NCBI GenBank assembly: GCA_017556805.1
Contig: JAFYMC010000028.1
Location: 62,001-126,000, forward strand
Reading direction: 5' to 3'
DNA length: 64,000 nucleotides
From: Lachnospiraceae bacterium
Lineage (GTDB): Bacteria > Bacillota > Clostridia > Lachnospirales > Lachnospiraceae
Shown: piece after piece, positions 1 to 64,000 of the stretch
How the letters are laid out: each line of letters opens with the position of its first letter
Numbering within the stretch: position 1 is the first letter of the stretch
Translations under genes and position numbers: made by a program
The notes under the pieces: model-generated
What the model was told of the DNA's origin: nothing
Seen by the model: the letters and a program-made list of their open reading frames with translations, nothing else
The model's database searches: none

Positions 1-4
1 TTTT

Positions 5-10
5 TTTGTC
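5..10 (-). promoter_or_regulatory. possible -35 element of a leftward promoter running off the window
   Basis: Read on the minus strand this is a perfect TTGACA followed by an A-run to the window edge. It lies just downstream of the Dabb gene. The matching -10 would lie outside the window, so this is only a candidate. Confidence 0.25.
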
Positions 11-44
11 AAGTTATCCCGTATTTTCATTGGGGTGTTACCTG

Positions 45-347
45 TTATGCCTCATAATCCATGCACAGTCTCACTTCCGTGAACGGACGCACATAGGTAT
101 TCGCTACCGCCACATGGTCCGGATGAGACTGGTATCCCTTTAAGGCTTCCTCGCTCTCCAGTACACTGTCAAGCATTACATCCGCATTGGAAGAAGCCAG
201 TGGCTGTGTGACAATTTCCAGGCTGACAAGGCCCGGCACCTTTCCTTTCAATGCTTCCAGATTCTCCTTCATCTCCCGAAGCACCTTTCCTTTTGCATCT
301 CCCGTTATCTCATCCTTTAATTTCCATAAAATCACATGTTTTACCAT
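45..347 (-). CDS. Dabb (stress-responsive alpha/beta barrel) family protein
   Basis: Small 100-aa protein with the Dabb-domain pattern: it opens MVKHVILWKLKD, has a central GxVPGLVSLEI segment, and ends with a SHPDHVAVANTYVRPF block, typical of ferredoxin-like dimeric alpha/beta barrels. Family members are small cytosolic proteins, some linked to stress or to aromatic cyclisation; no specific reaction can be assigned here. The ATG is preceded by GGAGGGAAACA, a good ribosome binding site. It is monocistronic, with about 100 bp separating it from azlD. Length is normal for the family. Confidence 0.85.
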   Translation of the reverse strand: MVKHVILWKLKDEITGDAKGKVLREMKENLEALKGKVPGLVSLEIVTQPLASSNADVMLDSVLESEEALKGYQSHPDHVAVANTYVRPFTEVRLCMDYEA

Positions 348-453
348 TGTTTCCCTCCTAAACTCAATCCTAATTCTTTCTTTACACTATTATAACACTG
401 AACCGGCCTTTTTCAAGGCCCGGAAATAGTTTACGCATACTTTGCCCGGTTCA

Positions 454-780
454 TCAAAAAATCCATTGCACCAAAAGCATGTAGCACACCGTTCCGCCTC
501 CGATGGAAAGAAGCATATTCCGTTTCCACAGATGCAGTCCCACCACAAGCGCAATCGCTATCAGTTCCGGCAAACCGTGACTTCCCGTGAACACATTTAC
601 ATTTTTCAGGCAATACACCACCAGCATGCCGAAAATAGCGGCCGGTAAGGCCTTTCCCAAATACCGGACATACTTCGGCGTCGGCTTATCCGCCCGGAAC
701 ATAAGAAACGGCAGAAAACGGGTCAGCATGGTAGCAAGGGCACAAAGCCCGATGGTAATTATCTCCTGTCCCAAAGTCAC
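454..780 (-). CDS. azlD: AzlD family branched-chain amino acid export subunit
   Basis: Short hydrophobic protein (108 aa) with about four membrane segments and the family features TRFLPF near residue 20 and [18 protein letters not shown] near residues 42-59. AzlD is the small partner of AzlC in exporters of branched-chain amino acids and analogues. The start is a GTG at 780 that overlaps the azlC stop as GTGA, so the pair is translationally coupled. The ORF ends 106 bp before the Dabb gene. Substrate specificity is inferred from the family only. Confidence 0.88.
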
Positions 781-1508
781 AGCAAACCACCCGCCTTCTC
801 AATGGGCTTCCGAAACGCGGTAAGAAAGCACAAAATACAAATCATGGTCGGTATTAAAAAGGAATCCGCACCAAACACAAGCAGGCAGCCCGCAGATACC
901 ATCACCCCGATCAGTGCGGTATAGTGCTTCTTCTCCTTCAGCCACTGTTCCAAAAATATCACCATAAACATGGCTGTCATTACAAAGTCCAGTCCCTCCG
1001 TATTAAAGGTGAGAACACTTCCCAGAAGTCCTCCAAGCGTTGCTCCCGCTACCCAGTAAAACTGATTCAGAACCGTTACAAAAAAATAAAACCAGCCCTT
1101 ATCCACATTCTCCGGAACCTCGGTGGCACAATTAATGGAAAAACTCTCATCACACATTCCGAAAATCAGGTATGCCTTTTTCATCCCTGTTTCTTTATAC
1201 TTTTCCAGCAATGCGATTCCGTAAAACAAATGTCTTGCCTGAATCATTAATGCCATCAAAAAAGTTTGTACCGGAGCAAAACTCCCCAGCAACATCGTTA
1301 CCGTTACAAACTCCAAGGAACCGCCGAAAATCACCAGACTCATACATAGCGGATAAACAAAAGAAAATCCCGATACCTTCATATAAAATCCGTACGACAT
1401 TCCCAAAAATAAAAATCCCATCATAATCGGGATTGTTTTCGGAAATGCTGCAATCAATGCCTTTTTTACGGCACCGCTCCGATTCCTCTTTCCGGTATTT
1501 TCAGACAT
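777..1508 (-). CDS. azlC: AzlC family branched-chain amino acid exporter, large subunit
   Basis: Integral membrane protein of 243 aa. AzlC hallmarks are visible: an [24 protein letters not shown] first helix, a QARHLFYGI motif near residue 90, and [10 protein letters not shown] near residue 116. Family proteins work with AzlD to pump branched-chain amino acids out of the cell. Translation starts at an ATG behind GGAGGAGAAGGGT. A 16-bp hairpin lies just upstream (1526-1565) between this gene and the epimerase gene, so transcription from that gene may be attenuated here. Confidence 0.9.
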
Positions 1509-1525
1509 ACCCTTCTCCTCCGTTC

Positions 1526-1565
1526 AACCATGCCGCCACACCCGGTTCTGTGTGACGGCATGGTT
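1526..1565. terminator. intergenic hairpin between epimerase gene and azlC
   Basis: AACCATGCCG-C-CACAC pairs with GTGTG-A-CGGCATGGTT: a 16-bp stem with one mismatch and an 8-nt loop. On the minus strand, the direction of both flanking genes, it is followed directly by the azlC ribosome binding site rather than a U-run, so it may be an attenuator or stabilising hairpin rather than a simple terminator. Confidence 0.55.
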
Positions 1566-1573
1566 TCTTTCCG

Positions 1574-2593
1574 TTACTTTCCTTGAAGCTTTGCTTTCGC
1601 TTCCTCCTGCACCGCAATGACTTTGTCACACCATGCATCAAATTCCGGGTCCTCTGTCTGAAGCTCCGGATGGGCCAGCACATTGGCAATGACACGTCTC
1701 ACGCCTTCCTCAAACCGCACCGTCGCTACAAACTCCGGCACCGCCCGTTTTACCTTTGTATTATCAAACACAACGGAACATGCCTTATCTCCCAGAAGCG
1801 CACCGGTAAAGTCATACGGTCCTGCCTCCGCAAGAAATGCAGAGGATACATAATATGGCTTAAACGGCACATTCAATGCATCCGCAATGGTCTGATAAAT
1901 CTGATTCCAGGTCAATGTCTCATCGGAAGTAATCTGGAATACTTCTCCGATGGCGTGAGGATTTCCCATCAAGCCGATAAATGCCTTGGCAAAATCCGTA
2001 TTGTGGGTCATGGTCCAAAGAGAAGTACCGTCTCCGTGAACAATCACCGGCTTACCGGAAAGCATACGCTTTACCACCTGCCAGCTTCCCTTGTCTCCGT
2101 GAACTCCCAACGGAACAGAACGCTCGTCATAGGTATGACTCGGGCGGATAATCGTTACCGGAAATCCGTTTTCCCGATACATCTGCATCAAATACTCCTC
2201 ACAGACAATCTTGTTCCGGGAATACTCCCAATAAGGATTTGCAAGAGATGTGCCCTCTGTAATCACATGAGACTTACACGGCTTGTGATAGGCCGATGCG
2301 GAACTGATATACATATACTGCTTTGTCTTTCCTGCAAACAGTCTGTAATCCCGTTCTACCTGACCCTTTCCGAAACCGATAAAATCACATACCACATCAA
2401 AGGAATGCTCCTTTAACAACTCCGCCGCCTCTGCTTCATTGTTAATATCACCCTTGATAATGTTAATATTTTTCGGTAATGCATCATTTCTCGAACCACG
2501 GTTAAACAAATACAGTTCACAATCCGTCTCTGCCAGCTTTCTTGTAATTGCCATGCTGATTGTGCCTGTTCCGCCAATAAAAAGTACCTTCAT
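1574..2593 (-). CDS. NAD-dependent epimerase/dehydratase (extended SDR family)
   Basis: 339-aa extended short-chain dehydrogenase/reductase. The N-terminus carries the Rossmann motif GGTGTIS (residues 8-14), and the FNRGS stretch after beta-2 suggests an NAD(P)-binding loop. A YISSASAY segment followed by YxxxK (YSRNK) gives the catalytic Ser/Tyr/Lys set. Extended SDRs act on nucleotide sugars or related substrates; the exact one cannot be read from sequence. It lies between azlCD and a LacI regulator on the same strand, which hints at a carbohydrate role. The start has AGGAGGAGC upstream. Confidence 0.85.
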   Translation of the reverse strand: MKVLFIGGTGTISMAITRKLAETDCELYLFNRGSRNDALPKNINIIKGDINNEAEAAELLKEHSFDVVCDFIGFGKGQVERDYRLFAGKTKQYMYISSASAYHKPCKSHVITEGTSLANPYWEYSRNKIVCEEYLMQMYRENGFPVTIIRPSHTYDERSVPLGVHGDKGSWQVVKRMLSGKPVIVHGDGTSLWTMTHNTDFAKAFIGLMGNPHAIGEVFQITSDETLTWNQIYQTIADALNVPFKPYYVSSAFLAEAGPYDFTGALLGDKACSVVFDNTKVKRAVPEFVATVRFEEGVRRVIANVLAHPELQTEDPEFDAWCDKVIAVQEEAKAKLQGK

Positions 2594-2703
2594 GTAAGTG
2601 CTCCTCCTGTTGCTTTATTTTGTAAGTTGCAAACATCATTGCATGTTCATATTCCAATGATACTCCATTTTGAGCCGCTTGTCGATACTTATTTTCAAAT
2701 CCG

Positions 2704-3714
2704 CTATAGTTTTCTCACGGTTTTTCCTTCATATACTTCGCCTCCGATGACCACCTGCTCGATAATGGTCGTCTTCGGTTTCTCAATTAACTCAATGAGC
2801 TTACGGGCCGCTTCCTCCCCGATGGCCTCCGTATCCTGGCGAAGCGTCGTTAACTTCGGCTCAATATGACGCCCGATCCGAAGTCCGTCGTATCCCGCCA
2901 CAGAAATATCCTCCGGGATGCGAAGTCCCTTTTCCTTTATGACATTCATTCCTCCGAAGCTGGAAAAATCGTCCGGATAAATAATACAGGTCGGCGGATT
3001 CTTCAGCGCCAGCAATTCCTTTGTAGCCTCTCCCGTTTCTCTCGTACTGCGGTACGCCGCTTCTTTGATATAGTCGTCCGGAATCGAAAGCCCGAACTCT
3101 TCCGCTGTCTTAAAAAAGGAAGACAGACGGTTTTTCGTAACCGCGGAATCCGCACCGTGAATATAAGCAATCTTTTTATGCCCCTGTCCGATAATATAGG
3201 TCAGCAAATCTCTCATACCGGTAACATTGTCGGAAATTACCGCGGCACGTCCGTAGAAGGTATGGTCGATGGTCACCAGCGGAATATCGCTTTTTACCAA
3301 TTCTTCCACCTCCGGATTTTCAAAATCCACGCAGGCAATTACCACTCCGTCAAACCCACGGTAACGACAACGTTCCAAATAACTCATACGTTTTCCTTCC
3401 CCATTTGCCGCGCTGATAAAGGTAATGTCATAGCCTTTTTTTTCCGCAAACTGCTTAAAACTGTTTAATACGTTTGCGAAATAGTCATGGGTCAGACCGC
3501 TCTGAGCTTCATCCACAAACAACACGCCTAAATTATAAGTCCGCTTCGTCTTCAACGCCCGGGCAGAAGAATTCGGGAAATACCCCAACTCCTTTGCCAC
3601 TTTACAAATCCGGGCCTTGGTTTCTTCTCCGATATCCTTATGACCGTTCAAGGCCTTACTTACCGTTGCGATACTGACTCCGCACAGTTCGGAGATATCC
3701 TTCATTGATACCAT
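2704..3714 (-). CDS. LacI family transcriptional regulator
   Basis: 336-aa regulator. The N-terminal helix-turn-helix (residues 1-25, ISELCGVSIATVSKALNG) has the LacI signature, followed by a hinge helix containing NSSARALKT. Residues 60-330 form a periplasmic-binding-protein-like ligand domain (YNLGVLFVDEAQSG, FDGVVIACVDFEN, ISVAGYDGLRIG). It is divergently transcribed from the cellobiose phosphorylase gene and LacI-type palindromes lie in the shared 321-bp interval, so control of that gene by a beta-glucan-derived sugar is a reasonable inference. Its own promoter (3761-3789) contains an AAACGATT half-site, suggesting autoregulation. Confidence 0.92.
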   Translation of the reverse strand: MVSMKDISELCGVSIATVSKALNGHKDIGEETKARICKVAKELGYFPNSSARALKTKRTYNLGVLFVDEAQSGLTHDYFANVLNSFKQFAEKKGYDITFISAANGEGKRMSYLERCRYRGFDGVVIACVDFENPEVEELVKSDIPLVTIDHTFYGRAAVISDNVTGMRDLLTYIIGQGHKKIAYIHGADSAVTKNRLSSFFKTAEEFGLSIPDDYIKEAAYRSTRETGEATKELLALKNPPTCIIYPDDFSSFGGMNVIKEKGLRIPEDISVAGYDGLRIGRHIEPKLTTLRQDTEAIGEEAARKLIELIEKPKTTIIEQVVIGGEVYEGKTVRKL

Positions 3715-3760
3715 AGTATTATCCTCTCCTTGGGCTTGCTCTTCTCACTTCTACACGCAC

Positions 3761-3789
3761 ATAACAACTTTACTTAATCGTTTTCGTAA
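3761..3789 (-). promoter_or_regulatory. promoter of the lacI-type gene
   Basis: On the minus strand TTACGA (3784-3789), a 17-bp spacer and TGTTAT (3761-3766). The spacer holds AAACGATT, half of a LacI-family operator. It lies 47 bp upstream of the start codon. Confidence 0.5.
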
Positions 3790-3893
3790 CGTAATCATAC
3801 AGCATATTCCATATTTTTGCAAGTTATTTTTTAAATTTTTTGTTGAATTAATTCAAACTTTCTACTGTATTTCTAAGTTTTTTTATTTTATGG

Positions 3894-3922
3894 TTGCTTT
3901 TTTTGCAGTCTTTGTGTATAAT
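3894..3922 (+). promoter_or_regulatory. promoter of the cellobiose phosphorylase gene
   Basis: TTGCTT (3894-3899), 17-bp spacer and a perfect TATAAT (3917-3922). The predicted start is near 3929, giving a leader of about 107 nt. Together with the lacI promoter and operators this accounts for the 321-bp divergent intergenic region. Confidence 0.8.
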
Positions 3923-3963
3923 GCGAATAAAGGAACGTGTTAAACATATGGTTTTATGCTTAC

Positions 3964-3988
3964 TTAAACGTTTAACTTAACCGTTAAC
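3964..3988 (+). promoter_or_regulatory. LacI-family operators (two adjacent palindromes)
   Basis: A perfect 12-bp palindrome TTAAACGTTTAA (3964-3975), with the central CG typical of LacI-family sites, is followed at once by a near-palindrome TTAACCGTTAAC (3977-3988). Both lie about 35-60 bp downstream of the predicted transcription start, a position expected for roadblock repression by the divergent LacI protein. Confidence 0.65.
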
Positions 3989-4035
3989 CTTTCAGAGAAA
4001 GAATGTAGAGAATGAGATGAAAAGGAGCAACTACT

Positions 4036-6471
4036 ATGAAATTCGGTTATTTCGATGATGTCAACAAAGAATACGTGATTACCACTCCGAAAACTCCGCT
4101 TCCGTGGATTAACTATTTAGGCTGCAACGATTTCTTCAGCCTGATTTCCAACACTTGCGGCGGATATACCTTTTATAAGGATGCAAAGCTCCTTCGTCTG
4201 ACCAGATATCGTTACAACGACATTCCGGCAGATACCAACGGTAAATATCTCTACATAAAGGACGGCGACACCGTTTGGAATCCGGGTTGGCAGCCGACCA
4301 AGACAGAGCTTGACGCTTACGAGTGCAGACACGGTATCGGATACAGCCGTTTCACCGGCAAGAAGAATGGCGTAGAGGCTTCCGTTCTTACCTTCGTTCC
4401 GATGAATGATACCTGTGAAGTCAGTCAGCTTACCCTTACCAATACTTCCGCAGCAAAGAAGGAATTACAGCTCTTCTCTTACGTTGAGTGGTGCCTTTGG
4501 AACGCGGATGATGATATGAAGAATTTCCAGAGAAACTTAAGTACCGGTGAAGTCGAAGTGGTAGGTTCTACCATTTTCCACAAAACCGAGTACAGAGAGC
4601 GTCGTAATCACTACGCAGTTTACTCCGTAAATACCGCTGTGGATGCCTTCGATACCAGCCGTGATGCTTTCCTCGGTGCATACCGCTCCGCAGCAAATCC
4701 GGAAGCCATCGAAAACGGTGCTTGTACCAATTCCATGGCAAGCGGTTGGTCTCCGATTGCTTCTCACCAGATTAATGTTTCTTTAAATCCGGGCGAGACC
4801 AAGACCTTCATCTTCGTATTAGGTTATATCGAGAATCCGCAGGATGAGAAGTGGGAGTCCCACAATATTATCAACAAGAAGCCGGCAAACGCTATGCTTG
4901 CCCGCTATCAGACCGATGCGGATGTTGAAAAGGCATTTGCAGAGCTTGCGGCATACTGGGAGAAGCTTCTTTCCAAGTATACCGTATCTTCCGACAACGA
5001 CAAGGTAAACCGTATGGTAAATATCTGGAACCAGTATCAGTGTATGGTTACCTTTAATATGTCCCGTTCCGCTTCTTATTACGAATCCGGTATCGGCCGT
5101 GGTATGGGCTTCCGTGACTCCTGTCAGGATCTCCTCGGTTTCGTACACCTGATTCCGGACCGTGCAAGAGAGCGTATCATCGATATCGCTTCCACCCAGT
5201 TTGAGGATGGCAGCGCATACCATCAGTACCAGCCGCTTACCAAGAAGGGTAACGCAGACATCGGCAGCGGTTTCAACGATGACCCGTTATGGCTCATTGC
5301 AGGTACCTCCGCTTACGTACGAGAGACCGGTGATATCTCTATCTTAAACGAGACCGTGCCGTATGACAACGACATGTCCGTAGCAACGTCCTTAATGGAG
5401 CACTTAAAGCGTTCCTTAGACTATATTATCAATCACAAGGGTCCGCACAACTTACCTTTAATCGGTCGCGCAGACTGGAACGATTGTCTCAACTTAAACT
5501 GCTTCTCCGAGCATCCGGGTGAGTCCTTCCAGACCTTCGGTCCGAGTGAAGGCCCGGTGGCAGAGTCCGTATTCATCGCAGGTATGTTTGTAAAGTACGG
5601 TGAAGAGTACGCACAGCTTGCCGAGCTTCTCGGCGATACCGCTGAGGCAGAGCGTGCTCGTAAAGAAGTAAAGGTTATGTACGATGCTATCCTGGCTGAC
5701 GGTTGGGACGGCGAATGGTTCGTTCGTGCTTACGATGCTTACAGCAATAAGGTAGGTTCCAAGGAATGTGAAGAAGGTCAGATTTTCATCGAGCCGCAGG
5801 GCTTCTGCGTACTTGCAGGTGTGGGCGTAGAAGAAGGTCTTGCCAAGAAGGCATTAGACTCCGTAAAGGAGCGTCTCGATACCAAGTACGGCGTTATGAT
5901 TTTACAGCCGGCTTATACCAAGTATCACTTAGAGCTTGGCGAAATCACCTCCTACCCGCCGGGATACAAGGAAAATGCAGGTATCTTCTGCCACAACAAC
6001 CCGTGGGTATCCATCGCAGAGACCGTTATCGGCAGAGGTGACCGTGCCTTCGAAATTTATCAGAAGACCTGTCCGGCTTACGTAGAAGAAATCAGTGAAA
6101 TCCATCGTACCGAGCCGTATGTATATTCTCAGATGGTTGCCGGCCGTGATGCAAAGTTCCATGGCGAGGCAAAGAACAGCTGGCTCACCGGTACCGCAGC
6201 ATGGACCTTCGTAAACATCTCCCAGTATATCTTAGGTGTTTATCCGACCCACAACGGACTTTCCGTTAATCCGTGTGTGCCGAAGGGCTTCGGCGATTTC
6301 ACTTTAACCAGAGCATTCCGCGAAGGCGTTTACAACATTACCGTAAAGAATCCGCAGAATGTAGAAAAGGGCGTTGTTTCCCTTACTGTAGACGGTGTAC
6401 AGGTAGACGGCCACGTTATCCCGTATGTAAAGGGCAAGACCGAATACAACGTTACCGTAACCATGGGCTAA
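4036..6471 (+). CDS. cellobiose phosphorylase (GH94)
   Basis: 811-aa cytoplasmic GH94 phosphorylase without signal peptide. Family blocks are the N-terminal [18 protein letters not shown], the [18 protein letters not shown] segment, and the active-site region [23 protein letters not shown], where the Asp of GFNDDP is the general acid. These match cellobiose phosphorylases (cellobiose + Pi to glucose-1-phosphate + glucose) more closely than cellodextrin or chitobiose enzymes, but substrate preference is inferred. It has its own strong promoter with LacI operators and an AAAGGAG ribosome binding site. The gene strongly prefers codons such as AAG and TTC, as argG does, suggesting high expression. 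Confidence 0.92.
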
Positions 6472-6529
6472 ACCCAAACCTAATTACGCTTATATCAATT
6501 TTTTGTTTATTCATTCCTTTCTTTCTCGC

Positions 6530-6563
6530 AAACAGCCTCCGGTCAAACCCCCGGAGGCTGTTT
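6530..6563. terminator. bidirectional terminator between GH94 and enolase genes
   Basis: Perfect 13-bp stem AAACAGCCTCCGG/CCGGAGGCTGTTT with an 8-nt loop between two convergent genes. T-rich flanks are present on both sides. Confidence 0.85.
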
Positions 6564-6583
6564 CACTTTCTCTTTTACCAATC

Positions 6584-7855
6584 CTACTTTCCACCACGCA
6601 GTTCGGCTTCGATTTGTAACAAGCGGTTGTATTTTGCGGTTCTCTCTCCGCGGCACGGTGCTCCGGTCTTAATAAACCCGGTATTTAACCCCACTGCCAA
6701 ATCGGCAATCGTGGTATCCTCCGTCTCTCCGCTACGGTGTGACATGATGGCACGGTATCCGTTTTCCGTGGCAATCCGGATAGCTTCCATGGTTTCCGAT
6801 AAGGAACCGATTTGATTCGGCTTAATTAAAATCGCATTTGCAGCCTCGTTCTTTATTCCGTATCGCAGCCGCTTCGGATTTGTCACAAACAAATCGTCTC
6901 CTACCAGCATCACACGGTTTCCGATTCGCTGCGTCAGCATTCTCCAACCGTCCCAGTCTTCTTCATCCAACGGGTCCTCCAGGGAATAAATCGGATACTT
7001 CTTTGTTAACGTATCCCAATGCTCCATGAGGCCCTCCGAAGTAAATACTTCACCTTTTTTCGGCAACCGGTAAGAAAACTGGCCGCTGCTTTTCTTTTCT
7101 TCCTTCCATTCGGAAGCAGCCACATCCAGGGAAATCATAAAATCCTTCCCCTCACCGGCGGTATAACCTGCCCGCTCAATAGCAGCAAGAATCAGCTCAA
7201 TCGCCTCTTCCTCACTGTTTAAATCCGGTGCAAAGCCACCCTCGTCGCCGATTCCCGTAGAAAGCCCCTTCTCTTCCAAAATAGACGCCAAAGCATGATA
7301 GACCTCACAGCACCGGCGCAGTCCCACGCAAAAGCGCTCCGCTCCCACCGGCAAAATCATAAACTCCTGTACGTCCAGATTGTTTCCCGCATGACGTCCG
7401 CCGTTTAAAATATTCATCATCGGAAGCGGCATCTTTCTTCCGTTTAGGCCTCCCACATAACGATACAGCGGCATTTTCAGTCCGTCCGCCTCCGCTTTTG
7501 CCAAAGCAAGGGATACCGCCAGAATCGCATTGGCTCCCAATCTGCTCTTATTCTCCGTACCATCCAACACCTGCATCGCTTCATCTGCCCGCTCTTGACA
7601 GTAGCCGTCTTTTCCGGTCAACAAGGTGGCAATATCCTCATTCACATGAGCCACAGCCGTTTTTACACCCTTTCCGTTGTAACGCTCCTTGTCACCGTCT
7701 CGCAATTCCACTGCCTCAAAGGCACCGGTAGATGCGCCGGACGGCACCGCCGCAGTTCCGCAGCCTCCGTTTTCCAAAATCACGGTAGCCTCCACCGTAG
7801 GATTGGCACGGGAATCTAAAATCTCTCTTCCTCTGATCTGTTTAATTTTACTCAT
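6584..7855 (-). CDS. eno: enolase (phosphopyruvate hydratase)
   Basis: Converts 2-phosphoglycerate to phosphoenolpyruvate in glycolysis. All key motifs are present: [17 protein letters not shown] near the N-terminus, [10 protein letters not shown] with the catalytic Glu, a metal-binding [14 protein letters not shown], the catalytic Lys in [19 protein letters not shown], and the substrate Lys in FIKTGAP. I choose the ATG at 7855 (MSKIKQIRG) because AGGAGG lies 8 nt upstream; an in-frame TTG at 7861 is too close to it. The protein is 423 aa, normal for bacteria. It is monocistronic and convergent with the GH94 gene. Confidence 0.97.
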
Positions 7856-7963
7856 TTCCAAGTCCTCCTATCGCTTCCATTGTTCCCCTGTCATGCATAC
7901 TTTATACTCCTTTGCGGCATAATTGTTCTGCAAAACATTCTTTTCCGAATATTTGCGATATCC

Positions 7964-7992
7964 TTGTCAGATACCGAAGAAGATGCTATACT
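7964..7992 (+). promoter_or_regulatory. promoter of the M32 carboxypeptidase gene
   Basis: TTGTCA (7964-7969), 17-bp spacer and TATACT (7987-7992), ending about 50 bp before the start codon. Confidence 0.75.
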
Positions 7993-8041
7993 GTAATAGA
8001 TTTTATATGCGTTCCATCGTGTACACGCAGAAAGGACTTAT

Positions 8042-9547
8042 ATGAATCCGTATTATGAACAGCTGCTCCCTTATTTAGAGCGTAATCATGCTTATCAGAC
8101 CGCCCTGGCCCTTTTGTCCTGGGATACAGAGACCCTGGCACCGCCTGCTGCTTCGGAATACACGGCAAAATCGGTGGGCATTCTGTCAGAAGAAGCATAC
8201 CATATTTTGATTTGCGACGAGGTGGAAGCCTTGCTTAAAAAGCTGTCCTCCGAAAAAGAACAAAAAAATCTCAGCACCTCAGAGCAGGCTGTTGTACGTC
8301 TCCTTCAAAAAGAATATAAAAAGCTCTCCTGCATTCCGGCAAAAGAATACAGAGAGTTTTCCGAATTATGCGCTACGGCACAGGTTGCTTATTGCCGCGC
8401 CAAGCAAAACGCAACGTTTGAAGACTTTGCTCCGACACTGGAACGGTTAATCGATTATACCCATCGTTTTGCCTCTTACCGCGCAAAAAAGGGCGACAAC
8501 CTTTACGACCTTTTATTGGACGAGTACGAAGAAGGCTTTACCACCGAAGTACTGGATGACTTTTTCAAAAAACTCCGGGAGGCCGTTGTCCCTCTTATCA
8601 AACAGGTCGTAGCAAAAAACGATACAGTTTGCAAGGACTATAACTCCCGCAATTATCCGGCAGAGATTCAGGAAGGCTTTTGTCTCTATCTTTCCGGCTA
8701 TCTCGGGTTTGATTTTAACCGTGGCGTCATTGCGGAAAGCGAGCATCCATTTACCACTTCCCTGCATAACCACGATGTGCGCATTACCAATCACTATTAC
8801 GAGGACAATCTGGAAAGCGGTATCTTTTCCGCCATCCACGAAACCGGACATGCCCTCTATGAAATGGGCGTAGAAGATACCCTTTCCGGCACTCCGGCCG
8901 GTTCCGGTATTTCCATGGGAATGCACGAATCCCAGTCCCGTTTTTACGAAAATGTCATCGGACGAAGCAAGGAATTCTGGATACCGCTTTTTTCAAAGCT
9001 TCAGCAAACGTATCCGACGGAGTTATCCGATGTTTCTTTGGATGACTTTATCAAAGGAATCAACAAAGCAGAACCGGGGCCGATTCGTATCGAAGCGGAC
9101 GAACTGACCTATCCGCTGCATATTTTAATCCGGTACGAACTGGAGAAAGATATTTTTTCCGGGAAATGCAAGGTGTCCGATCTTCCGAAGCTTTGGAACC
9201 AAAAGTACCAAGACTACCTGGGGATTACTCCGCAAAATGACGCAGAAGGCGTTTTACAGGACATACACTGGGCAATGGCAAACTTCGGTTATTTTCCGTC
9301 CTACGCCATCGGGTCCGCCATTGCGGCGCAAATTTACAATCACATGATTCATCAGATGCCGTTAAACGATTATCTGACGGAAGGAAACATGGTACCGATT
9401 CGCGAATACTTACGGGATCATATTCACAAATACGGTGCGGTTTATCCTACCAACGAGTTACTGAAGAAATTCACCGGCGAAGAATTTAACCCGGACTATT
9501 ACATTCGCTATCTAACCGATAAATATACCAAACTATACAACCTATAA
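8042..9547 (+). CDS. M32 family carboxypeptidase (thermostable carboxypeptidase 1 type)
   Basis: Zinc metallocarboxypeptidase of 501 aa. The HEXXH zinc motif is seen as AIHETGHALYE, followed by the M32 signatures GMHESQSRFYEN and IRIEADELTYPLHI, which carry the third ligand region and substrate-binding residues. M32 enzymes release C-terminal residues from peptides in the cytosol; no signal peptide is present. The next gene begins 15 bp after the stop, so the two probably form an operon. Length is normal for the family. Confidence 0.93.
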   Translation: MNPYYEQLLPYLERNHAYQTALALLSWDTETLAPPAASEYTAKSVGILSEEAYHILICDEVEALLKKLSSEKEQKNLSTSEQAVVRLLQKEYKKLSCIPAKEYREFSELCATAQVAYCRAKQNATFEDFAPTLERLIDYTHRFASYRAKKGDNLYDLLLDEYEEGFTTEVLDDFFKKLREAVVPLIKQVVAKNDTVCKDYNSRNYPAEIQEGFCLYLSGYLGFDFNRGVIAESEHPFTTSLHNHDVRITNHYYEDNLESGIFSAIHETGHALYEMGVEDTLSGTPAGSGISMGMHESQSRFYENVIGRSKEFWIPLFSKLQQTYPTELSDVSLDDFIKGINKAEPGPIRIEADELTYPLHILIRYELEKDIFSGKCKVSDLPKLWNQKYQDYLGITPQNDAEGVLQDIHWAMANFGYFPSYAIGSAIAAQIYNHMIHQMPLNDYLTEGNMVPIREYLRDHIHKYGAVYPTNELLKKFTGEEFNPDYYIRYLTDKYTKLYNL

Positions 9548-9562
9548 AGAGAGGCACTACAA

Positions 9563-10381
9563 ATGAAACACAAGATTCTCGTTTTAGACATTGACGGTAC
9601 ACTGACCAATTCAAAAAAAGAAATCACCGATTCCACAAAAAAGGCGCTTTACGCTCTGCAGGCGGCGGGCTATTCACTGGCGATTGCCTCCGGCAGACCG
9701 ACCGCAGGAGTCGAACCGATTGCAAAGGAGTGTAAACTGGACGAATACTGCGGATATATTATCTCTTTCAACGGAGCCCGGATTGTCCGTTTCTCCACCG
9801 GAGAAATCATTTACAATAACACGCTCCCACAGCAGTTCATTCCGCAGATTTATGAGGTTGCAAAGGAACGCGGTGTCGGCATGATAACCTATGATCCGAA
9901 CGATAACTTGATTACCGGTACCAAAACAGATAAATATATGGAACTGGAAGCCAGGATTAACCGCCGCGATATCCATCAGGTGCAGGATTTTATGGGTGCT
10001 ATTAAATTCCCGGTCAATAAATGCCTGATCAGCGGCGAGCCGGAGGTGCTGGCACCTCTCACGGAAGAACTGAAAAAGCGTTATTACGGTGTACTGAATA
10101 TTTACCGTTCCGAACCGTTCTTCCTTGAAATCATGCCGCCGATGGTGGACAAGGCCCACGCCTTAGAGCGCCTTTTACCGTCTCTTGGCATCAGTAGAGA
10201 AGAATGTGTATGCTGCGGCGACGGCTACAATGACATTACCATGTTAGAGTATGCAGGCTTAGGCGTGGCAATGGCAAATGCACAACCGGAAGTACGGGAA
10301 GCCGCGGATATCATTACTCTTTCCAATGATGAGGACGGACTGGTTCCGGTTATCCGCACTTACTTTTTAGATGCCGAATAA
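9563..10381 (+). CDS. Cof-type HAD-IIB sugar-phosphate phosphatase
   Basis: 272-aa haloacid-dehalogenase-type hydrolase. Motif I is LDIDGTLTNSKKEI (Asp nucleophile and acid/base), motif II is AIASGRP, and motifs III/IV are the conserved Lys region and CCGDGYNDITMLEYAGLGVAMANA. The cap between residues 85 and 190 is of the IIB type. Such enzymes dephosphorylate sugar phosphates or cofactors such as PLP and FMN; the substrate here is unknown. It is co-transcribed with the carboxypeptidase gene and followed by a strong terminator. Confidence 0.88.
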   Translation: MKHKILVLDIDGTLTNSKKEITDSTKKALYALQAAGYSLAIASGRPTAGVEPIAKECKLDEYCGYIISFNGARIVRFSTGEIIYNNTLPQQFIPQIYEVAKERGVGMITYDPNDNLITGTKTDKYMELEARINRRDIHQVQDFMGAIKFPVNKCLISGEPEVLAPLTEELKKRYYGVLNIYRSEPFFLEIMPPMVDKAHALERLLPSLGISREECVCCGDGYNDITMLEYAGLGVAMANAQPEVREAADIITLSNDEDGLVPVIRTYFLDAE

Positions 10382-10410
10382 AGAGTTCACCGTGATTCAA
10401 GCACAAAAAG

Positions 10411-10449
10411 GGAGCATATGTGTTCACCGTTCGCAAACACATATGCTCC
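10411..10449 (+). terminator. terminator of the M32-HAD operon
   Basis: Perfect 14-bp stem GGAGCATATGTGTT/AACACATATGCTCC with an 11-nt loop, followed by a T-rich stretch made of an 11-bp tandem repeat. Confidence 0.85.
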
Positions 10450-10492
10450 TTTCTTATCTCTTTCTTATCTCTTTCTTATCTCTTTCTTATCA
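10450..10492. repeat. 11-bp short tandem repeat
   Basis: Three perfect copies of TTTCTTATCTC plus a partial fourth lie directly after the terminator stem and end 10 bp before the stop codon of the convergent gene. A slippage-prone microsatellite; function, if any, may be to supply the terminator U-rich tract. Confidence 0.8.
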
Positions 10493-10502
10493 CCGCATCA
10501 AA

Positions 10503-12104
10503 CTATCGGTCCCACTTGTCACACAGCATATTAATCTGATCCGCAAACTTAGCAAGGTCCTTATTGGCACCGCCCTCGTTTCTCTTAATAACACTAAGCA
10601 ACCTCTGTCCTGCAGCCAGCAAGCGTTCGAATACCTCCACCTTCCGCTTCTTTGCCTTTTCTTTCTTTTTAGCAAACACAGGCTCTGTCTGCTGTGCCCA
10701 GACACCGTTAATTAAATCGTAGCAATAACCGGAAAACGGTGCTTCCGCATCCAGGCCGTACTCATTTCGCAGGCATGCCGCAAAGGAATCACACACTCCA
10801 TCCTCTCCGTGTACCACGAATACCTTCTGTGGATCCTCAATCTGTGTTACCCACTGAATCAATCCTTCCTTATCCGCATGTCCGCTGATTCCCTCTAACT
10901 TACAAATCTCCGCCTGTATCTCTACCGGCTCTCCGAACAATTTCACATCCGTTGCACCCTCAAGCAAGGCTCTGCCCAGGGTTCCGACCGCCTGATAGCC
11001 AACAAATACAATCGTACTCTGCGGACGCCACAGATTGTGTTTTAAGTGATGTCGGATACGTCCCGCTTCACACATACCGGATGCGGAAATAATAATCTTC
11101 GGCTCTGTATTCGCATTAATCAGCTTGGATTCCTCACTGGTAATCGCGGTCCGAAGTCCCGGAAAAGAAATCGGATTCACACCCTGCCGCACCAGTTCCA
11201 TGGCCTCTTCGTCAAAATACCCATTCACATTCTTGTGGAAAATCGTGGTGGCTTCGATGGCTAACGGGCTATCGATGTACACCGGGAAATTGTCGTGCCC
11301 CGTCACCAGATTGTCCTTTTTAATCTTACGAATGAAATATAAAAGCTCCTGGGTTCTTCCCACCGCAAAGGACGGAATAACAACGTTTCCTCCGCGGTCA
11401 AAGGTACGTTGGATAATCTCCGCCAAGTCTCTCACATAATCCACCCGCTCCATTCCGTGATAACGGTCTCCGTAGGTAGATTCCATAATCACATAATCCG
11501 CCCGGTCTGTTGCCATCGGATCTCGCAAAATCGGCTGATGCTTATTTCCGATATCTCCGGAAAATACCAGCTTTACCTGCTTTCCTTCCTCCTCAGCCCA
11601 TACCTCGATACTGGAAGATCCCAGCAAATGCCCTACGTCGGTAAAACGGATGGTAATTCCTTCATCCACTACTACTTTTTCTCCGTATTCACACGGTACA
11701 AACAGCTTCATTACCCCAAACGCATCTTCCATGGTATACAACGGTTCTACCGGAGATAACCCGGAACGCTTTGCCTTCTTATTTTTCCACTCTGCTTCAA
11801 ACATCTGAATATGAGCGGAATCACGGAGCATAATGTCACACAGTTCCTTTGTGGCTCCCGTAGAATAAATCTTTCCCCGGAACCCTCTCGCATACATTAA
11901 CGGCACCAATCCCGTATGGTCAATGTGCGCATGCGTAATCAGAATATAATCAATATCCCCCGGATTTACCGGAAGCTCCTGATTCTCATATACATTTGCC
12001 CCCTGTTCCATACCGCAATCCACAAGCAGTCTCTTTCCTCCGACTTCAAGGAAATGACAGCTTCCCGTCACCTCATGTGCCGCACCGATAAACTCTAAAA
12101 ACAT
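10503..12104 (-). CDS. MBL-fold beta-CASP RNase/exonuclease-like protein
   Basis: 533-aa metallo-beta-lactamase protein with the RNA-processing (beta-CASP/RMMBL) architecture. The metal-binding THAHIDHTG motif lies near residue 55, later motifs include FSGDIG and ESTYGDR, the beta-CASP region has PSFAVGRTQELL and SASGMCEAGRIRHHL, and the C-terminal RMMBL block reads SGHADKEGL with VVHGE. Members cleave RNA in the cytosol, like CPSF73 homologues. The residues after about 460 (basic KKKEKAKKRKVEVFERLL) form an extra tail. I choose ATG 12104, with AAGGGG 8 nt upstream, over the in-frame GTG at 12113. It has its own promoter with an adjacent palindrome. Confidence 0.9.
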   Translation of the reverse strand: MFLEFIGAAHEVTGSCHFLEVGGKRLLVDCGMEQGANVYENQELPVNPGDIDYILITHAHIDHTGLVPLMYARGFRGKIYSTGATKELCDIMLRDSAHIQMFEAEWKNKKAKRSGLSPVEPLYTMEDAFGVMKLFVPCEYGEKVVVDEGITIRFTDVGHLLGSSSIEVWAEEEGKQVKLVFSGDIGNKHQPILRDPMATDRADYVIMESTYGDRYHGMERVDYVRDLAEIIQRTFDRGGNVVIPSFAVGRTQELLYFIRKIKKDNLVTGHDNFPVYIDSPLAIEATTIFHKNVNGYFDEEAMELVRQGVNPISFPGLRTAITSEESKLINANTEPKIIISASGMCEAGRIRHHLKHNLWRPQSTIVFVGYQAVGTLGRALLEGATDVKLFGEPVEIQAEICKLEGISGHADKEGLIQWVTQIEDPQKVFVVHGEDGVCDSFAACLRNEYGLDAEAPFSGYCYDLINGVWAQQTEPVFAKKKEKAKKRKVEVFERLLAAGQRLLSVIKRNEGGANKDLAKFADQINMLCDKWDR

Positions 12105-12128
12105 AAGAAACACCCCTTCCCGATTCCG

Positions 12129-12143
12129 TGCACAAATTGTGCA
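12129..12143. promoter_or_regulatory. palindromic operator candidate in the leader of the MBL gene
   Basis: A perfect 7-bp dyad TGCACAA-A-TTGTGCA located about +7 to +21 from the predicted transcription start. It is unlike LexA or CcpA sites, and the cognate regulator is unknown. Confidence 0.45.
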
Positions 12144-12156
12144 TCTTCTTATCTCC

Positions 12157-12185
12157 AGTATACCCTATTTATTGAAAATTAGCAA
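12157..12185 (-). promoter_or_regulatory. promoter of the MBL gene
   Basis: Minus-strand TTGCTA (12180-12185), 17-bp spacer and TATACT (12157-12162). Confidence 0.75.
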
Positions 12186-12220
12186 GCATTCTTCACACCA
12201 AAAAACTTCTGCGGATATGC

Positions 12221-12249
12221 TTGTTTTTCCCATTTCCCTATAGTATAAT
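12221..12249 (+). promoter_or_regulatory. promoter of the ABC-F gene
   Basis: TTGTTT (12221-12226), 17-bp spacer and TATAAT (12244-12249). The leader to the ATG is about 75 nt; no attenuator hairpin or leader peptide was recognised in it. Confidence 0.75.
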
Positions 12250-12328
12250 TTAGATATTTCAAGGATAGTTTCCGCATGACTGTCTTTTTTCATACCAGTC
12301 TGCACAGATATAGGAGGATTTATTTACC

Positions 12329-14338
12329 ATGTTACTTGCCTGTAATAACATTACCAAAAGCTTCGGTGATGTGACCATTCTAAATCAGGTTTCCTTTCAT
12401 ATTAACGAGCGGGAGAAAATGGCCATCGTCGGTATCAACGGTGCCGGAAAGTCCACTCTGTTAAAAATCATTATGCAGGAGTTGTCCTCGGATTCCGGCG
12501 AAGTAATTACCGCCAAGGGGTCTACCATCGGTTACCTTTCCCAGCACCAAGACCTGGCCTCGGACCGTACCGTTTATGAAGAAATGCTTTCCGTAAAGGA
12601 AGACCTCCTTTGGACCGAGTCCCGCATCCGTGAGGTGGAGCTTCTTATGAAGGGACAAGAAGGTGAGGCTTTAGATGCCTTACTCAAGGAATACACCTCT
12701 CTTACCCACTCCTTTGAGGCTCAGAACGGTTACGCTTATAAGAGCGAGGTTGTAGGTGTATTAAAGGGTCTCGGTTTTTCCGAAGAGGATTTTGAAAAGA
12801 AGATACAGACCCTCTCAGGTGGGCAAAAGACCCGTATTGCGCTGGGACGCTTGCTCCTTACAAATCCGGATTTAATTATGCTTGACGAGCCGACCAACCA
12901 CTTGGACATGAATTCTATCACCTGGCTGGAAACCTATCTTATCAACTATCCGGGTGCAGTGCTTATCGTAGCCCATGACCGGTATTTTCTGGACCGCGTA
13001 GTTACCAAGGTAGTGGAATTAGACGCAGGAAAGGCTCAGACCTTTACGGGGAACTATTCCGAATACGCAATAAAGAAGGAACAACAGCGGGAGATTTTAA
13101 TCCAGCACTATTTGAACCAACAAAAGGAAATCAAGCACCAGGAGGAAGTCATTGCAAAGCTCCGCTCCTTTAACCGCGAAAAATCCATTAAGCGCGCGGA
13201 AAGCCGCGAAAAAATGTTAGACAAGCTTGAACGTATCGAAAAACCGACAGAAGTACGCAGCAAGATGAAGATTAGCCTTACGCCGCATATTACAAGCGGT
13301 AATGACGTACTGACCGTTACGGGACTGGCAAAGTCCTTTGGGAATCAAACGCTCTTTTCAGACTTGAATTTTGAGATTAAACGCGGAGAAAAAGTAGCCA
13401 TCATCGGAAAAAACGGTACCGGAAAGACTACCATCTTAAAGATTATTAACGGACTCCTTGATGCGGACGCCGGTGAAATCAAGCCGGGAGCAAAGGTTCA
13501 CATCGCTTACTATGACCAGGAACATCAGGTACTCCACCCGGAAAAGACCTTGTTTGATGAACTGCAGGATACTTATCCTTACATGGATAATACCGAGGTC
13601 CGTAATGTTTTGGCCGCATTTCTTTTTACCGGAGACGATGTTTTCAAACGCATCAGCGAAATCAGCGGTGGCGAGCGCGGCCGTGTTTCTCTGGCAAAGC
13701 TTATGCTTTCCGATGCAAACCTGCTCATCCTCGACGAGCCGACAAACCACTTGGACATTGTTTCCAAAGAAATTTTAGAGGATGCCATCAATGCCTATGA
13801 AGGTACGGTATTGTACGTGTCCCACGACCGATATTTTATCAATAAAACCGCCACTCGTATCCTGGATTTAACAGAGCAAACACTCTTAAACTATCCGGGT
13901 AACTATGACTACTATCTGGAGAAAAAAGAAATCACTGAACGCCTCTATTTGGATGGGATCGGGTACGGCGTAGAAGGCAAAGGAAAGACCGGCAGTTCCG
14001 GCTCTTCCTCTTCCGGCACAGGGACCGGCGGCGATTTCGGTCCATCCGCAGGTCAAGGCGGTTCCCCATCCGCAAGCTCCGGCACCACCGAAACAAAGCT
14101 GGACTGGCAGCAGCAAAAGGAAGAACAGGCCCGCCAGAGAAAGCGCCAAAACGACCTTAAGAAAACCGAAGAAGAAATCGAGCGCGTCGAAACCCGCATG
14201 AGTGAACTTGACACTGCTCTTGCCGACCCGGCCATCGCTTCCGACCATACGAAGCTCACCGAGCTGAGCCGCGAACGGGAGGAACTGGAAGTAAAGCTTG
14301 AGAAGCTCATGGAACAGTGGGAAGAATTGGCGGAGTAA
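12329..14338 (+). CDS. ABC-F family ATPase (duplicated ATP-binding cassette protein)
   Basis: 669-aa soluble protein with two ABC cassettes and no membrane segments. Cassette 1 has Walker A GINGAGKST (about residues 34-42), signature LSGGQKTR and Walker B LIMLDEPTNHLD. Cassette 2 has GKNGTGKTT, ISGGERGR and LLILDEPTNHLD. A charged helical linker (about 240-320) joins them. ABC-F proteins act on the ribosome to ease stalled translation or protect against antibiotics; this one looks like a housekeeping Uup/YfmR-type factor because the C-terminus adds a coiled coil (about 595-669) after a low-complexity Gly/Ser linker (about 550-590). The unusually long Gly/Ser linker is worth noting. Confidence 0.92.
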   Translation: MLLACNNITKSFGDVTILNQVSFHINEREKMAIVGINGAGKSTLLKIIMQELSSDSGEVITAKGSTIGYLSQHQDLASDRTVYEEMLSVKEDLLWTESRIREVELLMKGQEGEALDALLKEYTSLTHSFEAQNGYAYKSEVVGVLKGLGFSEEDFEKKIQTLSGGQKTRIALGRLLLTNPDLIMLDEPTNHLDMNSITWLETYLINYPGAVLIVAHDRYFLDRVVTKVVELDAGKAQTFTGNYSEYAIKKEQQREILIQHYLNQQKEIKHQEEVIAKLRSFNREKSIKRAESREKMLDKLERIEKPTEVRSKMKISLTPHITSGNDVLTVTGLAKSFGNQTLFSDLNFEIKRGEKVAIIGKNGTGKTTILKIINGLLDADAGEIKPGAKVHIAYYDQEHQVLHPEKTLFDELQDTYPYMDNTEVRNVLAAFLFTGDDVFKRISEISGGERGRVSLAKLMLSDANLLILDEPTNHLDIVSKEILEDAINAYEGTVLYVSHDRYFINKTATRILDLTEQTLLNYPGNYDYYLEKKEITERLYLDGIGYGVEGKGKTGSSGSSSSGTGTGGDFGPSAGQGGSPSASSGTTETKLDWQQQKEEQARQRKRQNDLKKTEEEIERVETRMSELDTALADPAIASDHTKLTELSREREELEVKLEKLMEQWEELAE

Positions 14339-14341
14339 GAG

Positions 14342-14376
14342 AAAAAGCAGGAAACTCAATGAAGTTCCCTGCTTTT
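14342..14376. terminator. bidirectional terminator between ABC-F and GH3 genes
   Basis: AAAAAGCAGG pairs with CCTGCTTTTT, with further pairing inside, between two convergent stop codons. The flanking A and T runs serve both directions. Confidence 0.85.
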
Positions 14377-14378
14377 TA

Positions 14379-16691
14379 TTATCTCTTCTCTATCTTCCTC
14401 AGCAGTCCGTACAGTTCTTCCCTTACCGTACCGGCACTCCCCGCTGCCTCCAATATCTTCTCAATCGTATCCTGTGCGGTATATTCATAGCTGGTTAACA
14501 TCAACGCCCACGGTAGCTTCTTCTCTATAAAAAAGCTCTGTACCGTTTCCTTTAACCGGTCGTCCTCCATCAATATCTTCACCGATGTATCTGCCCCGTA
14601 GGAATAAGGCGATGACACATCCGCATACACCATGCAAGTTCCTTGAATATCCGTGGACGAAAAGCCCGCTAACAGCTCATAATAGCCCTCCTCCATAGTC
14701 CACTGATGCAGATTCGGGTCATAGTTTTCAAAGGCATGACGATCCAAAGTAAAAGATACTGTCTCCGTTTCTTGTGGCTCTAAATATACCTTACTAAACG
14801 CCTTTAACTCCTTTACCGGCTTTGTCAGGATACTTTCCACATCGGAAACATAGAGCTGAACTACTGTCTTTCCGGCATATAACCCCTTATTTTTCACCGT
14901 TACTTTTACCGTCACGGAGTCAGTAAAGCGTTCCTGTTCCGTCGACACCGACTCAATCGCAAATTCCGTATAGGACAAACCGTGTCCGAAGGAATACAAC
15001 GGTGCAATCTTTCGCGCATCGTACCAGCGGTATCCTAAAAAGATTCCTTCACCGTACTGTACCTGCATACCGTCTCCCGGAAAACTCAGGTACGTCGGCA
15101 TATCCTCCATACGTTTCGGCCATGAAAGCGGAAGCTTTCCGGAAGGATTTACCGTACCCGCAAGACAATCCGCCAATGCGTTTGCTCCCTGCATTCCCGG
15201 CAAAAAAGTACAAAAAACACCGTCAAATCGACTTTCCCACTCGTTTAACGCTACCGGTCCGCTGACATTTAACACTAATATTTTCTTCATATTACGTGCC
15301 TCAGCCTCGGCTAAAAGTGTGTTCCACTCCTCCGTCACAGCCTTCGGAAGAGAAATATCCTTCCTGTCATTTCCTTCCCGGCCCGGAACACTATATACGT
15401 AAATCAGTGTGTCGGTATCCTCGTCCATTCCCTGTAACGTAACCTTAGCAAAACGTTCTGACAACGCATCTTTCAAAGAAACATTACGGTTCGTCAAAAT
15501 CCCTGCACTACCTTCCCCACAAGTCAAAAGTCGCTCGGCATATTTACCGTAAAGGGCAATTTTCGCGGATGGCAAAAGTGGCAATACTTTACTTTCTCCG
15601 ACATTGCATCCTCCGCATGCATCGTTCTTTAACAACACAATCCCTTCTGTTGCCGCATCATAAGCTACCTTATCGGTCTTGGCTACATCGATTTCTCCTT
15701 CTGCCGGTCGTGCATATGTCTTCACCAGCTTTGCAACCCGGTTTGCAGACTCCTCTAAACAGTCAAGCGAAAGCATTCCGTTCTCTGCCGCGTCAGTCAA
15801 TGCCTCCGGCCCTATCGGTCCCGGCATGGCTAAATCATTACCGGCATTCAATGCCTCTGCCGGATGATATACCGCATTCCAGTCGGACATTACCACACCC
15901 TCAAATCCCCACTCTTCACGAAGCATATCAGACAACATGGCACGGTTCTCCGTACACGGCACACCGTTAATCTGATTGTAGGCACTCATGACCGTTGCCA
16001 CACCGGCCTCCACACATGCTTTAAAACCAGGAAAATACAACTCATGGAGGGCACGTTCCGGAATATGCTCATCGATATTCATGCGATTGGTTTCCTGATG
16101 ATTCGCCGCAAAATGCTTTACATTTGCCGCCACTCCCTTTGCCTGTACCCCCTGTACCAAAGCCGGGGCCAAACCTGCAGCAAGACATGGGTCCTCGGAG
16201 TATCCCTCAAACAAACGACCGTTACGAATATCACGATGAATATTTACATTCGGTGTTCCGAGAAGTACGTTGATTCCATAGGCCCTGGCTTCTTCGCCCA
16301 ATGCCTCCCCTACTGCCCGGATCACATCCGGATTCCACGTGGCACCCAGTAAAATCCCCGGCGGATAGCATCCCGGAGGCGTCATGGCCGGAAAACGTGC
16401 CGATAACTTTTCCAAAATCCACTGATACAACTCCTTAGAATCCTCATCTGGGAGCATCTCCGGCGTATAAAAATACTGTAATACTGCTCGAAGCGCATCT
16501 CCGCCAATGCCATCCCGTCCGGCTACACTGAGAAAATCCCCGAATAACTGCTCAAAATTAATGCCGGTTCCGCCGTCCAGCATTTGAAGGCGCGGAATAT
16601 CCTTCTCCGGCAACTCCCCGGTACCGAAAAACGTAGCACCGTTCACAAGACGAATCTGTTCCTGAATTGTGAATTTGTTGGTATCTGCCAT
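14379..16691 (-). CDS. glycoside hydrolase family 3 (beta-glucosidase-like)
   Basis: 770-aa cytoplasmic GH3 enzyme with no signal peptide. The N-terminal barrel has KHFAANHQETNR, a substrate-binding segment, and the nucleophile motif VMSDWNAVY. The alpha/beta sandwich follows (LPLLPSAKIALYGKYAERLLTCGEGS), and the C-terminal fibronectin-III-like domain carries YSFGHGLSYTEF and VTVKNKGLYAGKTVVQLYVSD. GH3 enzymes of this architecture release terminal glucose or other sugars from beta-linked oligosaccharides. With the cellobiose phosphorylase it suggests intracellular breakdown of imported oligosaccharides. Exact specificity is not predictable. It starts at an ATG with AAAGGAG upstream. Confidence 0.92.
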   Translation of the reverse strand: MADTNKFTIQEQIRLVNGATFFGTGELPEKDIPRLQMLDGGTGINFEQLFGDFLSVAGRDGIGGDALRAVLQYFYTPEMLPDEDSKELYQWILEKLSARFPAMTPPGCYPPGILLGATWNPDVIRAVGEALGEEARAYGINVLLGTPNVNIHRDIRNGRLFEGYSEDPCLAAGLAPALVQGVQAKGVAANVKHFAANHQETNRMNIDEHIPERALHELYFPGFKACVEAGVATVMSAYNQINGVPCTENRAMLSDMLREEWGFEGVVMSDWNAVYHPAEALNAGNDLAMPGPIGPEALTDAAENGMLSLDCLEESANRVAKLVKTYARPAEGEIDVAKTDKVAYDAATEGIVLLKNDACGGCNVGESKVLPLLPSAKIALYGKYAERLLTCGEGSAGILTNRNVSLKDALSERFAKVTLQGMDEDTDTLIYVYSVPGREGNDRKDISLPKAVTEEWNTLLAEAEARNMKKILVLNVSGPVALNEWESRFDGVFCTFLPGMQGANALADCLAGTVNPSGKLPLSWPKRMEDMPTYLSFPGDGMQVQYGEGIFLGYRWYDARKIAPLYSFGHGLSYTEFAIESVSTEQERFTDSVTVKVTVKNKGLYAGKTVVQLYVSDVESILTKPVKELKAFSKVYLEPQETETVSFTLDRHAFENYDPNLHQWTMEEGYYELLAGFSSTDIQGTCMVYADVSSPYSYGADTSVKILMEDDRLKETVQSFFIEKKLPWALMLTSYEYTAQDTIEKILEAAGSAGTVREELYGLLRKIEKR

Positions 16692-16741
16692 GTTAGAGAA
16701 CTCCTTTCTTAATCAAAACCGTGTTATTTCAGTAAATGTAA

Positions 16742-16776
16742 AACAAGAGACCTTACATTTCTGCAAAGTCTCTTTT
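16742..16776 (-). terminator. probable terminator downstream of the blaI-type gene
   Basis: On the minus strand AAGAGACTT pairs with AAGGTCTCTT (one bulge), followed by GTTTTAC. The U-run is weak, so confidence is moderate. Confidence 0.45.
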
Positions 16777-16796
16777 CTGTCCTATTATAATCTATA

Positions 16797-17156
16797 TTAC
16801 TTCTTAGAACCCTCGATAATCGCAAGAAGCTCCTTCTTATCCTTAGCGGATAACTTATTCTTCTTGGTGAAGGCTGCTACAAACAGCGGAAGAGAACCTT
16901 CAAACTTATCGTTTACAAGCTCGGTACCAACCTTCGCCTTATAATCTTCTTCACTCATAACAGAAGTTACAACACTGTTTACATTCTGGAACAGTCCATG
17001 CTCACATAATCTGCGAAGCATCGTATATGTAGTAGACTTCTTCCAGCCAAACTCCTCTGCACATAACTTAACCACTGCACCGGAACCGATTCCTTCTCTA
17101 TCCCAAAGCAGTTTTGCCATCTTCATTTCCATTTCTCCGATTCCAAAACGCTGCAT
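16797..17156 (-). CDS. BlaI/MecI/CopY family repressor
   Basis: 119-aa winged-helix regulator. The N-terminal half has the Penicillinase_R pattern: FGIGEMEMKMAKLLWDREGI, then the recognition region GWKKSTTYTMLRRLCEHGL (about residues 37-56). The C-terminal dimerisation half has LPLFVAAFTKKNKLSAKDKKELLAIIE. Family members repress beta-lactamase, PBP2a or copper genes and are usually paired with a BlaR1-type sensor protease; no such partner lies next to it. A TGTC-n6-GACA palindrome between its promoter region and start suggests autorepression. Confidence 0.9.
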   Translation of the reverse strand: MQRFGIGEMEMKMAKLLWDREGIGSGAVVKLCAEEFGWKKSTTYTMLRRLCEHGLFQNVNSVVTSVMSEEDYKAKVGTELVNDKFEGSLPLFVAAFTKKNKLSAKDKKELLAIIEGSKK

Positions 17157-17169
17157 AATGTCCTCCTTT

Positions 17170-17183
17170 TGTCGTATATGACA
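17170..17183. promoter_or_regulatory. probable BlaI-type operator
   Basis: TGTCGTATATGACA is a 14-bp dyad (TGTC half-sites around TATA), 14 bp upstream of the start and just downstream of a minus-strand TATGAT -10-like element (17189-17194). Spacing and position fit an autoregulatory site. Confidence 0.5.
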
Positions 17184-17279
17184 TGCTTATCATAATAATA
17201 ACTAGTGTACCACACATCTTGTTCCAAGTCAATCCGCCATCGAAAGAATTCACAAACTATAGCGAATCTAATGCAAATA

Positions 17280-17316
17280 CAGTCGCATTTACTAACATTC
17301 CTTGTAAATGCGACTG
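17280..17316. terminator. hairpin terminator downstream of the AICAR formyltransferase gene
   Basis: Perfect 13-bp stem CAGTCGCATTTAC/GTAAATGCGACTG with an 11-nt loop, 18 bp after the stop of the minus-strand purine gene. The better U-run (CTTTTTA) is on the plus strand, so it may also block plus-strand reading. Confidence 0.7.
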
Positions 17317-17334
17317 CTTTTTAGACAATATATT

Positions 17335-18513
17335 CTAGTGATGGAACAAGCGGATACCGGTGAAGCACATTACCATGTTGTGCTTATCTGCCGCTTCGAT
17401 TACAAGGTCATCTCTTACGGAACCGCCCGGCTCTGCGATGTACTTAACACCGCTACGGAATGCTCTCTCGATGTTATCGGAGAACGGGAAGAATGCATCG
17501 GACCCCAGAGCCACATCGGTCATGGTATCAAGCCATGCGCGCTTCTCTTCTCTGGTAAACACTTCCGGCTTCTCCTTAAAGATACGCTCCCAAGCGCCGT
17601 CAGCAAGTACATCCATATAATCCTCACCGATGTAGTTGTCAATTGCATTGTCGCGATCTGCTCTGCCGATGGAATCCAGGAACGGAAGGTTCAATACCTT
17701 CGGGTTCTGGCGAAGATACCAGTTATCAGCCTTGGTACCCGCAAGTCTGGTACAATGAATTCTGGACTGCTGTCCCGCACCGATACCGATTGCCTGACCA
17801 CCCTTTACATAGCACACAGAGTTAGACTGGGTGTACTTTAAAGTGATAAGGGAAATGATAAGGTCAATACGTGCGGACTCCGGTAACTCCTTATTTGCGG
17901 TTACGAAGTTGGAAAGAAGCTCATCATCTACCTTTAACTCGTTTCTGCCCTGCTCAAAGGTAATGCCGTATACTTCCTTACGCTCTAGCGGCTTCGGAAC
18001 ATAGTTCGGATCAATCTGGATTACATTGTAGCCACCCTTCTTCTTCTCCTTTAAGATGGCAAGCGCTTCCGGAGTATAGCCCGGAGCGATAACACCATCA
18101 GAAACCTCACGCTTAATGATACGTGCGGTACACTCGTCACAAACATCGGAAAGAGAGATGAAATCACCGAAGGAAGACATACGGTCAGCACCTCTTGCTC
18201 TTGCATAAGCACTTGCAAGCGGAGTAAGCTCACCCATATCATCTACCCAGTAAATCTTTCTCTCTACTTCGGTCAGCGGAAGACCTACCGCTGCACCTGC
18301 CGGGGAAACGTGCTTAAAAGAGGTTGCTGCCGGAAGACCGGTTGCCTTCTTTAACTCGTTTACCAACTGCCAGCCGTTAAATGCATCTAAGAAATTGATA
18401 TAGCCCGGTCTGCCGTTTAATACGGTAATCGGGAGTTCTTCGCCGTTTTCCATGTAAATTCTGGACGGCTTCTGATTCGGGTTACATCCGTACTTTAATT
18501 CGAATTCGTTCAT
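17335..18513 (-). CDS. stand-alone AICAR formyltransferase (PurH C-terminal type)
   Basis: 392-aa protein homologous to the formyltransferase half of PurH; it transfers a formyl group from 10-formyl-THF to AICAR to give FAICAR in the penultimate step of IMP synthesis. Recognisable blocks are LKYGCNPNQKPSRIY at the N-terminus, TSFKHVSPAGAAVGLP (about residues 64-79, with the catalytic Lys-His pair), VNSVCYV-type TQSNSVCYVKGGQAIGIGAGQQSRIHCTRLA, and AEPGGSVRD near the end. The MGS-like cyclohydrolase domain of ordinary PurH (about 200 residues) is absent. The gene follows the PurO-like gene by 43 bp and the two should form one operon. Confidence 0.9.
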   Translation of the reverse strand: MNEFELKYGCNPNQKPSRIYMENGEELPITVLNGRPGYINFLDAFNGWQLVNELKKATGLPAATSFKHVSPAGAAVGLPLTEVERKIYWVDDMGELTPLASAYARARGADRMSSFGDFISLSDVCDECTARIIKREVSDGVIAPGYTPEALAILKEKKKGGYNVIQIDPNYVPKPLERKEVYGITFEQGRNELKVDDELLSNFVTANKELPESARIDLIISLITLKYTQSNSVCYVKGGQAIGIGAGQQSRIHCTRLAGTKADNWYLRQNPKVLNLPFLDSIGRADRDNAIDNYIGEDYMDVLADGAWERIFKEKPEVFTREEKRAWLDTMTDVALGSDAFFPFSDNIERAFRSGVKYIAEPGGSVRDDLVIEAADKHNMVMCFTGIRLFHH

Positions 18514-18556
18514 GTCGTGCCTCCTATGTTTTGTTCATCCGCTCAGGTTGCGTCTC

Positions 18557-19270
18557 TTACTTATTCTTATTTACGATTCTGGTCTCGGTAGTGCCGGTTA
18601 CAATATCAATATAACGAACAAACAAGGAAACCTTATTCTCCTCATTTAAATTCGTCCACAAAAGCTCGGTGTAAGCATCGATATCATCTACGGTATCCAC
18701 AAGCTTCGGCTCGCCGTCAAAGCTCGGAAGCGGATTACCGTCACCCATGTAGGTATGGATGAAATGTCCCTCGCCTGCCTTCGGGTCGTTATATGCGAAG
18801 GTATAGCGATGACAACTGCTCGGATCACCGTTATTGCTCTTTAAGATGGACATCGCATAGTTGTATGCACCTGCCCCTGTATGCATAATACCGGAAATAC
18901 GAGGAGTGTAGTTCGGTGCATCCGGCTCGAACTCTCTGGTACGCAGTGCCTGCTCAAAGGTCTGCTGCTTATCCATTAACTCATAAATGGTATCCGTCTG
19001 ATCACCGTTGGTTACGATGGTCTTGTTGCCCAGAACACGTACCGGTGCATAAATGATTAAGCTCGGATCACTTAACTTGCTCGGATCAAACGCTTCCGTA
19101 CGGATTCCTTCGCCCTCGGTAACAAATACACGATTTCTGCTGTTCTCACTTCTACCCATAATAAAATAAGCGGTCACTGCATACTTGCCGTTCGGGGACT
19201 TACCGATGATAATACCTCTTCCCGGATAAGAATTGCTGCTCAGTTCCTTTTGAATGGATCTCATTTCCAT
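18557..19270 (-). CDS. IMP cyclohydrolase (PurO-like)
   Basis: 237-aa protein of the PurO/IMP cyclohydrolase superfamily (NTN-hydrolase-like fold), a family best known from archaea. Visible blocks are YPGRGIIIGKSPNGKYAVTAYFIMGRSENSRNRVF near the N-terminus, then NYTPRISG and FAYNDPKAGEGHFIHTY. It would close FAICAR to IMP, completing the reaction of the adjacent formyltransferase. Its start at 19270 has GAGG 7 nt upstream. A clear promoter lies at 19324-19352. No purine riboswitch or PurR box was recognised in the short leader. Confidence 0.85.
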   Translation of the reverse strand: MEMRSIQKELSSNSYPGRGIIIGKSPNGKYAVTAYFIMGRSENSRNRVFVTEGEGIRTEAFDPSKLSDPSLIIYAPVRVLGNKTIVTNGDQTDTIYELMDKQQTFEQALRTREFEPDAPNYTPRISGIMHTGAGAYNYAMSILKSNNGDPSSCHRYTFAYNDPKAGEGHFIHTYMGDGNPLPSFDGEPKLVDTVDDIDAYTELLWTNLNEENKVSLFVRYIDIVTGTTETRIVNKNK

Positions 19271-19323
19271 ACTGCTACCTCTTTCCTCGCCTTCTCGGCG
19301 TTCTATTGTAAAAAACCATTTTT

Positions 19324-19352
19324 ATCATACCATTTCTTTTTCGTTTCGGCAA
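19324..19352 (-). promoter_or_regulatory. promoter of the purine operon
   Basis: Minus-strand TTGCCG (19347-19352), 17-bp spacer and TATGAT (19324-19329), about 54 bp upstream of the PurO-like start codon. Confidence 0.7.
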
Positions 19353-19386
19353 TGTCCCTTTTGGAATTTTTACAGAAAAAGTGCAT

Positions 19387-19434
19387 GAAAAAAACTTGTG
19401 TAGCTTATTAGTATTCCTAATAAATCACACAAGT
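19387..19434 (-). terminator. terminator of the pfl operon
   Basis: On the minus strand ACTTGTGT ... ACACAAGT with an inner TTATTAG/CTAATAA stem, followed by a run of seven U. It lies 31 bp after the pflA stop. Confidence 0.85.
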
Positions 19435-19464
19435 CTTTAATGAATCCGATTCTTCTATTCCATT

Positions 19465-20217
19465 TTACGCGGTTGTGTCCGTCCGATTCCTTCGATTCCG
19501 AACTCCTTGTAAAATAATCTGCCGGCAACGCTTCGCGTCCTCCGCCTCCATCTGTGGAACCCCTTCTAATCGATATGGGATACCGAGTTCCTTATACTTG
19601 GAAAGCCCCATTACATGGTACGGCAATACCTCTACTGCCCTCACGCACCCAAAGCCTCCGATATATTCTCCCAAACGAAGAAGCTCATCCTCCTCATCCG
19701 TATAACCCGGAACCGCCACCCGGCGAATCCAGACCGGAATCTTCTTTTCCTCTAAGTACTCCAAAAAAGCAAAGGTGGCATCATTGGAATAACCGGTAAG
19801 TTTACGATGTTCCTCGTTATCTGTATGCTTCACATCCAAGAGTACCAAATCCGTAACCGCAGACAATTCCTCGTATTCCTTTAATAAAACTTCGGAAAAC
19901 ATCACTCCGGAGGTATCCAGGCAAGTAGAAATCCCTTCTTTTTTCGCCTTGCGGAACAGATTTGTCACAAACTCCACCTGACACAGAGGTTCTCCGCCGG
20001 AAACCGTAATTCCGCCGTTTTTGTAATAGGACCGATTTCGAAGGAATCTCTCAATCAGTTCCTCCGCATCCGTCAATGTACCTCTTTTTTCCTGCCAGGT
20101 ATCCGGGTTATGACAATAGGCACAACGCATCGGGCACCCTTGAAGGAAAATAACCATGCGTACTCCCGGCCCATCCACGGTACCGAAGCTTTCCACAGAA
20201 TGAACCCATCCTTGCAT
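19465..20217 (-). CDS. pflA: pyruvate formate-lyase activating enzyme (radical SAM)
   Basis: 250-aa radical SAM enzyme that installs the glycyl radical on PFL using S-adenosylmethionine and a [4Fe-4S] cluster. The CxxxCxxC motif is at C28, C32 and C35 (GCPMRCAYCHNP), followed by GGEPL-type TVSGGEPLCQ, LDTSG and DVKH motifs. Length matches PflA. Its start overlaps the stop of the glycyl-radical cistron by one base (TAATG), indicating translational coupling. It is the last gene of the operon and is followed by a strong terminator. Confidence 0.95.
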   Translation of the reverse strand: MQGWVHSVESFGTVDGPGVRMVIFLQGCPMRCAYCHNPDTWQEKRGTLTDAEELIERFLRNRSYYKNGGITVSGGEPLCQVEFVTNLFRKAKKEGISTCLDTSGVMFSEVLLKEYEELSAVTDLVLLDVKHTDNEEHRKLTGYSNDATFAFLEYLEEKKIPVWIRRVAVPGYTDEEDELLRLGEYIGGFGCVRAVEVLPYHVMGLSKYKELGIPYRLEGVPQMEAEDAKRCRQIILQGVRNRRNRTDTTA

Positions 20218-20456
20218 TACATCACCTCATGGAATGTACGGGAAATCACCTCGTCCTGCTGCTCCTTATTTAACTTATTAAAGTTTACCGCATAACCGGA
20301 TACACGTACCGTAAGCTGCGGATACTTCTCCGGATGCTTCTGGGCATCCAGCAAAGTCTCGCGGTTTAACACATTCACGTTTAAGTGATGTCCGCCCTGC
20401 TCTACATAACCGTCAAGTAGCGCTACCAGATTGTCGATTTGATTCAAATCTGCCAT
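20217..20456 (-). CDS. separate glycyl-radical domain of pyruvate formate-lyase (GrcA-like)
   Basis: 79-aa protein corresponding to the C-terminal end of ordinary PFL. It starts [17 protein letters not shown], contains [13 protein letters not shown] and HPEKYPQLT, and carries the radical site RVSGYA with Gly54. The ATG at 20456 has its own AAAGGAG site, 14 bp after the TAG stop of the large PFL gene and in a different frame, so it is a true separate cistron rather than a stop read-through. It resembles the E. coli spare-part protein GrcA, but here the main PFL lacks this domain, so the peptide must supply the radical in trans to a two-subunit enzyme. Confidence 0.9.
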
Positions 20457-20470
20457 CGTTTTGCTCCTTT

Positions 20471-22564
20471 CTATTCTGCTGTGCCGTAATCCGGCTCCGA
20501 CATAGAACCTGCCGGAGTACAACATCCGTCATCAAACTCCAGTGCAAAATCAGAAGAAATCACAACACTCTCCTTACCCAAAGCGCCCGGAATTACCGTA
20601 AATGTATTGGAAATACCGTCCTGTGCATCCCGGAACGGAAGCTTGGATACAGATGCCAGCGAAGCTATCGCACCGTGACTGTCTCTTCCGTGCATCGGAT
20701 TCGCCCCCGGTGCAAACGGCTGTCCCGCCTTTCTTCCGTCCGGCGTGGAACCGGTATTCTTACCGTATACCACATTGGAGGTAATGGTAAGAATGGAAGT
20801 AGTCGGAATACCGCCACGATAGGTGTGGTTACCCTTTACATACTGCATAAAGGTGTGTACCACATCTCTTGCAATCTCATCTACACGGTCGTCATCGTTA
20901 CCGTACTTCGGGAAATCACCCTCTACTTCATAGTCCACCGCAACACCGTCAGCATCACGGATGACCTTTACCTTCGCATATTTAATTGCGGAAAGAGAAT
21001 CTGCCACAACGGAAAGTCCCGCAATACCGGTTGCAAACCAGCGGGTTACTTTCTTATCGTGAAGTGCCATCTGTAACTTCTCATAACAATACTTGTCATG
21101 CATGAAATGAATAATATTTAACGTATTCACATATACACGGGCAAGCCATTTCATCATTTCACTATACTTGTGCATTACCTCATCATAATCCAAATACTCA
21201 GAGGTAATCGGTCGATACTCCGGTGCCACCTGCTTCTTCGTAATCTCGTCTACACCGCCGTTAATGGCATAGAGAAGACACTTTGCCAGGTTTGCTCTTG
21301 CACCGAAGAACTGCATCTCCTTCCCCACACGCATGGAAGATACACAACAAGCAATGGCGTAATCATCCCCGTGGGTCACACGCATCAAATCGTCGTTCTC
21401 GTACTGAACGGAAGAGGATTCGATGGAAACCTTTGCACAGAATCGCTTAAATGCAAGCGGAAGTCTTGTGGACCAAAGAACGGTCATGTTCGGTTCCGGT
21501 GCCGCACCCAGATTCTGCAAGGTATGCAAATAACGGAAGGACATCTTGGTTACAAGCGGTCTGCCGTCGATGCCGATACCGCCGATAGACTCCGTTACCC
21601 AGGTCGGATCTCCGGAGAACAATGCGTTATATTCCGGGGTTCTTGCAAACTTAACCAAACGGAGCTTCATAATAAAGTGATCTACAAACTCCTGAATCTC
21701 TTCTTCCGTAAATCTACCCTCTGCAAGGTCACGCTGTGCGTAAATATCCAGGAAGGTAGAGGTACGTCCGAGAGACATTGCCGCACCGTTCTGCTCCTTT
21801 ACCGCTGCCAGATAACCGAAATACAGCCACTGGATAGCCTCCTGAACATTGCCTGCCGGACGACCGATATCAAAACCGTAAATCTCGCCCAACTTCTTCA
21901 AATCCTTTAACGCACGAATCTGCTCGGAAAGCTCCTCACGGTCGCGGATAACATCAGAATACATAATGGTACGGGTAGAATTCTTCTGATCTTCCTTATC
22001 TTCAATCAAACGGTCCACACCATACAATGCCACACGTCTGTAGTCACCGATAATACGTCCTCTGCCGTAAGCGTCCGGTAGTCCTGTAATAATGTGACTG
22101 GAACGACATGCACGCATTTCCGGCGTATAAGCGTCAAATACACCCGCATTGTGGGTCTTGCGGTGTACGGTGAAAAACTCTTCAATCTGCGGGTCCAACT
22201 CATATCCGTTGTCGCTGCAAGCCTTTGCCGCCATACGAATACCTCCGTACGGTTGTAAGGAACGCTTAAACGGCTTGTCCGTCTGGAATCCCACAATCTT
22301 TTCTGTATTTTTATCTAAATAGCCCGGGCCGTGAGAGGTAATGGTAGAAATCACACTGGTATCCATATCCAGAACACCGCCTGCCTCACGCTCCTGCTTG
22401 GACAGCTCCAACACCTGTTCCCACAGAGCTTTGGTCGCCTCTGTCGGTCCTGCCAGGAAGGATTCGTCTCCTTCATAAGAGAAATAATTCTTCTGAATGA
22501 AGTCTCTTGTGTTGATTTCTCTCTCCCAAACACCCGATTTAAATCCTCTCCATTCTTCACGCAT
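20471..22564 (-). CDS. pflB: pyruvate formate-lyase, catalytic part lacking the glycyl-radical domain
   Basis: 697-aa protein homologous to formate acetyltransferase (pyruvate + CoA to acetyl-CoA + formate), anaerobic and cytosolic. The catalytic cysteine pair is at C406-C407 ([22 protein letters not shown]). Substrate-binding blocks [11 protein letters not shown] and [14 protein letters not shown] are intact. The usual C-terminal RVSGYA region is missing: the protein ends after a short acidic Cys-containing tail ([20 protein letters not shown]) and the radical domain is encoded by the next cistron. Together the two are 776 aa, close to full-length PFL. A promoter and an inverted repeat precede the gene. 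Confidence 0.95.
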
Positions 22565-22594
22565 CCTTCTGTTCTCCTTTCCTGTGCCTCACCT

Positions 22595-22614
22595 GCGTTA
22601 ACACTTCTTAACGC
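22595..22614. promoter_or_regulatory. operator candidate in the pfl leader
   Basis: GCGTTAA-N6-TTAACGC, a 7-bp inverted repeat covering about +1 to +20 of the pfl transcript. The TTAA...TTAA core recalls redox-sensing Rex sites, but the spacing differs from the usual four bases, so the regulator is uncertain. Confidence 0.45.
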
Positions 22615-22620
22615 GTCTAT

Positions 22621-22649
22621 ACTATACTACATTTCATCGCAAAAAGCAA
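22621..22649 (-). promoter_or_regulatory. promoter of the pfl operon
   Basis: Minus-strand TTGCTT (22644-22649), 17-bp spacer and TATAGT (22621-22626). Confidence 0.75.
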
Positions 22650-22697
22650 TTATACTTTTCTACAAATTATATCGTAATCTTTGGAGTTTTTTCTACG

Positions 22698-23249
22698 TTA
22701 TTCCTTTTTCCCCAATAAATCCCGCCGGATATAAGAAAACGTAACATCCTCGCCTTCCTCCGCCAACATATAGAGCAATTTTTCCAGCAATTCCACCGTC
22801 TCCGGGTGCATCAGATACTTCCCCTCGCCCCGTTTGTAATAGGCAAGCGGATCCTTCTGCGTATACTTCTCCTTGTTATATACCTTGCTGGCTGCCACCC
22901 GGTCGCAAAACATTTCAAGCACATACTCCTGTGGCATTTTCATCCCCGCAAGCTCGCATTCCGCATCCTTTTTATAATCAATCCAGTATTCGTAATGATG
23001 CTTGTTTCTTCCTTTGTGATGCATCCAGGCCGATGCAACCCCTTCCACCTCACGCTGTACATTATTCGGACTTACATCTCCCCTGAAGTATTTCACCCCC
23101 ACGAAAAACTCCGACGGAGAATATTTCGATAAATCATGAAGCAGTCCCCTTTTATACAAACCCAACCGGAAGCAATGCTTCATTACCATACGCTTATGCT
23201 TATTGATGGTATGAAGATGTCCGAAAAAACGTTGCATTACGTTTGCCAT
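22698..23249 (-). CDS. DUF5662 family protein
   Basis: 183-aa cytosolic protein with conserved histidine motifs: GLLHDLSKYSPSEF (about residues 36-49), which looks like the HD pair of a metal site, and WMHHKGRNKHHYEYW (about residues 75-89). This pattern matches the DUF5662 family of Clostridia, which has no assigned function; an HD-type metal-dependent hydrolase is a guess from the motifs. The ATG has AGAGGA upstream. It is monocistronic, upstream of the pfl promoter on the same strand. Confidence 0.75.
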   Translation of the reverse strand: MANVMQRFFGHLHTINKHKRMVMKHCFRLGLYKRGLLHDLSKYSPSEFFVGVKYFRGDVSPNNVQREVEGVASAWMHHKGRNKHHYEYWIDYKKDAECELAGMKMPQEYVLEMFCDRVAASKVYNKEKYTQKDPLAYYKRGEGKYLMHPETVELLEKLLYMLAEEGEDVTFSYIRRDLLGKKE

Positions 23250-23448
23250 GGTAGTGTCCTCTCATTCTCGAAAATAATACTCTCTATGACACAGTTTATT
23301 ATTTTCTGCATGTAATGTCAATCACATAAAAAAAGCTGGCAAAATAAAAAAAGTATGATATACTATCTCCAATAGCACTCTGCCCTTTGCACAAAACAAT
23401 CCGTACAGGCAGATGTCCCTTTCCGATCTTACATCCAAGGAGGATATT

Positions 23449-23634
23449 ATGAGTACACAATACAGCTGCGACACCTGCAGCAATTTCCGTTACGATGATG
23501 ATTATGAAGAATATGTCTGCATGGCAGGCGGCATGGACGAGGATGACTACTCCCGCCTTATGTCCGGCACCGTAAGAGAGTGCCCGTATTATCATTTTGA
23601 TAACGAATATGACATTGTGAAGAAGCAGATGTAA
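23449..23634 (+). CDS. small cysteine-rich DUF6472-type protein
   Basis: 61-aa protein starting MSTQYSCDTCSNFRYDDDYEEYVC. Four cysteines (CDTC, YVC, ECPYY) could bind a metal ion. The ending, CPYYHFDNEYDIVKKQM, is characteristic of a small conserved Clostridia family (DUF6472), function unknown. I choose the ATG at 23449 because AAGGAGG lies just upstream; the longer reading from 23413 has no such site. It is highly acidic. Confidence 0.75.
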   Translation: MSTQYSCDTCSNFRYDDDYEEYVCMAGGMDEDDYSRLMSGTVRECPYYHFDNEYDIVKKQM

Positions 23635-23642
23635 ACAGCAGC

Positions 23643-23675
23643 AACGGGCTATCGCATGTCTTGTGAAAGCCCGTT
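23643..23675. terminator. probable terminator between convergent genes
   Basis: AACGGGCT/AGCCCGTT stem of 8 bp with a 17-nt loop and a modest T-rich flank, between the DUF6472 gene and the convergent sce7726 gene. Confidence 0.5.
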
Positions 23676-23685
23676 TACATTTTCG

Positions 23686-24246
23686 TTACTTATATTCTCT
23701 TTGCATTAAGGCACTGCATATCTCACTTTGTATCACCGGCACGGTCAGTCCCCGTACAATTTTGCTGATCATCTTATCTTTTCGCTGAAGATTTCCTTTC
23801 GCCAGACGATAGTCCCGGACAATTTGCATCAGCTCATTCCGCCAAAGAAGATACAGTTTTTCTTCGATATTGTCCTTCAATGCCATAGATGCGCCACGGA
23901 CCAGCTCCATAACGTAAGTACCGTCTGCCGCTTCGTAGACCTCATAGATGCCCCAATGGGCCGGCACGGTACGCAAGGCCTCTTCCACATGATAAGTTCC
24001 CACCACAAGATAATTGGTATCAAAAAATTTCTCATAATCTCTTATCTGTCGCTCCAAGCGCACAAAGGAATCCCGGTCACTTTTGATTTCAAGGCCCATG
24101 AGCTTTGTCTTTGTTACCAGAAGCATATCCGCACGGCTGTCTCCCATGGGAAACTCCTCTAAAATCCGACTCTCTTCCTTACTGCCGGAAAAGCTGTCAT
24201 AGATTATCTTCCGGATATCTTTGTCGTTTAATTTGTAGTCTTCCAT
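23686..24246 (-). CDS. sce7726 family protein (PD-(D/E)XK-like)
   Basis: 186-aa protein. The core DSRADMLLVTKTKLMGLEIKSDRDSFVRLERQIRDYEKFFD contains Asp...E-x-K, the signature of the PD-(D/E)XK nuclease superfamily as found in the sce7726 family; the biological role is unknown. I choose the ATG at 24246, with GGTGAT 7 nt upstream, over the GTG at 24258. The gene begins 41 bp after the DUF3810 gene on the same strand, so the two may be co-transcribed. Confidence 0.7.
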   Translation of the reverse strand: MEDYKLNDKDIRKIIYDSFSGSKEESRILEEFPMGDSRADMLLVTKTKLMGLEIKSDRDSFVRLERQIRDYEKFFDTNYLVVGTYHVEEALRTVPAHWGIYEVYEAADGTYVMELVRGASMALKDNIEEKLYLLWRNELMQIVRDYRLAKGNLQRKDKMISKIVRGLTVPVIQSEICSALMQREYK

Positions 24247-24287
24247 GGTCCCAATCACCGCCTCTTCTGATATGTATTTTCCACATC

Positions 24288-25400
24288 CTAATTCAACCCG
24301 TTTTTCTCCCGATACTCCGCCAACAATAAATCCACGACTCTGCCGTAGCTTTTCACGCCGTCCTCCTGCTCATTTGCCTTAAGATACACGTCGTTTACCT
24401 TATCTGCCGTCTCACTGATTACCGTATCATGATATTGGTCCCAATAGGCACTGTTATCCCGAAAATCTCTTCCCATTCCTTCGTGGTACGTTGCCCAAAG
24501 TTCGCCGTAAAGCTCCATATCCTGCCCCGCAAGAGCATTGCCTGCATAGATTAAGGCAAGCATGGTCCCACTGTACCGCACCAACGGGTCCTCGGAGGAC
24601 ATACAGGCCAGATACGCCAGAAAATTCGCTTCGTCCTCCCGCATAAATCCGTGAAGGTGTGCCAGCTCGTGAGCCATGGTATAAGCTCTGGAATAATCCG
24701 GAATATCCACATTTACATTGGCCTCCATGGTCCAGCAGGTAAACACCCCCGTAATCTCCATGGCAGAAAAAAACTTGGAGCTTGTGATACATTTCGGTGC
24801 CGGATACAGTCCTTCCAGTACCGTCATCTCTTCGGATAATGTCTCATACGCCTCCTGTACCTGTTTGCCCAGGTCCCGGTTAGAAACAGGCAAACGCAGT
24901 ACGCCGTCCGAATCCTCATATTCCGCAAGTCCCGCCCGGAGCTCCGCCGCCTGCTCCGCCAGCTCCATGCAAAGTCCGTACAGCTCCTCCTTGGAGGAAT
25001 CCCGCACCGTAATCCCGCGATACTCCGCAACAGATACCCGGTGATAATTCACACCGCAGCCGATGACATAAACAAACAAAATTACCGCGACCACACAAGC
25101 CACGTTAATGATTCCGAACAGACACCGGGTAAACCGGTTTTCCTTGTCCTTCACCATATGTACGATAAACCGAATCAAAAGTACAAGGCAAACCATCGGT
25201 CCCACAATTACGATAAGCTCCGCCAAGGAAAAAGGAATCCACCCCGTTACTGCAGACACCACCACGGAATGTACCTTGTAAATACGTTTTGCGAACACCT
25301 CTTCCGCAATAAATACACTCCTTTTTGCCCCGGCGGAAATCAAGAATGTCAACGGAAACAACAGCAAGAGTAAAAGTCTCTTTTTCTTTAAAACCTTCAC
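24288..25400 (-). CDS. DUF3810 membrane protein with HExxH motif
   Basis: 370-aa protein. The first 110 residues hold three membrane segments; the rest is an extracytoplasmic or cytoplasmic domain with the zinc-peptidase-like motif TMAHELAHLHGFMREDEANFLAY, which gives two His and a downstream Glu as metal ligands. This is the DUF3810 family, suspected metalloproteases with no proven substrate. The start is a GTG at 25400, with AGGAGG 7 nt upstream; an upstream in-frame TTG at 25430 lies before that ribosome site and is not used in my reading. Confidence 0.8.
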   Translation of the reverse strand: MKVLKKKRLLLLLLFPLTFLISAGAKRSVFIAEEVFAKRIYKVHSVVVSAVTGWIPFSLAELIVIVGPMVCLVLLIRFIVHMVKDKENRFTRCLFGIINVACVVAVILFVYVIGCGVNYHRVSVAEYRGITVRDSSKEELYGLCMELAEQAAELRAGLAEYEDSDGVLRLPVSNRDLGKQVQEAYETLSEEMTVLEGLYPAPKCITSSKFFSAMEITGVFTCWTMEANVNVDIPDYSRAYTMAHELAHLHGFMREDEANFLAYLACMSSEDPLVRYSGTMLALIYAGNALAGQDMELYGELWATYHEGMGRDFRDNSAYWDQYHDTVISETADKVNDVYLKANEQEDGVKSYGRVVDLLLAEYREKNGLN

Positions 25401-25611
25401 AACCCATCCTCCTTCTCTTTTGCCCACCAACGCCCGAATACGTCCGTATCGAGCCTTACAATCAGTATACTATACCGCTGTGTCCATTTGGTGTCAGAAA
25501 TCAAGTTTCCTACCTTTTCTTTTTCGATGGTTTGTGCTAAGATAGTCCCATAGGACGGTTTGCAACTATGCTTTCCGCCCGACAACCATTCTTTCCGAAA
25601 GGAGTTTTTCC

Positions 25612-27462
25612 ATGAACTTATACGCAGCACGTATTGAAGCTCTGCGCAATTTTATGAAGCAGAACAATCTTGATGTATATTATGTCCCTACCGCAGATTA
25701 CCACGGTTCCGAATATCTGGACGACCATTTTAAGCTCCGGGCATATCTTTCCGGTTTTACCGGCTCTGCAGGTACACTTTTTGTGACGCTGAACGAAGCA
25801 GGACTGTTTACCGACGGCCGCTATTTTATCCAAGCGGAACAGGAGCTTTTAGGCAGCGGGATTACTCTGTACCGCAGCGGTATGGAACATGTTCCTACAC
25901 CGGAAGAGAAATTAAAGGAATTACTGGTCCAAGGCGGCACCTTAGGCTTTGACGGTCGCTTGCTCTCTTATTCCTTTTTGATGCACTTAAAGGAATCCTT
26001 ACCGGACACGGTGACCGTTCGTCACGATATGCCGTTCCCGGATGCTCTTTGGCCGGACCGACCGGCACTTTCCTCAAAACCGATTTATTGTCTGGATGAA
26101 TGTTACACCGGAAAATCCACCGTTACCAAGCTTGCCGAGGTGCGGGAAGCAATGAAAAAGCTTCGTCCGGATGTCCTCTACAAAGCCGGCGTCTCCGAAC
26201 GTATCGCGAAAAACAGCGACTATACCGCAGAGGTATACTTACTGACTTGTCTGGATGAGATCGCATGGCTCTTTAACCTTCGCGGAAACGACGTAGAAAA
26301 CAATCCGGTCTTTCTTTCCTATGCCATGATTACAGACACCAAAGCATTTTTGTATGTAAATGAGGCGGTTCTGGACAATGCCACAAGCAAGCTGTTGGAA
26401 GAGGAAGGTGTTATCGTCCGCTCCTATGATGCCATCTACGAGGATGTGACAAAGCTCCGCGCCTGTCCGGTACTTCTGGATGCAAAACGTGTGAACTGCG
26501 CTCTTGTACAGGCATTACCGAAGGAATGTACGGTGCTGGATGCCCCGGGACCGATTCTTCTTGCCAAGGCAATCAAAAACGAAACCGAGCAGAAAAATCT
26601 TGCCGCAGGCCATGTAAAAGACGGCGTTGCGGTAACAAAGTTTATGTATTGGCTCAAGAAAAACATCGGCAAGGAGACCATTACCGAATACTCCGCTGCC
26701 GAATATCTCCTTTCTCTCCGCAAGGAACAGGAGGGCTTTATCGAGCCAAGCTTTGATACAATTTCCGCTTATAATGCAAACGCAGCCATGATGCACTATT
26801 CCGCAGACGAAAACTCCGCTGCCACCCTGGCACCGCAGGGATTCCTTCTGGTAGATTCCGGCGGCCAGTATTACGAAGGCACCACAGACATTACCAGAAC
26901 CTATGTCCTCGGCGACCTTCCTCTCGAATGGAAGCAGCATTACACCGCCGTACTCCGAGGTATGCTCTCTCTCTCCGACGCAAAGTTTCTGCACGGCTGT
27001 CGCGGTATCAATCTTGACATCCTTGCCCGGGGACCGTTGTGGCAAATGGGTCTGGATTACCGTTGCGGCACCGGCCACGGGGTGGGCTATCTCTTAGGGG
27101 TCCATGAGGCTCCGAACGGCTTCCGTTGGCGCATTGTTCCGGAGCGCAATGATAGTTGCATACTGGAGGAAGGCATGGTAACCACCAATGAGCCGGGCGT
27201 CTATGTGGAAAACAGCCACGGCATTCGTATCGAAAACGAACTGCTCTGCAAAAAGGGTGAGAAGAACGAATACGGTCAGTACATGTACTTCGAGACCCTG
27301 ACTATGGCTCCGATTGACCTTGACGCGGTACTTCCGGAGGAAATGACCGCAAGAGAACGTCAGATATTAAATGACTATCATCAGAAGGTGTACGAGACCC
27401 TGCTTCCGTATATGAATGAGGAAGAGGGTAAGTGGCTGAAAGAAGTGACAAGAGCGATTTAA
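25612..27462 (+). CDS. M24 family Xaa-Pro aminopeptidase (aminopeptidase P)
   Basis: 616-aa cytosolic metallopeptidase with two N-terminal creatinase-like domains and a C-terminal M24 pita-bread domain. Metal ligands are visible in order: LLVDSGGQYYEGTTDITRTY (two Asp), GTGHGVGYLLGVHEAP (His), VTTNEPGVY (Glu) and RIENELL (Glu). It would remove N-terminal residues preceding proline. The length matches the long three-domain APP form. It starts at an ATG behind GAAAGGAG and is followed by a terminator. Confidence 0.93.
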   Translation: MNLYAARIEALRNFMKQNNLDVYYVPTADYHGSEYLDDHFKLRAYLSGFTGSAGTLFVTLNEAGLFTDGRYFIQAEQELLGSGITLYRSGMEHVPTPEEKLKELLVQGGTLGFDGRLLSYSFLMHLKESLPDTVTVRHDMPFPDALWPDRPALSSKPIYCLDECYTGKSTVTKLAEVREAMKKLRPDVLYKAGVSERIAKNSDYTAEVYLLTCLDEIAWLFNLRGNDVENNPVFLSYAMITDTKAFLYVNEAVLDNATSKLLEEEGVIVRSYDAIYEDVTKLRACPVLLDAKRVNCALVQALPKECTVLDAPGPILLAKAIKNETEQKNLAAGHVKDGVAVTKFMYWLKKNIGKETITEYSAAEYLLSLRKEQEGFIEPSFDTISAYNANAAMMHYSADENSAATLAPQGFLLVDSGGQYYEGTTDITRTYVLGDLPLEWKQHYTAVLRGMLSLSDAKFLHGCRGINLDILARGPLWQMGLDYRCGTGHGVGYLLGVHEAPNGFRWRIVPERNDSCILEEGMVTTNEPGVYVENSHGIRIENELLCKKGEKNEYGQYMYFETLTMAPIDLDAVLPEEMTARERQILNDYHQKVYETLLPYMNEEEGKWLKEVTRAI

Positions 27463-27483
27463 ATCCTGTTATCGAATAACATG

Positions 27484-27532
27484 CGGGTGTTAAACGTATC
27501 GAAACAGATACCTTAGCACCCGGTTTTATTTT
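27484..27532 (+). terminator. terminator of the aminopeptidase P gene
   Basis: CGGGTGTTAA/TTAGCACCCG with an inner GTATC/GATAC stem (27484-27522), followed by TTTTATTTTT. Confidence 0.75.
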
Positions 27533-27592
27533 TCATCTCCCGAAAAAAACAGCCTTCTCATTCGTCACAGTAGGTGAAAGGAGTTTTGCACC

Positions 27593-28111
27593 ATGGACAA
27601 AACACAACTTAGCCAATTATTTTCACAGGTACAACAAGGGGATAAGGACGCCTTCACACAACTTTATCATGACTTAAAACAACCGGTGTTTACCATTATC
27701 TACCGCATTGTACAAAACCAAACCATCGCTGAGGATTTGACGCAAGACCTCTTTGTGAAGCTATTTACGGCTCCGCCGGATTCCACCGTTAAAAATCCCA
27801 GAGCATGGATTTTTCAGATGGCACATAACCTGGTCATTGATACACTGCGTAAGGCACAACCGGTAGGACTTGACGATGTGACACTTGCTGCCGAAGAATG
27901 CATAAATACCATCGTTATCAAAACGGATTTAGAGCGGGCTATTGCCACCCTTTCCTGTACGGAACGGGAAATCCTTTCGCTTCGTGCAAATGCAGGACTG
28001 AGCTTTTCGGACATCGCCCGCATTACAGGTCAGTCCCTGTCGGCGGTCTACCGTAGCTACCGTAAATCTCTAAAAAGCTTACAAACCTTACTGAACGGAG
28101 GTACCCTATGA
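27593..28111 (+). CDS. ECF-type sigma-70 family RNA polymerase sigma factor
   Basis: 172-aa sigma factor with region 2 (DLKQPVFTIIYRIVQNQTIAEDLTQDLFVKLF, about residues 27-58) and region 4 (LSCTEREILSLRANAGLSFSDIARITGQSLSAVYRSYRKSL, about 122-162); regions 1 and 3 are missing, as in extracytoplasmic-function factors. It directs transcription of a small regulon, probably in response to an envelope signal. The stop overlaps the ATG of the next gene by four bases (ATGA), pointing to a coupled regulator pair. No autoregulated promoter motif was recognised. Confidence 0.92.
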   Translation: MDKTQLSQLFSQVQQGDKDAFTQLYHDLKQPVFTIIYRIVQNQTIAEDLTQDLFVKLFTAPPDSTVKNPRAWIFQMAHNLVIDTLRKAQPVGLDDVTLAAEECINTIVIKTDLERAIATLSCTEREILSLRANAGLSFSDIARITGQSLSAVYRSYRKSLKSLQTLLNGGTL

Positions 28112-28869
28112 ACGATATAACTACAAATCAAGCGCCCTACTCTACTGCCTTTGATTTATTCCAGCACTGGTGCAATGACGGCTATCCGGACTATGTGACC
28201 GGTGTCTGGTCCACCGACGGAAGCTCCTACAATCTTACCGTTGGTGTAACAAACGACGCCGCCGGAGAAGCCGGGAAGAAAGAAATCTTGAACTTAATTG
28301 AAGACGACACATCCGTTACCTTTGCTCCCCAGACCTTTACCCATGACTATCTGATGCAAATTCAGGAAGAACTGCTCCCGTACTTTGAGCAGGATTTAGG
28401 ATTAGTTGCTTCCGGTGTCTATGACAGGGAAAACCATGTAGGTGTGGAAATCCTTACCGCAAGGGCAAATGAGGAGGCCACTCTGATCTTTATTGCAGAA
28501 CTACAAGCAAAATACGGGGATGCGATATCCATCTCCTATACAGAGAACTACGTCACCCTTACCGATGAATTGCATACCAACACGACGACAGTCCTGATAG
28601 AGCCGCTCTCTCCGTCTGCCACCGGAACCCCCTTTTCTCCTTTGCTGGCAGCAGGATTGATTTTGATACCGCTTCTGGTCTTCGGTATTTATTTTGCCCT
28701 GAGACGTCGCTTTGTACCGGTACTGCAGACCAATGCAGGCGGAACAGTAGCACAAAGCAGCAAACTTTCCGTAAAACAGGTTGAGGAAATCGTAAAAGAG
28801 AGTTCCTTAACGATTTCGAAGGAAGTGGACGAGAGGGTGATGGAGGGAATTGGGAAGGTAATACGGTAA
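28108..28869 (+). CDS. single-pass membrane protein coupled to the ECF sigma factor
   Basis: 253-aa protein of unknown family. Residues 1-175 are acidic with alternating strands and helices and no signal peptide. One membrane helix lies at about 178-198 (FSPLLAAGLILIPLLVFGIYFAL), followed by RRRF, which places the C-terminal 50 residues in the cytoplasm. The C-terminus is rich in Lys, Glu and Ser. It lacks the HxxxCxxC zinc motif of common anti-sigma factors. By position it is the best candidate for the sigma factor's anti-sigma or sensor, but this is inference from overlap only. Confidence 0.65.
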   Translation: MNDITTNQAPYSTAFDLFQHWCNDGYPDYVTGVWSTDGSSYNLTVGVTNDAAGEAGKKEILNLIEDDTSVTFAPQTFTHDYLMQIQEELLPYFEQDLGLVASGVYDRENHVGVEILTARANEEATLIFIAELQAKYGDAISISYTENYVTLTDELHTNTTTVLIEPLSPSATGTPFSPLLAAGLILIPLLVFGIYFALRRRFVPVLQTNAGGTVAQSSKLSVKQVEEIVKESSLTISKEVDERVMEGIGKVIR

Positions 28870-28873
28870 ACAT

Positions 28874-28917
28874 TCAAAGAGCAGGATAATTTATGTATCC
28901 TGCTCTTTGATTTTTTT
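28874..28917 (+). terminator. terminator of the ECF sigma operon
   Basis: Perfect 15-bp stem TCAAAGAGCAGGATA/TATCCTGCTCTTTGA with a 7-nt loop, followed by TTTTTTT. Confidence 0.92.
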
Positions 28918-28933
28918 GAACAATGTCATAGCT

Positions 28934-30037
28934 TTAATCTAAATTATATAATCTACGGGCCTCTTCTATAAAATTACCATTAATATCCATATACGCTCCC
29001 CATACTGCACCAGAGTCTTTATACTCAATCCAACTATACCCCTTATAAAAGTACGGCTGATTAACCAATTCAATGGCCCCTAAGTCTAAAATAGGATTCA
29101 ATTCAATATCATAGAAAATATTATTTAAAAAGAAATATCCTTCACTATATTTCCCAATATTAGAGTAATACGCCCGATCTCCCTCTCCATACCTGTCATA
29201 ATACGCATATCCTACAAATTGCCTTTCTTGACGTGGACTTATATAATCACCAAAATAGTAGTATCGTAAATCAGTCTCTATCACCTCGCCTTCATCACTT
29301 ATAATTGCCAAATTACCATAACGGGCAATTAAATTTTCATATTCGTCCATTTCATATCCAAAGCCATACTCAGCCAATGCATAGCCATCCCAAAATCCTT
29401 CAATGATATCATATTTTGCATCATACCAAAACACACCTCTCTTTTCTGTATTATGGCACATACATATATTATTACCGTCTATGACAATCTGGAATATATC
29501 CCCTCCTAAGTGTTCGATTTTTTGTGGATTTTCAATATACACATCATAAGAGAAAAAGTCCCCTTCAAAATCACCCTTATAATCTACCACAGCAAACCGA
29601 TACTCCTTTGCTGTATTAATCCCCATAGCCACATATTTCCAAACAAGAAATTTTGTATCACCTCTTACATATCCGGTAATAGTACCATCGGCAATCATCT
29701 GCGGCAAAGTTACAAGTTCCGTATCTATAGAAAGTTCCATAAGATACTCTCTTGAATAGTCCTCCATAAGCTTCTCGTCTTCTGGCATTGTCGTTGGTTC
29801 AGGTGTACTTGTTGGTGCCGGCGTACTGGTTGGCGCTGGCGTACTGGTTGGCACCATCTCTTCGTTTGGTTCTTCTGTAGGTGCAATTATATCCGTCGGT
29901 AACACCTCTTTTTGTATTTCATCCGTTATTCTTGGTGTTGATGTCACCTTTCCTTCTTGTATTTCTTGAGCATCCGAACATCCCATCATACCAATTAACA
30001 CAAATAGAAAAACAATTAAAACAACTCTCTTCTTCAT
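28934..30037 (-). CDS. lipoprotein with WG-like repeats and Thr/Pro stalk
   Basis: 367-aa predicted lipoprotein. The signal peptide ends in a lipobox with Cys20 (LIGMMGC). Residues about 65-85 are a Thr/Pro/Ser stalk built from repeated TSTPAP units, likely a flexible cell-wall spacer. The rest has aromatic-rich repeats such as WGAYMDINGNF and FEGDFFSYDVYIE, similar to WG repeats; these may form a beta-propeller, but no function can be assigned. The DNA is AT-rich relative to neighbours. The next gene upstream is 79 bp away, on the same strand. Confidence 0.7.
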   Translation of the reverse strand: MKKRVVLIVFLFVLIGMMGCSDAQEIQEGKVTSTPRITDEIQKEVLPTDIIAPTEEPNEEMVPTSTPAPTSTPAPTSTPEPTTMPEDEKLMEDYSREYLMELSIDTELVTLPQMIADGTITGYVRGDTKFLVWKYVAMGINTAKEYRFAVVDYKGDFEGDFFSYDVYIENPQKIEHLGGDIFQIVIDGNNICMCHNTEKRGVFWYDAKYDIIEGFWDGYALAEYGFGYEMDEYENLIARYGNLAIISDEGEVIETDLRYYYFGDYISPRQERQFVGYAYYDRYGEGDRAYYSNIGKYSEGYFFLNNIFYDIELNPILDLGAIELVNQPYFYKGYSWIEYKDSGAVWGAYMDINGNFIEEARRLYNLD

Positions 30038-30116
30038 TCGTAGCGACTCCTTCGTTTTCTATATTCTCCACCCTATCATACATTTTAGTCTGCGTTCCTA
30101 GACTACTTTTATTTTC

Positions 30117-33100
30117 TTAATTATTTACTTTCACAACCCTTGCCGATACATAACAATTCATCTTCAAATCCGAAGAGTATACATGATAAATTTTGTTTCC
30201 CTTGGAACTTGTATAAGTTCCCAAAATTTCAAGCTGCGCACCGTCATAAAGTGTATATGCTTTATCTGCATTCATATCCTTATCCAACCCCGCATTATAA
30301 GCAGTCCATCCTACCGACTTTAAATCCAAAGTTCCATATACCTTTTTCGGTGCTTCTCCCAACTTCACAACCTTTGCAGACACATAGCACTTCATGCCCA
30401 AACTTTCAGAATATACATGATATATCTGATTTCCTTTGGAATTTGTATATTTTCCTAAAATCTCAAACTTTGAGCCTTGGTAAATAGTATAAGCCTTACT
30501 TGCATTCATCTCAACATCCATACCAACATTATATGCACTCCAACCAAGCGCACTCAAATCCAAATATCCGTATGTCTTTGCTGGAGTTGGCGTTGCTGTT
30601 GGTTTCGGCGTCGCAGTCGGTTTCGGCGTCGCAGTCGGTTTCGGCGTCGCAGTCGGTTTCGGCGTCGCAGTCGGTTTCGGCGTCGCAGTCGGTTTTGGCG
30701 TCGCAGTCGGTTTTGGCGTTACCGTCGGCTTTGGCGTCACTGCCAGAGTCGGAGTTACTGTAACCTTAGGTTTCTGTGTTACTGTCGGCACCTCTCCCAA
30801 AGAAACATATTTTGCAGAAACATAGCAGTTCATTCCCAAGCTTTCGGAATACACATGATAAATCTTGTTTCCTTTGGAATTAACATATGTACCTAAAATT
30901 TTAAGCTTTGACCCTTGATAAATCGTATATGCCCTACTTGCATTCATCTCCACATCGGTTCCAACATTATAAGCAGACCATCCTACTTTACTTAAGTCCA
31001 AATAACCGACTTGCCCCTTTAACGTTTCGTCAATCACAGTGCCAGTATTTGTTACCTTGTCATCCGTAACCCGGTTCACATATACAGTATATCCAGAGCA
31101 CCAACTCTTCTCATACTTAATCAGATGCTTTTGCACAACGCAGTTTAGCTGGTTACCCATATTCCAATTACTATCGATAACTCTTAGCCCGTTTTCTTCC
31201 ACCGCATAAACTAACACGGAATGACCTCTCACTCTAAGTACATCGCCCGGCTTTACGTTTGCCTGCAAATCAGCTTTGTTATACGTTATCGTTGCCACAC
31301 GTTCTGCTGTCACTCTATCCGTATTGCTATTTGCGTATACATACCACTGTGCAAAGCAAGCAAAGCCAAAACACGATTGACCTGCGTGATCTCTTCTGCT
31401 TGCATTGACATCATGGGACGGGAACAACGATGTATTAATTGTTCCGAATTTATTCTTAAACCAAGAAGTATTAATGATAGTTCCTACATTACAATTTGTA
31501 CAACCGTGACTGGAATATCTTGTCGTACCACACGCCTTTTGGTTAACAGTAAAATAAGTTGTCTTGTCATCTTTTACTCCAAGCTTATTAAGAAGCTCGT
31601 CCATTTTAGCTTGTACGTTCTCGTTTGTTGTACTATCATTACCTGATGGATTTATATCCTTCACAGGCTTCTGTTCTTCAGAGGAAGGGTATACGTTCAA
31701 GTAAATGTTCATAGCCTCTGCCACATGACGTTTATAATCATACCCATGGTCCGGAATCAGTGCATCATTTAACAATTCCTGATTCCATCCCTTCTCCAAC
31801 TTATAAACAGAAGAACACACAGGATCTATCATAGAAAGATAAGTATTATACATTAACTCATACTTCTCAATCTGATCCTTTAATTCTTCATTTGAGTATG
31901 TATCAAAGTTATCCCTTATGTCTGTACGAAGTCTGACCATCTTTCCCTGTAAAATCAAAGCATATTCCATGAGATACGCCGCTTGCTTGGCATCATCAAG
32001 GCTCGCTACACCTGCCATATCAGCCCCCATAGACAACACACCGTCAACTGCATCTAATAGTCCGGTTACTTCCTTTCCTATTAATTTCAAGCAAGCTTTA
32101 CCGATAACCCGTCCTACAACATCCCCAATATATCTTTCCTTAAAATACTGTACTGGGTCTTTTTCGCGTTCTTTTTTCAAAAGTTCAATATCCTCATATA
32201 ATGCCTCCCCAGGCTCCGAACACTTCTGCAGATCGTCTAACATTTTTGCATCAGCTTCATACAAGCATAATGTAGTAACCATATACTCCGTAATAGTTAC
32301 ACCCTCCGAGAGTATTTTTTGGATATCTCCTGCTGCATCATTTCTGAAATATTTCACAATTGCATCTACTTCTGTGCTTTTCAGTTCCAATCCCGCACTA
32401 TCAAGTTTTTTTACTGCACCCTCAAAATCATTTACATTTTTCAGTTCTCCGAAAACCCCTTTAGCCTTTTCTAAGGAGTCTTTCACATTTCCAACGTATT
32501 TCTCATTAATACTATCATCCGATATCTCTTGTATTAAATATAAGAGTGTTTGCCTACGCCCTTCATCTTTTAAGTAATTTTTCCCTTTTAAAATTGTAGA
32601 TGCAATCTCAGCTCCATTTGCCACATCCGTCAATTCTAACAGTCCGCTTATACCGATTGTTTTCATCTTTTTCTGTAAAACATCGTTTGCTTCATCCAAC
32701 ATATCCAGCTCTATTTCATAAGCCGCTGCACCTAAAGCGTTTGTAGAAAACATTCTTTTATAGTTCTCTCCATACATCTTGTAATACTCATTGTCCCAGC
32801 TTTCCAAAACAGTATTTGTCGGATTGGTTACTTCTACAGCTACGGTTTTCTCTATTACTTTTCCGGTGGCTCCATTTGTAATTTTAACGGTAACATCAGC
32901 CGTTCCGGCCTTTCTCGCATACAGAGTCCCGCCCATCATCTCTGCTATTTTTTTATTAGAACTTGTCCATTGTACTTGATAATTCCAACTATCAATCTCA
33001 GGAATACCATATACTTTTAAATCAATATCATTTCCGACCTTCATCTGATACCGCTCAATCACCGTCATTTGCGAATTTGTTCCGACTCCAACGCCCCACG

Positions 33101-33509
33101 CTTCTTCTCCGACATATACCTTCGTCTTAACCGTAACTTTCTTATTGGTCAGTTTTTTCTTGTAAGTTAAAGTAATCTCTGATACTCCCGGATTCTTCGC
33201 TGTAATCAAACCTTTTCCATTTATCGTAGCCACATTGGTGTCAGAAGATGTCCATTTTGAATTTTTCCACTTACCGGCATTAATAAAACATAAATCTACC
33301 TTATCCCCCGGACTCATAAGTAATTTTTCAACTCTGTACATCTCTTTTTCTGCCGCAGAGGAAAGTTTATTTACTGCAGCTCCCTCTTCTGTCGTCTGGT
33401 ACGCCAAGTACGGTTCTGCCGCTGCCTCAGCATATGACATAGGTGCTAACATCGTCACAAGCAACGTTAGTATTAATAAAACGCTTATTTTTCTACTATA
33501 CTTACTCAT
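30117..33509 (-). CDS. secreted multidomain protein: BIG2-like domains, papain-like amidase domain, SH3-like repeats
   Basis: 1130-aa exported protein. A signal peptide ends near residue 28. Two BIG2-like domains follow (about 58-135 and 150-230), then a helical region (235-640). Residues 650-815 look like a papain/CHAP-type cysteine peptidase or amidase: Cys713 in GQSCFGFAC, His763 in RGHSVLVY and Asp779 in VIDSNW could form the triad. Three SH3-like repeats of about 70 residues lie at 835-905, 980-1052 and 1058-1130, with a Pro/Thr/Lys stalk (about 915-977) between the first two. Cell-wall attachment and remodelling is inferred. It lacks an LPXTG anchor. Confidence 0.8.
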   Translation of the reverse strand: MSKYSRKISVLLILTLLVTMLAPMSYAEAAAEPYLAYQTTEEGAAVNKLSSAAEKEMYRVEKLLMSPGDKVDLCFINAGKWKNSKWTSSDTNVATINGKGLITAKNPGVSEITLTYKKKLTNKKVTVKTKVYVGEEAWGVGVGTNSQMTVIERYQMKVGNDIDLKVYGIPEIDSWNYQVQWTSSNKKIAEMMGGTLYARKAGTADVTVKITNGATGKVIEKTVAVEVTNPTNTVLESWDNEYYKMYGENYKRMFSTNALGAAAYEIELDMLDEANDVLQKKMKTIGISGLLELTDVANGAEIASTILKGKNYLKDEGRRQTLLYLIQEISDDSINEKYVGNVKDSLEKAKGVFGELKNVNDFEGAVKKLDSAGLELKSTEVDAIVKYFRNDAAGDIQKILSEGVTITEYMVTTLCLYEADAKMLDDLQKCSEPGEALYEDIELLKKEREKDPVQYFKERYIGDVVGRVIGKACLKLIGKEVTGLLDAVDGVLSMGADMAGVASLDDAKQAAYLMEYALILQGKMVRLRTDIRDNFDTYSNEELKDQIEKYELMYNTYLSMIDPVCSSVYKLEKGWNQELLNDALIPDHGYDYKRHVAEAMNIYLNVYPSSEEQKPVKDINPSGNDSTTNENVQAKMDELLNKLGVKDDKTTYFTVNQKACGTTRYSSHGCTNCNVGTIINTSWFKNKFGTINTSLFPSHDVNASRRDHAGQSCFGFACFAQWYVYANSNTDRVTAERVATITYNKADLQANVKPGDVLRVRGHSVLVYAVEENGLRVIDSNWNMGNQLNCVVQKHLIKYEKSWCSGYTVYVNRVTDDKVTNTGTVIDETLKGQVGYLDLSKVGWSAYNVGTDVEMNASRAYTIYQGSKLKILGTYVNSKGNKIYHVYSESLGMNCYVSAKYVSLGEVPTVTQKPKVTVTPTLAVTPKPTVTPKPTATPKPTATPKPTATPKPTATPKPTATPKPTATPKPTATPTPAKTYGYLDLSALGWSAYNVGMDVEMNASKAYTIYQGSKFEILGKYTNSKGNQIYHVYSESLGMKCYVSAKVVKLGEAPKKVYGTLDLKSVGWTAYNAGLDKDMNADKAYTLYDGAQLEILGTYTSSKGNKIYHVYSSDLKMNCYVSARVVKVNN
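30601..30740. repeat. 18-bp tandem repeat encoding the Pro/Thr/Lys stalk
   Basis: Seven copies of an 18-bp unit (GGTTTCGGCGTCGCAGTC on the plus strand; five perfect, two with changes) plus a degenerate eighth, encoding TATPKP units inside the 1130-aa protein. Near-identity at the DNA level means the stalk length could vary by slippage. Confidence 0.9.
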
Positions 33510-33643
33510 ATCAATCGCCTCCTTAAATATCCGACAACTATGTTTATTCGTTATTATTATACTACTTTACGTATTAAATTGCAACGACAATTTTTAGTAT
33601 AATTAACGTATATTTTTTTATACTAATGGAGAATATTAAAATC

Positions 33644-33949
33644 ATGGATATTTTAGAGAAAATTACAGAATTGCGTAAAGAACGCCATTGGAGCGAATAT
33701 CAACTTGCTGAAAAGTCGGGATTGACCCAATCCACCATTTCTTCCTGGTACCGCAAGGGTATTTTACCTTCCATCCCTTCTCTGGAAAAGATTTGTGACG
33801 CCTTCGGTTTATCATTATCACAGTTCTTTATAGAAGAGGAATTTCAAGCAATCGTGCCAAGCAACGATCAAGTTCGCCTTCTTGCCTATGCCGCGAAACT
33901 CGCTCCCGAACAATATGATGCCCTATTACAGTTTTTAAAATCCCTGTAA
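33644..33949 (+). CDS. XRE family helix-turn-helix regulator
   Basis: 101-aa DNA-binding protein. The HTH spans about residues 5-60 (ITELRKERHWSEYQLAEKSGLTQSTISSWYRKG), and the C-terminal 40 residues (APEQYDALLQFLKSL) probably dimerise. It is transcribed divergently from the 1130-aa secreted protein and may regulate it. I start it at ATG 33644 since GGAG lies about 12 nt upstream; an ATG at 33626 has no ribosome site. The DNA is AT-rich. Confidence 0.8.
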   Translation: MDILEKITELRKERHWSEYQLAEKSGLTQSTISSWYRKGILPSIPSLEKICDAFGLSLSQFFIEEEFQAIVPSNDQVRLLAYAAKLAPEQYDALLQFLKSL

Positions 33950-34041
33950 AAGAAAAACAGAACAATGTGACAAGAATAATCCGCTTTCTACAGATTTTTC
34001 CTGACATATCGTTCTGTTTTCCATTTTGATACTTTGAAACC

Positions 34042-34515
34042 TTATTTCCTCTTCGGTACAAACTCAATCCGAATCTCCATATCCATTCCGTCAGCCAAAC
34101 GCTGTAACGTAAGCAGGGAAGGATTCGCAAGTCCTCGTTCTATCTTACTGATATCCGCTTGATAAATACCGGTCTCCTCTGCCAGACAAGATTGCGTCAT
34201 ACCGACACTGTTTCTGGCCGAAGTCAGGCTCTCTGCCACCATATTTGCAAGACCGACATCCTTTTTTCCCACTGTAACACCGCATTCCCAAATCTCATCC
34301 GCAGACAAATCAAGCTCGTCATTCCAAGAAATACCATAGCCCCCCACATCTACTTGTACCTGCATAAATAATTCCGGATTAGTTTCAAACTCCTTGAACT
34401 GCGGAAACACCGAACTTAGGACACCTACATTATATTCCTTTTCCGTACCCTCCTGGAATACTGCGGACAGTTTCAAATCTTCCAACGGCTTTACTGATTT
34501 GATTTTACGATACAT
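34042..34515 (-). CDS. DUF2442-HTH fusion protein (antitoxin-like)
   Basis: 157-aa protein in two parts. The N-terminal 80 residues (IKSVKPLEDLKLSAVFQEGTEKEYNV, ISWNDELDLSADEIWECG) match DUF2442. The C-terminal 60 residues (LTSARNSVGMTQSCLAEETGIYQADISKIERGLANPSLLTLQRLADGM) are an XRE helix-turn-helix. DUF2442 and DUF4160 proteins are commonly encoded as pairs resembling toxin-antitoxin modules; here the partner lies 18 bp upstream. The HTH would bind the palindrome in the shared promoter. I choose ATG 34515 for its spacing from AGAGAGG. Confidence 0.8.
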   Translation of the reverse strand: MYRKIKSVKPLEDLKLSAVFQEGTEKEYNVGVLSSVFPQFKEFETNPELFMQVQVDVGGYGISWNDELDLSADEIWECGVTVGKKDVGLANMVAESLTSARNSVGMTQSCLAEETGIYQADISKIERGLANPSLLTLQRLADGMDMEIRIEFVPKRK

Positions 34516-34533
34516 ACGCATCAACCCTCTCTT

Positions 34534-34788
34534 CTACCGAATTGCCGGAAGCGCTTCAAACTCCTGCGTTTCCCACATCTGAATCAGTCGCTCCCGATAA
34601 TGCTCGATAAACTCCTTTACATAGGCCTGTCCCTTTACCGGCACATCGCCTTCAAACATCTCACCGCTTTCCAGTGAAAACATCCCCACACATTCACCGT
34701 AAATTGCATGGATATGCGGTGGATTATGCTCTTTTTGCCTTAGGTACATTTTTATTACAATTCCGTGAAATCTGGCAATTACCGGCAT
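34534..34788 (-). CDS. DUF4160 domain protein (toxin-like partner)
   Basis: 84-aa protein with the DUF4160 pattern: MPVIARFHGIVIKMYLRQKEHNPPHIHAIYGECVG, including the PPHIHA motif with two His that suggests a metal or catalytic site. It is the first gene of a two-gene unit with the DUF2442-HTH protein. Toxin activity is inferred from family pairing; there is no experimental link. The start follows GGGAGGGATAGT and lies under a strong promoter. Confidence 0.8.
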   Translation of the reverse strand: MPVIARFHGIVIKMYLRQKEHNPPHIHAIYGECVGMFSLESGEMFEGDVPVKGQAYVKEFIEHYRERLIQMWETQEFEALPAIR

Positions 34789-34818
34789 ACTATCCCTCCC
34801 TACTATTATTCTATCACT

Positions 34819-34848
34819 ATTATATAGGTTTTACCCTATATTTGTCAA
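34819..34848 (-). promoter_or_regulatory. promoter of the DUF4160/DUF2442 pair with embedded operator
   Basis: Minus-strand TTGACA (34843-34848), 18-bp spacer and TATAAT (34819-34824). The palindrome TATAGG-N6-CCTATA (34823-34840) fills the spacer and touches the -10, ideal for autorepression by the HTH protein. Confidence 0.75.
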
Positions 34849-34886
34849 GTATAATAATAGTTAGACCAATTTACGCTAATCTAATC

Positions 34887-35843
34887 TTAGCTTATTTCCC
34901 CCATCGTCATCCCAGTCTCTTCATACAAAAGGGTTCTGACTGCTTCGAAGGCGCGCTTTGAAGCTTCGTTTGCCTGCTGTTGCAACTCCTCCCCCACCGG
35001 CACCTTAAACCAGCCCTTTTCAAACACCAGCGACTCCCCTCCATAGGTCGCCAAATCCACGGTTGCCGTCACAAAGTCTTCTCCGATTCTCATGGTGATG
35101 TAGTACTCCGTATTTTCCTCCGGTGTCGGAATCAGGTTCCATTCGATTTTCAAGTCGCCCTGTTTCTCTTTGAAGTAGAAATTGATGTTCTCGTCCATGG
35201 TAGCATATTCTATCGTTGCCCGGCCTCCGTCCTCTACCGTGCCTTCCGCCAGTTCCTTGTCGCCGATGTCATTGGTTTGACCATTAGCCAGAAGCCAGTC
35301 AATCAGCTTCTGCTTTCCGGATTCATCTTCCGGCTTCTCCACCGTCACCTTCCAGCATACTTCCTGTCCGGATGTCACATCCGTAACTACCAGTTCCGTC
35401 GTACCGTTTGCAATACCGTATAACATCACACCTGTAGTCTCGCGCCCCTCCTCGTAATCATATTCGCCCTCCATAAACATTGCCCGGGCAATGTCCGGGT
35501 TCTCGCTTCGAAAGGTTAGAGCCTCAAATTCGTATGCAAACTCAAAGTACAACTCATTCTCTACCGTAAGCTCATATTCCGGAAGTATCCGATCTTCTCC
35601 CGTCATTTTTTCATCATCTGCTGCCGGAGTCTCTGTCGGTAATACCGGCTCCGTTACTTGAATCGGTTCCTCCGTCTCCTTCTCCGCATCTGCACCATTT
35701 GTCGCCTCTACCGCAGGTGTTGACGATATTGCACCATCTTTTCCCGTTTCTTCCTCCCTCGCGCAGCCCTGCGCCGCAACTACCGATACAGCCAGTGCCA
35801 GCGATACCATACACGTCTTGACACCTCTGCACATTTTTCTCAT
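34887..35843 (-). CDS. hypothetical lipoprotein
   Basis: 318-aa predicted lipoprotein. The signal peptide ends at a lipobox with Cys27 (VVAAQGC). Residues 30-80 form a low-complexity Glu/Thr/Pro linker. The folded part has a BIG2-like stretch (YEFEALTFRSENPDIARAMF ... GIANGTTELVVTDVTSGQEVCWKVTVE, about 105-170) and an alpha/beta C-terminus of unknown fold. It resembles other secreted proteins in this window but has no recognised catalytic motif. The next gene upstream on the same strand ends 192 bp away; that gap contains only a weak GATATGCA hairpin (36007-36025). Confidence 0.65.
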   Translation of the reverse strand: MRKMCRGVKTCMVSLALAVSVVAAQGCAREEETGKDGAISSTPAVEATNGADAEKETEEPIQVTEPVLPTETPAADDEKMTGEDRILPEYELTVENELYFEFAYEFEALTFRSENPDIARAMFMEGEYDYEEGRETTGVMLYGIANGTTELVVTDVTSGQEVCWKVTVEKPEDESGKQKLIDWLLANGQTNDIGDKELAEGTVEDGGRATIEYATMDENINFYFKEKQGDLKIEWNLIPTPEENTEYYITMRIGEDFVTATVDLATYGGESLVFEKGWFKVPVGEELQQQANEASKRAFEAVRTLLYEETGMTMGEIS

Positions 35844-36035
35844 ACGCCTTCACTCCTTTCCCGAAACACCGTGCCACTCGCGGACTACGCCACCTGTAAA
35901 CCACGCCACTCACATCCTCGCACACTGTTCCCTGAAACACAAAAAACGAGAAACAACCATACCTCTCACGGCTGTTCCCCGCATCTTTTCTTTCCTGATT
36001 TCCTCCGATATGCAAGCTGCATATCTTCAAAGCCT

Positions 36036-36662
36036 CTATACTCTCTCCGGAATAATCTCTAAGAACGACTTTGTAATCTTTACGCAGGTCTCGTAATCCA
36101 AATGATTGGTATTGAGGCATAAATCGTAATTACCTGCGTCCGTCCATTCGTTGCCGGTGTAGTACTTGTAATACGCCGCGCGACGCTTGTCGATGGCAAG
36201 AATCTGCTTTTCACGCTCCTTGGCATCCCCCGGGAGCTTACCCTCGGTACGTGCCACACAGTCTTCTAACGGGGCGTGTATGTAGAGACGCACCGCATGC
36301 GGTAAATCTCTTAAAATGTAGTCTGCACAACGTCCTACAATAACGCACGGACCCTCCGCCGCCAAATCCTTGATCACCTTTGCCTGATAAGCAAACAGGT
36401 TATCGTTGGAGACGAACTCCTCCTTATCCGGCGGAATCAGCTCTCCGTTGTATTCCTTCTTTGCAATCTTAAACAGAAGGCTCTGCTTTAACTTCTCGTC
36501 CGCCTTTGCGAACAGTTCCTCATTGATACCGCTTTCATCGGAAGCCAGGCGCATCAGTTCTCTGTCATAGTACGGAATGTTCAGCTCCTTCGCCAACATC
36601 TGGCCGATGGTGCGTCCGCCGCTGCCGTAGCCTCTTGCAATCGTAATTACATAATTCTTCAT
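36036..36662 (-). CDS. cytidylate kinase-like family protein
   Basis: 208-aa P-loop kinase. Walker A is ARGYGSGGRTIG (about residues 9-20), and the mid-protein CVIVGRCADYIL and later VRLYIHAPLEDCVAR match the cytidylate_kin2 family, which is related to CMP kinase but of uncertain substrate. It starts with an ATG 19 bp after livF and is probably the last gene of the liv operon. The reason for that linkage is not known. Confidence 0.82.
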   Translation of the reverse strand: MKNYVITIARGYGSGGRTIGQMLAKELNIPYYDRELMRLASDESGINEELFAKADEKLKQSLLFKIAKKEYNGELIPPDKEEFVSNDNLFAYQAKVIKDLAAEGPCVIVGRCADYILRDLPHAVRLYIHAPLEDCVARTEGKLPGDAKEREKQILAIDKRRAAYYKYYTGNEWTDAGNYDLCLNTNHLDYETCVKITKSFLEIIPERV

Positions 36663-36681
36663 AGCCCTTCTCCTTTCCGGA

Positions 36682-37389
36682 TTATGCTCCCAAATATGCT
36701 TTTCTTACAGAATCGTCGTTTAACAAATCTTTCGCATCCGCCGTCATTACCACCTTACCGGTCTCAAGTACATAACCGCGGTTCGCGATGGAAAGCGCCA
36801 TCTGCGCATTCTGCTCTACAAGAAGAATGGTAACGCCCGCTTTATTCAAATCCACGATAATCTTAAAGATTTCATCTACCAAAATCGGTGCCAGACCCAT
36901 GGACGGCTCGTCCAGCATAAGAAGCGTCGGGTTCGACATCATAGCACGTCCCATGGCAAGCATCTGCTGCTCACCGCCGGATAAGGTACCTGCCACCTGG
37001 GTTCTACGCTCTTTAAGACGCGGGAAATGTTCAAATACAATTTCCAAATTCTGATCGATGGTATTCTTCGGCTGGGTGTAAGCACCGAGCTCCAGATTCT
37101 CCATAACGGACATCTGTAAGAATACACGACGGCCCTCCGGCACCTGTGCCAAACCGTGGCTCACAATCTTATGGGCCGGAATGTGCATCAAATCCTTGTC
37201 ATTAAATACAATGGAACCGGTATTACTTTTCAGAAGTCCGGACACCGTCTGCAAAATCGTAGTCTTACCGGCACCGTTGGCACCGATTAAGGAAATAATC
37301 TCGCCCTTTTCTACTTTAAAGCTGATATCCTTGACTGCGTGGATACTACCGTAAAATACATTGATATTATTTACTTCAAGCATTGCCAT
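36682..37389 (-). CDS. livF: branched-chain amino acid ABC transporter ATP-binding protein LivF
   Basis: 235-aa ATPase with Walker A GANGAGKTT, signature LSGGEQQMLAMGRAMMSNP, Walker B LLMLDEPSMGLAP and an H-loop region. The PSMGLAPILVDEIF sequence after Walker B is typical of LivF. It powers uptake of leucine, isoleucine and valine together with LivG, LivH, LivM and the LivJ-type binding protein. The ATG at 37389 has AGGAGG 8 nt upstream, and the livG stop is 3 bp away. Confidence 0.95.
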   Translation of the reverse strand: MAMLEVNNINVFYGSIHAVKDISFKVEKGEIISLIGANGAGKTTILQTVSGLLKSNTGSIVFNDKDLMHIPAHKIVSHGLAQVPEGRRVFLQMSVMENLELGAYTQPKNTIDQNLEIVFEHFPRLKERRTQVAGTLSGGEQQMLAMGRAMMSNPTLLMLDEPSMGLAPILVDEIFKIIVDLNKAGVTILLVEQNAQMALSIANRGYVLETGKVVMTADAKDLLNDDSVRKAYLGA

Positions 37390-37392
37390 GGC

Positions 37393-38229
37393 CTAGTCCT
37401 CCTTCTTCTTACCGAGATATGCCTCGATTACGGTCGGATTCGCCTGAATCTCCTCCGGAGATCCCTTTGCGATAATACGACCGAAGTTCAATACCGCAAT
37501 ACCCTCACAAATACCCATAACCAGATTCATATCATGCTCGATTAAGAGAATTGCAATCTGGAAGGTGTCGCGAATCTTACGGATGTTCTCCATAAGTTCT
37601 GCGGTCTCGGACGGGTTCATGCCCGCTGCCGGCTCATCCAGGAGCAACAGCTTCGGGTTGGTAGCAAGCGCACGCACAATCTCCAAACGACGCTGTGCAC
37701 CGTACGGAAGGCTTCCTGCCTTGTAATCCGCCATATCCTGCATATCGAAAATAGAGAGCAATTCCAGCGCCTTTTCATGGGCTTCCTTCTCGGTCTTCCA
37801 ATAAGACGGAAGACGAAGAATACTGCTTACGGTGGAACACTTTATCTGATTGTGAAGACCGATTTTTACATTCTCTTCTACCGTCAATTTATCAAAGAGA
37901 CGAATATTCTGGAAAGTACGTGCAATACCCGCTTTATTTACCTGCATGGTATTCATGCCTCTGGTGTCCTGACCGTCCAGTATAATCGTACCATGGGTCG
38001 GCTGATACACCTTAGTCAATAAATTAAATACTGTGGTCTTTCCGGCACCGTTCGGTCCGATAAGACCCGCAATCTCCGTAGGACCTACGGTAAGATTAAA
38101 ATCATCTACCGCAACCAGACCGCCGAAGGTAATTCCCAAATGGCTGCATTCCAGCACCGGACGCTTGTCTTTGTCCCGGGCCGGGATAATGCTTTCACTG
38201 ATGACCTCATGAATCTTTCCCTTATCCAT
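37393..38229 (-). CDS. livG: branched-chain amino acid ABC transporter ATP-binding protein LivG
   Basis: 278-aa ATPase with Walker A GPNGAGKTT, the long LivG-type insert (GIARTFQNIRLFDKLTVEENV), a signature-like LPYGAQRRLEIVRALATNP and Walker B LLLLDEPAAGMNP. I choose ATG 38229 because AAAGGAGG lies just upstream; this start overlaps the livM stop by 8 bp, showing coupling. A longer reading from 38262 has no such site. It pairs with LivF. Confidence 0.95.
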   Translation of the reverse strand: MDKGKIHEVISESIIPARDKDKRPVLECSHLGITFGGLVAVDDFNLTVGPTEIAGLIGPNGAGKTTVFNLLTKVYQPTHGTIILDGQDTRGMNTMQVNKAGIARTFQNIRLFDKLTVEENVKIGLHNQIKCSTVSSILRLPSYWKTEKEAHEKALELLSIFDMQDMADYKAGSLPYGAQRRLEIVRALATNPKLLLLDEPAAGMNPSETAELMENIRKIRDTFQIAILLIEHDMNLVMGICEGIAVLNFGRIIAKGSPEEIQANPTVIEAYLGKKKED

Positions 38230-39304
38230 TTGTCTTTTCCTCCTTTTTGGTCTTCTTCCCACCGAACATACTCTTTATATCGGATATAAACGCTGCGACT
38301 AGATTTCGAATCTTCGCATTGTTGGTACCCAGCATGACAAGAATCAATACGACTGCGTATACCAACATACGGTAATCGGAGAACTCTCTTAAAAGCTCCG
38401 GAAGCAGGGTCAAAAGTGCTGCCGCAATTAAAGAACCGCGCATGCTTCCGAGACCGCCCAGAACTACGAATACCAGTATCAGAATCGATGTATTAAAGTC
38501 AAACTTCGTCGGTGTGACAGTGGAATAATTAAACGCAAACACCGTACCTGCCATGCCTGCCATAGCTGCAGAAATAGCAAATACCAATAACTTATACTTC
38601 GTTACGTTGATTCCTACCGACTCGGCAGCGATACGATTGTCGCGAAGTGCCATAATCGCACGGCCGGTACGGCTCTGAATCAGGTTGTAAATCACAATCA
38701 GGCAAAGCATCAGCACAACAAAAGCAAAGGTAAAGGTGGAAATCTTACGAATACCGGTAGCACCCATAGCACCGTTAATAATCATCTTTCCGTCCTCTAA
38801 AATCTCCGGCTTCTCGATGAATCCCACGTGAAGGCCGTCCGCATCCAGACCCACATACAAAATATTAACAATACTCTTGATAATCTGACCGAACGCCAGG
38901 GTAACAATTGCGAGGTAGTCACCGCGAAGACGCAGTACCGGAATACCGATTAAGAAGCCGGCCAAAGCAGCCAGTAGACCGCCTCCGATGACCGCTACCA
39001 AAAGACACAATGTCTTGGAATCAGACACCTCCTGCATCAGTGTTCCGATTAAAACACCTCCGAAAGCACCGACGCTCATAAAGCCTGCATGACCGAGGCT
39101 GAGCTCACCTAAAATACCCACAGTCAAATTCAACGAAATTGCCATAAGCATATAAGCACAAATCGGAACCAGCTGGCCGTTAATCAAGTTGGTGGTAATA
39201 CCGCCCTCTTTCAAAATCAAAACAATGACATAAACGAGAAGCAGACCGCCCATGGTAATGAAATTGTTCTTTGACGTTTTGTTTAAAGTCTTTCTCCCTT
39301 TCAT
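38222..39304 (-). CDS. livM: branched-chain amino acid ABC transporter permease LivM
   Basis: 360-aa integral membrane permease with about nine helices. The signature EEL-type GELSLGHAGFMSVGAFGG (about residues 65-82) and LRGDYLAIVTLAFGQI are typical of LivM, as is ALRDNRIAAESVGINVTKYKLLVFAISA near residue 215, which contacts the ATPase. ATG 39304 has TGAGGTG upstream and follows the livH stop by 10 bp; the GTG at 39313 has no clear site. The basic C-terminal tail overlaps livG. Confidence 0.94.
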   Translation of the reverse strand: MKGRKTLNKTSKNNFITMGGLLLVYVIVLILKEGGITTNLINGQLVPICAYMLMAISLNLTVGILGELSLGHAGFMSVGAFGGVLIGTLMQEVSDSKTLCLLVAVIGGGLLAALAGFLIGIPVLRLRGDYLAIVTLAFGQIIKSIVNILYVGLDADGLHVGFIEKPEILEDGKMIINGAMGATGIRKISTFTFAFVVLMLCLIVIYNLIQSRTGRAIMALRDNRIAAESVGINVTKYKLLVFAISAAMAGMAGTVFAFNYSTVTPTKFDFNTSILILVFVVLGGLGSMRGSLIAAALLTLLPELLREFSDYRMLVYAVVLILVMLGTNNAKIRNLVAAFISDIKSMFGGKKTKKEEKTNG

Positions 39305-39314
39305 CACACTCACC

Positions 39315-40193
39315 TCACACTTTCTCGCTGATCTTCTTACCGAGAAGACCCGTCGGCTTTACAAGCAACACTACAATCAATACCGCAAACACAATGGCGT
39401 CGGAAATCTCCGTAGAGATGTATGCCTTTGCAAAAATCTCGATAATACCGAGCAAAATACCGCCGATTAACGCACCCGGAATGGAACCGATACCGCCGAA
39501 TACCGCTGCGGTAAAGGCTTTAATACCCGGCATGGAACCGGTGGTCGGTACCAGATTCGGATATGCGGAGCAAAGAAGCACACCCGCAATGGCTGCCAGT
39601 GCGGAACCGATAGCAAAGGTAATGGAAATCGTCGTATTCACATTGATACCCATAAGCTGTGCAGCTCCCTTATCCTCGGAGCAGGCACGCATGGCCTTAC
39701 CCATTTTTGTCTTACCGGTAAATATGGTTAACGCAATCATAATCACTACGCATACCGCAATCGTTACCAAAGTAACATGAGATACGTATAATCCTTCCGT
39801 CAACTGAATACCGCCGTCTCCTACTACAGACTTGAACACCTTCGGATTGGAGGTCCAAAGAAGTTGTGCCGCATTCTGTAAAAAGTAGCTCATACCGATT
39901 GCTGTAATCAGTACCGCAAGAGAAGTAGCTTGTCTGAGCGGCTTGTACGCCAAACGCTCGATTACAATACCAAGCACCGTACAAACAAACATCGACAATA
40001 AGATACCCACTACCGCAGGCATATCATAGCGACTGGTCATAAAGAAGCATACATAGGCACCTACCATAATAACATCACCGTGGGCGAAGTTTAACATCTT
40101 CGCAATACCGTATACCATGGTGTACCCCAACGCGATAATCGCGTAGATACTTCCCAAACTGATTCCGTTAATCACATTTGAAAGGAATTCCAT
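39315..40193 (-). CDS. livH: branched-chain amino acid ABC transporter permease LivH
   Basis: 292-aa membrane permease. It starts MEFLSNVINGISLGSIYAIIALGYTMVYGI, followed by LNFAHGDVIMVGAY, both LivH hallmarks, and carries the coupling loop RACSEDKGAAQLMGINVN. The TTGAGGTG ribosome site supports the ATG at 40193; the 35 extra residues of the longest frame are not part of the gene. It is the first permease gene after livJ, with a terminator-like hairpin between them. Confidence 0.95.
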   Translation of the reverse strand: MEFLSNVINGISLGSIYAIIALGYTMVYGIAKMLNFAHGDVIMVGAYVCFFMTSRYDMPAVVGILLSMFVCTVLGIVIERLAYKPLRQATSLAVLITAIGMSYFLQNAAQLLWTSNPKVFKSVVGDGGIQLTEGLYVSHVTLVTIAVCVVIMIALTIFTGKTKMGKAMRACSEDKGAAQLMGINVNTTISITFAIGSALAAIAGVLLCSAYPNLVPTTGSMPGIKAFTAAVFGGIGSIPGALIGGILLGIIEIFAKAYISTEISDAIVFAVLIVVLLVKPTGLLGKKISEKV

Positions 40194-40289
40194 ATACTGC
40201 ACCTCAATTTCTAAAGTAATAAAAGACAATCCAATTAATTTTATCATATTACGCCGCAAATGGCAATGAATATTACCTAAAAAAGTAAA

Positions 40290-40320
40290 GAAAGGCAAAG
40301 GATTTTCTCCTCTGCCTTTC
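40290..40320 (-). terminator. partial terminator between livJ and livH
   Basis: Minus-strand GAAAGGCAGAGGA pairs with TCCTTTGCCTTTC (one mismatch, 5-nt loop), followed by TTTACTTTTTT. Placed between the binding-protein gene and the permease genes, it likely lets livJ be made in excess over livHMGF. Confidence 0.75.
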
Positions 40321-40355
40321 GATATTTCATAAGTTGTATCTACTGTTTCAACTAA

Positions 40356-41507
40356 TTAGTCAAGACCTACATATACACCGTTCTGTATTACCATACCCTT
40401 CGGATCCTTGGTAACCTCACCGTTGGTTCCCCAGGTCATACCGGTACCGGTCAAACCGTCGAACTTCATGGTGGTGAACTGTGCAATCATGATATCACAA
40501 ATCTCTTCTGCGGTCATATCAGCGGTAACCTCACCCTTCTGACAAGCCTCGTAGATTGCATATACACAGTCGTAAGCATCTGCTGCGAACTGGTTCGGGG
40601 TCTCATTGAACTTCTCCTGATACTTTGCAACAAAGCTCTTGGTCTTCTCATCGGAAGCATCTGCGGAGAACGGAGTTAAGAGCATAACGCCCTCAGCCAA
40701 AGAGGTATCAAAGCCCTCAAGAGTAAGAATACCGTCCATACCGTCTACGCCGAAGAACTTCGGAGCGTAATTCATCTTCTTTGCCTGATCAAGAATTAAT
40801 GCAGCTGCTTCATAGTACATCGGAAGGAATACAAGATCAGCGCCTGCATTCTTTGCAGAATTTAACTGTACACTGAAGTCATTCTGGCTATCGGTATTAA
40901 AGGTCGTGGTAGATACTACATCAATACCAAGCTCGTCTGCCTTATCGATAAAGGTCTCGTAAATACCGGTAGAATATGCGTCATCATTCTTGTAGATGAT
41001 GGCAATCTTCGTACCAAGCTGCTTCTGGCTGATATACTGCGCGGAAGCGGAACCCTGGTTCGGGTCGGAGAAACACATCTGGAACATGTTGTCCTTACCC
41101 TTGGTTACATCCGTAGAGGATGCGGACGGAGTCAACGCAAAAATGCGATCTGCATAGGTTTCTGCTGCAGTTGCGATACACGGATTCGTGGTAACGGAAC
41201 CGAGGGAAATCTGTACATTCCAGTCCTTTAAGATGTTATACGCATTCACTGCCTTCTCAGCATCATGGGTATCATCCTCATAACGCAACTCAAACTGCAT
41301 ACCGCCCAGTGCATTAATCTCCTCCACTGCGATTTCTGCACCACGCTTTGCAGCGTTACCGTACACTGCCGCACCACCGGTAAGCGGGCCGGTACCACCG
41401 ATTCTGATTGCTCCGGAACCGGAATCCTTCTTGCCACATCCTGCAAATGCGGAAAGCATCATAGCAGAGACAAGGCCGAAGCATACTAACTTTTTCATCT
41501 TCTTCAT
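40356..41507 (-). CDS. livJ: branched-chain amino acid ABC transporter substrate-binding lipoprotein
   Basis: 383-aa type I periplasmic-binding-protein homologue, anchored as a lipoprotein: signal peptide with lipobox Cys24 (SAFAGC). The mature part opens GAIRIGGTGPLTGGAAVYGNAAKRGAEIAVEEINALGG and has the typical SSTDVTKGKDNMFQMCFSDP middle section. It captures amino acids outside the membrane and passes them to LivHM. It is the first gene of the liv cluster, with its own promoter, and is separated from livH by a partial terminator. Confidence 0.94.
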   Translation of the reverse strand: MKKMKKLVCFGLVSAMMLSAFAGCGKKDSGSGAIRIGGTGPLTGGAAVYGNAAKRGAEIAVEEINALGGMQFELRYEDDTHDAEKAVNAYNILKDWNVQISLGSVTTNPCIATAAETYADRIFALTPSASSTDVTKGKDNMFQMCFSDPNQGSASAQYISQKQLGTKIAIIYKNDDAYSTGIYETFIDKADELGIDVVSTTTFNTDSQNDFSVQLNSAKNAGADLVFLPMYYEAAALILDQAKKMNYAPKFFGVDGMDGILTLEGFDTSLAEGVMLLTPFSADASDEKTKSFVAKYQEKFNETPNQFAADAYDCVYAIYEACQKGEVTADMTAEEICDIMIAQFTTMKFDGLTGTGMTWGTNGEVTKDPKGMVIQNGVYVGLD

Positions 41508-41565
41508 AATCTCTCTCCTTTATGTAACAATTACATAGTTTCCGTTGCTGTTGCAACATGAGATA

Positions 41566-41595
41566 ATACTACTACGTTTTGCCTGCTTTTGTCAA
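41566..41595 (-). promoter_or_regulatory. promoter of livJ
   Basis: Minus-strand TTGACA (41590-41595), 18-bp spacer and TAGTAT (41566-41571). In the leader, TATGTAA-TTG-TTACATA (41521-41537) forms a short palindrome next to the ribosome site. Confidence 0.65.
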
Positions 41596-41609
41596 GTAAA
41601 ATCAGGTAG

Positions 41610-41900
41610 CACGCTCTCACGCAGGCTTTTAAGCCGTGAATCTAGCCGCCCGCTTTCGCGGACGGCTAGCCCACGGGCTTCGCCATCGAACAAAAAAAGA
41701 AAGAGCCACGCTTCCACGCAGGCTTTTAAGCCGCGAATCTAGCCGCCCGCTTTCGCGGACGGCTAGCCCACGGGCTCCGCCATCGAACAAAAAAAGGAAG
41801 AACCACGCTTCCACGCAGGCTTTTAAGCCGCGAATCTAGCCGCCCGCTTTCGCGGACGGCTAGCCCACGGGCTCCGCCATCGAACAAAAAAGAAAAGAAC
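41610..41900. repeat. three tandem copies of a 97-bp GC-rich element
   Basis: Copies begin at 41610, 41707 and 41804 (period exactly 97 bp) and are nearly identical. Each contains GGCTTTTAAGCC and a strong hairpin AGCCGCCCGC-TTTC-GCGGACGGCT (one mismatch), then an A-rich end. Open frames of 61-67 codons run through the copies on both strands, but they follow the repeat period and have no ribosome sites, so I do not call them genes. Confidence 0.9.
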
Positions 41901-41940
41901 CGGAATTTCAAGCAAGCTTGATTCCGGTTCTTTTCTTTTT
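41886..41940. terminator. strong bidirectional terminator after tRNA-Thr
   Basis: AAAAGAACCGGAAT pairs with ATTCCGGTTCTTTT, extended by an inner CAAGC/GCTTG stem, with A and T tracts at both ends. It would end the tRNA-Thr transcript on the minus strand. Confidence 0.85.
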
Positions 41941-41970
41941 CGTTCGCGGCTTAAAAGCCTACGTGAGAGC
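41941..41970. repeat. inverted partial copy of the 97-bp element
   Basis: The reverse complement matches the first 28 bases of copy 1 (from 41613) with only two or three changes, including GCTCTCACG and AGGCTTTTAAGCCG. It abuts the tRNA-Thr 3' end, so the array lies between inverted ends. Confidence 0.8.
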
Positions 41971-42040
41971 TGCTGACGGGAATCGGACCCGTGACCTCCG
42001 CACTACCAATGCGACGCTCTACCGACTGAGCCACAGCAGC
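41968..42040 (-). tRNA. tRNA-Thr (anticodon GGT)
   Basis: A 73-nt cloverleaf. The acceptor stem GCTGCTG/CAGCAGC pairs perfectly, the D arm is GCTC-AGTCGGTA-GAGC, the anticodon stem TCGCA/TGCGG encloses loop TTGGTAG with anticodon GGT (reads ACC/ACU), and the T arm is ACGGG-TCCGATT-CCCGT. The 3' CCA is not encoded. Confidence 0.95.
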
Positions 42041-42079
42041 ACTCGCTAATTTGTGTTTTCGCTATCAGCGACGTTTGTT

Positions 42080-42108
42080 AGTATACAATATTTTGTATGC
42101 ATTGTCAA
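42080..42108 (-). promoter_or_regulatory. promoter of tRNA-Thr
   Basis: Minus-strand TTGACA (42103-42108), 17-bp spacer and TATACT (42080-42085), a near-consensus promoter about 40 bp upstream of the tRNA. Confidence 0.85.
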
Positions 42109-42144
42109 CTACTTTTTTAAAAATTTTTAAATTATTTTTTTCGA

Positions 42145-42189
42145 CCTTTTTCCGGCAATATTTTTTCGGTCCGTACTGCCGGAAAAAGG
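42145..42189. terminator. hairpin between argD and tRNA-Thr
   Basis: Perfect 13-bp stem CCTTTTTCCGGCA/TGCCGGAAAAAGG with a 19-nt loop, just after the argD stop. The U-run (CTTGTTTTTA) follows on the plus strand; on the minus strand the sequence after the stem is A-rich, so termination of argD by it is likely but not textbook. Confidence 0.6.
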
Positions 42190-42200
42190 CTTGTTTTTAC

Positions 42201-43385
42201 TTATAAATTGGCTTCTAAAATCTTCACCATCTCATCCACATGCTCCTTCGTAATCACAAGCGGCGGAACAAAACGGATGATATTCGTACCTGCGGATATG
42301 AGGATAAGTCCTGCCTTCATGGCACGGGTTACCACATCCTTTACCGGCTCCTTAAACTCTAAGCCCTGCATGAGGCCGATACCTCTGTGGGCCACGATTT
42401 TGTCCGTATGACGGGCAGCCAGAGCATCCAACTGCTCGTACAGGTATGCGCCTACTTCCTTTACGTTCTCAAGGAGATTTAATTCTTCGAAACGGTCAAA
42501 TACGGTGCTTACCGCATGGGTAACAAACGGATTGCCGCCGTAGGTGGTGCCGTGGTCACCCGGCTCGTAAGCGGATGCCACCTCATCGGTAGCTGCAAAG
42601 GCACCTACCGGTACACCGCATCCCAGAGCCTTCGCGGTAGTCATAATATCCGGCTTCACGCCGTACTGCTGATACGCATACATTGTGCCGGTTCTGCCCA
42701 TACCACACTGAATTTCGTCTAAAATAAGGAGAATGCCTTTTTCGTCACAAAGCTTTCTTACGCCCTGAATGAACTCTTTCTCTGCCGGATAAATACCGCC
42801 CTCTCCCTGTACGGTCTCCATAATGATAGCCGCGGTCTTATCGGTAATCTTTGCCTTCACGCTGTCTAAATTATTATACTCCGCAAATACGGCACCGCCG
42901 ATCAACGGCTCGAATGCCGCACGGTACTTCGGGGTACCGGTCACGGACAATGCTCCCATACTTCTACCGTGGAAAGAATGCTCCATGGCAATGATTTCGC
43001 TGTCTGCCACACCGTGCTTCTTATAGTAATACTTTCTCGCAAGCTTAATGGCACCCTCTACCGCTTCCGTACCGCTGTTGGTAAAGAATACGCGATCCAT
43101 ACCGGAGGCCTTTACAATCTTCTCTGCCGCAAAGGTGGTCGGCTCGTTGTAATAATAATTGGAGGTGTGGAGAAGCTTATCCACCTGATCCTTTACCGCC
43201 TCGTTATACTTCTCATCACCGTACCCCAGCGCAAACACCGCAATACCTGCGGAAAAGTCTAAGTACTTCGTCCCATCGGTTTCATATAAATATACACCCT
43301 CGCCGTGGTCAAGTACTACCTGATATCTTGCATAGGTATGCATCAGGACCTGCTCGGCTCTTTCCATACATTCTGTCTTATTCAT
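42201..43385 (-). CDS. argD: acetylornithine aminotransferase
   Basis: 394-aa class III PLP-dependent aminotransferase converting N-acetylglutamate semialdehyde to N-acetylornithine. Motifs are FSAGIAVFALGYGD, FFTNSGTEAVEGAIKLARKY, LILDEIQCGMGRTGTMYAYQ (Asp that binds PLP) and the Schiff-base Lys in MTTAKALGCGVPVGAF. The ATG at 43385 is placed 8 nt from AAGGAG; the ATG at 43391 is too close. Last gene of the argJ-argB-argD cluster, separated from argB by a 77-bp gap with a small GCCGGG/CCCGGC hairpin. Confidence 0.95.
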   Translation of the reverse strand: MNKTECMERAEQVLMHTYARYQVVLDHGEGVYLYETDGTKYLDFSAGIAVFALGYGDEKYNEAVKDQVDKLLHTSNYYYNEPTTFAAEKIVKASGMDRVFFTNSGTEAVEGAIKLARKYYYKKHGVADSEIIAMEHSFHGRSMGALSVTGTPKYRAAFEPLIGGAVFAEYNNLDSVKAKITDKTAAIIMETVQGEGGIYPAEKEFIQGVRKLCDEKGILLILDEIQCGMGRTGTMYAYQQYGVKPDIMTTAKALGCGVPVGAFAATDEVASAYEPGDHGTTYGGNPFVTHAVSTVFDRFEELNLLENVKEVGAYLYEQLDALAARHTDKIVAHRGIGLMQGLEFKEPVKDVVTRAMKAGLILISAGTNIIRFVPPLVITKEHVDEMVKILEANL

Positions 43386-43412
43386 AAACATCGCTCCTTC
43401 CTTATATGTAAA

Positions 43413-43434
43413 GGCCGGGACTCTTGCCCCGGCA
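43413..43434. other. intercistronic hairpin between argB and argD
   Basis: GGCCGGG/CCCCGGC-type stem of 6 to 7 bp in the gap upstream of the argD ribosome site. It lacks a U-run and may stabilise or separate the messages. Confidence 0.4.
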
Positions 43435-43462
43435 CTTTTCTATCGTTTCAAAACACAGAAAC

Positions 43463-44329
43463 TTACTCTTCGCCCTTTACAATAGCTGTTCCGATACCCT
43501 TATCGGTAAAGAACTCCAGAAGCAGGGAATGCTGTACCCGGCCATCCATAATATGTACAACCGCGACACCTTCCTTTACCGCATCAACACAATTGTGAAG
43601 CTTCGGAAGCATACCGCCGCCGATGACACCGGATGCCAATAACTCATCCGCAGCATCTAAGGTTAAAACGGAAATCAACGAATCCTTATCCTCGAAGTCG
43701 CGATATACTCCTTCGATATCCGTAAGGAACGCTAACTTCTCTGCTCCCATGGCCGTAGCAATGGCACATGCAGCATCATCCGCATTGATGTTGTAGGAAA
43801 GGAACGCATCATCCATACCGATCGGTGCGATGACCGGAATATAATCATTTACCAAAAGAGTGTCAATGAGTCCGGTGTCCACATTCGTAATATTTCCCAC
43901 AAAACCGATATCTTCGCCGTTTGCCAGCTTCTTCTCACACTTTAAGGTGCCGCCGTCCTTACCGCAGATACCTGCAGCCTTTACGCCAAGCTGTTCCAGC
44001 ATCTGTACCAGACGCTTATTCACCTTACTCAGAACCATCTCAGCTACTTCCATGGTCTCCGCATCCGTCACGCGAAGGCCCTGTACAAACTTCGCTTCCT
44101 TACCGAGAAGACCTACCCACTTGCTGATTTCCTTACCGCCGCCGTGTACGATAATCGGCTGCATACCGACAAGCTTAAGCAGTGCCACGTCTTTAATCAC
44201 GCTCTGCTGCAGCTGCTCATCAAGCATGGCACTTCCGCCGTACTTTACCACAACAATTTTATCCTTAAACTTCTGAATATACGGCAATGCCTCAATGAGA
44301 ATATTTGCCTTTGCCATCAAACCTTCCAT
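43463..44329 (-). CDS. argB: acetylglutamate kinase
   Basis: 288-aa amino-acid kinase family enzyme that phosphorylates N-acetylglutamate. Motifs are [10 protein letters not shown] (ATP-binding Lys), [42 protein letters not shown] and [10 protein letters not shown]. The N-terminal helix ([17 protein letters not shown]) is of the type found in arginine-regulated hexameric enzymes, so feedback inhibition by arginine is plausible. The ATG has GAGGA 8 nt upstream. It lies between argJ and argD. Confidence 0.95.
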
Positions 44330-44390
44330 CTTACGAATCCTCGCTTTCTTTTCTTACATATATTATGGTTCCACCCGGTATTCTATCTCA

Positions 44391-45614
44391 TTAACTGCGG
44401 TAATCCGCGTTAATCTTTACATAATCGTAGGTCAAATCACAACCCCATGCGGTTGCGGATGCATCTCCTTCATGCATGTCAACAAAAATGGTTACTTCGT
44501 CCGCTCCGAGAATCTTTACTGCCACATCTTCATCAAAAACAATCGGTGTACCCATATCAAACACCTGTAAACGGCCTTCTTTGCTTTCAAAGAAAAGCTC
44601 TACATCATTCTGGTCAAACTCCGCTCCGGAATATCCCATTGCACATAAGAAACGGCCGAAGTTTGCATCACATCCGTAAATTGCGGCTTTGGAAAGATTG
44701 CTGGAAACAATTGCTCTTGATAAGGTTCTTGCATCTTCTTTGCTTTTGGCGTTTACTACTTTTGCTTCGAATAATTTGGTGGCACCTTCACCGTCTGCCG
44801 CCATCTTCTTTGCCAAAAATTCACATACGTAGAAAAGGGCCTTTAAGAAATTGTCGTAGTCTTCTCCCTTTGCCGTAATCTTCGCATTTCCGGCAAGTCC
44901 GTTTGCCATAATGACCAGAGTATCATTGGTAGAAGTATCCCCGTCCACGGTAATCATGTTGAAGGTGTCTTTTACCACTTCGCTTAACGCTTCCTGTAAA
45001 AAGCTCTTCTCAATGGCAAGGTCGGTTGTTAAAAAGCCGAGCATGGTACACATATTCGGATGAATCATTCCCGAGCCCTTTGACATACCGCCAAGGGTAA
45101 CCGTTTTACCGCCTGCCGTAAACGTAACCGCGATTTCCTTATGTACGGTATCGGTAGTCATAATTGCTTTTGCTGCCGCAGTACCTGCTTCTATCGTCTC
45201 GGAAAGCTTCGGTGCCATTGCTTTTACACCGTTTGCCAGTTTCTCCACCGGTAACTGCATTCCGATCACACCAGTAGATGCCACAAGGCAAGAATCCGTT
45301 GCAACACCCAGCGCTTCCTTGACCGCGTTTGCCGTTGCTTCGCATGCGTCAAATCCCTGCTTTCCCGTACATGCATTGGCAATGCCGGAATTCACGACAA
45401 CCGCATGAACCGCATCGGATTCTTTTACAATCTTCATGTCCCACTGCACACAGGCTGCTTTTACCACATTGCTGGTAAAGGTACCCGCAACCGTACACGG
45501 CTCCTTAGAAAACACCATTGCCATATCGGTTCTGTTCTTATATTTGATTCCCGCTTCCGTGGAAGCTGCACTAAATCCCTTCGCTGCGGTAACGCCGCCT
45601 TCAATAATCTTCAT
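44391..45614 (-). CDS. argJ: bifunctional ornithine acetyltransferase / N-acetylglutamate synthase
   Basis: 407-aa ArgJ precursor that cleaves itself before a conserved Thr. The autocatalytic site is visible in KGSGMIHPNMCTMLGFLTTD, where AT/CT precedes MLGF; note that here the residue pair is Cys-Thr rather than the usual Ala-Thr. The N-terminal GGVTAAKGFSAASTEAGIK is typical. ArgJ recycles acetyl groups from acetylornithine to glutamate. The ATG at 45614 has GAAAGGATG upstream; 15 extra residues of the longest frame are excluded. No argC gene lies next to the cluster. Confidence 0.94.
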   Translation of the reverse strand: MKIIEGGVTAAKGFSAASTEAGIKYKNRTDMAMVFSKEPCTVAGTFTSNVVKAACVQWDMKIVKESDAVHAVVVNSGIANACTGKQGFDACEATANAVKEALGVATDSCLVASTGVIGMQLPVEKLANGVKAMAPKLSETIEAGTAAAKAIMTTDTVHKEIAVTFTAGGKTVTLGGMSKGSGMIHPNMCTMLGFLTTDLAIEKSFLQEALSEVVKDTFNMITVDGDTSTNDTLVIMANGLAGNAKITAKGEDYDNFLKALFYVCEFLAKKMAADGEGATKLFEAKVVNAKSKEDARTLSRAIVSSNLSKAAIYGCDANFGRFLCAMGYSGAEFDQNDVELFFESKEGRLQVFDMGTPIVFDEDVAVKILGADEVTIFVDMHEGDASATAWGCDLTYDYVKINADYRS

Positions 45615-45627
45615 AAAATCATCCTTT

Positions 45628-46101
45628 CTATTCAATAAATCTTGTAATATTTTCTTCATTCAAAGTAAAATCGTAATAATTCAAATCCTCACGGAAGGTC
45701 CAGCCTACCTTGCGCCAGAACTTATTGCCGCCCCGGTTACTCTTAAAGGCAATGAGAGATACCTTATTGATTCCCTCCTCCTGTAGCTTCTGCATGGCAA
45801 AGGCCGCCATCTTCTTTCCGATTCCGTGCTTTCTGTGGGTAATCTTTACACATACATGGTAGAAACAACCGCGTCTACCGTCATGTCCGCACAAAATTGC
45901 TCCGATAATCTCGTCCTGATCCACCGCAACCACACTGGTGGTCGGATTTCTCTTTAAAAACTTCTCAACACCCTCTCTGGAATCATCCATACTGCGGATG
46001 CCGAAGCCCTTTATCCCACACCACAAACGGTATACCTGGTCATAATCCTCCGGTACCATAACACGGAGTATGATATCGTTTCCCTTTTCCTTCTGCTCCA
46101 T
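45628..46101 (-). CDS. GNAT family N-acetyltransferase
   Basis: 157-aa acetyltransferase. The fold is recognised by an N-terminal ILRVMVPEDYDQVYRLW and the acetyl-CoA loop VKITHRKHGIGKKMAAFAMQKL (R/Q-x-x-G-x-G/A form), then IAFKSNRGGNKFWRKVGW, with a typical FW-x-x-x-GW end. It lies 13 bp upstream of argJ and is the first gene of that operon. A role in arginine metabolism is possible from context, but it does not look like a classical ArgA. I choose ATG 46101, which follows AGGTGA. Confidence 0.85.
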   Translation of the reverse strand: MEQKEKGNDIILRVMVPEDYDQVYRLWCGIKGFGIRSMDDSREGVEKFLKRNPTTSVVAVDQDEIIGAILCGHDGRRGCFYHVCVKITHRKHGIGKKMAAFAMQKLQEEGINKVSLIAFKSNRGGNKFWRKVGWTFREDLNYYDFTLNEENITRFIE

Positions 46102-46154
46102 CTCATTCACCTAAGCCAAAGACTCCGCCTGTGCTTCCTTTCTTTGATTTCATA

Positions 46155-46183
46155 ATTATACATCATCTTTGTATAATATGCAA
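46155..46183 (-). promoter_or_regulatory. promoter of the GNAT-argJBD operon with ARG-box-like site
   Basis: Minus-strand TTGCAT (46178-46183), 17-bp spacer and TATAAT (46155-46160). TGTATAATATGCA (46170-46182) overlaps the -35 and resembles ArgR-type boxes; the whole spacer is framed by ATTATAC/GTATAAT. Confidence 0.6.
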
Positions 46184-46191
46184 TACCCGAT

Positions 46192-46794
46192 TTATATTTT
46201 TTCTCCGGTCTTTAAATCTATGCCGTTTTCATACAATCTCTTATAGATTGCTGCCACCGGAAGTCCTACAATATTGAAGTAATCACCCTTGATTCCTTTA
46301 ATATGTACCGCAAAGATTCCCTGCACCGCATAGCTGCCGGCTTTATCCTCACCTTCCCTTGTATCCAGGTATTCTTCCACCTGACGGTCTGTCATGGCAT
46401 CCACCGATACCTCCGAACATTCCGCAAAGGAAATCGTACGACTCTCTCCCGTCTCTTCCTTTATAATAAGGGACACCCCCGTATACACCTGATGTACATC
46501 ATCCGCCAACATGGTAATCATCCGTTTTGCATCTTCCCTGTCCTTCGGCTTTCCGAGAATGTTCCCTTTATAAGCAACCACCGTATCCGCACCGATCACA
46601 AGCACCGGCCCCGTAAGGTCCTTTGCCACAGCCTCCGCCTTTCGTTTCGAAAGCTCCTTTACCAGCTCTGCAGGTTCCGTTACCGTCGTACTTTCATCGC
46701 AATCACTGACAATCACATCATAACTTGCCCCGATTCCCGCAAGAATCTCTTTTCTTCTCGGCGATCCGGACGCCAGAACAATACGATATTTCAT
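46192..46794 (-). CDS. maf: Maf family nucleotide pyrophosphatase
   Basis: 200-aa protein that hydrolyses non-canonical or canonical nucleoside triphosphates to monophosphates and is linked to septum control. Motifs are RIVLASGSPRRKEIL at the N-terminus (SPRR), VIGADTVV with the catalytic Asp, GKPKDREDAKRMI, and AGSYAVQGIFAVHIKGIKGDYFNIVGLP. Length is normal. It is transcribed alone; it ends 91 bp before the GNAT-arg start codon and begins 318 bp from argG on the other strand. Confidence 0.94.
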   Translation of the reverse strand: MKYRIVLASGSPRRKEILAGIGASYDVIVSDCDESTTVTEPAELVKELSKRKAEAVAKDLTGPVLVIGADTVVAYKGNILGKPKDREDAKRMITMLADDVHQVYTGVSLIIKEETGESRTISFAECSEVSVDAMTDRQVEEYLDTREGEDKAGSYAVQGIFAVHIKGIKGDYFNIVGLPVAAIYKRLYENGIDLKTGEKI

Positions 46795-46957
46795 ACAACA
46801 ACTCCTTTCGGCTACGGTTCATAACAACAAAAAGCAAATCGCCTACACATCCCAATCATTATAAGCCACAAAGCCGAGAAATACAAGTAATTTCTACTTT
46901 ATTATTATGATTTCCGTTCATGTCCTCTCCCACCTTTTTCATCTCATACATGTTTTC

Positions 46958-46972
46958 TGTATATTTATAACA
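46958..46972. promoter_or_regulatory. ARG-box-like site upstream of argG
   Basis: TGTATATTTATAACA, 19 bp upstream of the argG -35 and similar to the site in front of the argJBD operon. ArgR binding is inferred from this resemblance only. Confidence 0.35.
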
Positions 46973-46990
46973 CTTTTTTCATTTTCCCTC

Positions 46991-47019
46991 TTGACTAATC
47001 CGACGCTCGGTTGTATTAT
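46991..47019 (+). promoter_or_regulatory. promoter of argG
   Basis: TTGACT (46991-46996), 17-bp spacer and TATTAT (47014-47019); predicted start near 47026 with a leader of about 87 nt. The rest of the 318-bp interval between maf and argG holds the ARG-box-like site and nothing else I recognise. Confidence 0.8.
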
Positions 47020-47112
47020 GTGTGATAGTAGGAATGCGTAAATTGCATCGCAACGAAGCAATCCGTGATATCAATCTGTATAAACAATATGTACATAACA
47101 AGGAGGCACATT

Positions 47113-48330
47113 ATGAAAGAGAAAGTTATTTTAGCTTACTCCGGTGGTCTTGATACGACCGCTATCATCCCGTGGTTAAAGGAGAACTACGATTACGACG
47201 TTGTTTGCTGCTGTATCGACGTTGGACAGGAAAGCGAGCTTGACGGTCTTGAGGAGCGCGCAAAGTACTCCGGCGCAGAGAAGCTTTACATCCTTGACGT
47301 TGTAGACGAGTTCGTTGATGAGTATGCAATTCCGTGCGTAAAGGCCGGCGCTGTTTACGAGAACAGATACTTACTCGGTACTTCCATGGCTCGTCCGATT
47401 ATCGCAAAGAAGTTGGTTGAGATTGCAAAGAAGGAAGGCGCTACCGCAATTTGTCACGGTGCTACCGGTAAGGGTAACGATCAGGTACGTTTCGAGCTTG
47501 GTATTAAGGCTCTTGCTCCGGAATTAAAGATTATCGCTCCGTGGAGATGCAACGACACCTGGAAGATGTCCTCCCGTGAAGAAGAAATCGAATACTGCCA
47601 TGCACACGGCATCGATCTTCCGTTTGACGCAAGCCACAGCTACAGCCGTGACCGTAACCTCTGGCACATCAGCCATGAAGGTCTTGAGCTTGAGGACCCG
47701 GCAAATGCTCCGAACTATGACCATCTCTTAGTTCTCGGTGTTTCCCCGGAGAAGGCTCCGGATGAGGGCGAGACCATCTCCCTTTCCTTCGAAGCAGGTG
47801 CTCCGGTTGCATTAAACGGCAAGAAGATGAAGGCTTCCGATATTATCCGCGAGTTAAACAAGCTTGGCGGCAAGCACGGCGTAGGCATTGTTGATATCGT
47901 TGAGAACCGTGTGGTTGGTATGAAGTCCCGCGGTGTTTACGAGACTCCGGGCGGAACCATCCTCATGGCAGCTCACGAGCAGCTGGAGGAGTTAATCCTT
48001 GACCGTGATACCTTAGCATACAAGAAGGGCGTTGCAGACAAGTATGCAGATGTTGTATACGAAGGAAAGTGGTTCACCCCGCTTCGTGAGGCTCTTCAGG
48101 CATTCATCGAGTCCACTCAGAAGTATGTAACCGGTGAGGTTAAGGTGAAGCTCTACAAGGGCAACATCATCAAGCAGGGAACGACCTCTCCGTATTCCTT
48201 ATACAACGAGAGCATCGCATCCTTCACCACCGGTGATTTATATGATCATCACGATGCAGAAGGCTTCATCAATCTGTTCGGCCTTTCCTTAAAGGTTCGC
48301 GCAATGAAGATGAACAGCTTAGAGAAGTAA
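47113..48330 (+). CDS. argG: argininosuccinate synthase
   Basis: 405-aa enzyme joining citrulline and aspartate with ATP to form argininosuccinate. It starts [22 protein letters not shown] with the PP-loop motif SGGLDT, then has [15 protein letters not shown] and [18 protein letters not shown]. The ATG at 47113 follows AAGGAGG; 16 upstream codons of the longest frame are not part of the gene. No argH follows; a terminator does. Codon use is strongly biased, as in the cellobiose phosphorylase gene. Confidence 0.96.
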
Positions 48331-48360
48331 AATGCGAGTTGACAAAGCGAGTATAGTAAA

Positions 48361-48398
48361 AGAGTTGCATGAAAACATTTCATGCAACTCTTTTTTTA
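48361..48398 (+). terminator. terminator of argG
   Basis: GAGTTGCATGAAA pairs with TTTCATGCAACTC around a 4-nt ACAT loop, followed by seven T. Confidence 0.92.
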
Positions 48399-48478
48399 TA
48401 CGAGTGCGTCCGCGACCGAGCGGCTACGCCGCGAGGTGAGGACAGAATCGCAACGCGACAGTCAACTCGTAGTATACT
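48399..48478. repeat. GC-rich inverted-repeat block between argG and lgt
   Basis: Convergent 3' region with nested hairpins GTCC...GGAC and GCGGC-TAC-GCCGC. The block ends with GTCAACTCG (48461-48469), the inverse of CGAGTTGAC at 48335-48343 just after the argG stop. Its CGTCCGCGA...AGCGG...GGCTA core recalls the 97-bp repeats near tRNA-Thr. Confidence 0.5.
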
Positions 48479-49813
48479 CTACTTCTTCTTCGCTTCTTTC
48501 GCTGCCTTTTTGGCAGCCTTGGCTTCCTCGTATTCTCTCTGCGCTTTTTCGTACTTTGCCAGGTCTTCTGCGTATTTTGCATCCTCTGCCGCAAACTTAG
48601 CTTCGCGCTCTGCTTTTTCCCTAAGCTTCTTTTGCTGTAACATCTGTTGTTTTCTCATACGATTATATTTATCCTTCTCGCGATCCTTCGGATTACCGAA
48701 TAACGCAATTGCAAGACAAAGTCCTACACTGAATAAACAGCATACAAAGACTACGAATTTTTCCTTTGCAGTAAACGGCGGTTCCTTTTCTTCCGCTCCG
48801 GTGGTTGTCACTTCCTGTTTACCCGCTTCGGACACACTTTCTTCTTTCTGTTCCGCAGTCCCCGCCTCCGTCTCGGCAGTCTCTGTTTCTCCTGACAGAT
48901 CCTCTTCCGTATCGAAGCTCACCGTCATGCTCTCCTGTACACTCTCTTCCGTTGCCAACGCTTCTATATGCGCTCCGCTAAAAGCCAGAGTCAATGCGAA
49001 TAGCACACCCGCACATACCGCGGTCTTTTTCCCTTTCGACTTCGATAAAAACAGTTTCCATACTGCTACAACAAACAATCCGATACTGATCCACTGGGAA
49101 GTAGAGAGTCCGAACAAGAATCCGCGAACCGCATCTCCTCTGAAAAACTCCAATATAAAACGTACTACAGGATAAATCAACATATAATAGAAAATCACCT
49201 TACCGTTTCCCTTTCCGATTTTAAATAAATGAAGCAAAATAAAGAAAATCACCAGATTACACGCAGCTTCGATTAACGGCACCGGAAGTCTCCGTACATC
49301 GTTTATCTCCGGAATCAAATCATTTCCGTGTACCACAAAGCCGAAACTGCTCTCCATACCGTAGCAGCAACCGCTTAAAAAGCAACCGATACGACCGAAC
49401 ACATGGAAGAGCGGAATACATACCGCATACAAATCAAAGGCAATCGGCCGTTCCACAAGCTTACTGTACTTGGTATAAATCAGAAGTCCCACGCAGGCTC
49501 CCAAAAAACCGCCGTAATATACCATGCCGCCGAAGCACATGCCCAAATAGGTCAATATCTGCTTCAAACTATAAGAAGATGCATTTTGAAACAATGCAAT
49601 CAATTTATTCGTATTTGTAATTCCAAACAAAATATGTCCGCCGATTAACAGAGACACACCAATCACTACCATCAACAGAATAACATCCTCGTAGGCTATT
49701 TCAAAACGCTTTGCCAGCTTGCAGCCCAGAAATGTACAAAGAAACAGCCCTACAATGGCACATATGCTGTATGTACCGATTTGTCTGCCCAAAACCTCAA
49801 AATACGGAAACAT
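48479..49813 (-). CDS. lgt: prolipoprotein diacylglyceryl transferase with C-terminal extension
   Basis: 444-aa membrane protein. Residues 1-265 form the Lgt domain, which transfers diacylglycerol from phosphatidylglycerol to the lipobox Cys; the signature is FGRIGCFLSGCCYG (about 139-152), and FLEFFRGDAVRG matches the later conserved block. A further hydrophobic segment (about 270-290), an acidic linker, another membrane helix (about 355-375) and a Lys/Ala/Glu-rich coiled coil (about 378-444) follow, none of which occur in typical Lgt. Several lipoproteins in this window would be substrates. A terminator-like hairpin lies just before its ribosome site. Confidence 0.88.
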   Translation of the reverse strand: MFPYFEVLGRQIGTYSICAIVGLFLCTFLGCKLAKRFEIAYEDVILLMVVIGVSLLIGGHILFGITNTNKLIALFQNASSYSLKQILTYLGMCFGGMVYYGGFLGACVGLLIYTKYSKLVERPIAFDLYAVCIPLFHVFGRIGCFLSGCCYGMESSFGFVVHGNDLIPEINDVRRLPVPLIEAACNLVIFFILLHLFKIGKGNGKVIFYYMLIYPVVRFILEFFRGDAVRGFLFGLSTSQWISIGLFVVAVWKLFLSKSKGKKTAVCAGVLFALTLAFSGAHIEALATEESVQESMTVSFDTEEDLSGETETAETEAGTAEQKEESVSEAGKQEVTTTGAEEKEPPFTAKEKFVVFVCCLFSVGLCLAIALFGNPKDREKDKYNRMRKQQMLQQKKLREKAEREAKFAAEDAKYAEDLAKYEKAQREYEEAKAAKKAAKEAKKK

Positions 49814-49825
49814 AACTCATCCTCC

Positions 49826-49884
49826 AAAAAAGAAAAAATCCATAGCACGGCATACCCCTAAAAGCGGTAGTAAACGCCGTGCTA
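49826..49884 (-). terminator. terminator/attenuator directly upstream of lgt
   Basis: Minus-strand TAGCACGGC/GCCGTGCTA (49843-49884) with inner TACC/GGTA pairing, then a U-rich tract ending 7 bp from the lgt ribosome site. It ends the DUF4190 message or controls entry into lgt. Confidence 0.7.
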
Positions 49885-49892
49885 CGGAATCC

Positions 49893-49918
49893 GTTTACAC
49901 TCAAACTATACTGTAAAC
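49893..49918. promoter_or_regulatory. inverted repeat between DUF4190 gene and lgt
   Basis: GTTTACA-N12-TGTAAAC, a 7-bp dyad with a TATAGT (minus strand) inside it that could be the -10 of an lgt promoter. The regulator is unknown. Confidence 0.35.
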
Positions 49919-49938
49919 CTCTGCACTATCCCTCAATC

Positions 49939-50253
49939 TTAGTAGAAAGAAGAAAGCTCATTCAGGCTGTCTGCTGCAGCACATGCTACGCAGCTAGCAC
50001 AAATCGTACAGGTAAGTACACCGATACCGGAAAATACAAGACCAACGATAGAAAGCACAAGACCTGCGGTAGCCATACCGGTCGGCTCGCCTGCTGCCTT
50101 TGCTGCCTTGCTTCCCTTAAGTGCGCATACTAAGCCAACGATAGCAAGAATTAATCCTAAAATGTTGATGAAGGAAAAGAAGGATAATAAAATTGCTACG
50201 ATGCCTAATACAAGACCTGCGATAGATAATCCCTTACCGTTATTGTTCTCCAT
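49939..50253 (-). CDS. DUF4190 family small membrane protein
   Basis: 104-aa protein starting MENNNGKGLSIAGLVLGIVAILLSF with two hydrophobic hairpin segments (about 9-42 and 60-92) separated by CALKGSKAAKAAGEPTGMATAGLVLSIVGLV, the DUF4190 pattern. Function unknown; members are common in Gram-positive membranes. It has an AGGAGGGC ribosome site and is monocistronic. Confidence 0.8.
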   Translation of the reverse strand: MENNNGKGLSIAGLVLGIVAILLSFFSFINILGLILAIVGLVCALKGSKAAKAAGEPTGMATAGLVLSIVGLVFSGIGVLTCTICASCVACAAADSLNELSSFY

Positions 50254-50335
50254 ACTCTGAAGCCCTCCTATGTTAAAAATTAAACTACTCTTTTATAGTA
50301 CCATATTCTAAAAATACCGTCAACATCTTTATGCA

Positions 50336-51244
50336 TTATTTTACAGATCTCCTTATAATTTCGTATAAATCCGGTGCAAATACACCCTTACGAAGCATTT
50401 CGATTTCCGCCCCGTACGGTGCAAGAGACTTCTCCTTCCCCTCCGGTTCCGCAGTCACATACGGCGTCTCCAAAATCTTCGGCACGTTTTCAAAATCCGG
50501 GAAATGCACGATTTTATTCAACGCATCGAAGCCGATTTCACCGAAACCGATATTCTCATGACGATCCTTGCCGGCCCCTTTCACATTCTTACTATCATTA
50601 ATATGGAATACCGCAATCTGCTCCTTACCCAGTACTTTATCGAACTGTGCTACTACGCCTTCAAAATCATTTACAATATCATAGCCCGCATCATTCACAT
50701 GACAGGTATCAAAACACACACGAAGCTTGTCGTTATAGGCCACTCCGTCATAAATCCGTGCCAGCTGCTCAAAGGTCTTTCCGGTTTCACTGCCCTTGCC
50801 CGCCATGGTCTCCAGCGCAATCCGTACCTTTGTCTCCGGTGTCAGCACTTCGTTCAGCCCCTTTACAATCTGGGCAATGCCGGCATCCTCTCCCGCATCC
50901 ACGTGAGAGCCCGGATGCAACACCAGCACATCACTTCCCATAGCCTCGGTACGCCTTATCTCCTCCCGTAAAAACTCCACTGCCAGCTCATACGTCTCCG
51001 GCTTTACAGAGTTGCCGAGATTAATAATATACGGCGCATGTACCACAAACTCCGACAAACCGTTTGCCTTCATCAGCTCCCAGCCCGCCTCGATATTTAA
51101 CTCCTCTATCGCCTTCCGTCTGGTATTCTGCGGTGCCCCCGTATATAACATAAACGTATTCGCTTTATAAGAAAGGGCCTCTTTGACCGACCCTAAAAAC
51201 ATCTCTTTTCCGCTCATCCCTACATGAGATCCGATTTTTAACAT
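50336..51244 (-). CDS. nfo: deoxyribonuclease IV (AP endonuclease family 2)
   Basis: 302-aa TIM-barrel endonuclease of base-excision repair that cuts 5' to abasic sites. Zn-binding motifs are visible in order: [86 protein letters not shown]. All His/Asp/Glu ligands expected for Nfo are there. The start has AAAGGAGATAAGCT upstream. Length is normal. Confidence 0.95.
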
Positions 51245-51367
51245 AGCTTATCTCCTTTCTCACTCCACTTAATATCGCCTTACCCTTCCATAGTAACACA
51301 CCCGGAAGCCTTTTGCAATCCGTCTTGCGTGCATTGCACACATTCCGTCAATCACATCCCGAAACAA

Positions 51368-51396
51368 AGAGGCTGCCGCGTCCTGCGACAACCTCT
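51368..51396 (-). terminator. terminator downstream of the FliD-like gene
   Basis: Minus-strand AGAGGTTGTCGC pairs with GCGGCAGCCTCT (two wobbles) around AGGAC, followed by TTTGTTTC. Confidence 0.65.
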
Positions 51397-51438
51397 CCTA
51401 TGTATCATCCTTATCTCTTATCTTTGATTTCCCATTAC

Positions 51439-52224
51439 TTAGAACAAGGAATCAAACAACGTGCCGGAGTTCATGGCATTGGTCGGATAATTATTGCCTC
51501 CTGCGGTATAGGCAGAAGCAGCCTTCGTTGCCTGAAGCTCTGCCGCACCCGCAAGTCCGGAAGCCTTTCTGGCCAGCTGACCGAGAGCGGAATTGGTTCC
51601 CTCAAAGAACTCCTGAAGCTCCGTCATATCCTTTGCACGGAATGCCTTCTCATCCAGAGCAAGACGTCCGTCCTTGTCTACGGAAATACCTACACCCGCA
51701 AGGTCGTCGGTATACTGACCGGTCACCTGGGTCAGCCACTGGGTCTTCTGCTGTACAGAGGAAGCCTCAATGGAACCTACCGATTCTAAGGTATCGTTAT
51801 AGGCAGACACAAAGGACTGTACCGATTTTACTAATGTATCGTAATCATAATCCGTACGGGTAGAAGTAGAACCGTCCTCGTTGGTATCCACAATCGTTTT
51901 CTTCTCGTAAAGAGAGGAAGAACCGGTCTTTACTGCAGCCAGCTTCATCGCCGCATTCTGCAGCGCCGTCGCGGAATCCTTCACCGTATTTAACTCCTTT
52001 GCGGTATCTACCGTATCGGAACTGGTCTTTACCTTATTCGTAATCTTATCCGTAGTATCGGTCTTTGTACTGCCGTCTGCGTTATACTTCTTGTAATAGG
52101 CCTTCAAAAGTCTGCCGTAGGTACCGTTCCGAATCTGGTTATACTCCCCGAGAAGTCCGGAAAAACCGGTCCCGGAACTGCTCATCCCACTGAACAGGGT
52201 ACTGGAATAATTAAAAAATGACAT
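51439..52224 (-). CDS. FliD-like (flagellar cap C-terminal-like) orphan protein
   Basis: 261-aa protein. The C-terminal half (LVKSVQSFVSAYNDTLESVGSI ... LAGVGISVDKDGRLALDEKAFRAKDMTELQEFFEGTNSALGQLARKASGL) resembles the C-terminal part of FliD and other hook-associated proteins: coiled start, GI-x-x-x-x-DG-x-L-x-LDE core, then helices. The N-terminus is Ser/Thr/Gly-rich, without a signal peptide. No other flagellar gene is in the window. I use ATG 52224, 9 nt from AAGGAGG. It may be a flagellar or secretion-related accessory; confidence in function is low. Confidence 0.5.
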   Translation of the reverse strand: MSFFNYSSTLFSGMSSSGTGFSGLLGEYNQIRNGTYGRLLKAYYKKYNADGSTKTDTTDKITNKVKTSSDTVDTAKELNTVKDSATALQNAAMKLAAVKTGSSSLYEKKTIVDTNEDGSTSTRTDYDYDTLVKSVQSFVSAYNDTLESVGSIEASSVQQKTQWLTQVTGQYTDDLAGVGISVDKDGRLALDEKAFRAKDMTELQEFFEGTNSALGQLARKASGLAGAAELQATKAASAYTAGGNNYPTNAMNSGTLFDSLF

Positions 52225-52354
52225 ATGCATCGCCCTCCTTGACTTCTGCTTAATCATTGGTACATCAAAAGACACTTTCCCTTATATCTATTATATCGTC
52301 ATTTTCCATGATTTGTAAAGAGGAAAAGCAATTTTTCTTAAAAAAACAAGTAAA

Positions 52355-52377
52355 AGAGAGCCTTCTAAAGACTCTCT
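52355..52377 (-). terminator. terminator of the 85-aa gene
   Basis: Minus-strand AGAGAGTCTT pairs with AAGGCTCTCT (one wobble), followed by TTTTACTTG. Confidence 0.65.
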
Positions 52378-52384
52378 CCTTCTC

Positions 52385-52642
52385 TTACTTTTGAATTAAC
52401 TTCCCTGCGCGTTCGTAATCCGCCTTTTTCACATATATGATATACTCTGTCATGGCATCCGTATTCTGACCATAGCTTCCGGTACGAACCCGGCTCCCGG
52501 TGGAAAACGATGACGAGCTCAGCCGGTTCACGGTTTTGACGGAGTAATCGATTCCTTCTCCCGCAAGAAGGGTACGCACCCGGGCCTGTTCGTTCAGGTC
52601 ATAAGTTACCGTTAATTCTTTTCTGTTGAATATCGTAATCAT
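52385..52642 (-). CDS. small conserved hypothetical protein
   Basis: 85-aa soluble protein: MITIFNRKELTVTYDLNEQARVRTLLAGEGIDY..., a Ser-rich loop, then MTEYIIYVKKADYERAGKLIQK. The alternation suggests a ferredoxin-like or DUF2007-like fold (small domains often called putative signal transducers), but similarity is weak. It has a GGGAGTAGAGTT ribosome site and its own terminator. Confidence 0.6.
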   Translation of the reverse strand: MITIFNRKELTVTYDLNEQARVRTLLAGEGIDYSVKTVNRLSSSSFSTGSRVRTGSYGQNTDAMTEYIIYVKKADYERAGKLIQK

Positions 52643-52682
52643 AACTCTACTCCCGTTTTACATTTATTCTTATATGTTTTCT

Positions 52683-52850
52683 TCAAATATCTGAGAAACG
52701 CTCTACTAACATATCTGCATGTTCTTTTATCATAAGTGTAACATCTGACTTTGTGTCTGTCAACATCACCTCATAACAAAGATTATACCAAAAGTCATAT
52801 TTCCTTTCAGGATACCACCTTTTCAATCCTTCATACAAGCATTCTCTCAT
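52683..52850 (-). CDS. possible small ORF or gene remnant (55 aa)
   Basis: An open frame of 55 residues starting MRECLYEGLKRWYPERK and ending HADMLVERFSDI. Its composition looks protein-like (Trp, Tyr, charged pairs), and it begins 34 bp after the 529-aa gene. There is no clear ribosome site, and a stop lies 3 codons upstream, so it may be the decayed end of a lost gene. Confidence 0.35.
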   Translation of the reverse strand: MRECLYEGLKRWYPERKYDFWYNLCYEVMLTDTKSDVTLMIKEHADMLVERFSDI

Positions 52851-52884
52851 TTTTGTCGATTATATAATAATCTAACAACCACAA

Positions 52885-54474
52885 TCAAGAAAATATACTA
52901 TACACTATGATTGTTATTAAATTAATAAGCCAGTGTCTTACTATCGCGCTCCTCAAATCCTCCGATTGGTTATATTCCATTTTTCTGGTTGCTTCCTTCA
53001 ATCCCCAAAAAAATCCCCCGAATATTATATAGAATAACATTACACACGCAAGGCAAAATAGATACCTCGCCCCTAAAGGTACTGTTCTCTTAGCCAAATC
53101 GCAAATAAATGAAAATGATTTCCAGTATAATATTCCAGAACTTATACTTGATACCAAAAAGTTCACTATTCTGATTTTTAGAAAAAACTTATGTGCAGTT
53201 GTGCCGGTAGTTACCAAAACATGTATCGCCGAAAAAACAGTAATCATCACCAATATTCTATCCATCAATCCAAATTCCTTTAGAAGCACACCTGCTCCCA
53301 CGGCACAAAAAAATGCAAATATCAACGTAAGAATATTTGTTCTCACTCCCGCGCTACATTCTTGCCCCATGCGCATATCGTTAAACATCTGCTGTGGGAA
53401 AACCTTTCCCGCAAATTTTTTCTCCAGCATATCCAATGGATACCGTTCATCATTCCTCCCATTCTTTACAATCTTTTCAACAGAATCAACACCTTTGTAC
53501 AAACGTTCCTTAATAAACTCATAGCAACACACATAGTATTGTAAAATAAAAATGACTTCATCAGATATCGGAATTGTTGAGTCCCATAACCGATCTTTAT
53601 ACCGATGCCATTCATCACTCCCCCGATATTCGTATTCCCTTTCCTGAATACATACCGCACGCCAAATTGCCGAACGTATTTTTCCAACGATTTCTTCAAT
53701 AGAATACCTATACTCACTATTCAGATATCTGTTCACAAATTTTTCATACACATTTTCTAATGTATTTGTATTGATAGAATTGTGCGTATATAAAGAAAAT
53801 GCAGAAGAAACACTGTGATAATAATCAAATGCCTTCGGTTCCACTGCACCCCTCCAAAGAGATGCCAACCCAGCTTCAACCTCTGTCTTCCGCTGTTTAG
53901 TCAAAAAATCATTGTCAATCGATTCACCATATGGTAAATCATATATCTTATACGCCTCAATATTTATCCTATATGTTGATAACATATATACCAGAGAGTT
54001 GATCCTTTCAATAGCGTCTCCTATTCTAATGTAACTATCAATATGCATACCACTTTTCCTATTAGTTCCTTCAAATGGAAACCACATACCAAGCACATAC
54101 TCTTTTTTTCCATTTTTATATGTTGCCCACGCCTTATAAATCGCCTCCTTAATCTCTGCAATTTTTTCTTCACAACGTTCTGCACCACGAAAGCTTAAAA
54201 AAGCATCTAAAAAATTTTGATATGCTTGTTCTTCGCGCCTCTCATAAATATATTCTTCAGTTTCTCGGATTTCCGCTTCAATTCTTTCAGTATCCCAACT
54301 GGATTTATTTAACGCGTATTTTTCATTGATATCTTTTGCATCAGCAGCAGAGATAGTCTCACCTTGTCCGTTTACCATACTCTGCGTGTTTTCAATTTTC
54401 TCTTTTTCGGTCCAACCATAAGGGCTTTCTCCCCTGTCATACATTTGACGCGCTCTTTCTTCATTTTTGTCCAT
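52885..54474 (-). CDS. hypothetical membrane protein (AT-rich island)
   Basis: 529-aa protein of no recognised family. Residues 1-360 are soluble and helix-rich, with many charged residues and the early segment ARQMYDRGESPYGWTEKEKIENTQSMV. The C-terminal part (about 375-529) has four to five membrane helices (ILTLIFAFFCAVGAGVLL, ILVMITVFSAIHVLV, YLFCLACVMLFYIIFGGFFWGL, HWLINLITIIVYSIF). I start it at ATG 54474, 9 nt from AGAGAGG. The DNA is clearly more AT-rich than flanking genes, suggesting acquisition. It is divergent from an XRE regulator. Confidence 0.65.
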   Translation of the reverse strand: MDKNEERARQMYDRGESPYGWTEKEKIENTQSMVNGQGETISAADAKDINEKYALNKSSWDTERIEAEIRETEEYIYERREEQAYQNFLDAFLSFRGAERCEEKIAEIKEAIYKAWATYKNGKKEYVLGMWFPFEGTNRKSGMHIDSYIRIGDAIERINSLVYMLSTYRINIEAYKIYDLPYGESIDNDFLTKQRKTEVEAGLASLWRGAVEPKAFDYYHSVSSAFSLYTHNSINTNTLENVYEKFVNRYLNSEYRYSIEEIVGKIRSAIWRAVCIQEREYEYRGSDEWHRYKDRLWDSTIPISDEVIFILQYYVCCYEFIKERLYKGVDSVEKIVKNGRNDERYPLDMLEKKFAGKVFPQQMFNDMRMGQECSAGVRTNILTLIFAFFCAVGAGVLLKEFGLMDRILVMITVFSAIHVLVTTGTTAHKFFLKIRIVNFLVSSISSGILYWKSFSFICDLAKRTVPLGARYLFCLACVMLFYIIFGGFFWGLKEATRKMEYNQSEDLRSAIVRHWLINLITIIVYSIFS

Positions 54475-54584
54475 ACTATATAACCTCTCTTTCTTTTGTC
54501 CATCGCATGTAGGACATCTAAAACAAGCGTACCACAAATGTTGTACACTGTCAATTGAATTAAACTAATAAGTAGGTGATGTTT

Positions 54585-54827
54585 ATGGGATATTACTCTC
54601 GACTAAGAGATTTAAGAGAGGATAAAGATTTATCAATACGAAAACTTGCAGAGATTCTTCATATGCAACGCACAACTTATCATAATTATGAAACCGGCAA
54701 ACGCGAACTCCCCTTCGAACTTGCTATTACATTGGCAAAATTCTACAATGTTTCCTTGGATTATATCGGCGGATTAACCAACGACTCCACTCCACCAAAA
54801 CAAAATAAATCACATAATAAAAAGTAG
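54585..54827 (+). CDS. XRE family helix-turn-helix regulator
   Basis: 80-aa protein: MGYYSRLRDLREDKDLSIRKLAEILHMQRTTYHNYETGKRELPFELAITLAKFYNVSLDYIGGLTN, a complete HTH_3 domain and little else. It is divergent from the 529-aa membrane protein gene and probably controls it. The ATG at 54585 follows AGGTGAT; earlier Met codons are ignored. AT-rich like its neighbour. Confidence 0.85.
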   Translation: MGYYSRLRDLREDKDLSIRKLAEILHMQRTTYHNYETGKRELPFELAITLAKFYNVSLDYIGGLTNDSTPPKQNKSHNKK

Positions 54828-54857
54828 GAAAGTTACTGCTATACTCTCCTACTTTTT
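54819..54857. terminator. terminator overlapping the XRE stop codon
   Basis: AAAAAGTAGGA pairs with TCCTACTTTTT; the 5' arm includes the XRE stop TAG (54825-54827). U-run supplied by the stem end. Confidence 0.65.
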
Positions 54858-54924
54858 ATGCATTGTCTTCATTGTATCAAAAATATAAAACTTTTCCTCT
54901 TTTTTATCTACAACACCATTTCCC

Positions 54925-56142
54925 CTAAAAACTCTTCACCACCTGGAAGATATAAAATTTGAGATAATACGACTCATTCGCCGCCCACAGTATCGGGTGG
55001 TCCGCCGCCTGAGTGCGGTATTCTACCTGACGCAGACGTACATGAGCGTCTCTTGCCGCCTGGGCGATGGTCTCCGTAAAGAGCTCCGGTGTCATAAAGT
55101 GGGAGCAGGAACAGGTACAAAGGTAACCTCCGTCCTTCACCAACTTTAATCCGCGGATGTTTATTTCACGGTAGCCTCGCACCGCATTTTTCACGGAATT
55201 CCGGGATTTCGTAAAGGCTGGCGGGTCCAAAATCACTACGTCAAACTGCTCTCCCGCACGCTCTAACTCCGGTAAAAGTTCAAAGACATCCGCACACTGA
55301 AACTTTACCGTACCGGACAGTCCGTTTAGCTCCGCATTCTTTCTCGCCTGCTCCGTAGCCAGTTCCGATGCATCCACACCAAGGACACTGTTTGCCCCTG
55401 CGATTCCCGCATTTAAAGCAAAGGAACCGGTATGAGTAAAGCAGTCCAATACCTTCGCATCCTTGCAAAGCTTCTGTACCGCCAGACGGTTGTACTTCTG
55501 GTCAAGGAAAAAGCCGGTCTTCTGGCCGTCCGCAATATCCACCAGATACTTTACACCGTTTTCTACAATCTCCACTTCCGTATCAAACGGCTCCGTCAAA
55601 AAGCCTTTAAAACGCTCCATGCCCTCCTGTTCCCGGACCTTCGCGTCACTACGCTCGTAAATCCCCCGAAGGGTAATTCCATCCTCCGCAAGCACCTTCG
55701 TAAGCGCGGTAAGTATCACCGACTTTAACCGGTCGATACCGAGAGCCAGAGACTGTACCACACACACATCGGAAAACTTGTCCACCACAAGGCCCGGTAA
55801 AAAGTCCGCTTCACCGAAAATCAAACGACAGCTACTTGTATCCACTGTTTTCTTACGATACTCCCAGGCCGCCCGGACTCTCTTTTCCAAAAACGCCTCG
55901 TTAATCTCCGCGTCCTTGTCTCTGGTCAGCATACGTACCGTCAGCTTGGACTTGCGGTTCAAAAAGCCCGTTCCCAGCACATATCCGTCAAAGTCGTTCA
56001 CACGTACCAATTCGCCGTCTTCCACCGCCCCGGTAATCGTATCGATTTCGTTATCGTAAATCCAAAGACCGCCTGCCTTAAGGCTTCTGGCTTCGCCCTT
56101 TTTTACCGTCACCATTCCCTTTATCGTAAATAAATCACTCAT
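54925..56142 (-). CDS. class I SAM-dependent rRNA methyltransferase (RlmI-like)
   Basis: 405-aa enzyme with an N-terminal PUA-like domain (VTVKKGEARSLKAGGLWIYDNEI), a middle domain with DIADGQKTGFFLDQKYNR, and a SAM-binding Rossmann domain (VLDCFTHTGSFALNAGIAGANSVLGVDAS). DVVILDPPAFTKS carries the DPP motif of RNA m5C/m2G enzymes, and the later CSCSHFM is the Cys-containing catalytic segment of m5C methyltransferases. It matches the RlmI/YccW type that modifies 23S rRNA. It starts 2 bp after the GtrA stop, so the two are in one operon. Confidence 0.9.
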   Translation of the reverse strand: MSDLFTIKGMVTVKKGEARSLKAGGLWIYDNEIDTITGAVEDGELVRVNDFDGYVLGTGFLNRKSKLTVRMLTRDKDAEINEAFLEKRVRAAWEYRKKTVDTSSCRLIFGEADFLPGLVVDKFSDVCVVQSLALGIDRLKSVILTALTKVLAEDGITLRGIYERSDAKVREQEGMERFKGFLTEPFDTEVEIVENGVKYLVDIADGQKTGFFLDQKYNRLAVQKLCKDAKVLDCFTHTGSFALNAGIAGANSVLGVDASELATEQARKNAELNGLSGTVKFQCADVFELLPELERAGEQFDVVILDPPAFTKSRNSVKNAVRGYREINIRGLKLVKDGGYLCTCSCSHFMTPELFTETIAQAARDAHVRLRQVEYRTQAADHPILWAANESYYLKFYIFQVVKSF

Positions 56143-56144
56143 CT

Positions 56145-56606
56145 TTATTTTTTCTCCTTGCGAAACACAAACAACTTACTTAACACGTAATTCATCACAA
56201 TGACCACAACACTTGTAATTGCTTTTGCAATGGCACCCTCTACCCCGAACACTGCCTGATTCAAACCGATTGCAATCAGTGCGCTCGGCAACAAAACCTC
56301 AAAGATACCCGAAAAAATACGGGATCCGTAAAACTTGGCCGCTTCCACCAGTAAAAACTTCTTTTCGGTGCTTTTACTTTCAAACACAAACAACTTATTG
56401 GTAACAAACGCAAAGGTCACCGCAACAACCCACGCAATCCCGTTACAAACGGCAATCTGTCCATTGGAAAGCTCTCCGCCGGAAAGACCGAACAGCTTCG
56501 TGCATATGATATATACAATCCAGTTTACCACCGTTGTAGCTACTCCGAACACCAAATACATAATGATTTCCTTGTATTTCTTAAATAAGTTTTTGATTGT
56601 TTCCAT
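56145..56606 (-). CDS. GtrA family membrane protein
   Basis: 153-aa protein with four membrane segments and GtrA family features: FGVATTVVNWIVYIICTKLF near residue 20 and FVTNKLFVFESKS near residue 66, with the C-terminal VMNYVLSKLFVFRKEKK. GtrA-like proteins are thought to flip bactoprenol-linked sugars or help build cell-surface polysaccharides. Its stop is 2 bp from the methyltransferase start. The ATG follows GGAGGACGC. Confidence 0.9.
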   Translation of the reverse strand: METIKNLFKKYKEIIMYLVFGVATTVVNWIVYIICTKLFGLSGGELSNGQIAVCNGIAWVVAVTFAFVTNKLFVFESKSTEKKFLLVEAAKFYGSRIFSGIFEVLLPSALIAIGLNQAVFGVEGAIAKAITSVVVIVMNYVLSKLFVFRKEKK

Positions 56607-56745
56607 GCGTCCTCCTTCTGTTGCCTTTTGTGCAACACCACAGTTTAGTATAGCACCCTTTCAAAATTTCTGCAATAAGGGTGGAAAATATAACAAAAAT
56701 AGTGTATACTATATGTAACATCTTAATCTACCAGGAGGTATTACT

Positions 56746-56901
56746 ATGACTTATGTATGTGAAGTATGCGGCTATGTATACGATGAAGCAGCAGGTGATC
56801 CGGATAACGGTATCGCACCGGGCACCCCGTGGGAAAATGTTCCTGAGGATTGGGTATGCCCGCTGTGCGGCGTAGGCAAGGACCAGTTCTCCGAGCAGTA
56901 A
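56746..56901 (+). CDS. rubredoxin
   Basis: 51-aa iron protein: [17 protein letters not shown]...[20 protein letters not shown]. Two CxxC knuckles (C5-x2-C8 and C38-x2-C41) bind a single iron; the [10 protein letters not shown] and EDWVCPLCG blocks are diagnostic. It transfers single electrons in anaerobes, often to superoxide or peroxide reductases or rubrerythrin; none of these partners is adjacent. It has a CCAGGAGGT ribosome site and its own -10-like TATACT (56705-56710). Confidence 0.95.
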
Positions 56902-56910
56902 GACCGCTGC

Positions 56911-57777
56911 CTATTTTTTCCTAAGACTGCTGGGAACATATCCGTAATACCCGGAAAAGGCATGGGAAAAATGGTCCGGAGACGAGTACCCCAATCGTTC
57001 ACTGATTTCGGTAACGGTATAACGACCGTTCTGTAACATGGGAACCGCCGCCGACATTCTGGCCTCCAGCTTTTTCCGGGTAAAGGATTTTCCGTACATC
57101 CGTTCCAAAAAACGCTGCGTCTGACGTACACTCAGTCCCAGACGCTTCGCCATCTCTTCTAACGTAATGTCCCTGTATTCATACAAAAAAATCTCATCGG
57201 CCACCAAAAGCATGGTTTCCTCCCTTACCGGATTTGTGGAGAATTCCTCCTCCGGTGACGGCATGACAGTCTCTGTTTCCGTCTCCGTCCCGATACTCCG
57301 GATACACTCTATCACAAACTCCGCCAGCAGATGCACCCGCTTTTCGGTACTTCCCGGCAGATTTCCTGCCTGCTCCAAAAGAATTTGCTCCATCAAAGAA
57401 CGTAGTACGCCTCTTCCTGTCCCGCACCAGAGCGGATGTTTTCTCAGTACCTGTAACAGTTCCCCATCCTTTTGTTCCCCCTCCGTCTGTAAATACAGTC
57501 CGAATTCCGTAATCGGGTTCACCTCGTCCGATAACTGTTCGTGTAAGATCCCCGGCCCCGTAATATAAAGGGTTCCGGGCGACAACGGATAACGACACCG
57601 GTTTAAGGACACTTCCCCCTCCCCTTCCGTTACATAATGGATCTCATATACATTTTCACCGTGGGCATGCTCCGGAATCACTTTTGTGAACCTCCGGTAA
57701 CTTACCATAACCACGTTCATTCCTACCCCTTCCAATAAAAAGCGCACACTTCCGGATGTTCCCTTCTCTTTCTTCAT
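56911..57777 (-). CDS. AraC family transcriptional regulator
   Basis: 288-aa regulator with an N-terminal cupin-like sugar-sensing domain (VVMVSYRRFTKVIPEHAHGENVYEIHYVTEGEGEVSLN, HAHG and EIHYV) and a C-terminal double HTH (about 190-288): ITLEEMAKRLGLSVRQTQRFLERMYGKSF, then YTVTEISERLGYSSPDHFSHAFSGYYGYVPS. I choose ATG 57777, preceded by AGGTGAGG. It is divergent from the YczE-like and GH95 genes and probably controls them in response to a sugar. Confidence 0.9.
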   Translation of the reverse strand: MKKEKGTSGSVRFLLEGVGMNVVMVSYRRFTKVIPEHAHGENVYEIHYVTEGEGEVSLNRCRYPLSPGTLYITGPGILHEQLSDEVNPITEFGLYLQTEGEQKDGELLQVLRKHPLWCGTGRGVLRSLMEQILLEQAGNLPGSTEKRVHLLAEFVIECIRSIGTETETETVMPSPEEEFSTNPVREETMLLVADEIFLYEYRDITLEEMAKRLGLSVRQTQRFLERMYGKSFTRKKLEARMSAAVPMLQNGRYTVTEISERLGYSSPDHFSHAFSGYYGYVPSSLRKK

Positions 57778-57829
57778 TACAGTTTCCTCACCTTCGAAAA
57801 TATACCATTTTCTTCGTTTACATGTCATA

Positions 57830-57858
57830 TTATACTATAAACTTCTTCCGTTCACAAT
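57830..57858 (-). promoter_or_regulatory. promoter of the AraC-type gene
   Basis: Minus-strand TTGTGA (57853-57858), 17-bp spacer and TATAAT (57830-57835). A plus-strand TATAAT at 57861-57866 may serve the divergent gene. Confidence 0.7.
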
Positions 57859-57893
57859 GCTATAATAGAAAAGTAATCTGAAAGGAGCATCGT

Positions 57894-58541
57894 ATGCTGA
57901 TACAATATTTGAAAAAAAACAAACGCCGGATTCTCCTCGTCATCCCGGCTGTTATCGGAATGGGATTATCCCTGTCCTTTTTAATCCGTACCAATTTGGG
58001 TGGCGACCCTTATACCTGCATGAACCTTGCCATCTCCGACCTCATAGGAATTTCCTTCGGACATTGGCAGGCGTTTTTAAATGTGTTATTATTAATTATA
58101 GTATTTTTCTGTGACCGTTCCCTCATCGGGCTCGGTACCGTAGCAAACATGTTTCTTGTAGGATATTGCGTGGATTTCTTTACCTGGATAGAAAACTTCT
58201 TTCTGCCGGAAGAAATCACTTCTTTACTTGCACGAGGCATCATTATGGTTCCGGCACTGCTTTTATTTGTGATCTCCGCAGCCCTTTATATGTGTTGCGA
58301 ACTGGGCGTGGCGCCTTACGATGCTGCCGCATTCCTGTTACACAAAGGGATTACAAAAAGTCCTAAGTGTCGGAAGCTTCCGTTTCGTGCGGTCCGCATT
58401 CCCTATGACCTGCTGGCCTGCGCCATCTGCCTGTTGTTAGGAGGCAGCATCGGCATTGTCACCTTGTTTATCTCCCTGTTCTTAGGACCGGTGGTAGATA
58501 AAACAAGTGACTTTCTAAAGAAGAAGAACATATTGGATTAA
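57894..58541 (+). CDS. YczE/YitT-like membrane protein
   Basis: 215-aa protein with about five membrane helices. Family features are GMGLSLSFLIRTNLGGDPYTCMNLAIS at the start and ELGVAPYDAAAFLL near residue 140, which match the YczE branch of the YitT/DUF161 group. The transport or sensing role is not established. The next gene, the GH95 fucosidase, starts 50 bp downstream on the same strand. The ATG follows GAAAGGAG. Confidence 0.82.
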   Translation: MLIQYLKKNKRRILLVIPAVIGMGLSLSFLIRTNLGGDPYTCMNLAISDLIGISFGHWQAFLNVLLLIIVFFCDRSLIGLGTVANMFLVGYCVDFFTWIENFFLPEEITSLLARGIIMVPALLLFVISAALYMCCELGVAPYDAAAFLLHKGITKSPKCRKLPFRAVRIPYDLLACAICLLLGGSIGIVTLFISLFLGPVVDKTSDFLKKKNILD

Positions 58542-58591
58542 CAGTTCTCTGTTACAACAAACCCGTATCTTTTATTAACGAGGAGGATTGT

Positions 58592-60829
58592 ATGTACCGA
58601 CTTACCTATACCGATTCATCCGGCTACAACTGGAACAAGGCGCTTCCCATCGGCAACGGCCGCCTAGGGGCCATGATTTACGGAAATAACACCTCCGAAC
58701 GTTTTCAGATTAATGAAGACAGCATTTGGTTCGGCGGTCCGCGAAACCGTAACAATAAGGACGCTTTGGCAAACCTTGACGAAGTACGTTCCCTCATCCT
58801 TTCCGGCAACATCCGTAAGGCTGAGGAACTTTGCAAATATGCTCTCACCGGCACCCCGCAAAGCGAGCATACCTATCAGACCCTGGGCGACGTATATTTC
58901 GACTTCTGCGGCCGTCTCACAAAGGGCATCAACTTCCGTCGTACCTTAGATTTAGAGACTGCGGTACATACCACCGTTACCACGGAAGAAAGTACCGGCG
59001 TTACCTACCGCTGCGATTCCTTTGTCAGCAAAAATTACAATTGCATCGTAGCCAGATTTACCGCATCATCTCCGGGCAAACTGGACCTTGCAGCCTCCTT
59101 ACAGCGAGGCAATTTCTACGAATCTACGGAACACACCGCAGACTCCTTGTATATGTCCGGTAACTTAGGCGGTGGCGGCTCGGATTTCTGTTGCGGCATG
59201 CGTATGATTTCCGACGGAGCCTTTGTAAAGGGCATCGGGGAACATCTGTTGACAGAGCGTGCGACTGAAGTCCTTGTTCTGATTTCCGCCTCCACCACCT
59301 TCCGAAGCGCAATTCCGCACAAGACCGTGGAGGATACCTTATCCAAAGCAGCAGGCCTTACCTATCAGGAATTATACTGCGACCATATCTCGGAATATCA
59401 GCCGTATTTTAAGCGCATGACGCTTGACTTACCTTACGATAAAGAGCTGGATACGCTTACCACCGACGAACGTCTCAACCGTATTTCCGTAGAATGCCCG
59501 GACAACGGTTTGCTTGCCACTTATTTTGCTTACGGCCGCTATCTTCTCATTTGCTCCAGCCGCGGCGACTGTCTCCCGGCAAACCTGCAGGGCATCTGGT
59601 GCAACAGCATCGACGCTCCATGGGGCAGCAAATACACCATCAATATCAATACCGAAATGAACTACTGGCCGGCCAACAGGTGCAATCTGGCGGAATGCCA
59701 GATGCCGCTGTTTTCCCACATTATGCGCATGCTTCCCAACGGTATCCGTACCGCAAAGGAAATGTACGGTTGCAACGGCTTTGTAGCCCATCATAACACA
59801 GATATGTGGGGAGATACCGCACCGCAGGACATCTACATTCCGGCCACCTTCTGGGTGATGGGTGCTGCATGGCTCTGTACCCACATCTGGCAGCATTATT
59901 TATACACACAGGATGTTGCCTTTTTAAAAGAATACTATCCGGCCTTAAAGGAAGCGGTACGGTTCTTCTTTGACTTCCTCATTGAAGTGGACGGAGCCTA
60001 CGTGACCTGTCCTTCCGTTTCTCCGGAAAACACCTATATCATGGAAAGCGGCATGAGCGGTTGTCTCACCTACGGTTCCACCATGGACAACGAGATTTTA
60101 CACGAGCTGTTCGGCAATCTCCTTTCCGCCGCACCGATTGTAGGCGACACGGACACTGCTTTCCTCTCAAAAGCAAAGGAATATGATGCAAAAATTCCGG
60201 GCATCCGTATCGGAAAGCACGGACAAATCATGGAATGGCAGGAAGACTATGACGAAGCCGAACCGGGACATCGTCACATTTCTCACCTGTGGGCCTTACA
60301 TCCTGCCTTTCAGATTACACCGGATGCCACCCCGGAGCTTTGTGATGCCGCCAAGGTTACCTTAGAGCGCAGACTGGCAAGCGGCGGTGGCCACACCGGT
60401 TGGAGCCGTGCCTGGATTATCAATATGTACGCCAGACTTTGGAACAGTGAAGAATGCTATCAGAATCTTCTGGCACTGATGCAAAAATCCACCCTGGATA
60501 ATCTTTTGGACAATCATCCGCCGTTCCAAATAGACGGCAATTTCGGCGCCATCGCCGGTATTGCTGAAATGTTACTTCAGTCCAATGAAGCCCGCACCGT
60601 TCTCCTTCCGGCCCTTCCGAAGGAATGGAGTGAAGGACGTGTCACCGGCCTTTGTGGCGTAGGTGCCGTTACCTACGGCATTACATGGAATAACGGTACT
60701 TTGACCGAGGTTACGTTACTTCCGAAGTTTGATACGGAACTTACCCTTGTTTACAATGGAATTTCCCGTACGATTACATTAAAGAGCGGGGTAAAACTTA
60801 CACTTTGCTCCGATGATTTTATTTCTTAG
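58592..60829 (+). CDS. glycoside hydrolase family 95 (alpha-L-fucosidase type)
   Basis: 745-aa enzyme without a signal peptide, so cytoplasmic. The N-terminal LPIGNGRLGAMIYGNNTSERFQINEDSIWFGGPRNRNN, the central LPANLQGIWCNSIDAPWGSKYTININTEMNYWPANRCNL and CPSVSPENTY, and GGGHTGWSRAWIINMYARLW with QIDGNFGAIAGIAEMLLQS are GH95 hallmarks that include the catalytic Glu and the Asn/Asp pair that activates water. GH95 acts by inversion, mostly on alpha-1,2-linked fucose (some members prefer galactose). It probably forms a unit with the YczE-like gene under the AraC regulator. Confidence 0.93.
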   Translation: MYRLTYTDSSGYNWNKALPIGNGRLGAMIYGNNTSERFQINEDSIWFGGPRNRNNKDALANLDEVRSLILSGNIRKAEELCKYALTGTPQSEHTYQTLGDVYFDFCGRLTKGINFRRTLDLETAVHTTVTTEESTGVTYRCDSFVSKNYNCIVARFTASSPGKLDLAASLQRGNFYESTEHTADSLYMSGNLGGGGSDFCCGMRMISDGAFVKGIGEHLLTERATEVLVLISASTTFRSAIPHKTVEDTLSKAAGLTYQELYCDHISEYQPYFKRMTLDLPYDKELDTLTTDERLNRISVECPDNGLLATYFAYGRYLLICSSRGDCLPANLQGIWCNSIDAPWGSKYTININTEMNYWPANRCNLAECQMPLFSHIMRMLPNGIRTAKEMYGCNGFVAHHNTDMWGDTAPQDIYIPATFWVMGAAWLCTHIWQHYLYTQDVAFLKEYYPALKEAVRFFFDFLIEVDGAYVTCPSVSPENTYIMESGMSGCLTYGSTMDNEILHELFGNLLSAAPIVGDTDTAFLSKAKEYDAKIPGIRIGKHGQIMEWQEDYDEAEPGHRHISHLWALHPAFQITPDATPELCDAAKVTLERRLASGGGHTGWSRAWIINMYARLWNSEECYQNLLALMQKSTLDNLLDNHPPFQIDGNFGAIAGIAEMLLQSNEARTVLLPALPKEWSEGRVTGLCGVGAVTYGITWNNGTLTEVTLLPKFDTELTLVYNGISRTITLKSGVKLTLCSDDFIS

Positions 60830-60853
60830 CATTTGATTGCCCTCAAATAAAGG

Positions 60854-60890
60854 AACGGGTTGTGCTGTTTGATTTCACGCACAACCCGTT
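60854..60890. terminator. bidirectional terminator between GH95 and apbE genes
   Basis: Perfect 12-bp stem AACGGGTTGTGC/GCACAACCCGTT with a 13-nt loop between convergent genes. Confidence 0.85.
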
Positions 60891-60895
60891 TTCTA

Positions 60896-61960
60896 TCATT
60901 TTGTAGTTTCTTTTTTGTAGTTTGCAAAACCTGATGATTCCTTCTTTGTACCATCCGGAAGAACCCACATGGCCTCCGCATCCGGCAAGGACTCCACCAG
61001 GGCCAGCCCCTCCTCAAATTCCATACAAAACAGCGCCGTGGAAAGAGCATCCCCGTCCGCGGAACTTTTACATACCACCGACACCGATACATACCCCTCG
61101 GAAGGGAATAATGTCTCCGGATCGATAATGTGATGATACCGTTTTCCGTCCACCACATAATAGCGCTGATAAGAACCGCTGGTCACCAAAGATTCTCCCG
61201 AAAGCTCCAGATAGGCAAGATAGGCCTGCCCACCGTCCTCCTCCGGATTCTCGATTCCCACCAGCCAATTTTCTCCGTCGCCTTTTACTCCTACGGTACG
61301 GACATTTCCCCCCACATTGATTACATAACCGGAGATTCCCTTTTCTTCCAATGACCGGGCCGCCATCTCCACCGCATATCCTTTGGCTATCGCACCTACA
61401 TCCAACTTCATGGCCGGATCGGTCAAGGTAACCGTACACGCCGCCTCATCAATGACCATCTGATTGATGTCCGTATGCTTTGCTGCTTCTGTGAGTTTCT
61501 CCATCGGCGGAAGTTTTGCCGACCATGGCTCATCTATGCCTTCCGTCCGGTAATCGTGCCATACCGACAACACACTGCCCATCGCAATGTTCACCGTACC
61601 ATCCGTTTTATCGTACATCTCCCGCGCATATAACAGCATATCGATAATACGCCTATCCACGGTCACCGTCCGATGCTCTCCGTCTACCGTTTCATTGACA
61701 GTACAAAGATTTTCCAAGCCTTCATAGCGATGATAAATGGTAAAGAGCTTATGGTACTCCGCAAGCTCCGCAAGAACTCCCTCCGCAATCTCGTCAAACT
61801 CCTCCTGACTTTCGGCGTATCCGGTAATCGTTGTCACCGTATCAAAATAATCAAAGGAATAGGTGGAATACTTCTCCGTTTTTGTTTTGCAACCGACCAT
61901 ACCCATACTTTGCAAAAGCATAATTACTATCAGCAAACACCTAACTATGCGCTTCTTCAT
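60896..61960 (-). CDS. apbE: FAD:protein FMN transferase (ApbE), lipoprotein
   Basis: 354-aa extracytoplasmic flavin transferase. It attaches FMN covalently to Thr in proteins such as RnfG, RnfD and NqrC. The lipobox Cys24 follows a hydrophobic signal (QSMGMVGC). Motifs are FDYFDTVTTITGY, NIAMGSVLSVWHDYR, KLDVGAIAKGYAVEMAARSL, VINVGGNVRTVG and YYVVDGKRYHHIIDPETLFP. The His-Ile-Ile-Asp-Pro metal/FAD segment is intact. It is the last gene of a minus-strand group with the duplicated-domain lipoprotein, Gx transporter and NusG-II genes. Confidence 0.94.
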   Translation of the reverse strand: MKKRIVRCLLIVIMLLQSMGMVGCKTKTEKYSTYSFDYFDTVTTITGYAESQEEFDEIAEGVLAELAEYHKLFTIYHRYEGLENLCTVNETVDGEHRTVTVDRRIIDMLLYAREMYDKTDGTVNIAMGSVLSVWHDYRTEGIDEPWSAKLPPMEKLTEAAKHTDINQMVIDEAACTVTLTDPAMKLDVGAIAKGYAVEMAARSLEEKGISGYVINVGGNVRTVGVKGDGENWLVGIENPEEDGGQAYLAYLELSGESLVTSGSYQRYYVVDGKRYHHIIDPETLFPSEGYVSVSVVCKSSADGDALSTALFCMEFEEGLALVESLPDAEAMWVLPDGTKKESSGFANYKKETTK

Positions 61961-62052
61961 CCACAGCCCTCCGAACTCAATTTACCTTCCCCACTATTAT
62001 ACCCCCTACAAAACCTTCCATGCAATACAAATATTCTCTTTTGTAATCAAAC

Positions 62053-62078
62053 AAAAAAGGGGAGGCGAACCTCCCCTT
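62053..62078 (-). terminator. terminator of the duplicated-domain lipoprotein gene
   Basis: Minus-strand AAGGGGAGG-TTCG-CCTCCCCTT with a UUCG tetraloop and a U-run, a textbook intrinsic terminator. Confidence 0.93.
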
Positions 62079-62093
62079 GCATTCTTCCTATTC

Positions 62094-63101
62094 TTACTTC
62101 AACTTGGAAGCAGCCTTTACGAAACCGTCAATTGCCATGGTGCAACCAGCAGTCTGTAAATCCGCATTGCCGTAACCGTCAGCATTTGCAAAACCACCGA
62201 TTTCAGAAACGGTCTTGCCCACACATGCCGCATCAAATGCAGCTGCCTGCTCGTTCCACTCCTTTACAACACCGTCACCGTTTAAGTCAGTGCCGTATGC
62301 GCTCATACCGTAAGCGGTACCCTGCTCCTTCTTAGAGGAAACAGCCTTGGTCAAATCATAAGTAGAAGCACCGGTTGCATCAAAGGTGAATCCCACCTGT
62401 ACACAGTCACTGGATGCTGCAACAACCTTGCCATCTGCATCTACAGCAAGTGCAACAAAGGTAGTTGCTAACTGATTCTTACCATCCTTCTCTTCGGTAG
62501 CATCCGAACAGGACTGCTCAGTATATGCACCAAGCTTTAAGGTGTGCTCTGCGGTTACATCGGAAGCAACCGCATTGTTATATGCCTTCTCGATTGCCTG
62601 TACAAACTCGGTAACGGTAATGGTACACCCTGCATTGATCACATCCTCGGTACCCTTGCCTTCTCCTGCCACTAATGCCTTTACTTCATCAAGAGTCTTA
62701 CCGCAAACAACGCCTTCGAATGCGTCTGCCTGCTCGTACCATTCCTTTACGGAACCGCCGTATGCAACCATATTGTAAGCATCGCCGAGCTCATACTTGG
62801 TAGCAAAAGACTCGTTTGCTACTGCCTTACCGTCGCCGGTATATGCTACGGTAGCATCCGCAGTGTCAAGCTGACATGCCACAATCTTACCTTCTGCATC
62901 TACGGTAACTACAGCTGCATTGGTGGTCGCCTTACCCTGACCGTTGGCATCAGCCTCTGCATTGCTTGCCTTGGAAACTTCGGTAACTACGCCCAAACCG
63001 AACTTCAAGGTCTCTGCCTTCTTTTCTTCCTTCTTACAGCCTACTAAGGAAATAACCATAAGAACACTAAGAGATAAACAAAGTAACTTTTTCATTTTCA
63101 C
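62094..63101 (-). CDS. lipoprotein with two tandem repeat domains
   Basis: 335-aa predicted lipoprotein with Cys22 in a lipobox (VISLVGC). After a short linker come two homologous domains of about 140 residues each (about 33-165 and 185-335); both contain VDAEGK/VDADGK, a NMVAYGG or GMSAYG turn, KEWYEQADAF/KEWNEQAAAF, and end with a TITVTEFVQAIEKA or TMAIDGFVKAASKL helix. The fold may be related to FMN-binding domains, since ApbE and Rnf-type genes neighbour it, but no clear flavinylation motif is present. The start is a GTG at 63101, with AGGAGG 8 nt upstream; the later ATG (63095) is too far. Confidence 0.7.
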   Translation of the reverse strand: MKMKKLLCLSLSVLMVISLVGCKKEEKKAETLKFGLGVVTEVSKASNAEADANGQGKATTNAAVVTVDAEGKIVACQLDTADATVAYTGDGKAVANESFATKYELGDAYNMVAYGGSVKEWYEQADAFEGVVCGKTLDEVKALVAGEGKGTEDVINAGCTITVTEFVQAIEKAYNNAVASDVTAEHTLKLGAYTEQSCSDATEEKDGKNQLATTFVALAVDADGKVVAASSDCVQVGFTFDATGASTYDLTKAVSSKKEQGTAYGMSAYGTDLNGDGVVKEWNEQAAAFDAACVGKTVSEIGGFANADGYGNADLQTAGCTMAIDGFVKAASKLK

Positions 63102-63203
63102 GGAAAACTCCTCCTTGTTTGTATTTGTTAATTTTTTGTCAACTTCATTATGCGCCATAAAATGAACTTTGTCAATACGTAATTGTATTATTATCTTGGG
63201 TAT

Positions 63204-63707
63204 TTATATCATTTTTTTAGGAATTCTCTTCTCAACAATCGCACCGCACAATCCCACAAAGATACCGGATACCGTACCTGTCACCGTAAGAACAATCAAA
63301 TAATAGCCCAATTCCGCAGTGCCCAAAAGGAGCATGGCTGTTAAAATTTGCCCGACATTGTGGAATACACCGCCTGCCACACTGACACCTACCACCGACA
63401 AAAAATTCAGTTTCTTCAATATTACCATGACAAACATACTTAAGAAAGCTCCGGCCAAGCTGTATACCAGGGCCATCATATTTCCGAACATAAATGACAC
63501 CGCCAGCATACGAATCAAGGACACTGTTGCAGCTTCCTTTAGGCCGAACCGGTACAACACAAACACTATAATAATATTCGGAAGTCCGATTTTAATCCCC
63601 GGCACCGCATGAAACAACGGTGGAAGCATGGACTCCACATAAGCCAAAATCAATGCCACAGCGGTACACAGTCCCAAAACGGCTATTTTTTTCGTCGTAG
63701 GTCTCAT
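63204..63707 (-). CDS. Gx transporter family protein
   Basis: 167-aa membrane protein starting MRPTTKKIAVLGLCTAVALILAYVESMLPPLFHAVPGIKIGLPNIIIVFVLYRFG, the signature of the Gx/heptaprenyl diphosphate synthase component I-like family, with about five membrane helices and GVFHNVGQILTAMLLLGT. Clostridial members sit beside ApbE and NusG-II genes; they are candidate ECF-type S components or isoprenoid-linked proteins. It starts 12 bp after the NusG-II stop. Confidence 0.85.
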   Translation of the reverse strand: MRPTTKKIAVLGLCTAVALILAYVESMLPPLFHAVPGIKIGLPNIIIVFVLYRFGLKEAATVSLIRMLAVSFMFGNMMALVYSLAGAFLSMFVMVILKKLNFLSVVGVSVAGGVFHNVGQILTAMLLLGTAELGYYLIVLTVTGTVSGIFVGLCGAIVEKRIPKKMI

Positions 63708-63719
63708 AGTAACACTCCT

Positions 63720-64000
63720 TTACACAACAATATCCGGTGCATCTTCCTCTTCCGTAGCATAAACCGTAATCACAACCTTATGCGGCAGACAAACAATACT
63801 TTCGCCTTCTCTTGAAATCGGCTTATGGTCGGCGCAGATACCGTCCGGACAAGTTGCGGTTTCCATATAGGCCAGTCCGTCTCTTATCACCAGCACATTG
63901 ACTTCCTCGTTCTGTGCGCCGGTACGAATCTCCACTTTGACATCTTCTGCCAGAGAATAGGTACCGAACTCTTTTCCGTCTACCGTCACCACCACCTTAT
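63720..64000 (-). CDS. NusG domain II-containing protein (truncated by window edge)
   Basis: The C-terminal part (about 93 residues) of a NusG_II family protein: KEFGTYSLAEDVKVEIRTG, VLVIRDGLAYMETATCPDGICADHKPISREGESIVCLPHKVVITVY. The Cys-Pro-Asp-Gly-Ile-Cys pair and the later Cys-Leu-Pro-His form a conserved motif. Usual members have an N-terminal membrane helix, which here lies beyond position 64000; an in-frame GTG near 63995 is not a convincing start. Function unknown. Confidence 0.85.
   Translation of the reverse strand, partial: KVVVTVDGKEFGTYSLAEDVKVEIRTGAQNEEVNVLVIRDGLAYMETATCPDGICADHKPISREGESIVCLPHKVVITVYATEEEDAPDIVV

Follow-up and report, generated by a model that had tools for sequence, protein, structure and literature searches.

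The 64,000-nucleotide stretch of DNA that we analyzed (the window) carries a pfl operon in which pyruvate formate-lyase (PFL) is encoded in two pieces, pflB' and a short grcA3-type gene, followed by pflA (Table 1). In many anaerobes PFL is a main route by which pyruvate is turned into acetyl-CoA, and O2 destroys the enzyme at its radical glycine. The host is a gut-type bacterium; PFL is central to fermentation and is normally made as a single protein.

Table 1. Features of the pfl operon; coordinates are positions in the window.
Feature	Coordinates	Strand	Description	Support
pflB'	20471..22564	(-)	PFL catalytic subunit, 697 aa, without glycyl radical loop	PF02901, 730.4 bits
Cys406-Cys407 codons	21344..21349	(-)	Catalytic Cys pair, equivalent to E. 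coli C418/C419	
pflB' C-terminal tail	20474..20572	(-)	33 aa after ALGK, cis form of the Cys module	
AAAGGAG	20464..20470	(-)	Ribosome binding site of the 79-aa cistron	Read directly from sequence
grcA3-type radical subunit gene	20217..20456	(-)	79 aa	
RVSGYA radical loop	20289..20306	(-)	Gly54 codon at 20295-20297	
pflA	19465..20217	(-)	Radical SAM PFL-activating enzyme, 250 aa	

In a Pfam search pflB' covered PF02901 from position 4 to 647 of 647 and only positions 1 to 49 of the 106 in PF01228, and it matched TIGR01255 over positions 2 to 665 of 744 with 1097.9 bits, above the curated cutoff of 994.2. The 79-amino-acid (79-aa) protein takes up PF01228 at positions 50 to 106 and TIGR01255 at 665 to 744. 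Aligned to E. coli PFL, pflB' corresponds to residues 10 to 686 and the 79-aa protein to residues 683 to 757. We consider pflB' and the 79-aa cistron to be complementary halves because, in PF01228 as in TIGR01255, one piece takes over at the model position where the other leaves off. A preliminary description of the locus had claimed that the large gene keeps Cys406-Cys407 and stops before RVSGYA, and profile coverage and alignment confirm this: the glycyl radical loop is absent from the pflB' chain and lies in the next cistron. Both cysteines are invariant among 32 aligned catalytic subunits, and R51-V52-S53-G54-Y55-A56 is invariant among 22 aligned radical subunits.

The sequence likewise bears out what had been said of the small cistron, which has its own AAAGGAG, lies in a different frame 14 bp from pflB' (TAG-AAAGGAGCAAAACG-ATG), and overlaps pflA by the one base that its TAA and the pflA ATG have in common. 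The ATG with AAAGGAG upstream gives the 79-aa product; the list of open reading frames (ORFs) also holds an alternative 102-aa version with its start inside pflB'. The 79-aa protein passes the NCBIfam model NF038360 (GrcA3; 162.2 bits, cutoff 158) and falls below the cutoff of TIGR04365 (GrcA/YfiD; 97.8 bits versus 170), and PflA matches TIGR02493 with 295 bits (cutoff 231.75). Around the operon, neither promoter-like sites (6 versus a mean of 5.6) nor terminator-like sites (4 versus 3.3) were above the numbers in shuffled sequences, and Rfam at gathering scores found only a single tRNA in the window.

We compared 180 loci: 80 were taken from the listed matches to the family, another 80 were the named loci nearest to it, and 20 belonged to other families. 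The family-match loci, which include the window's own (L051) and 15 fused rows, were ranked by score and are thus biased to GrcA3. PFL is split in 142 of the 180 loci, the window's among them; these give 137 distinct pflB' proteins, since five genomes were entered twice (L057/L118, L066/L121, L076/L174, L087/L129, and L102/L124). Counts based on 141 split loci leave out L114, which is without the anchor motif. All 142 split pflB' proteins have the CC motif. R[VI]SGYA occurs in none of them and in 141 of the 142 separate radical proteins, the exception (L132) being cut off before the motif. The one same-genus genome among the matches listed (G115, locus L052) shares this arrangement, down to the 14-bp spacing. 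Because this arrangement is found in so many related bacteria, the split PFL is a real and long-lived design, not a sequencing error.

The pieces are adjacent and jointly cover one PFL, as would be expected if the two frames were a single PFL interrupted by a sequencing or assembly error or joined by a programmed frameshift. Against this reading, all three relative frames of pflB' and grcA3 are used among the 141 split loci (43, 47, and 51), their spacing ranges from -17 to 1038 bp, an SD-like motif stands upstream of grcA3 in 137 of the 141, and in 72 another ORF lies between the pieces. The gene order, for which a search of Lachnospiraceae genomes had been proposed, is pflB'-grcA3-pflA in 120 of the 123 split loci with pflA within the stretch and differs in the other 3. 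The variable frames, spacing, and gene order rule out a frameshift or read error for all practical purposes, and the attempt to fuse both frames in this way failed.

Purifying selection on both genes is strong. Median dN/dS was 0.045 for pflB' (40 pairs) and 0.047 for grcA3 (39 pairs) in loci with a separate protein X (described below), and 0.064 (26 pairs) and 0.047 (15 pairs), respectively, in loci where pflB' has a Cys tail. Between the window and its same-genus relative, dN and dS were 0.033 and 1.02 for pflB' and 0.047 and 1.35 for grcA3. Such selection on pflB', and the CC motif kept in every split pflB', argue against a second alternative, in which pflB' is a defunct relic and the 79-aa protein is a spare part, like E. 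coli GrcA, for another, full-length PFL. The NCBI family name, "autonomous glycyl radical cofactor GrcA3," would favor that alternative, as would the unsplit PFL (E of 1e-100 or better) that is also present in 5 of 46 other split genomes; however, 40 of the 46 show none at this threshold, and in 1 it is broken over contigs. A second full-length PFL was looked for in the window's genome and no other PFL was found, but this genome is 86% complete, so an unsplit PFL in the organism may have been missed. Its other PF01228 locus encodes what its sequence shows to be a class III RNR-like protein (our label, NrdD). We consider the spare-part explanation very improbable. The claims that the small peptide is the sole radical-bearing part and that the enzyme is a built-in two-subunit PFL are thus supported, the second by the lack of an unsplit PFL together with the selection on both genes, and we regard the two-subunit PFL as well supported.

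The locus very probably encodes an obligate two-subunit PFL that would work as follows. The pflB' chain contributes the barrel and Cys406-Cys407 but stops, near the equivalent of E. coli residue 682, short of a helix and the final barrel strand that a classic PFL has; the 79-aa subunit contributes this helix and strand together with the glycyl radical loop and the C-terminal helix. The small subunit presumably docks its own strand into the open pflB' barrel, PflA from the same operon would put the radical on Gly54, and the radical loop would then return and drive the Cys pair in the way usual for PFL. Should O2 cut the 79-aa subunit at Gly54, fresh synthesis of that cheap part alone would suffice. 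The Cys tail of pflB', elsewhere protein X, most likely serves the open barrel as a docking or capping element, and it would stand in for the stump, residues 696 to 733, of E. coli PFL. Damaged E. coli PFL needs this stump for efficient rescue by GrcA. In the AlphaFold model of pflB', which is mediocre (32 sequences; pLDDT 70), residues 649 to 697 are below 50 and the tail is not placeable. According to excerpts of PMC8683613, truncated E. coli PFL (residues 1 to 695; tPFL) was reconstituted with YfiD or with the C-terminal half of YfiD, which shows that activation and activity are possible for a PFL in two pieces. The same excerpts report that tPFL:YfiD was activated 32-fold less than cPFL:YfiD and that tPFL:truncYfiD was activated 5.4-fold better than tPFL:YfiD. 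This poor activation of the equivalent E. coli pair speaks against our reading and means that the natural split pair must possess properties missing in E. coli.

A Cys module accompanies 133 of the 141 split loci, as a tail of pflB' in 61, as the separate protein X between the genes in 72, and as both in none; with duplicates counted once, there are 56 tails, 72 X proteins, 8 loci with neither, and 0 with both. The 61 tails, which are the window's type, have two or more Cys (the window's has only 2), and 54 of them contain C-x(0-6)-C-x(1-2)-P; no such tail was seen among the unsplit PFLs listed. The resemblance of protein X is to the first half of GrcA3. An alignment of 30 X proteins has one invariant Cys and another that is at least 90% conserved; of 70 X proteins, 31 have two Cys, 38 have three, and 1 has four. 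Four examples gave no significant Pfam family (one chance-level match, E of 0.077), three of the four gave weak partial matches to GrcA3 in NCBIfam (E of 0.0003 to 0.08), and one example had no plasmid match at E of 0.001. The AlphaFold model of protein X (30 sequences) is a single helix of low confidence (pLDDT 63) for which placement was not possible. In these counts, X calls in L091 and L114 were removed as pflA ORFs, and the shortened X of L055 and L106 were counted by hand as trans. A terminator or RNA switch in the long pflB'-grcA3 gaps was considered and rejected; a terminator-like hairpin was present in only 10 of 71, and the gaps hold an ORF instead.

The conserved Cys of protein X and the two or more Cys in each of the 61 tails might instead mark an accessory element, active through a metal or by redox chemistry, whose role is to regulate or quench the radical rather than to dock or cap. 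Benzylsuccinate synthase would be a parallel, since it has small [4Fe-4S] subunits, one of which promotes thiyl radical formation (PMC12590467). Chains with two or three Cys, which are nearly all of the X proteins, have too few for a four-Cys cluster each, and the single low-confidence helix of the X model also speaks against an accessory of this kind; we hold it to be possible but doubtful. Equally tentative is our own fuller proposal, in which the split PFL is a two- or three-part enzyme that needs, in addition to its catalytic and radical subunits, a decoy of the radical domain; this would be the Cys module, provided in trans as X or reduced to the pflB' tail as in the window, and it would have a look-alike of the helix and last strand and a Cys pair but no radical loop. 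Until a new radical subunit displaced it, such a decoy would shield the open barrel together with the cysteines there, so that the radical part could be exchanged; in some relatives, replacements would come from lone grcA3 genes under stress control.

We found 20 extra lone grcA3 genes in relatives, of which 11 have a Fur-type operator; the box was first read from 3 of the 20 loci, and without those 3 the count is 8 of 17. L246, whose operon is cut by the contig start, was left out of the lone copies. In the window's own genome there was only one grcA3 match among the matches listed. The preliminary description had suggested that oxygen-damaged radical subunits could be swapped out, and the lone genes of relatives with their operators make such replacement more plausible. 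We assign the operator to a Fur-family type rather than calling it a PerR box, since in three genomes the exact box occurs almost solely at grcA3, unlike that of a large regulon.

The trees are best fitted by what is likely one split followed by two re-fusions, although the tests were mixed. Removing identical cores reduced the tree input from 170 to 165; L046, L114, and L202 were dropped, as were L185 and L186, which are cut at contig ends. In a careful tree of 52 rows, which excludes L037 and the long-branched L203 and holds 8 of the 17 unsplit rows, split rows were monophyletic in 0% of 200 bootstrap trees, and the AU test gave a P of 0.012 against the fused clade B joining the unsplit rows. 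The alternative is that the nested fused PFLs were never split, with several independent splits at the same site, or that recombination with an unsplit gene gave them back their end. Clade B has linkers of the classic length (6 to 7 residues, read by eye), and in a 92-row quick tree the AU test did not reject the fused rows as one clade (P of 0.0502 with all rows and 0.11 without L037) and gave a P of 0.216 for L037 placed with the unsplit rows. Yet the careful tree opposes this alternative, as do three other features of the fused PFLs. The GrcA3-type Gln of the radical domain is found in 140 of 140 split rows, in 11 of 11 in clade B, and in L037, versus Met in 16 of 17 unsplit rows; of the 16 core columns that are diagnostic, 14 are split-type in clade B and L037; and the L037 fusion retains a Cys tail internally. 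That the fused PFLs were never split, or regained their end, thus seems unlikely.

A separate, cheap radical subunit allows direct tests of whether subunit exchange gives resilience to O2 and of how an untethered glycyl radical domain docks and is activated. The natural split site is close to the artificial cut in E. coli PFL (after residue 695), and the Cys module, which goes with the split state in nearly all loci, may be what the artificial E. coli pair lacked.

The pflB'/grcA3 pair is already known to annotation as GrcA3, and PGAP annotates the same pair as pflB plus grcA3 in a Collinsella record. No description of GrcA3 or of a split or two-subunit PFL was found in the literature searched, which had most subscription journals outside it and included excerpts of PMC12338860, PMC12288474, PMC13252398, PMC11528403, and PMC11659671; the Cys module in either of its forms is apparently undescribed. 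The best solved relatives of pflB' are PDB entries 38la (1159 bits) and 38lb (1167 bits), both named "Formate acetyltransferase," versus 979 bits for E. coli PFL. Neither matched the radical subunit query at E of 0.001 and the sequence of 38la ends at SLGKED, so both look like split-type catalytic subunits; they are probably newer than the April 2026 structure library, since they were absent among the 50 rows listed from it.

E. coli PflB (1h16/2pfl) has the catalytic domain, Cys pair, radical loop, and activating enzyme in common with the window's system, and pflB' is 64% identical to it over 655 columns of the structure match. However, PflB is one chain, whereas in the window the enzyme is divided between two cistrons near E. 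coli residue 682 and has an extra tail on the large part. Benzylsuccinate synthase and other glycyl radical enzymes likewise have small Cys-containing partners, and in benzylsuccinate synthase the radical domain remains in the large chain. Its partners carry [4Fe-4S] clusters (excerpts of PMC12590467). GrcA/YfiD (6owr; also T4 Y06I, named in a reference list) is similarly a small separate protein with the last barrel strand, radical loop, and C-terminal helix. According to PMC8683613, GrcA serves as a spare part for cells that also have a complete PflB, and its leader of 60 residues is disordered; a complete PflB encoded elsewhere was not found in the window's genome (86% complete). The GrcA3 type differs from GrcA in having only 5 to 12 residues before NLVxLLDGY, in lying within the pfl operon, and in being the only radical carrier found. 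NF038360 names GrcA3 an autonomous cofactor, but the evidence here points to an obligate subunit.

The window's catalytic gene, pflB', fills the domain of pyruvate formate-lyase (PFL) and covers the glycine-radical model at positions 1 to 49 of 106 only; positions 50 to 106 are supplied by the 79-aa product of the next cistron, a small separate radical subunit gene of the grcA3 type. Both proteins break at the same point of TIGR01255 (position 665 of 744), and against E. coli PFL they align with residues 10 to 686 and 683 to 757, respectively. The small cistron has its own site, AAAGGAG, and starts 14 bp past the pflB' stop in a different frame; one base is common to its stop and the pflA start. 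Each of these details (two cistrons, AAAGGAG, gap, frame change, and overlap) had been claimed in the preliminary description, and each was correct on the sequence. The inverted repeat just 5' of pflB' is a possible operator. After pflA, on the same strand, lies an IMP cyclohydrolase-like gene; formate can feed the one-carbon units used in purine synthesis.

Features of the pfl operon and its neighbors in the window
Feature	Position	Strand	Remark
IMP cyclohydrolase-like gene	18557-19270	minus	PF07826
pflA	19465-20217	minus	
grcA3-type cistron	20217-20456	minus	79 aa
pflB'	20471-22564	minus	697 aa
Inverted repeat	22595-22614		perfect; GCGTTAA-GAAGTG-TTAACGC
DUF5662 gene	22698-23249	minus	function not assigned
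DUF6472 gene	23413-23634	plus	function not assigned
DUF3810 gene	24288-25430	minus	function not assigned

A frameshift or read error could make one gene appear as two. Among the genomes listed, one other of the same genus (G115) has the identical layout and spacing. GrcA3 was above the cutoff in 101 of 299 genomes of the family; with three exceptions (G252, G096, and G074), the matching frame, read by eye from the listing, was shorter than 200 aa. Such short frames, also read by eye, were present in 23 of 391 genomes of a class-wide sample (E value of 1e-40 or better) and in only 2 of 398 genomes of a phylum-wide sample (1e-36). The 180 loci chosen for close study, the window's own among them, comprised 142 split loci (pflB' plus separate grcA3), 30 fused loci, 5 lone grcA3 genes, and 3 loci without a radical part, which were at or near contig ends. 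Among 141 split loci, grcA3 was in relative frame 0, 1, or 2 in 43, 47, and 51 cases, the spacing from pflB' ranged from -17 to 1038 bp, and 137 loci had a Shine-Dalgarno (SD)-like motif 5' of grcA3. The G115 layout, the 142 split loci, the use of all three frames, the varied spacing, and the SD-like motifs rule out an artifact. The order pflB'-grcA3-pflA, which the preliminary description proposed seeking in relatives, was recovered in 120 split loci; 3 had different orders, and in 19 pflA was outside the stretch. Named hosts include Blautia, Lacrimispora, Catonella, Claveliimonas, Ruminococcus bicirculans, Massilimicrobiota, Beduini, Collinsella (Actinomycetota), and spirochete assemblies. 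Two short fecal "bacteriophage" records (MT838692.1 and MT838895.1) also contain GrcA3-like sequences, 84% and 76% identical, respectively, to the protein of the window; these may be bacterial carryover. At three loci (L075, L096, and L110), the pflB' match is broken in two near query residues 529 to 537, which suggests an insertion there in some Lachnospiraceae.

A second full-length PFL, raised earlier as the possible active enzyme, was not found by TIGR01255 in the window's genome (86% complete), whose second glycine-radical gene was read as encoding a class III ribonucleotide reductase. Among 46 other split genomes, the split PFL was alone in 40 (E value of 1e-100), 5 had an unsplit PFL in addition (G284, G296, G265, G085, and G119), and 1 was broken over contigs. 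Median dN/dS values were low for pflB' and grcA3 both at loci with a protein X (0.045, 40 pairs, and 0.047, 39 pairs) and at those with a Cys tail (0.064, 26 of 30 pairs, and 0.047, 15 of 30 pairs); these two types are described below. Between the window and G115, dN and dS were 0.033 and 1.02 for pflB' and 0.047 and 1.35 for grcA3. All 142 split pflB' proteins have a CC motif. Of the 142 small proteins, 141 contain the radical motif, and the remaining one (L132) is cut off before it. Judged from sequence, the split PFL is probably the working PFL of the window's genome, and the reading of pflB' and the 79-aa protein as an obligate two-subunit PFL is well supported.

Most surprising is a third element, apparently undescribed. 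Where the chain of unsplit PFLs continues past the ALGK position into the radical domain, 140 of 141 split pflB' proteins have a tail of at least 10 residues; the other, L203, has two residues. At 61 of the 141 loci, the window's included (GCCTP), the tail has at least two Cys residues, which take the form C-x(0-6)-C-x(1-2)-P in 54 of the 61, and the gap to grcA3 is short (median, 35 bp). The remaining 80 loci have a short tail and a long gap (median, 296 bp), which in 72 encodes a small protein, X (70 called by script and 2 shortened ones by hand; median, 69 aa; called range, 50 to 89 aa, the 50-aa calls L148 and L152 probably being too short). The N-terminal part of X is GrcA3-like (IDDLVxMLDxxMxxGxGHxNVxV; profile-profile probability, 96.4; E value, 1.4e-9; 31 columns), the radical motif is absent (0 of 70 proteins), and the C-terminal end carries a Cys module of the tail kind (ACxVPTLxxGLD). 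X evolves under purifying selection (dN/dS, 0.069; 15 pairs), and with four example proteins no family of its own was found in Pfam or NCBIfam. Tail and X never co-occurred: 61 loci had the tail only, 72 had X only, and 8 had neither (56, 72, and 8 with doubles counted once). Among 11 independent tree pairs, X and the tail changed in opposite directions in about 7 and never in the same direction (sign test, median P of 0.016). When the X profile was searched against 34 whole genomes, each of 17 X-type genomes had one full-length match, at the pfl operon, plus cross-matches to GrcA3 or unsplit PFL; 11 tail-type genomes had only a cross-match to the GrcA3 start; 4 of 5 re-fused genomes had only a cross-match to the fused protein, and the fifth (G108) had none; and G045, without a GrcA3 match, had none. 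One X-type genome (G256) has a further partial match away from the operon (C115:2385-2504).

According to PMC8683613, E. coli PFL truncated to residues 1 to 695 forms active enzyme after activation with YfiD or its C-terminal half, and docking and activation of YfiD are far better when the stump of residues 696 to 733 is present. The natural split enzyme lacks such a stump. The tail or X probably takes its place as a docking or capping element on the open barrel; X resembles the missing part's helix and strand. Alternatively, the Cys pair could well act in redox chemistry or metal binding, as the accessory subunits of benzylsuccinate synthase suggest by analogy (PMC12590467).

Trees made with FastTree (165 rows) and IQ-TREE (92 rows) alike require the split or fused state to change three times; the best reading is a single split followed by two re-fusions, in the 11-row clade B and in L037. 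Of 16 diagnostic core columns, 14 are split-type, and the radical domains of clade B and L037 have the Gln found in 140 of 140 split proteins, versus Met in 16 of 17 unsplit ones; L037 retains a Cys-rich tail within the fused protein. Topology tests were mixed. With the 92-row quick tree, P-AU was 0.0502 for all fused rows together, 0.11 without L037, and 0.216 for L037 placed with the unsplit rows. In a careful 52-row tree that kept 8 unsplit rows and left out L037 and L203, placing clade B with the unsplit rows had a P-AU of 0.012, and the split rows formed one clade in 0% of 200 bootstraps. If the re-fusion reading is correct, it provides evidence from nature that both proteins work together as a single enzyme. 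L203 (genome G486) is a deep-branching split PFL that ends in SLGKDD, has no Cys module, and carries pflA at the opposite flank of pflB'; the solved chain 38la has the same kind of end.

The window's genome has a single grcA3 match, so exchange of the radical part there would depend on new synthesis from the operon. Relatives can carry a lone grcA3 outside it; we took 20 from genomes with two listed matches, and in all 20 the other match was a split operon. The box TAGTAATNATTACTA, within two mismatches, lies in the 200 bp 5' of 11 of the 20 (shuffled mean, 0.15; maximum, 2) and of 8 of 17 without the three loci from which it was read, versus 1 of 141 regions 5' of pflB' and 1 of 142 5' of operon grcA3. 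Fur-family operators have this 7-1-7 form. A second palindrome, GTAACNNNNGTTAC, precedes four further lone copies (L226, L228, L229, and L233) versus 1 of 141 operons; 5 of 20 have neither box, and three genomes carry the exact first box almost exclusively at grcA3. This pattern fits, without proving, stress-controlled spare subunits.

NCBI holds a GrcA3 model, and its annotation pipeline (PGAP) labels pflB and grcA3 in one Collinsella record; the pair is therefore already recorded, though named autonomous. Neither GrcA3 nor a split or two-subunit PFL was described in the literature searched, which lacked most subscription journals. PDB chains 38la and 38lb are nearer to pflB' than E. coli PFL is, the radical subunit query did not match them, and from their sequences they look like split-type catalytic subunits. 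They are absent among the matches listed from a structure library ending April 2026, so others are probably working on split PFL now.
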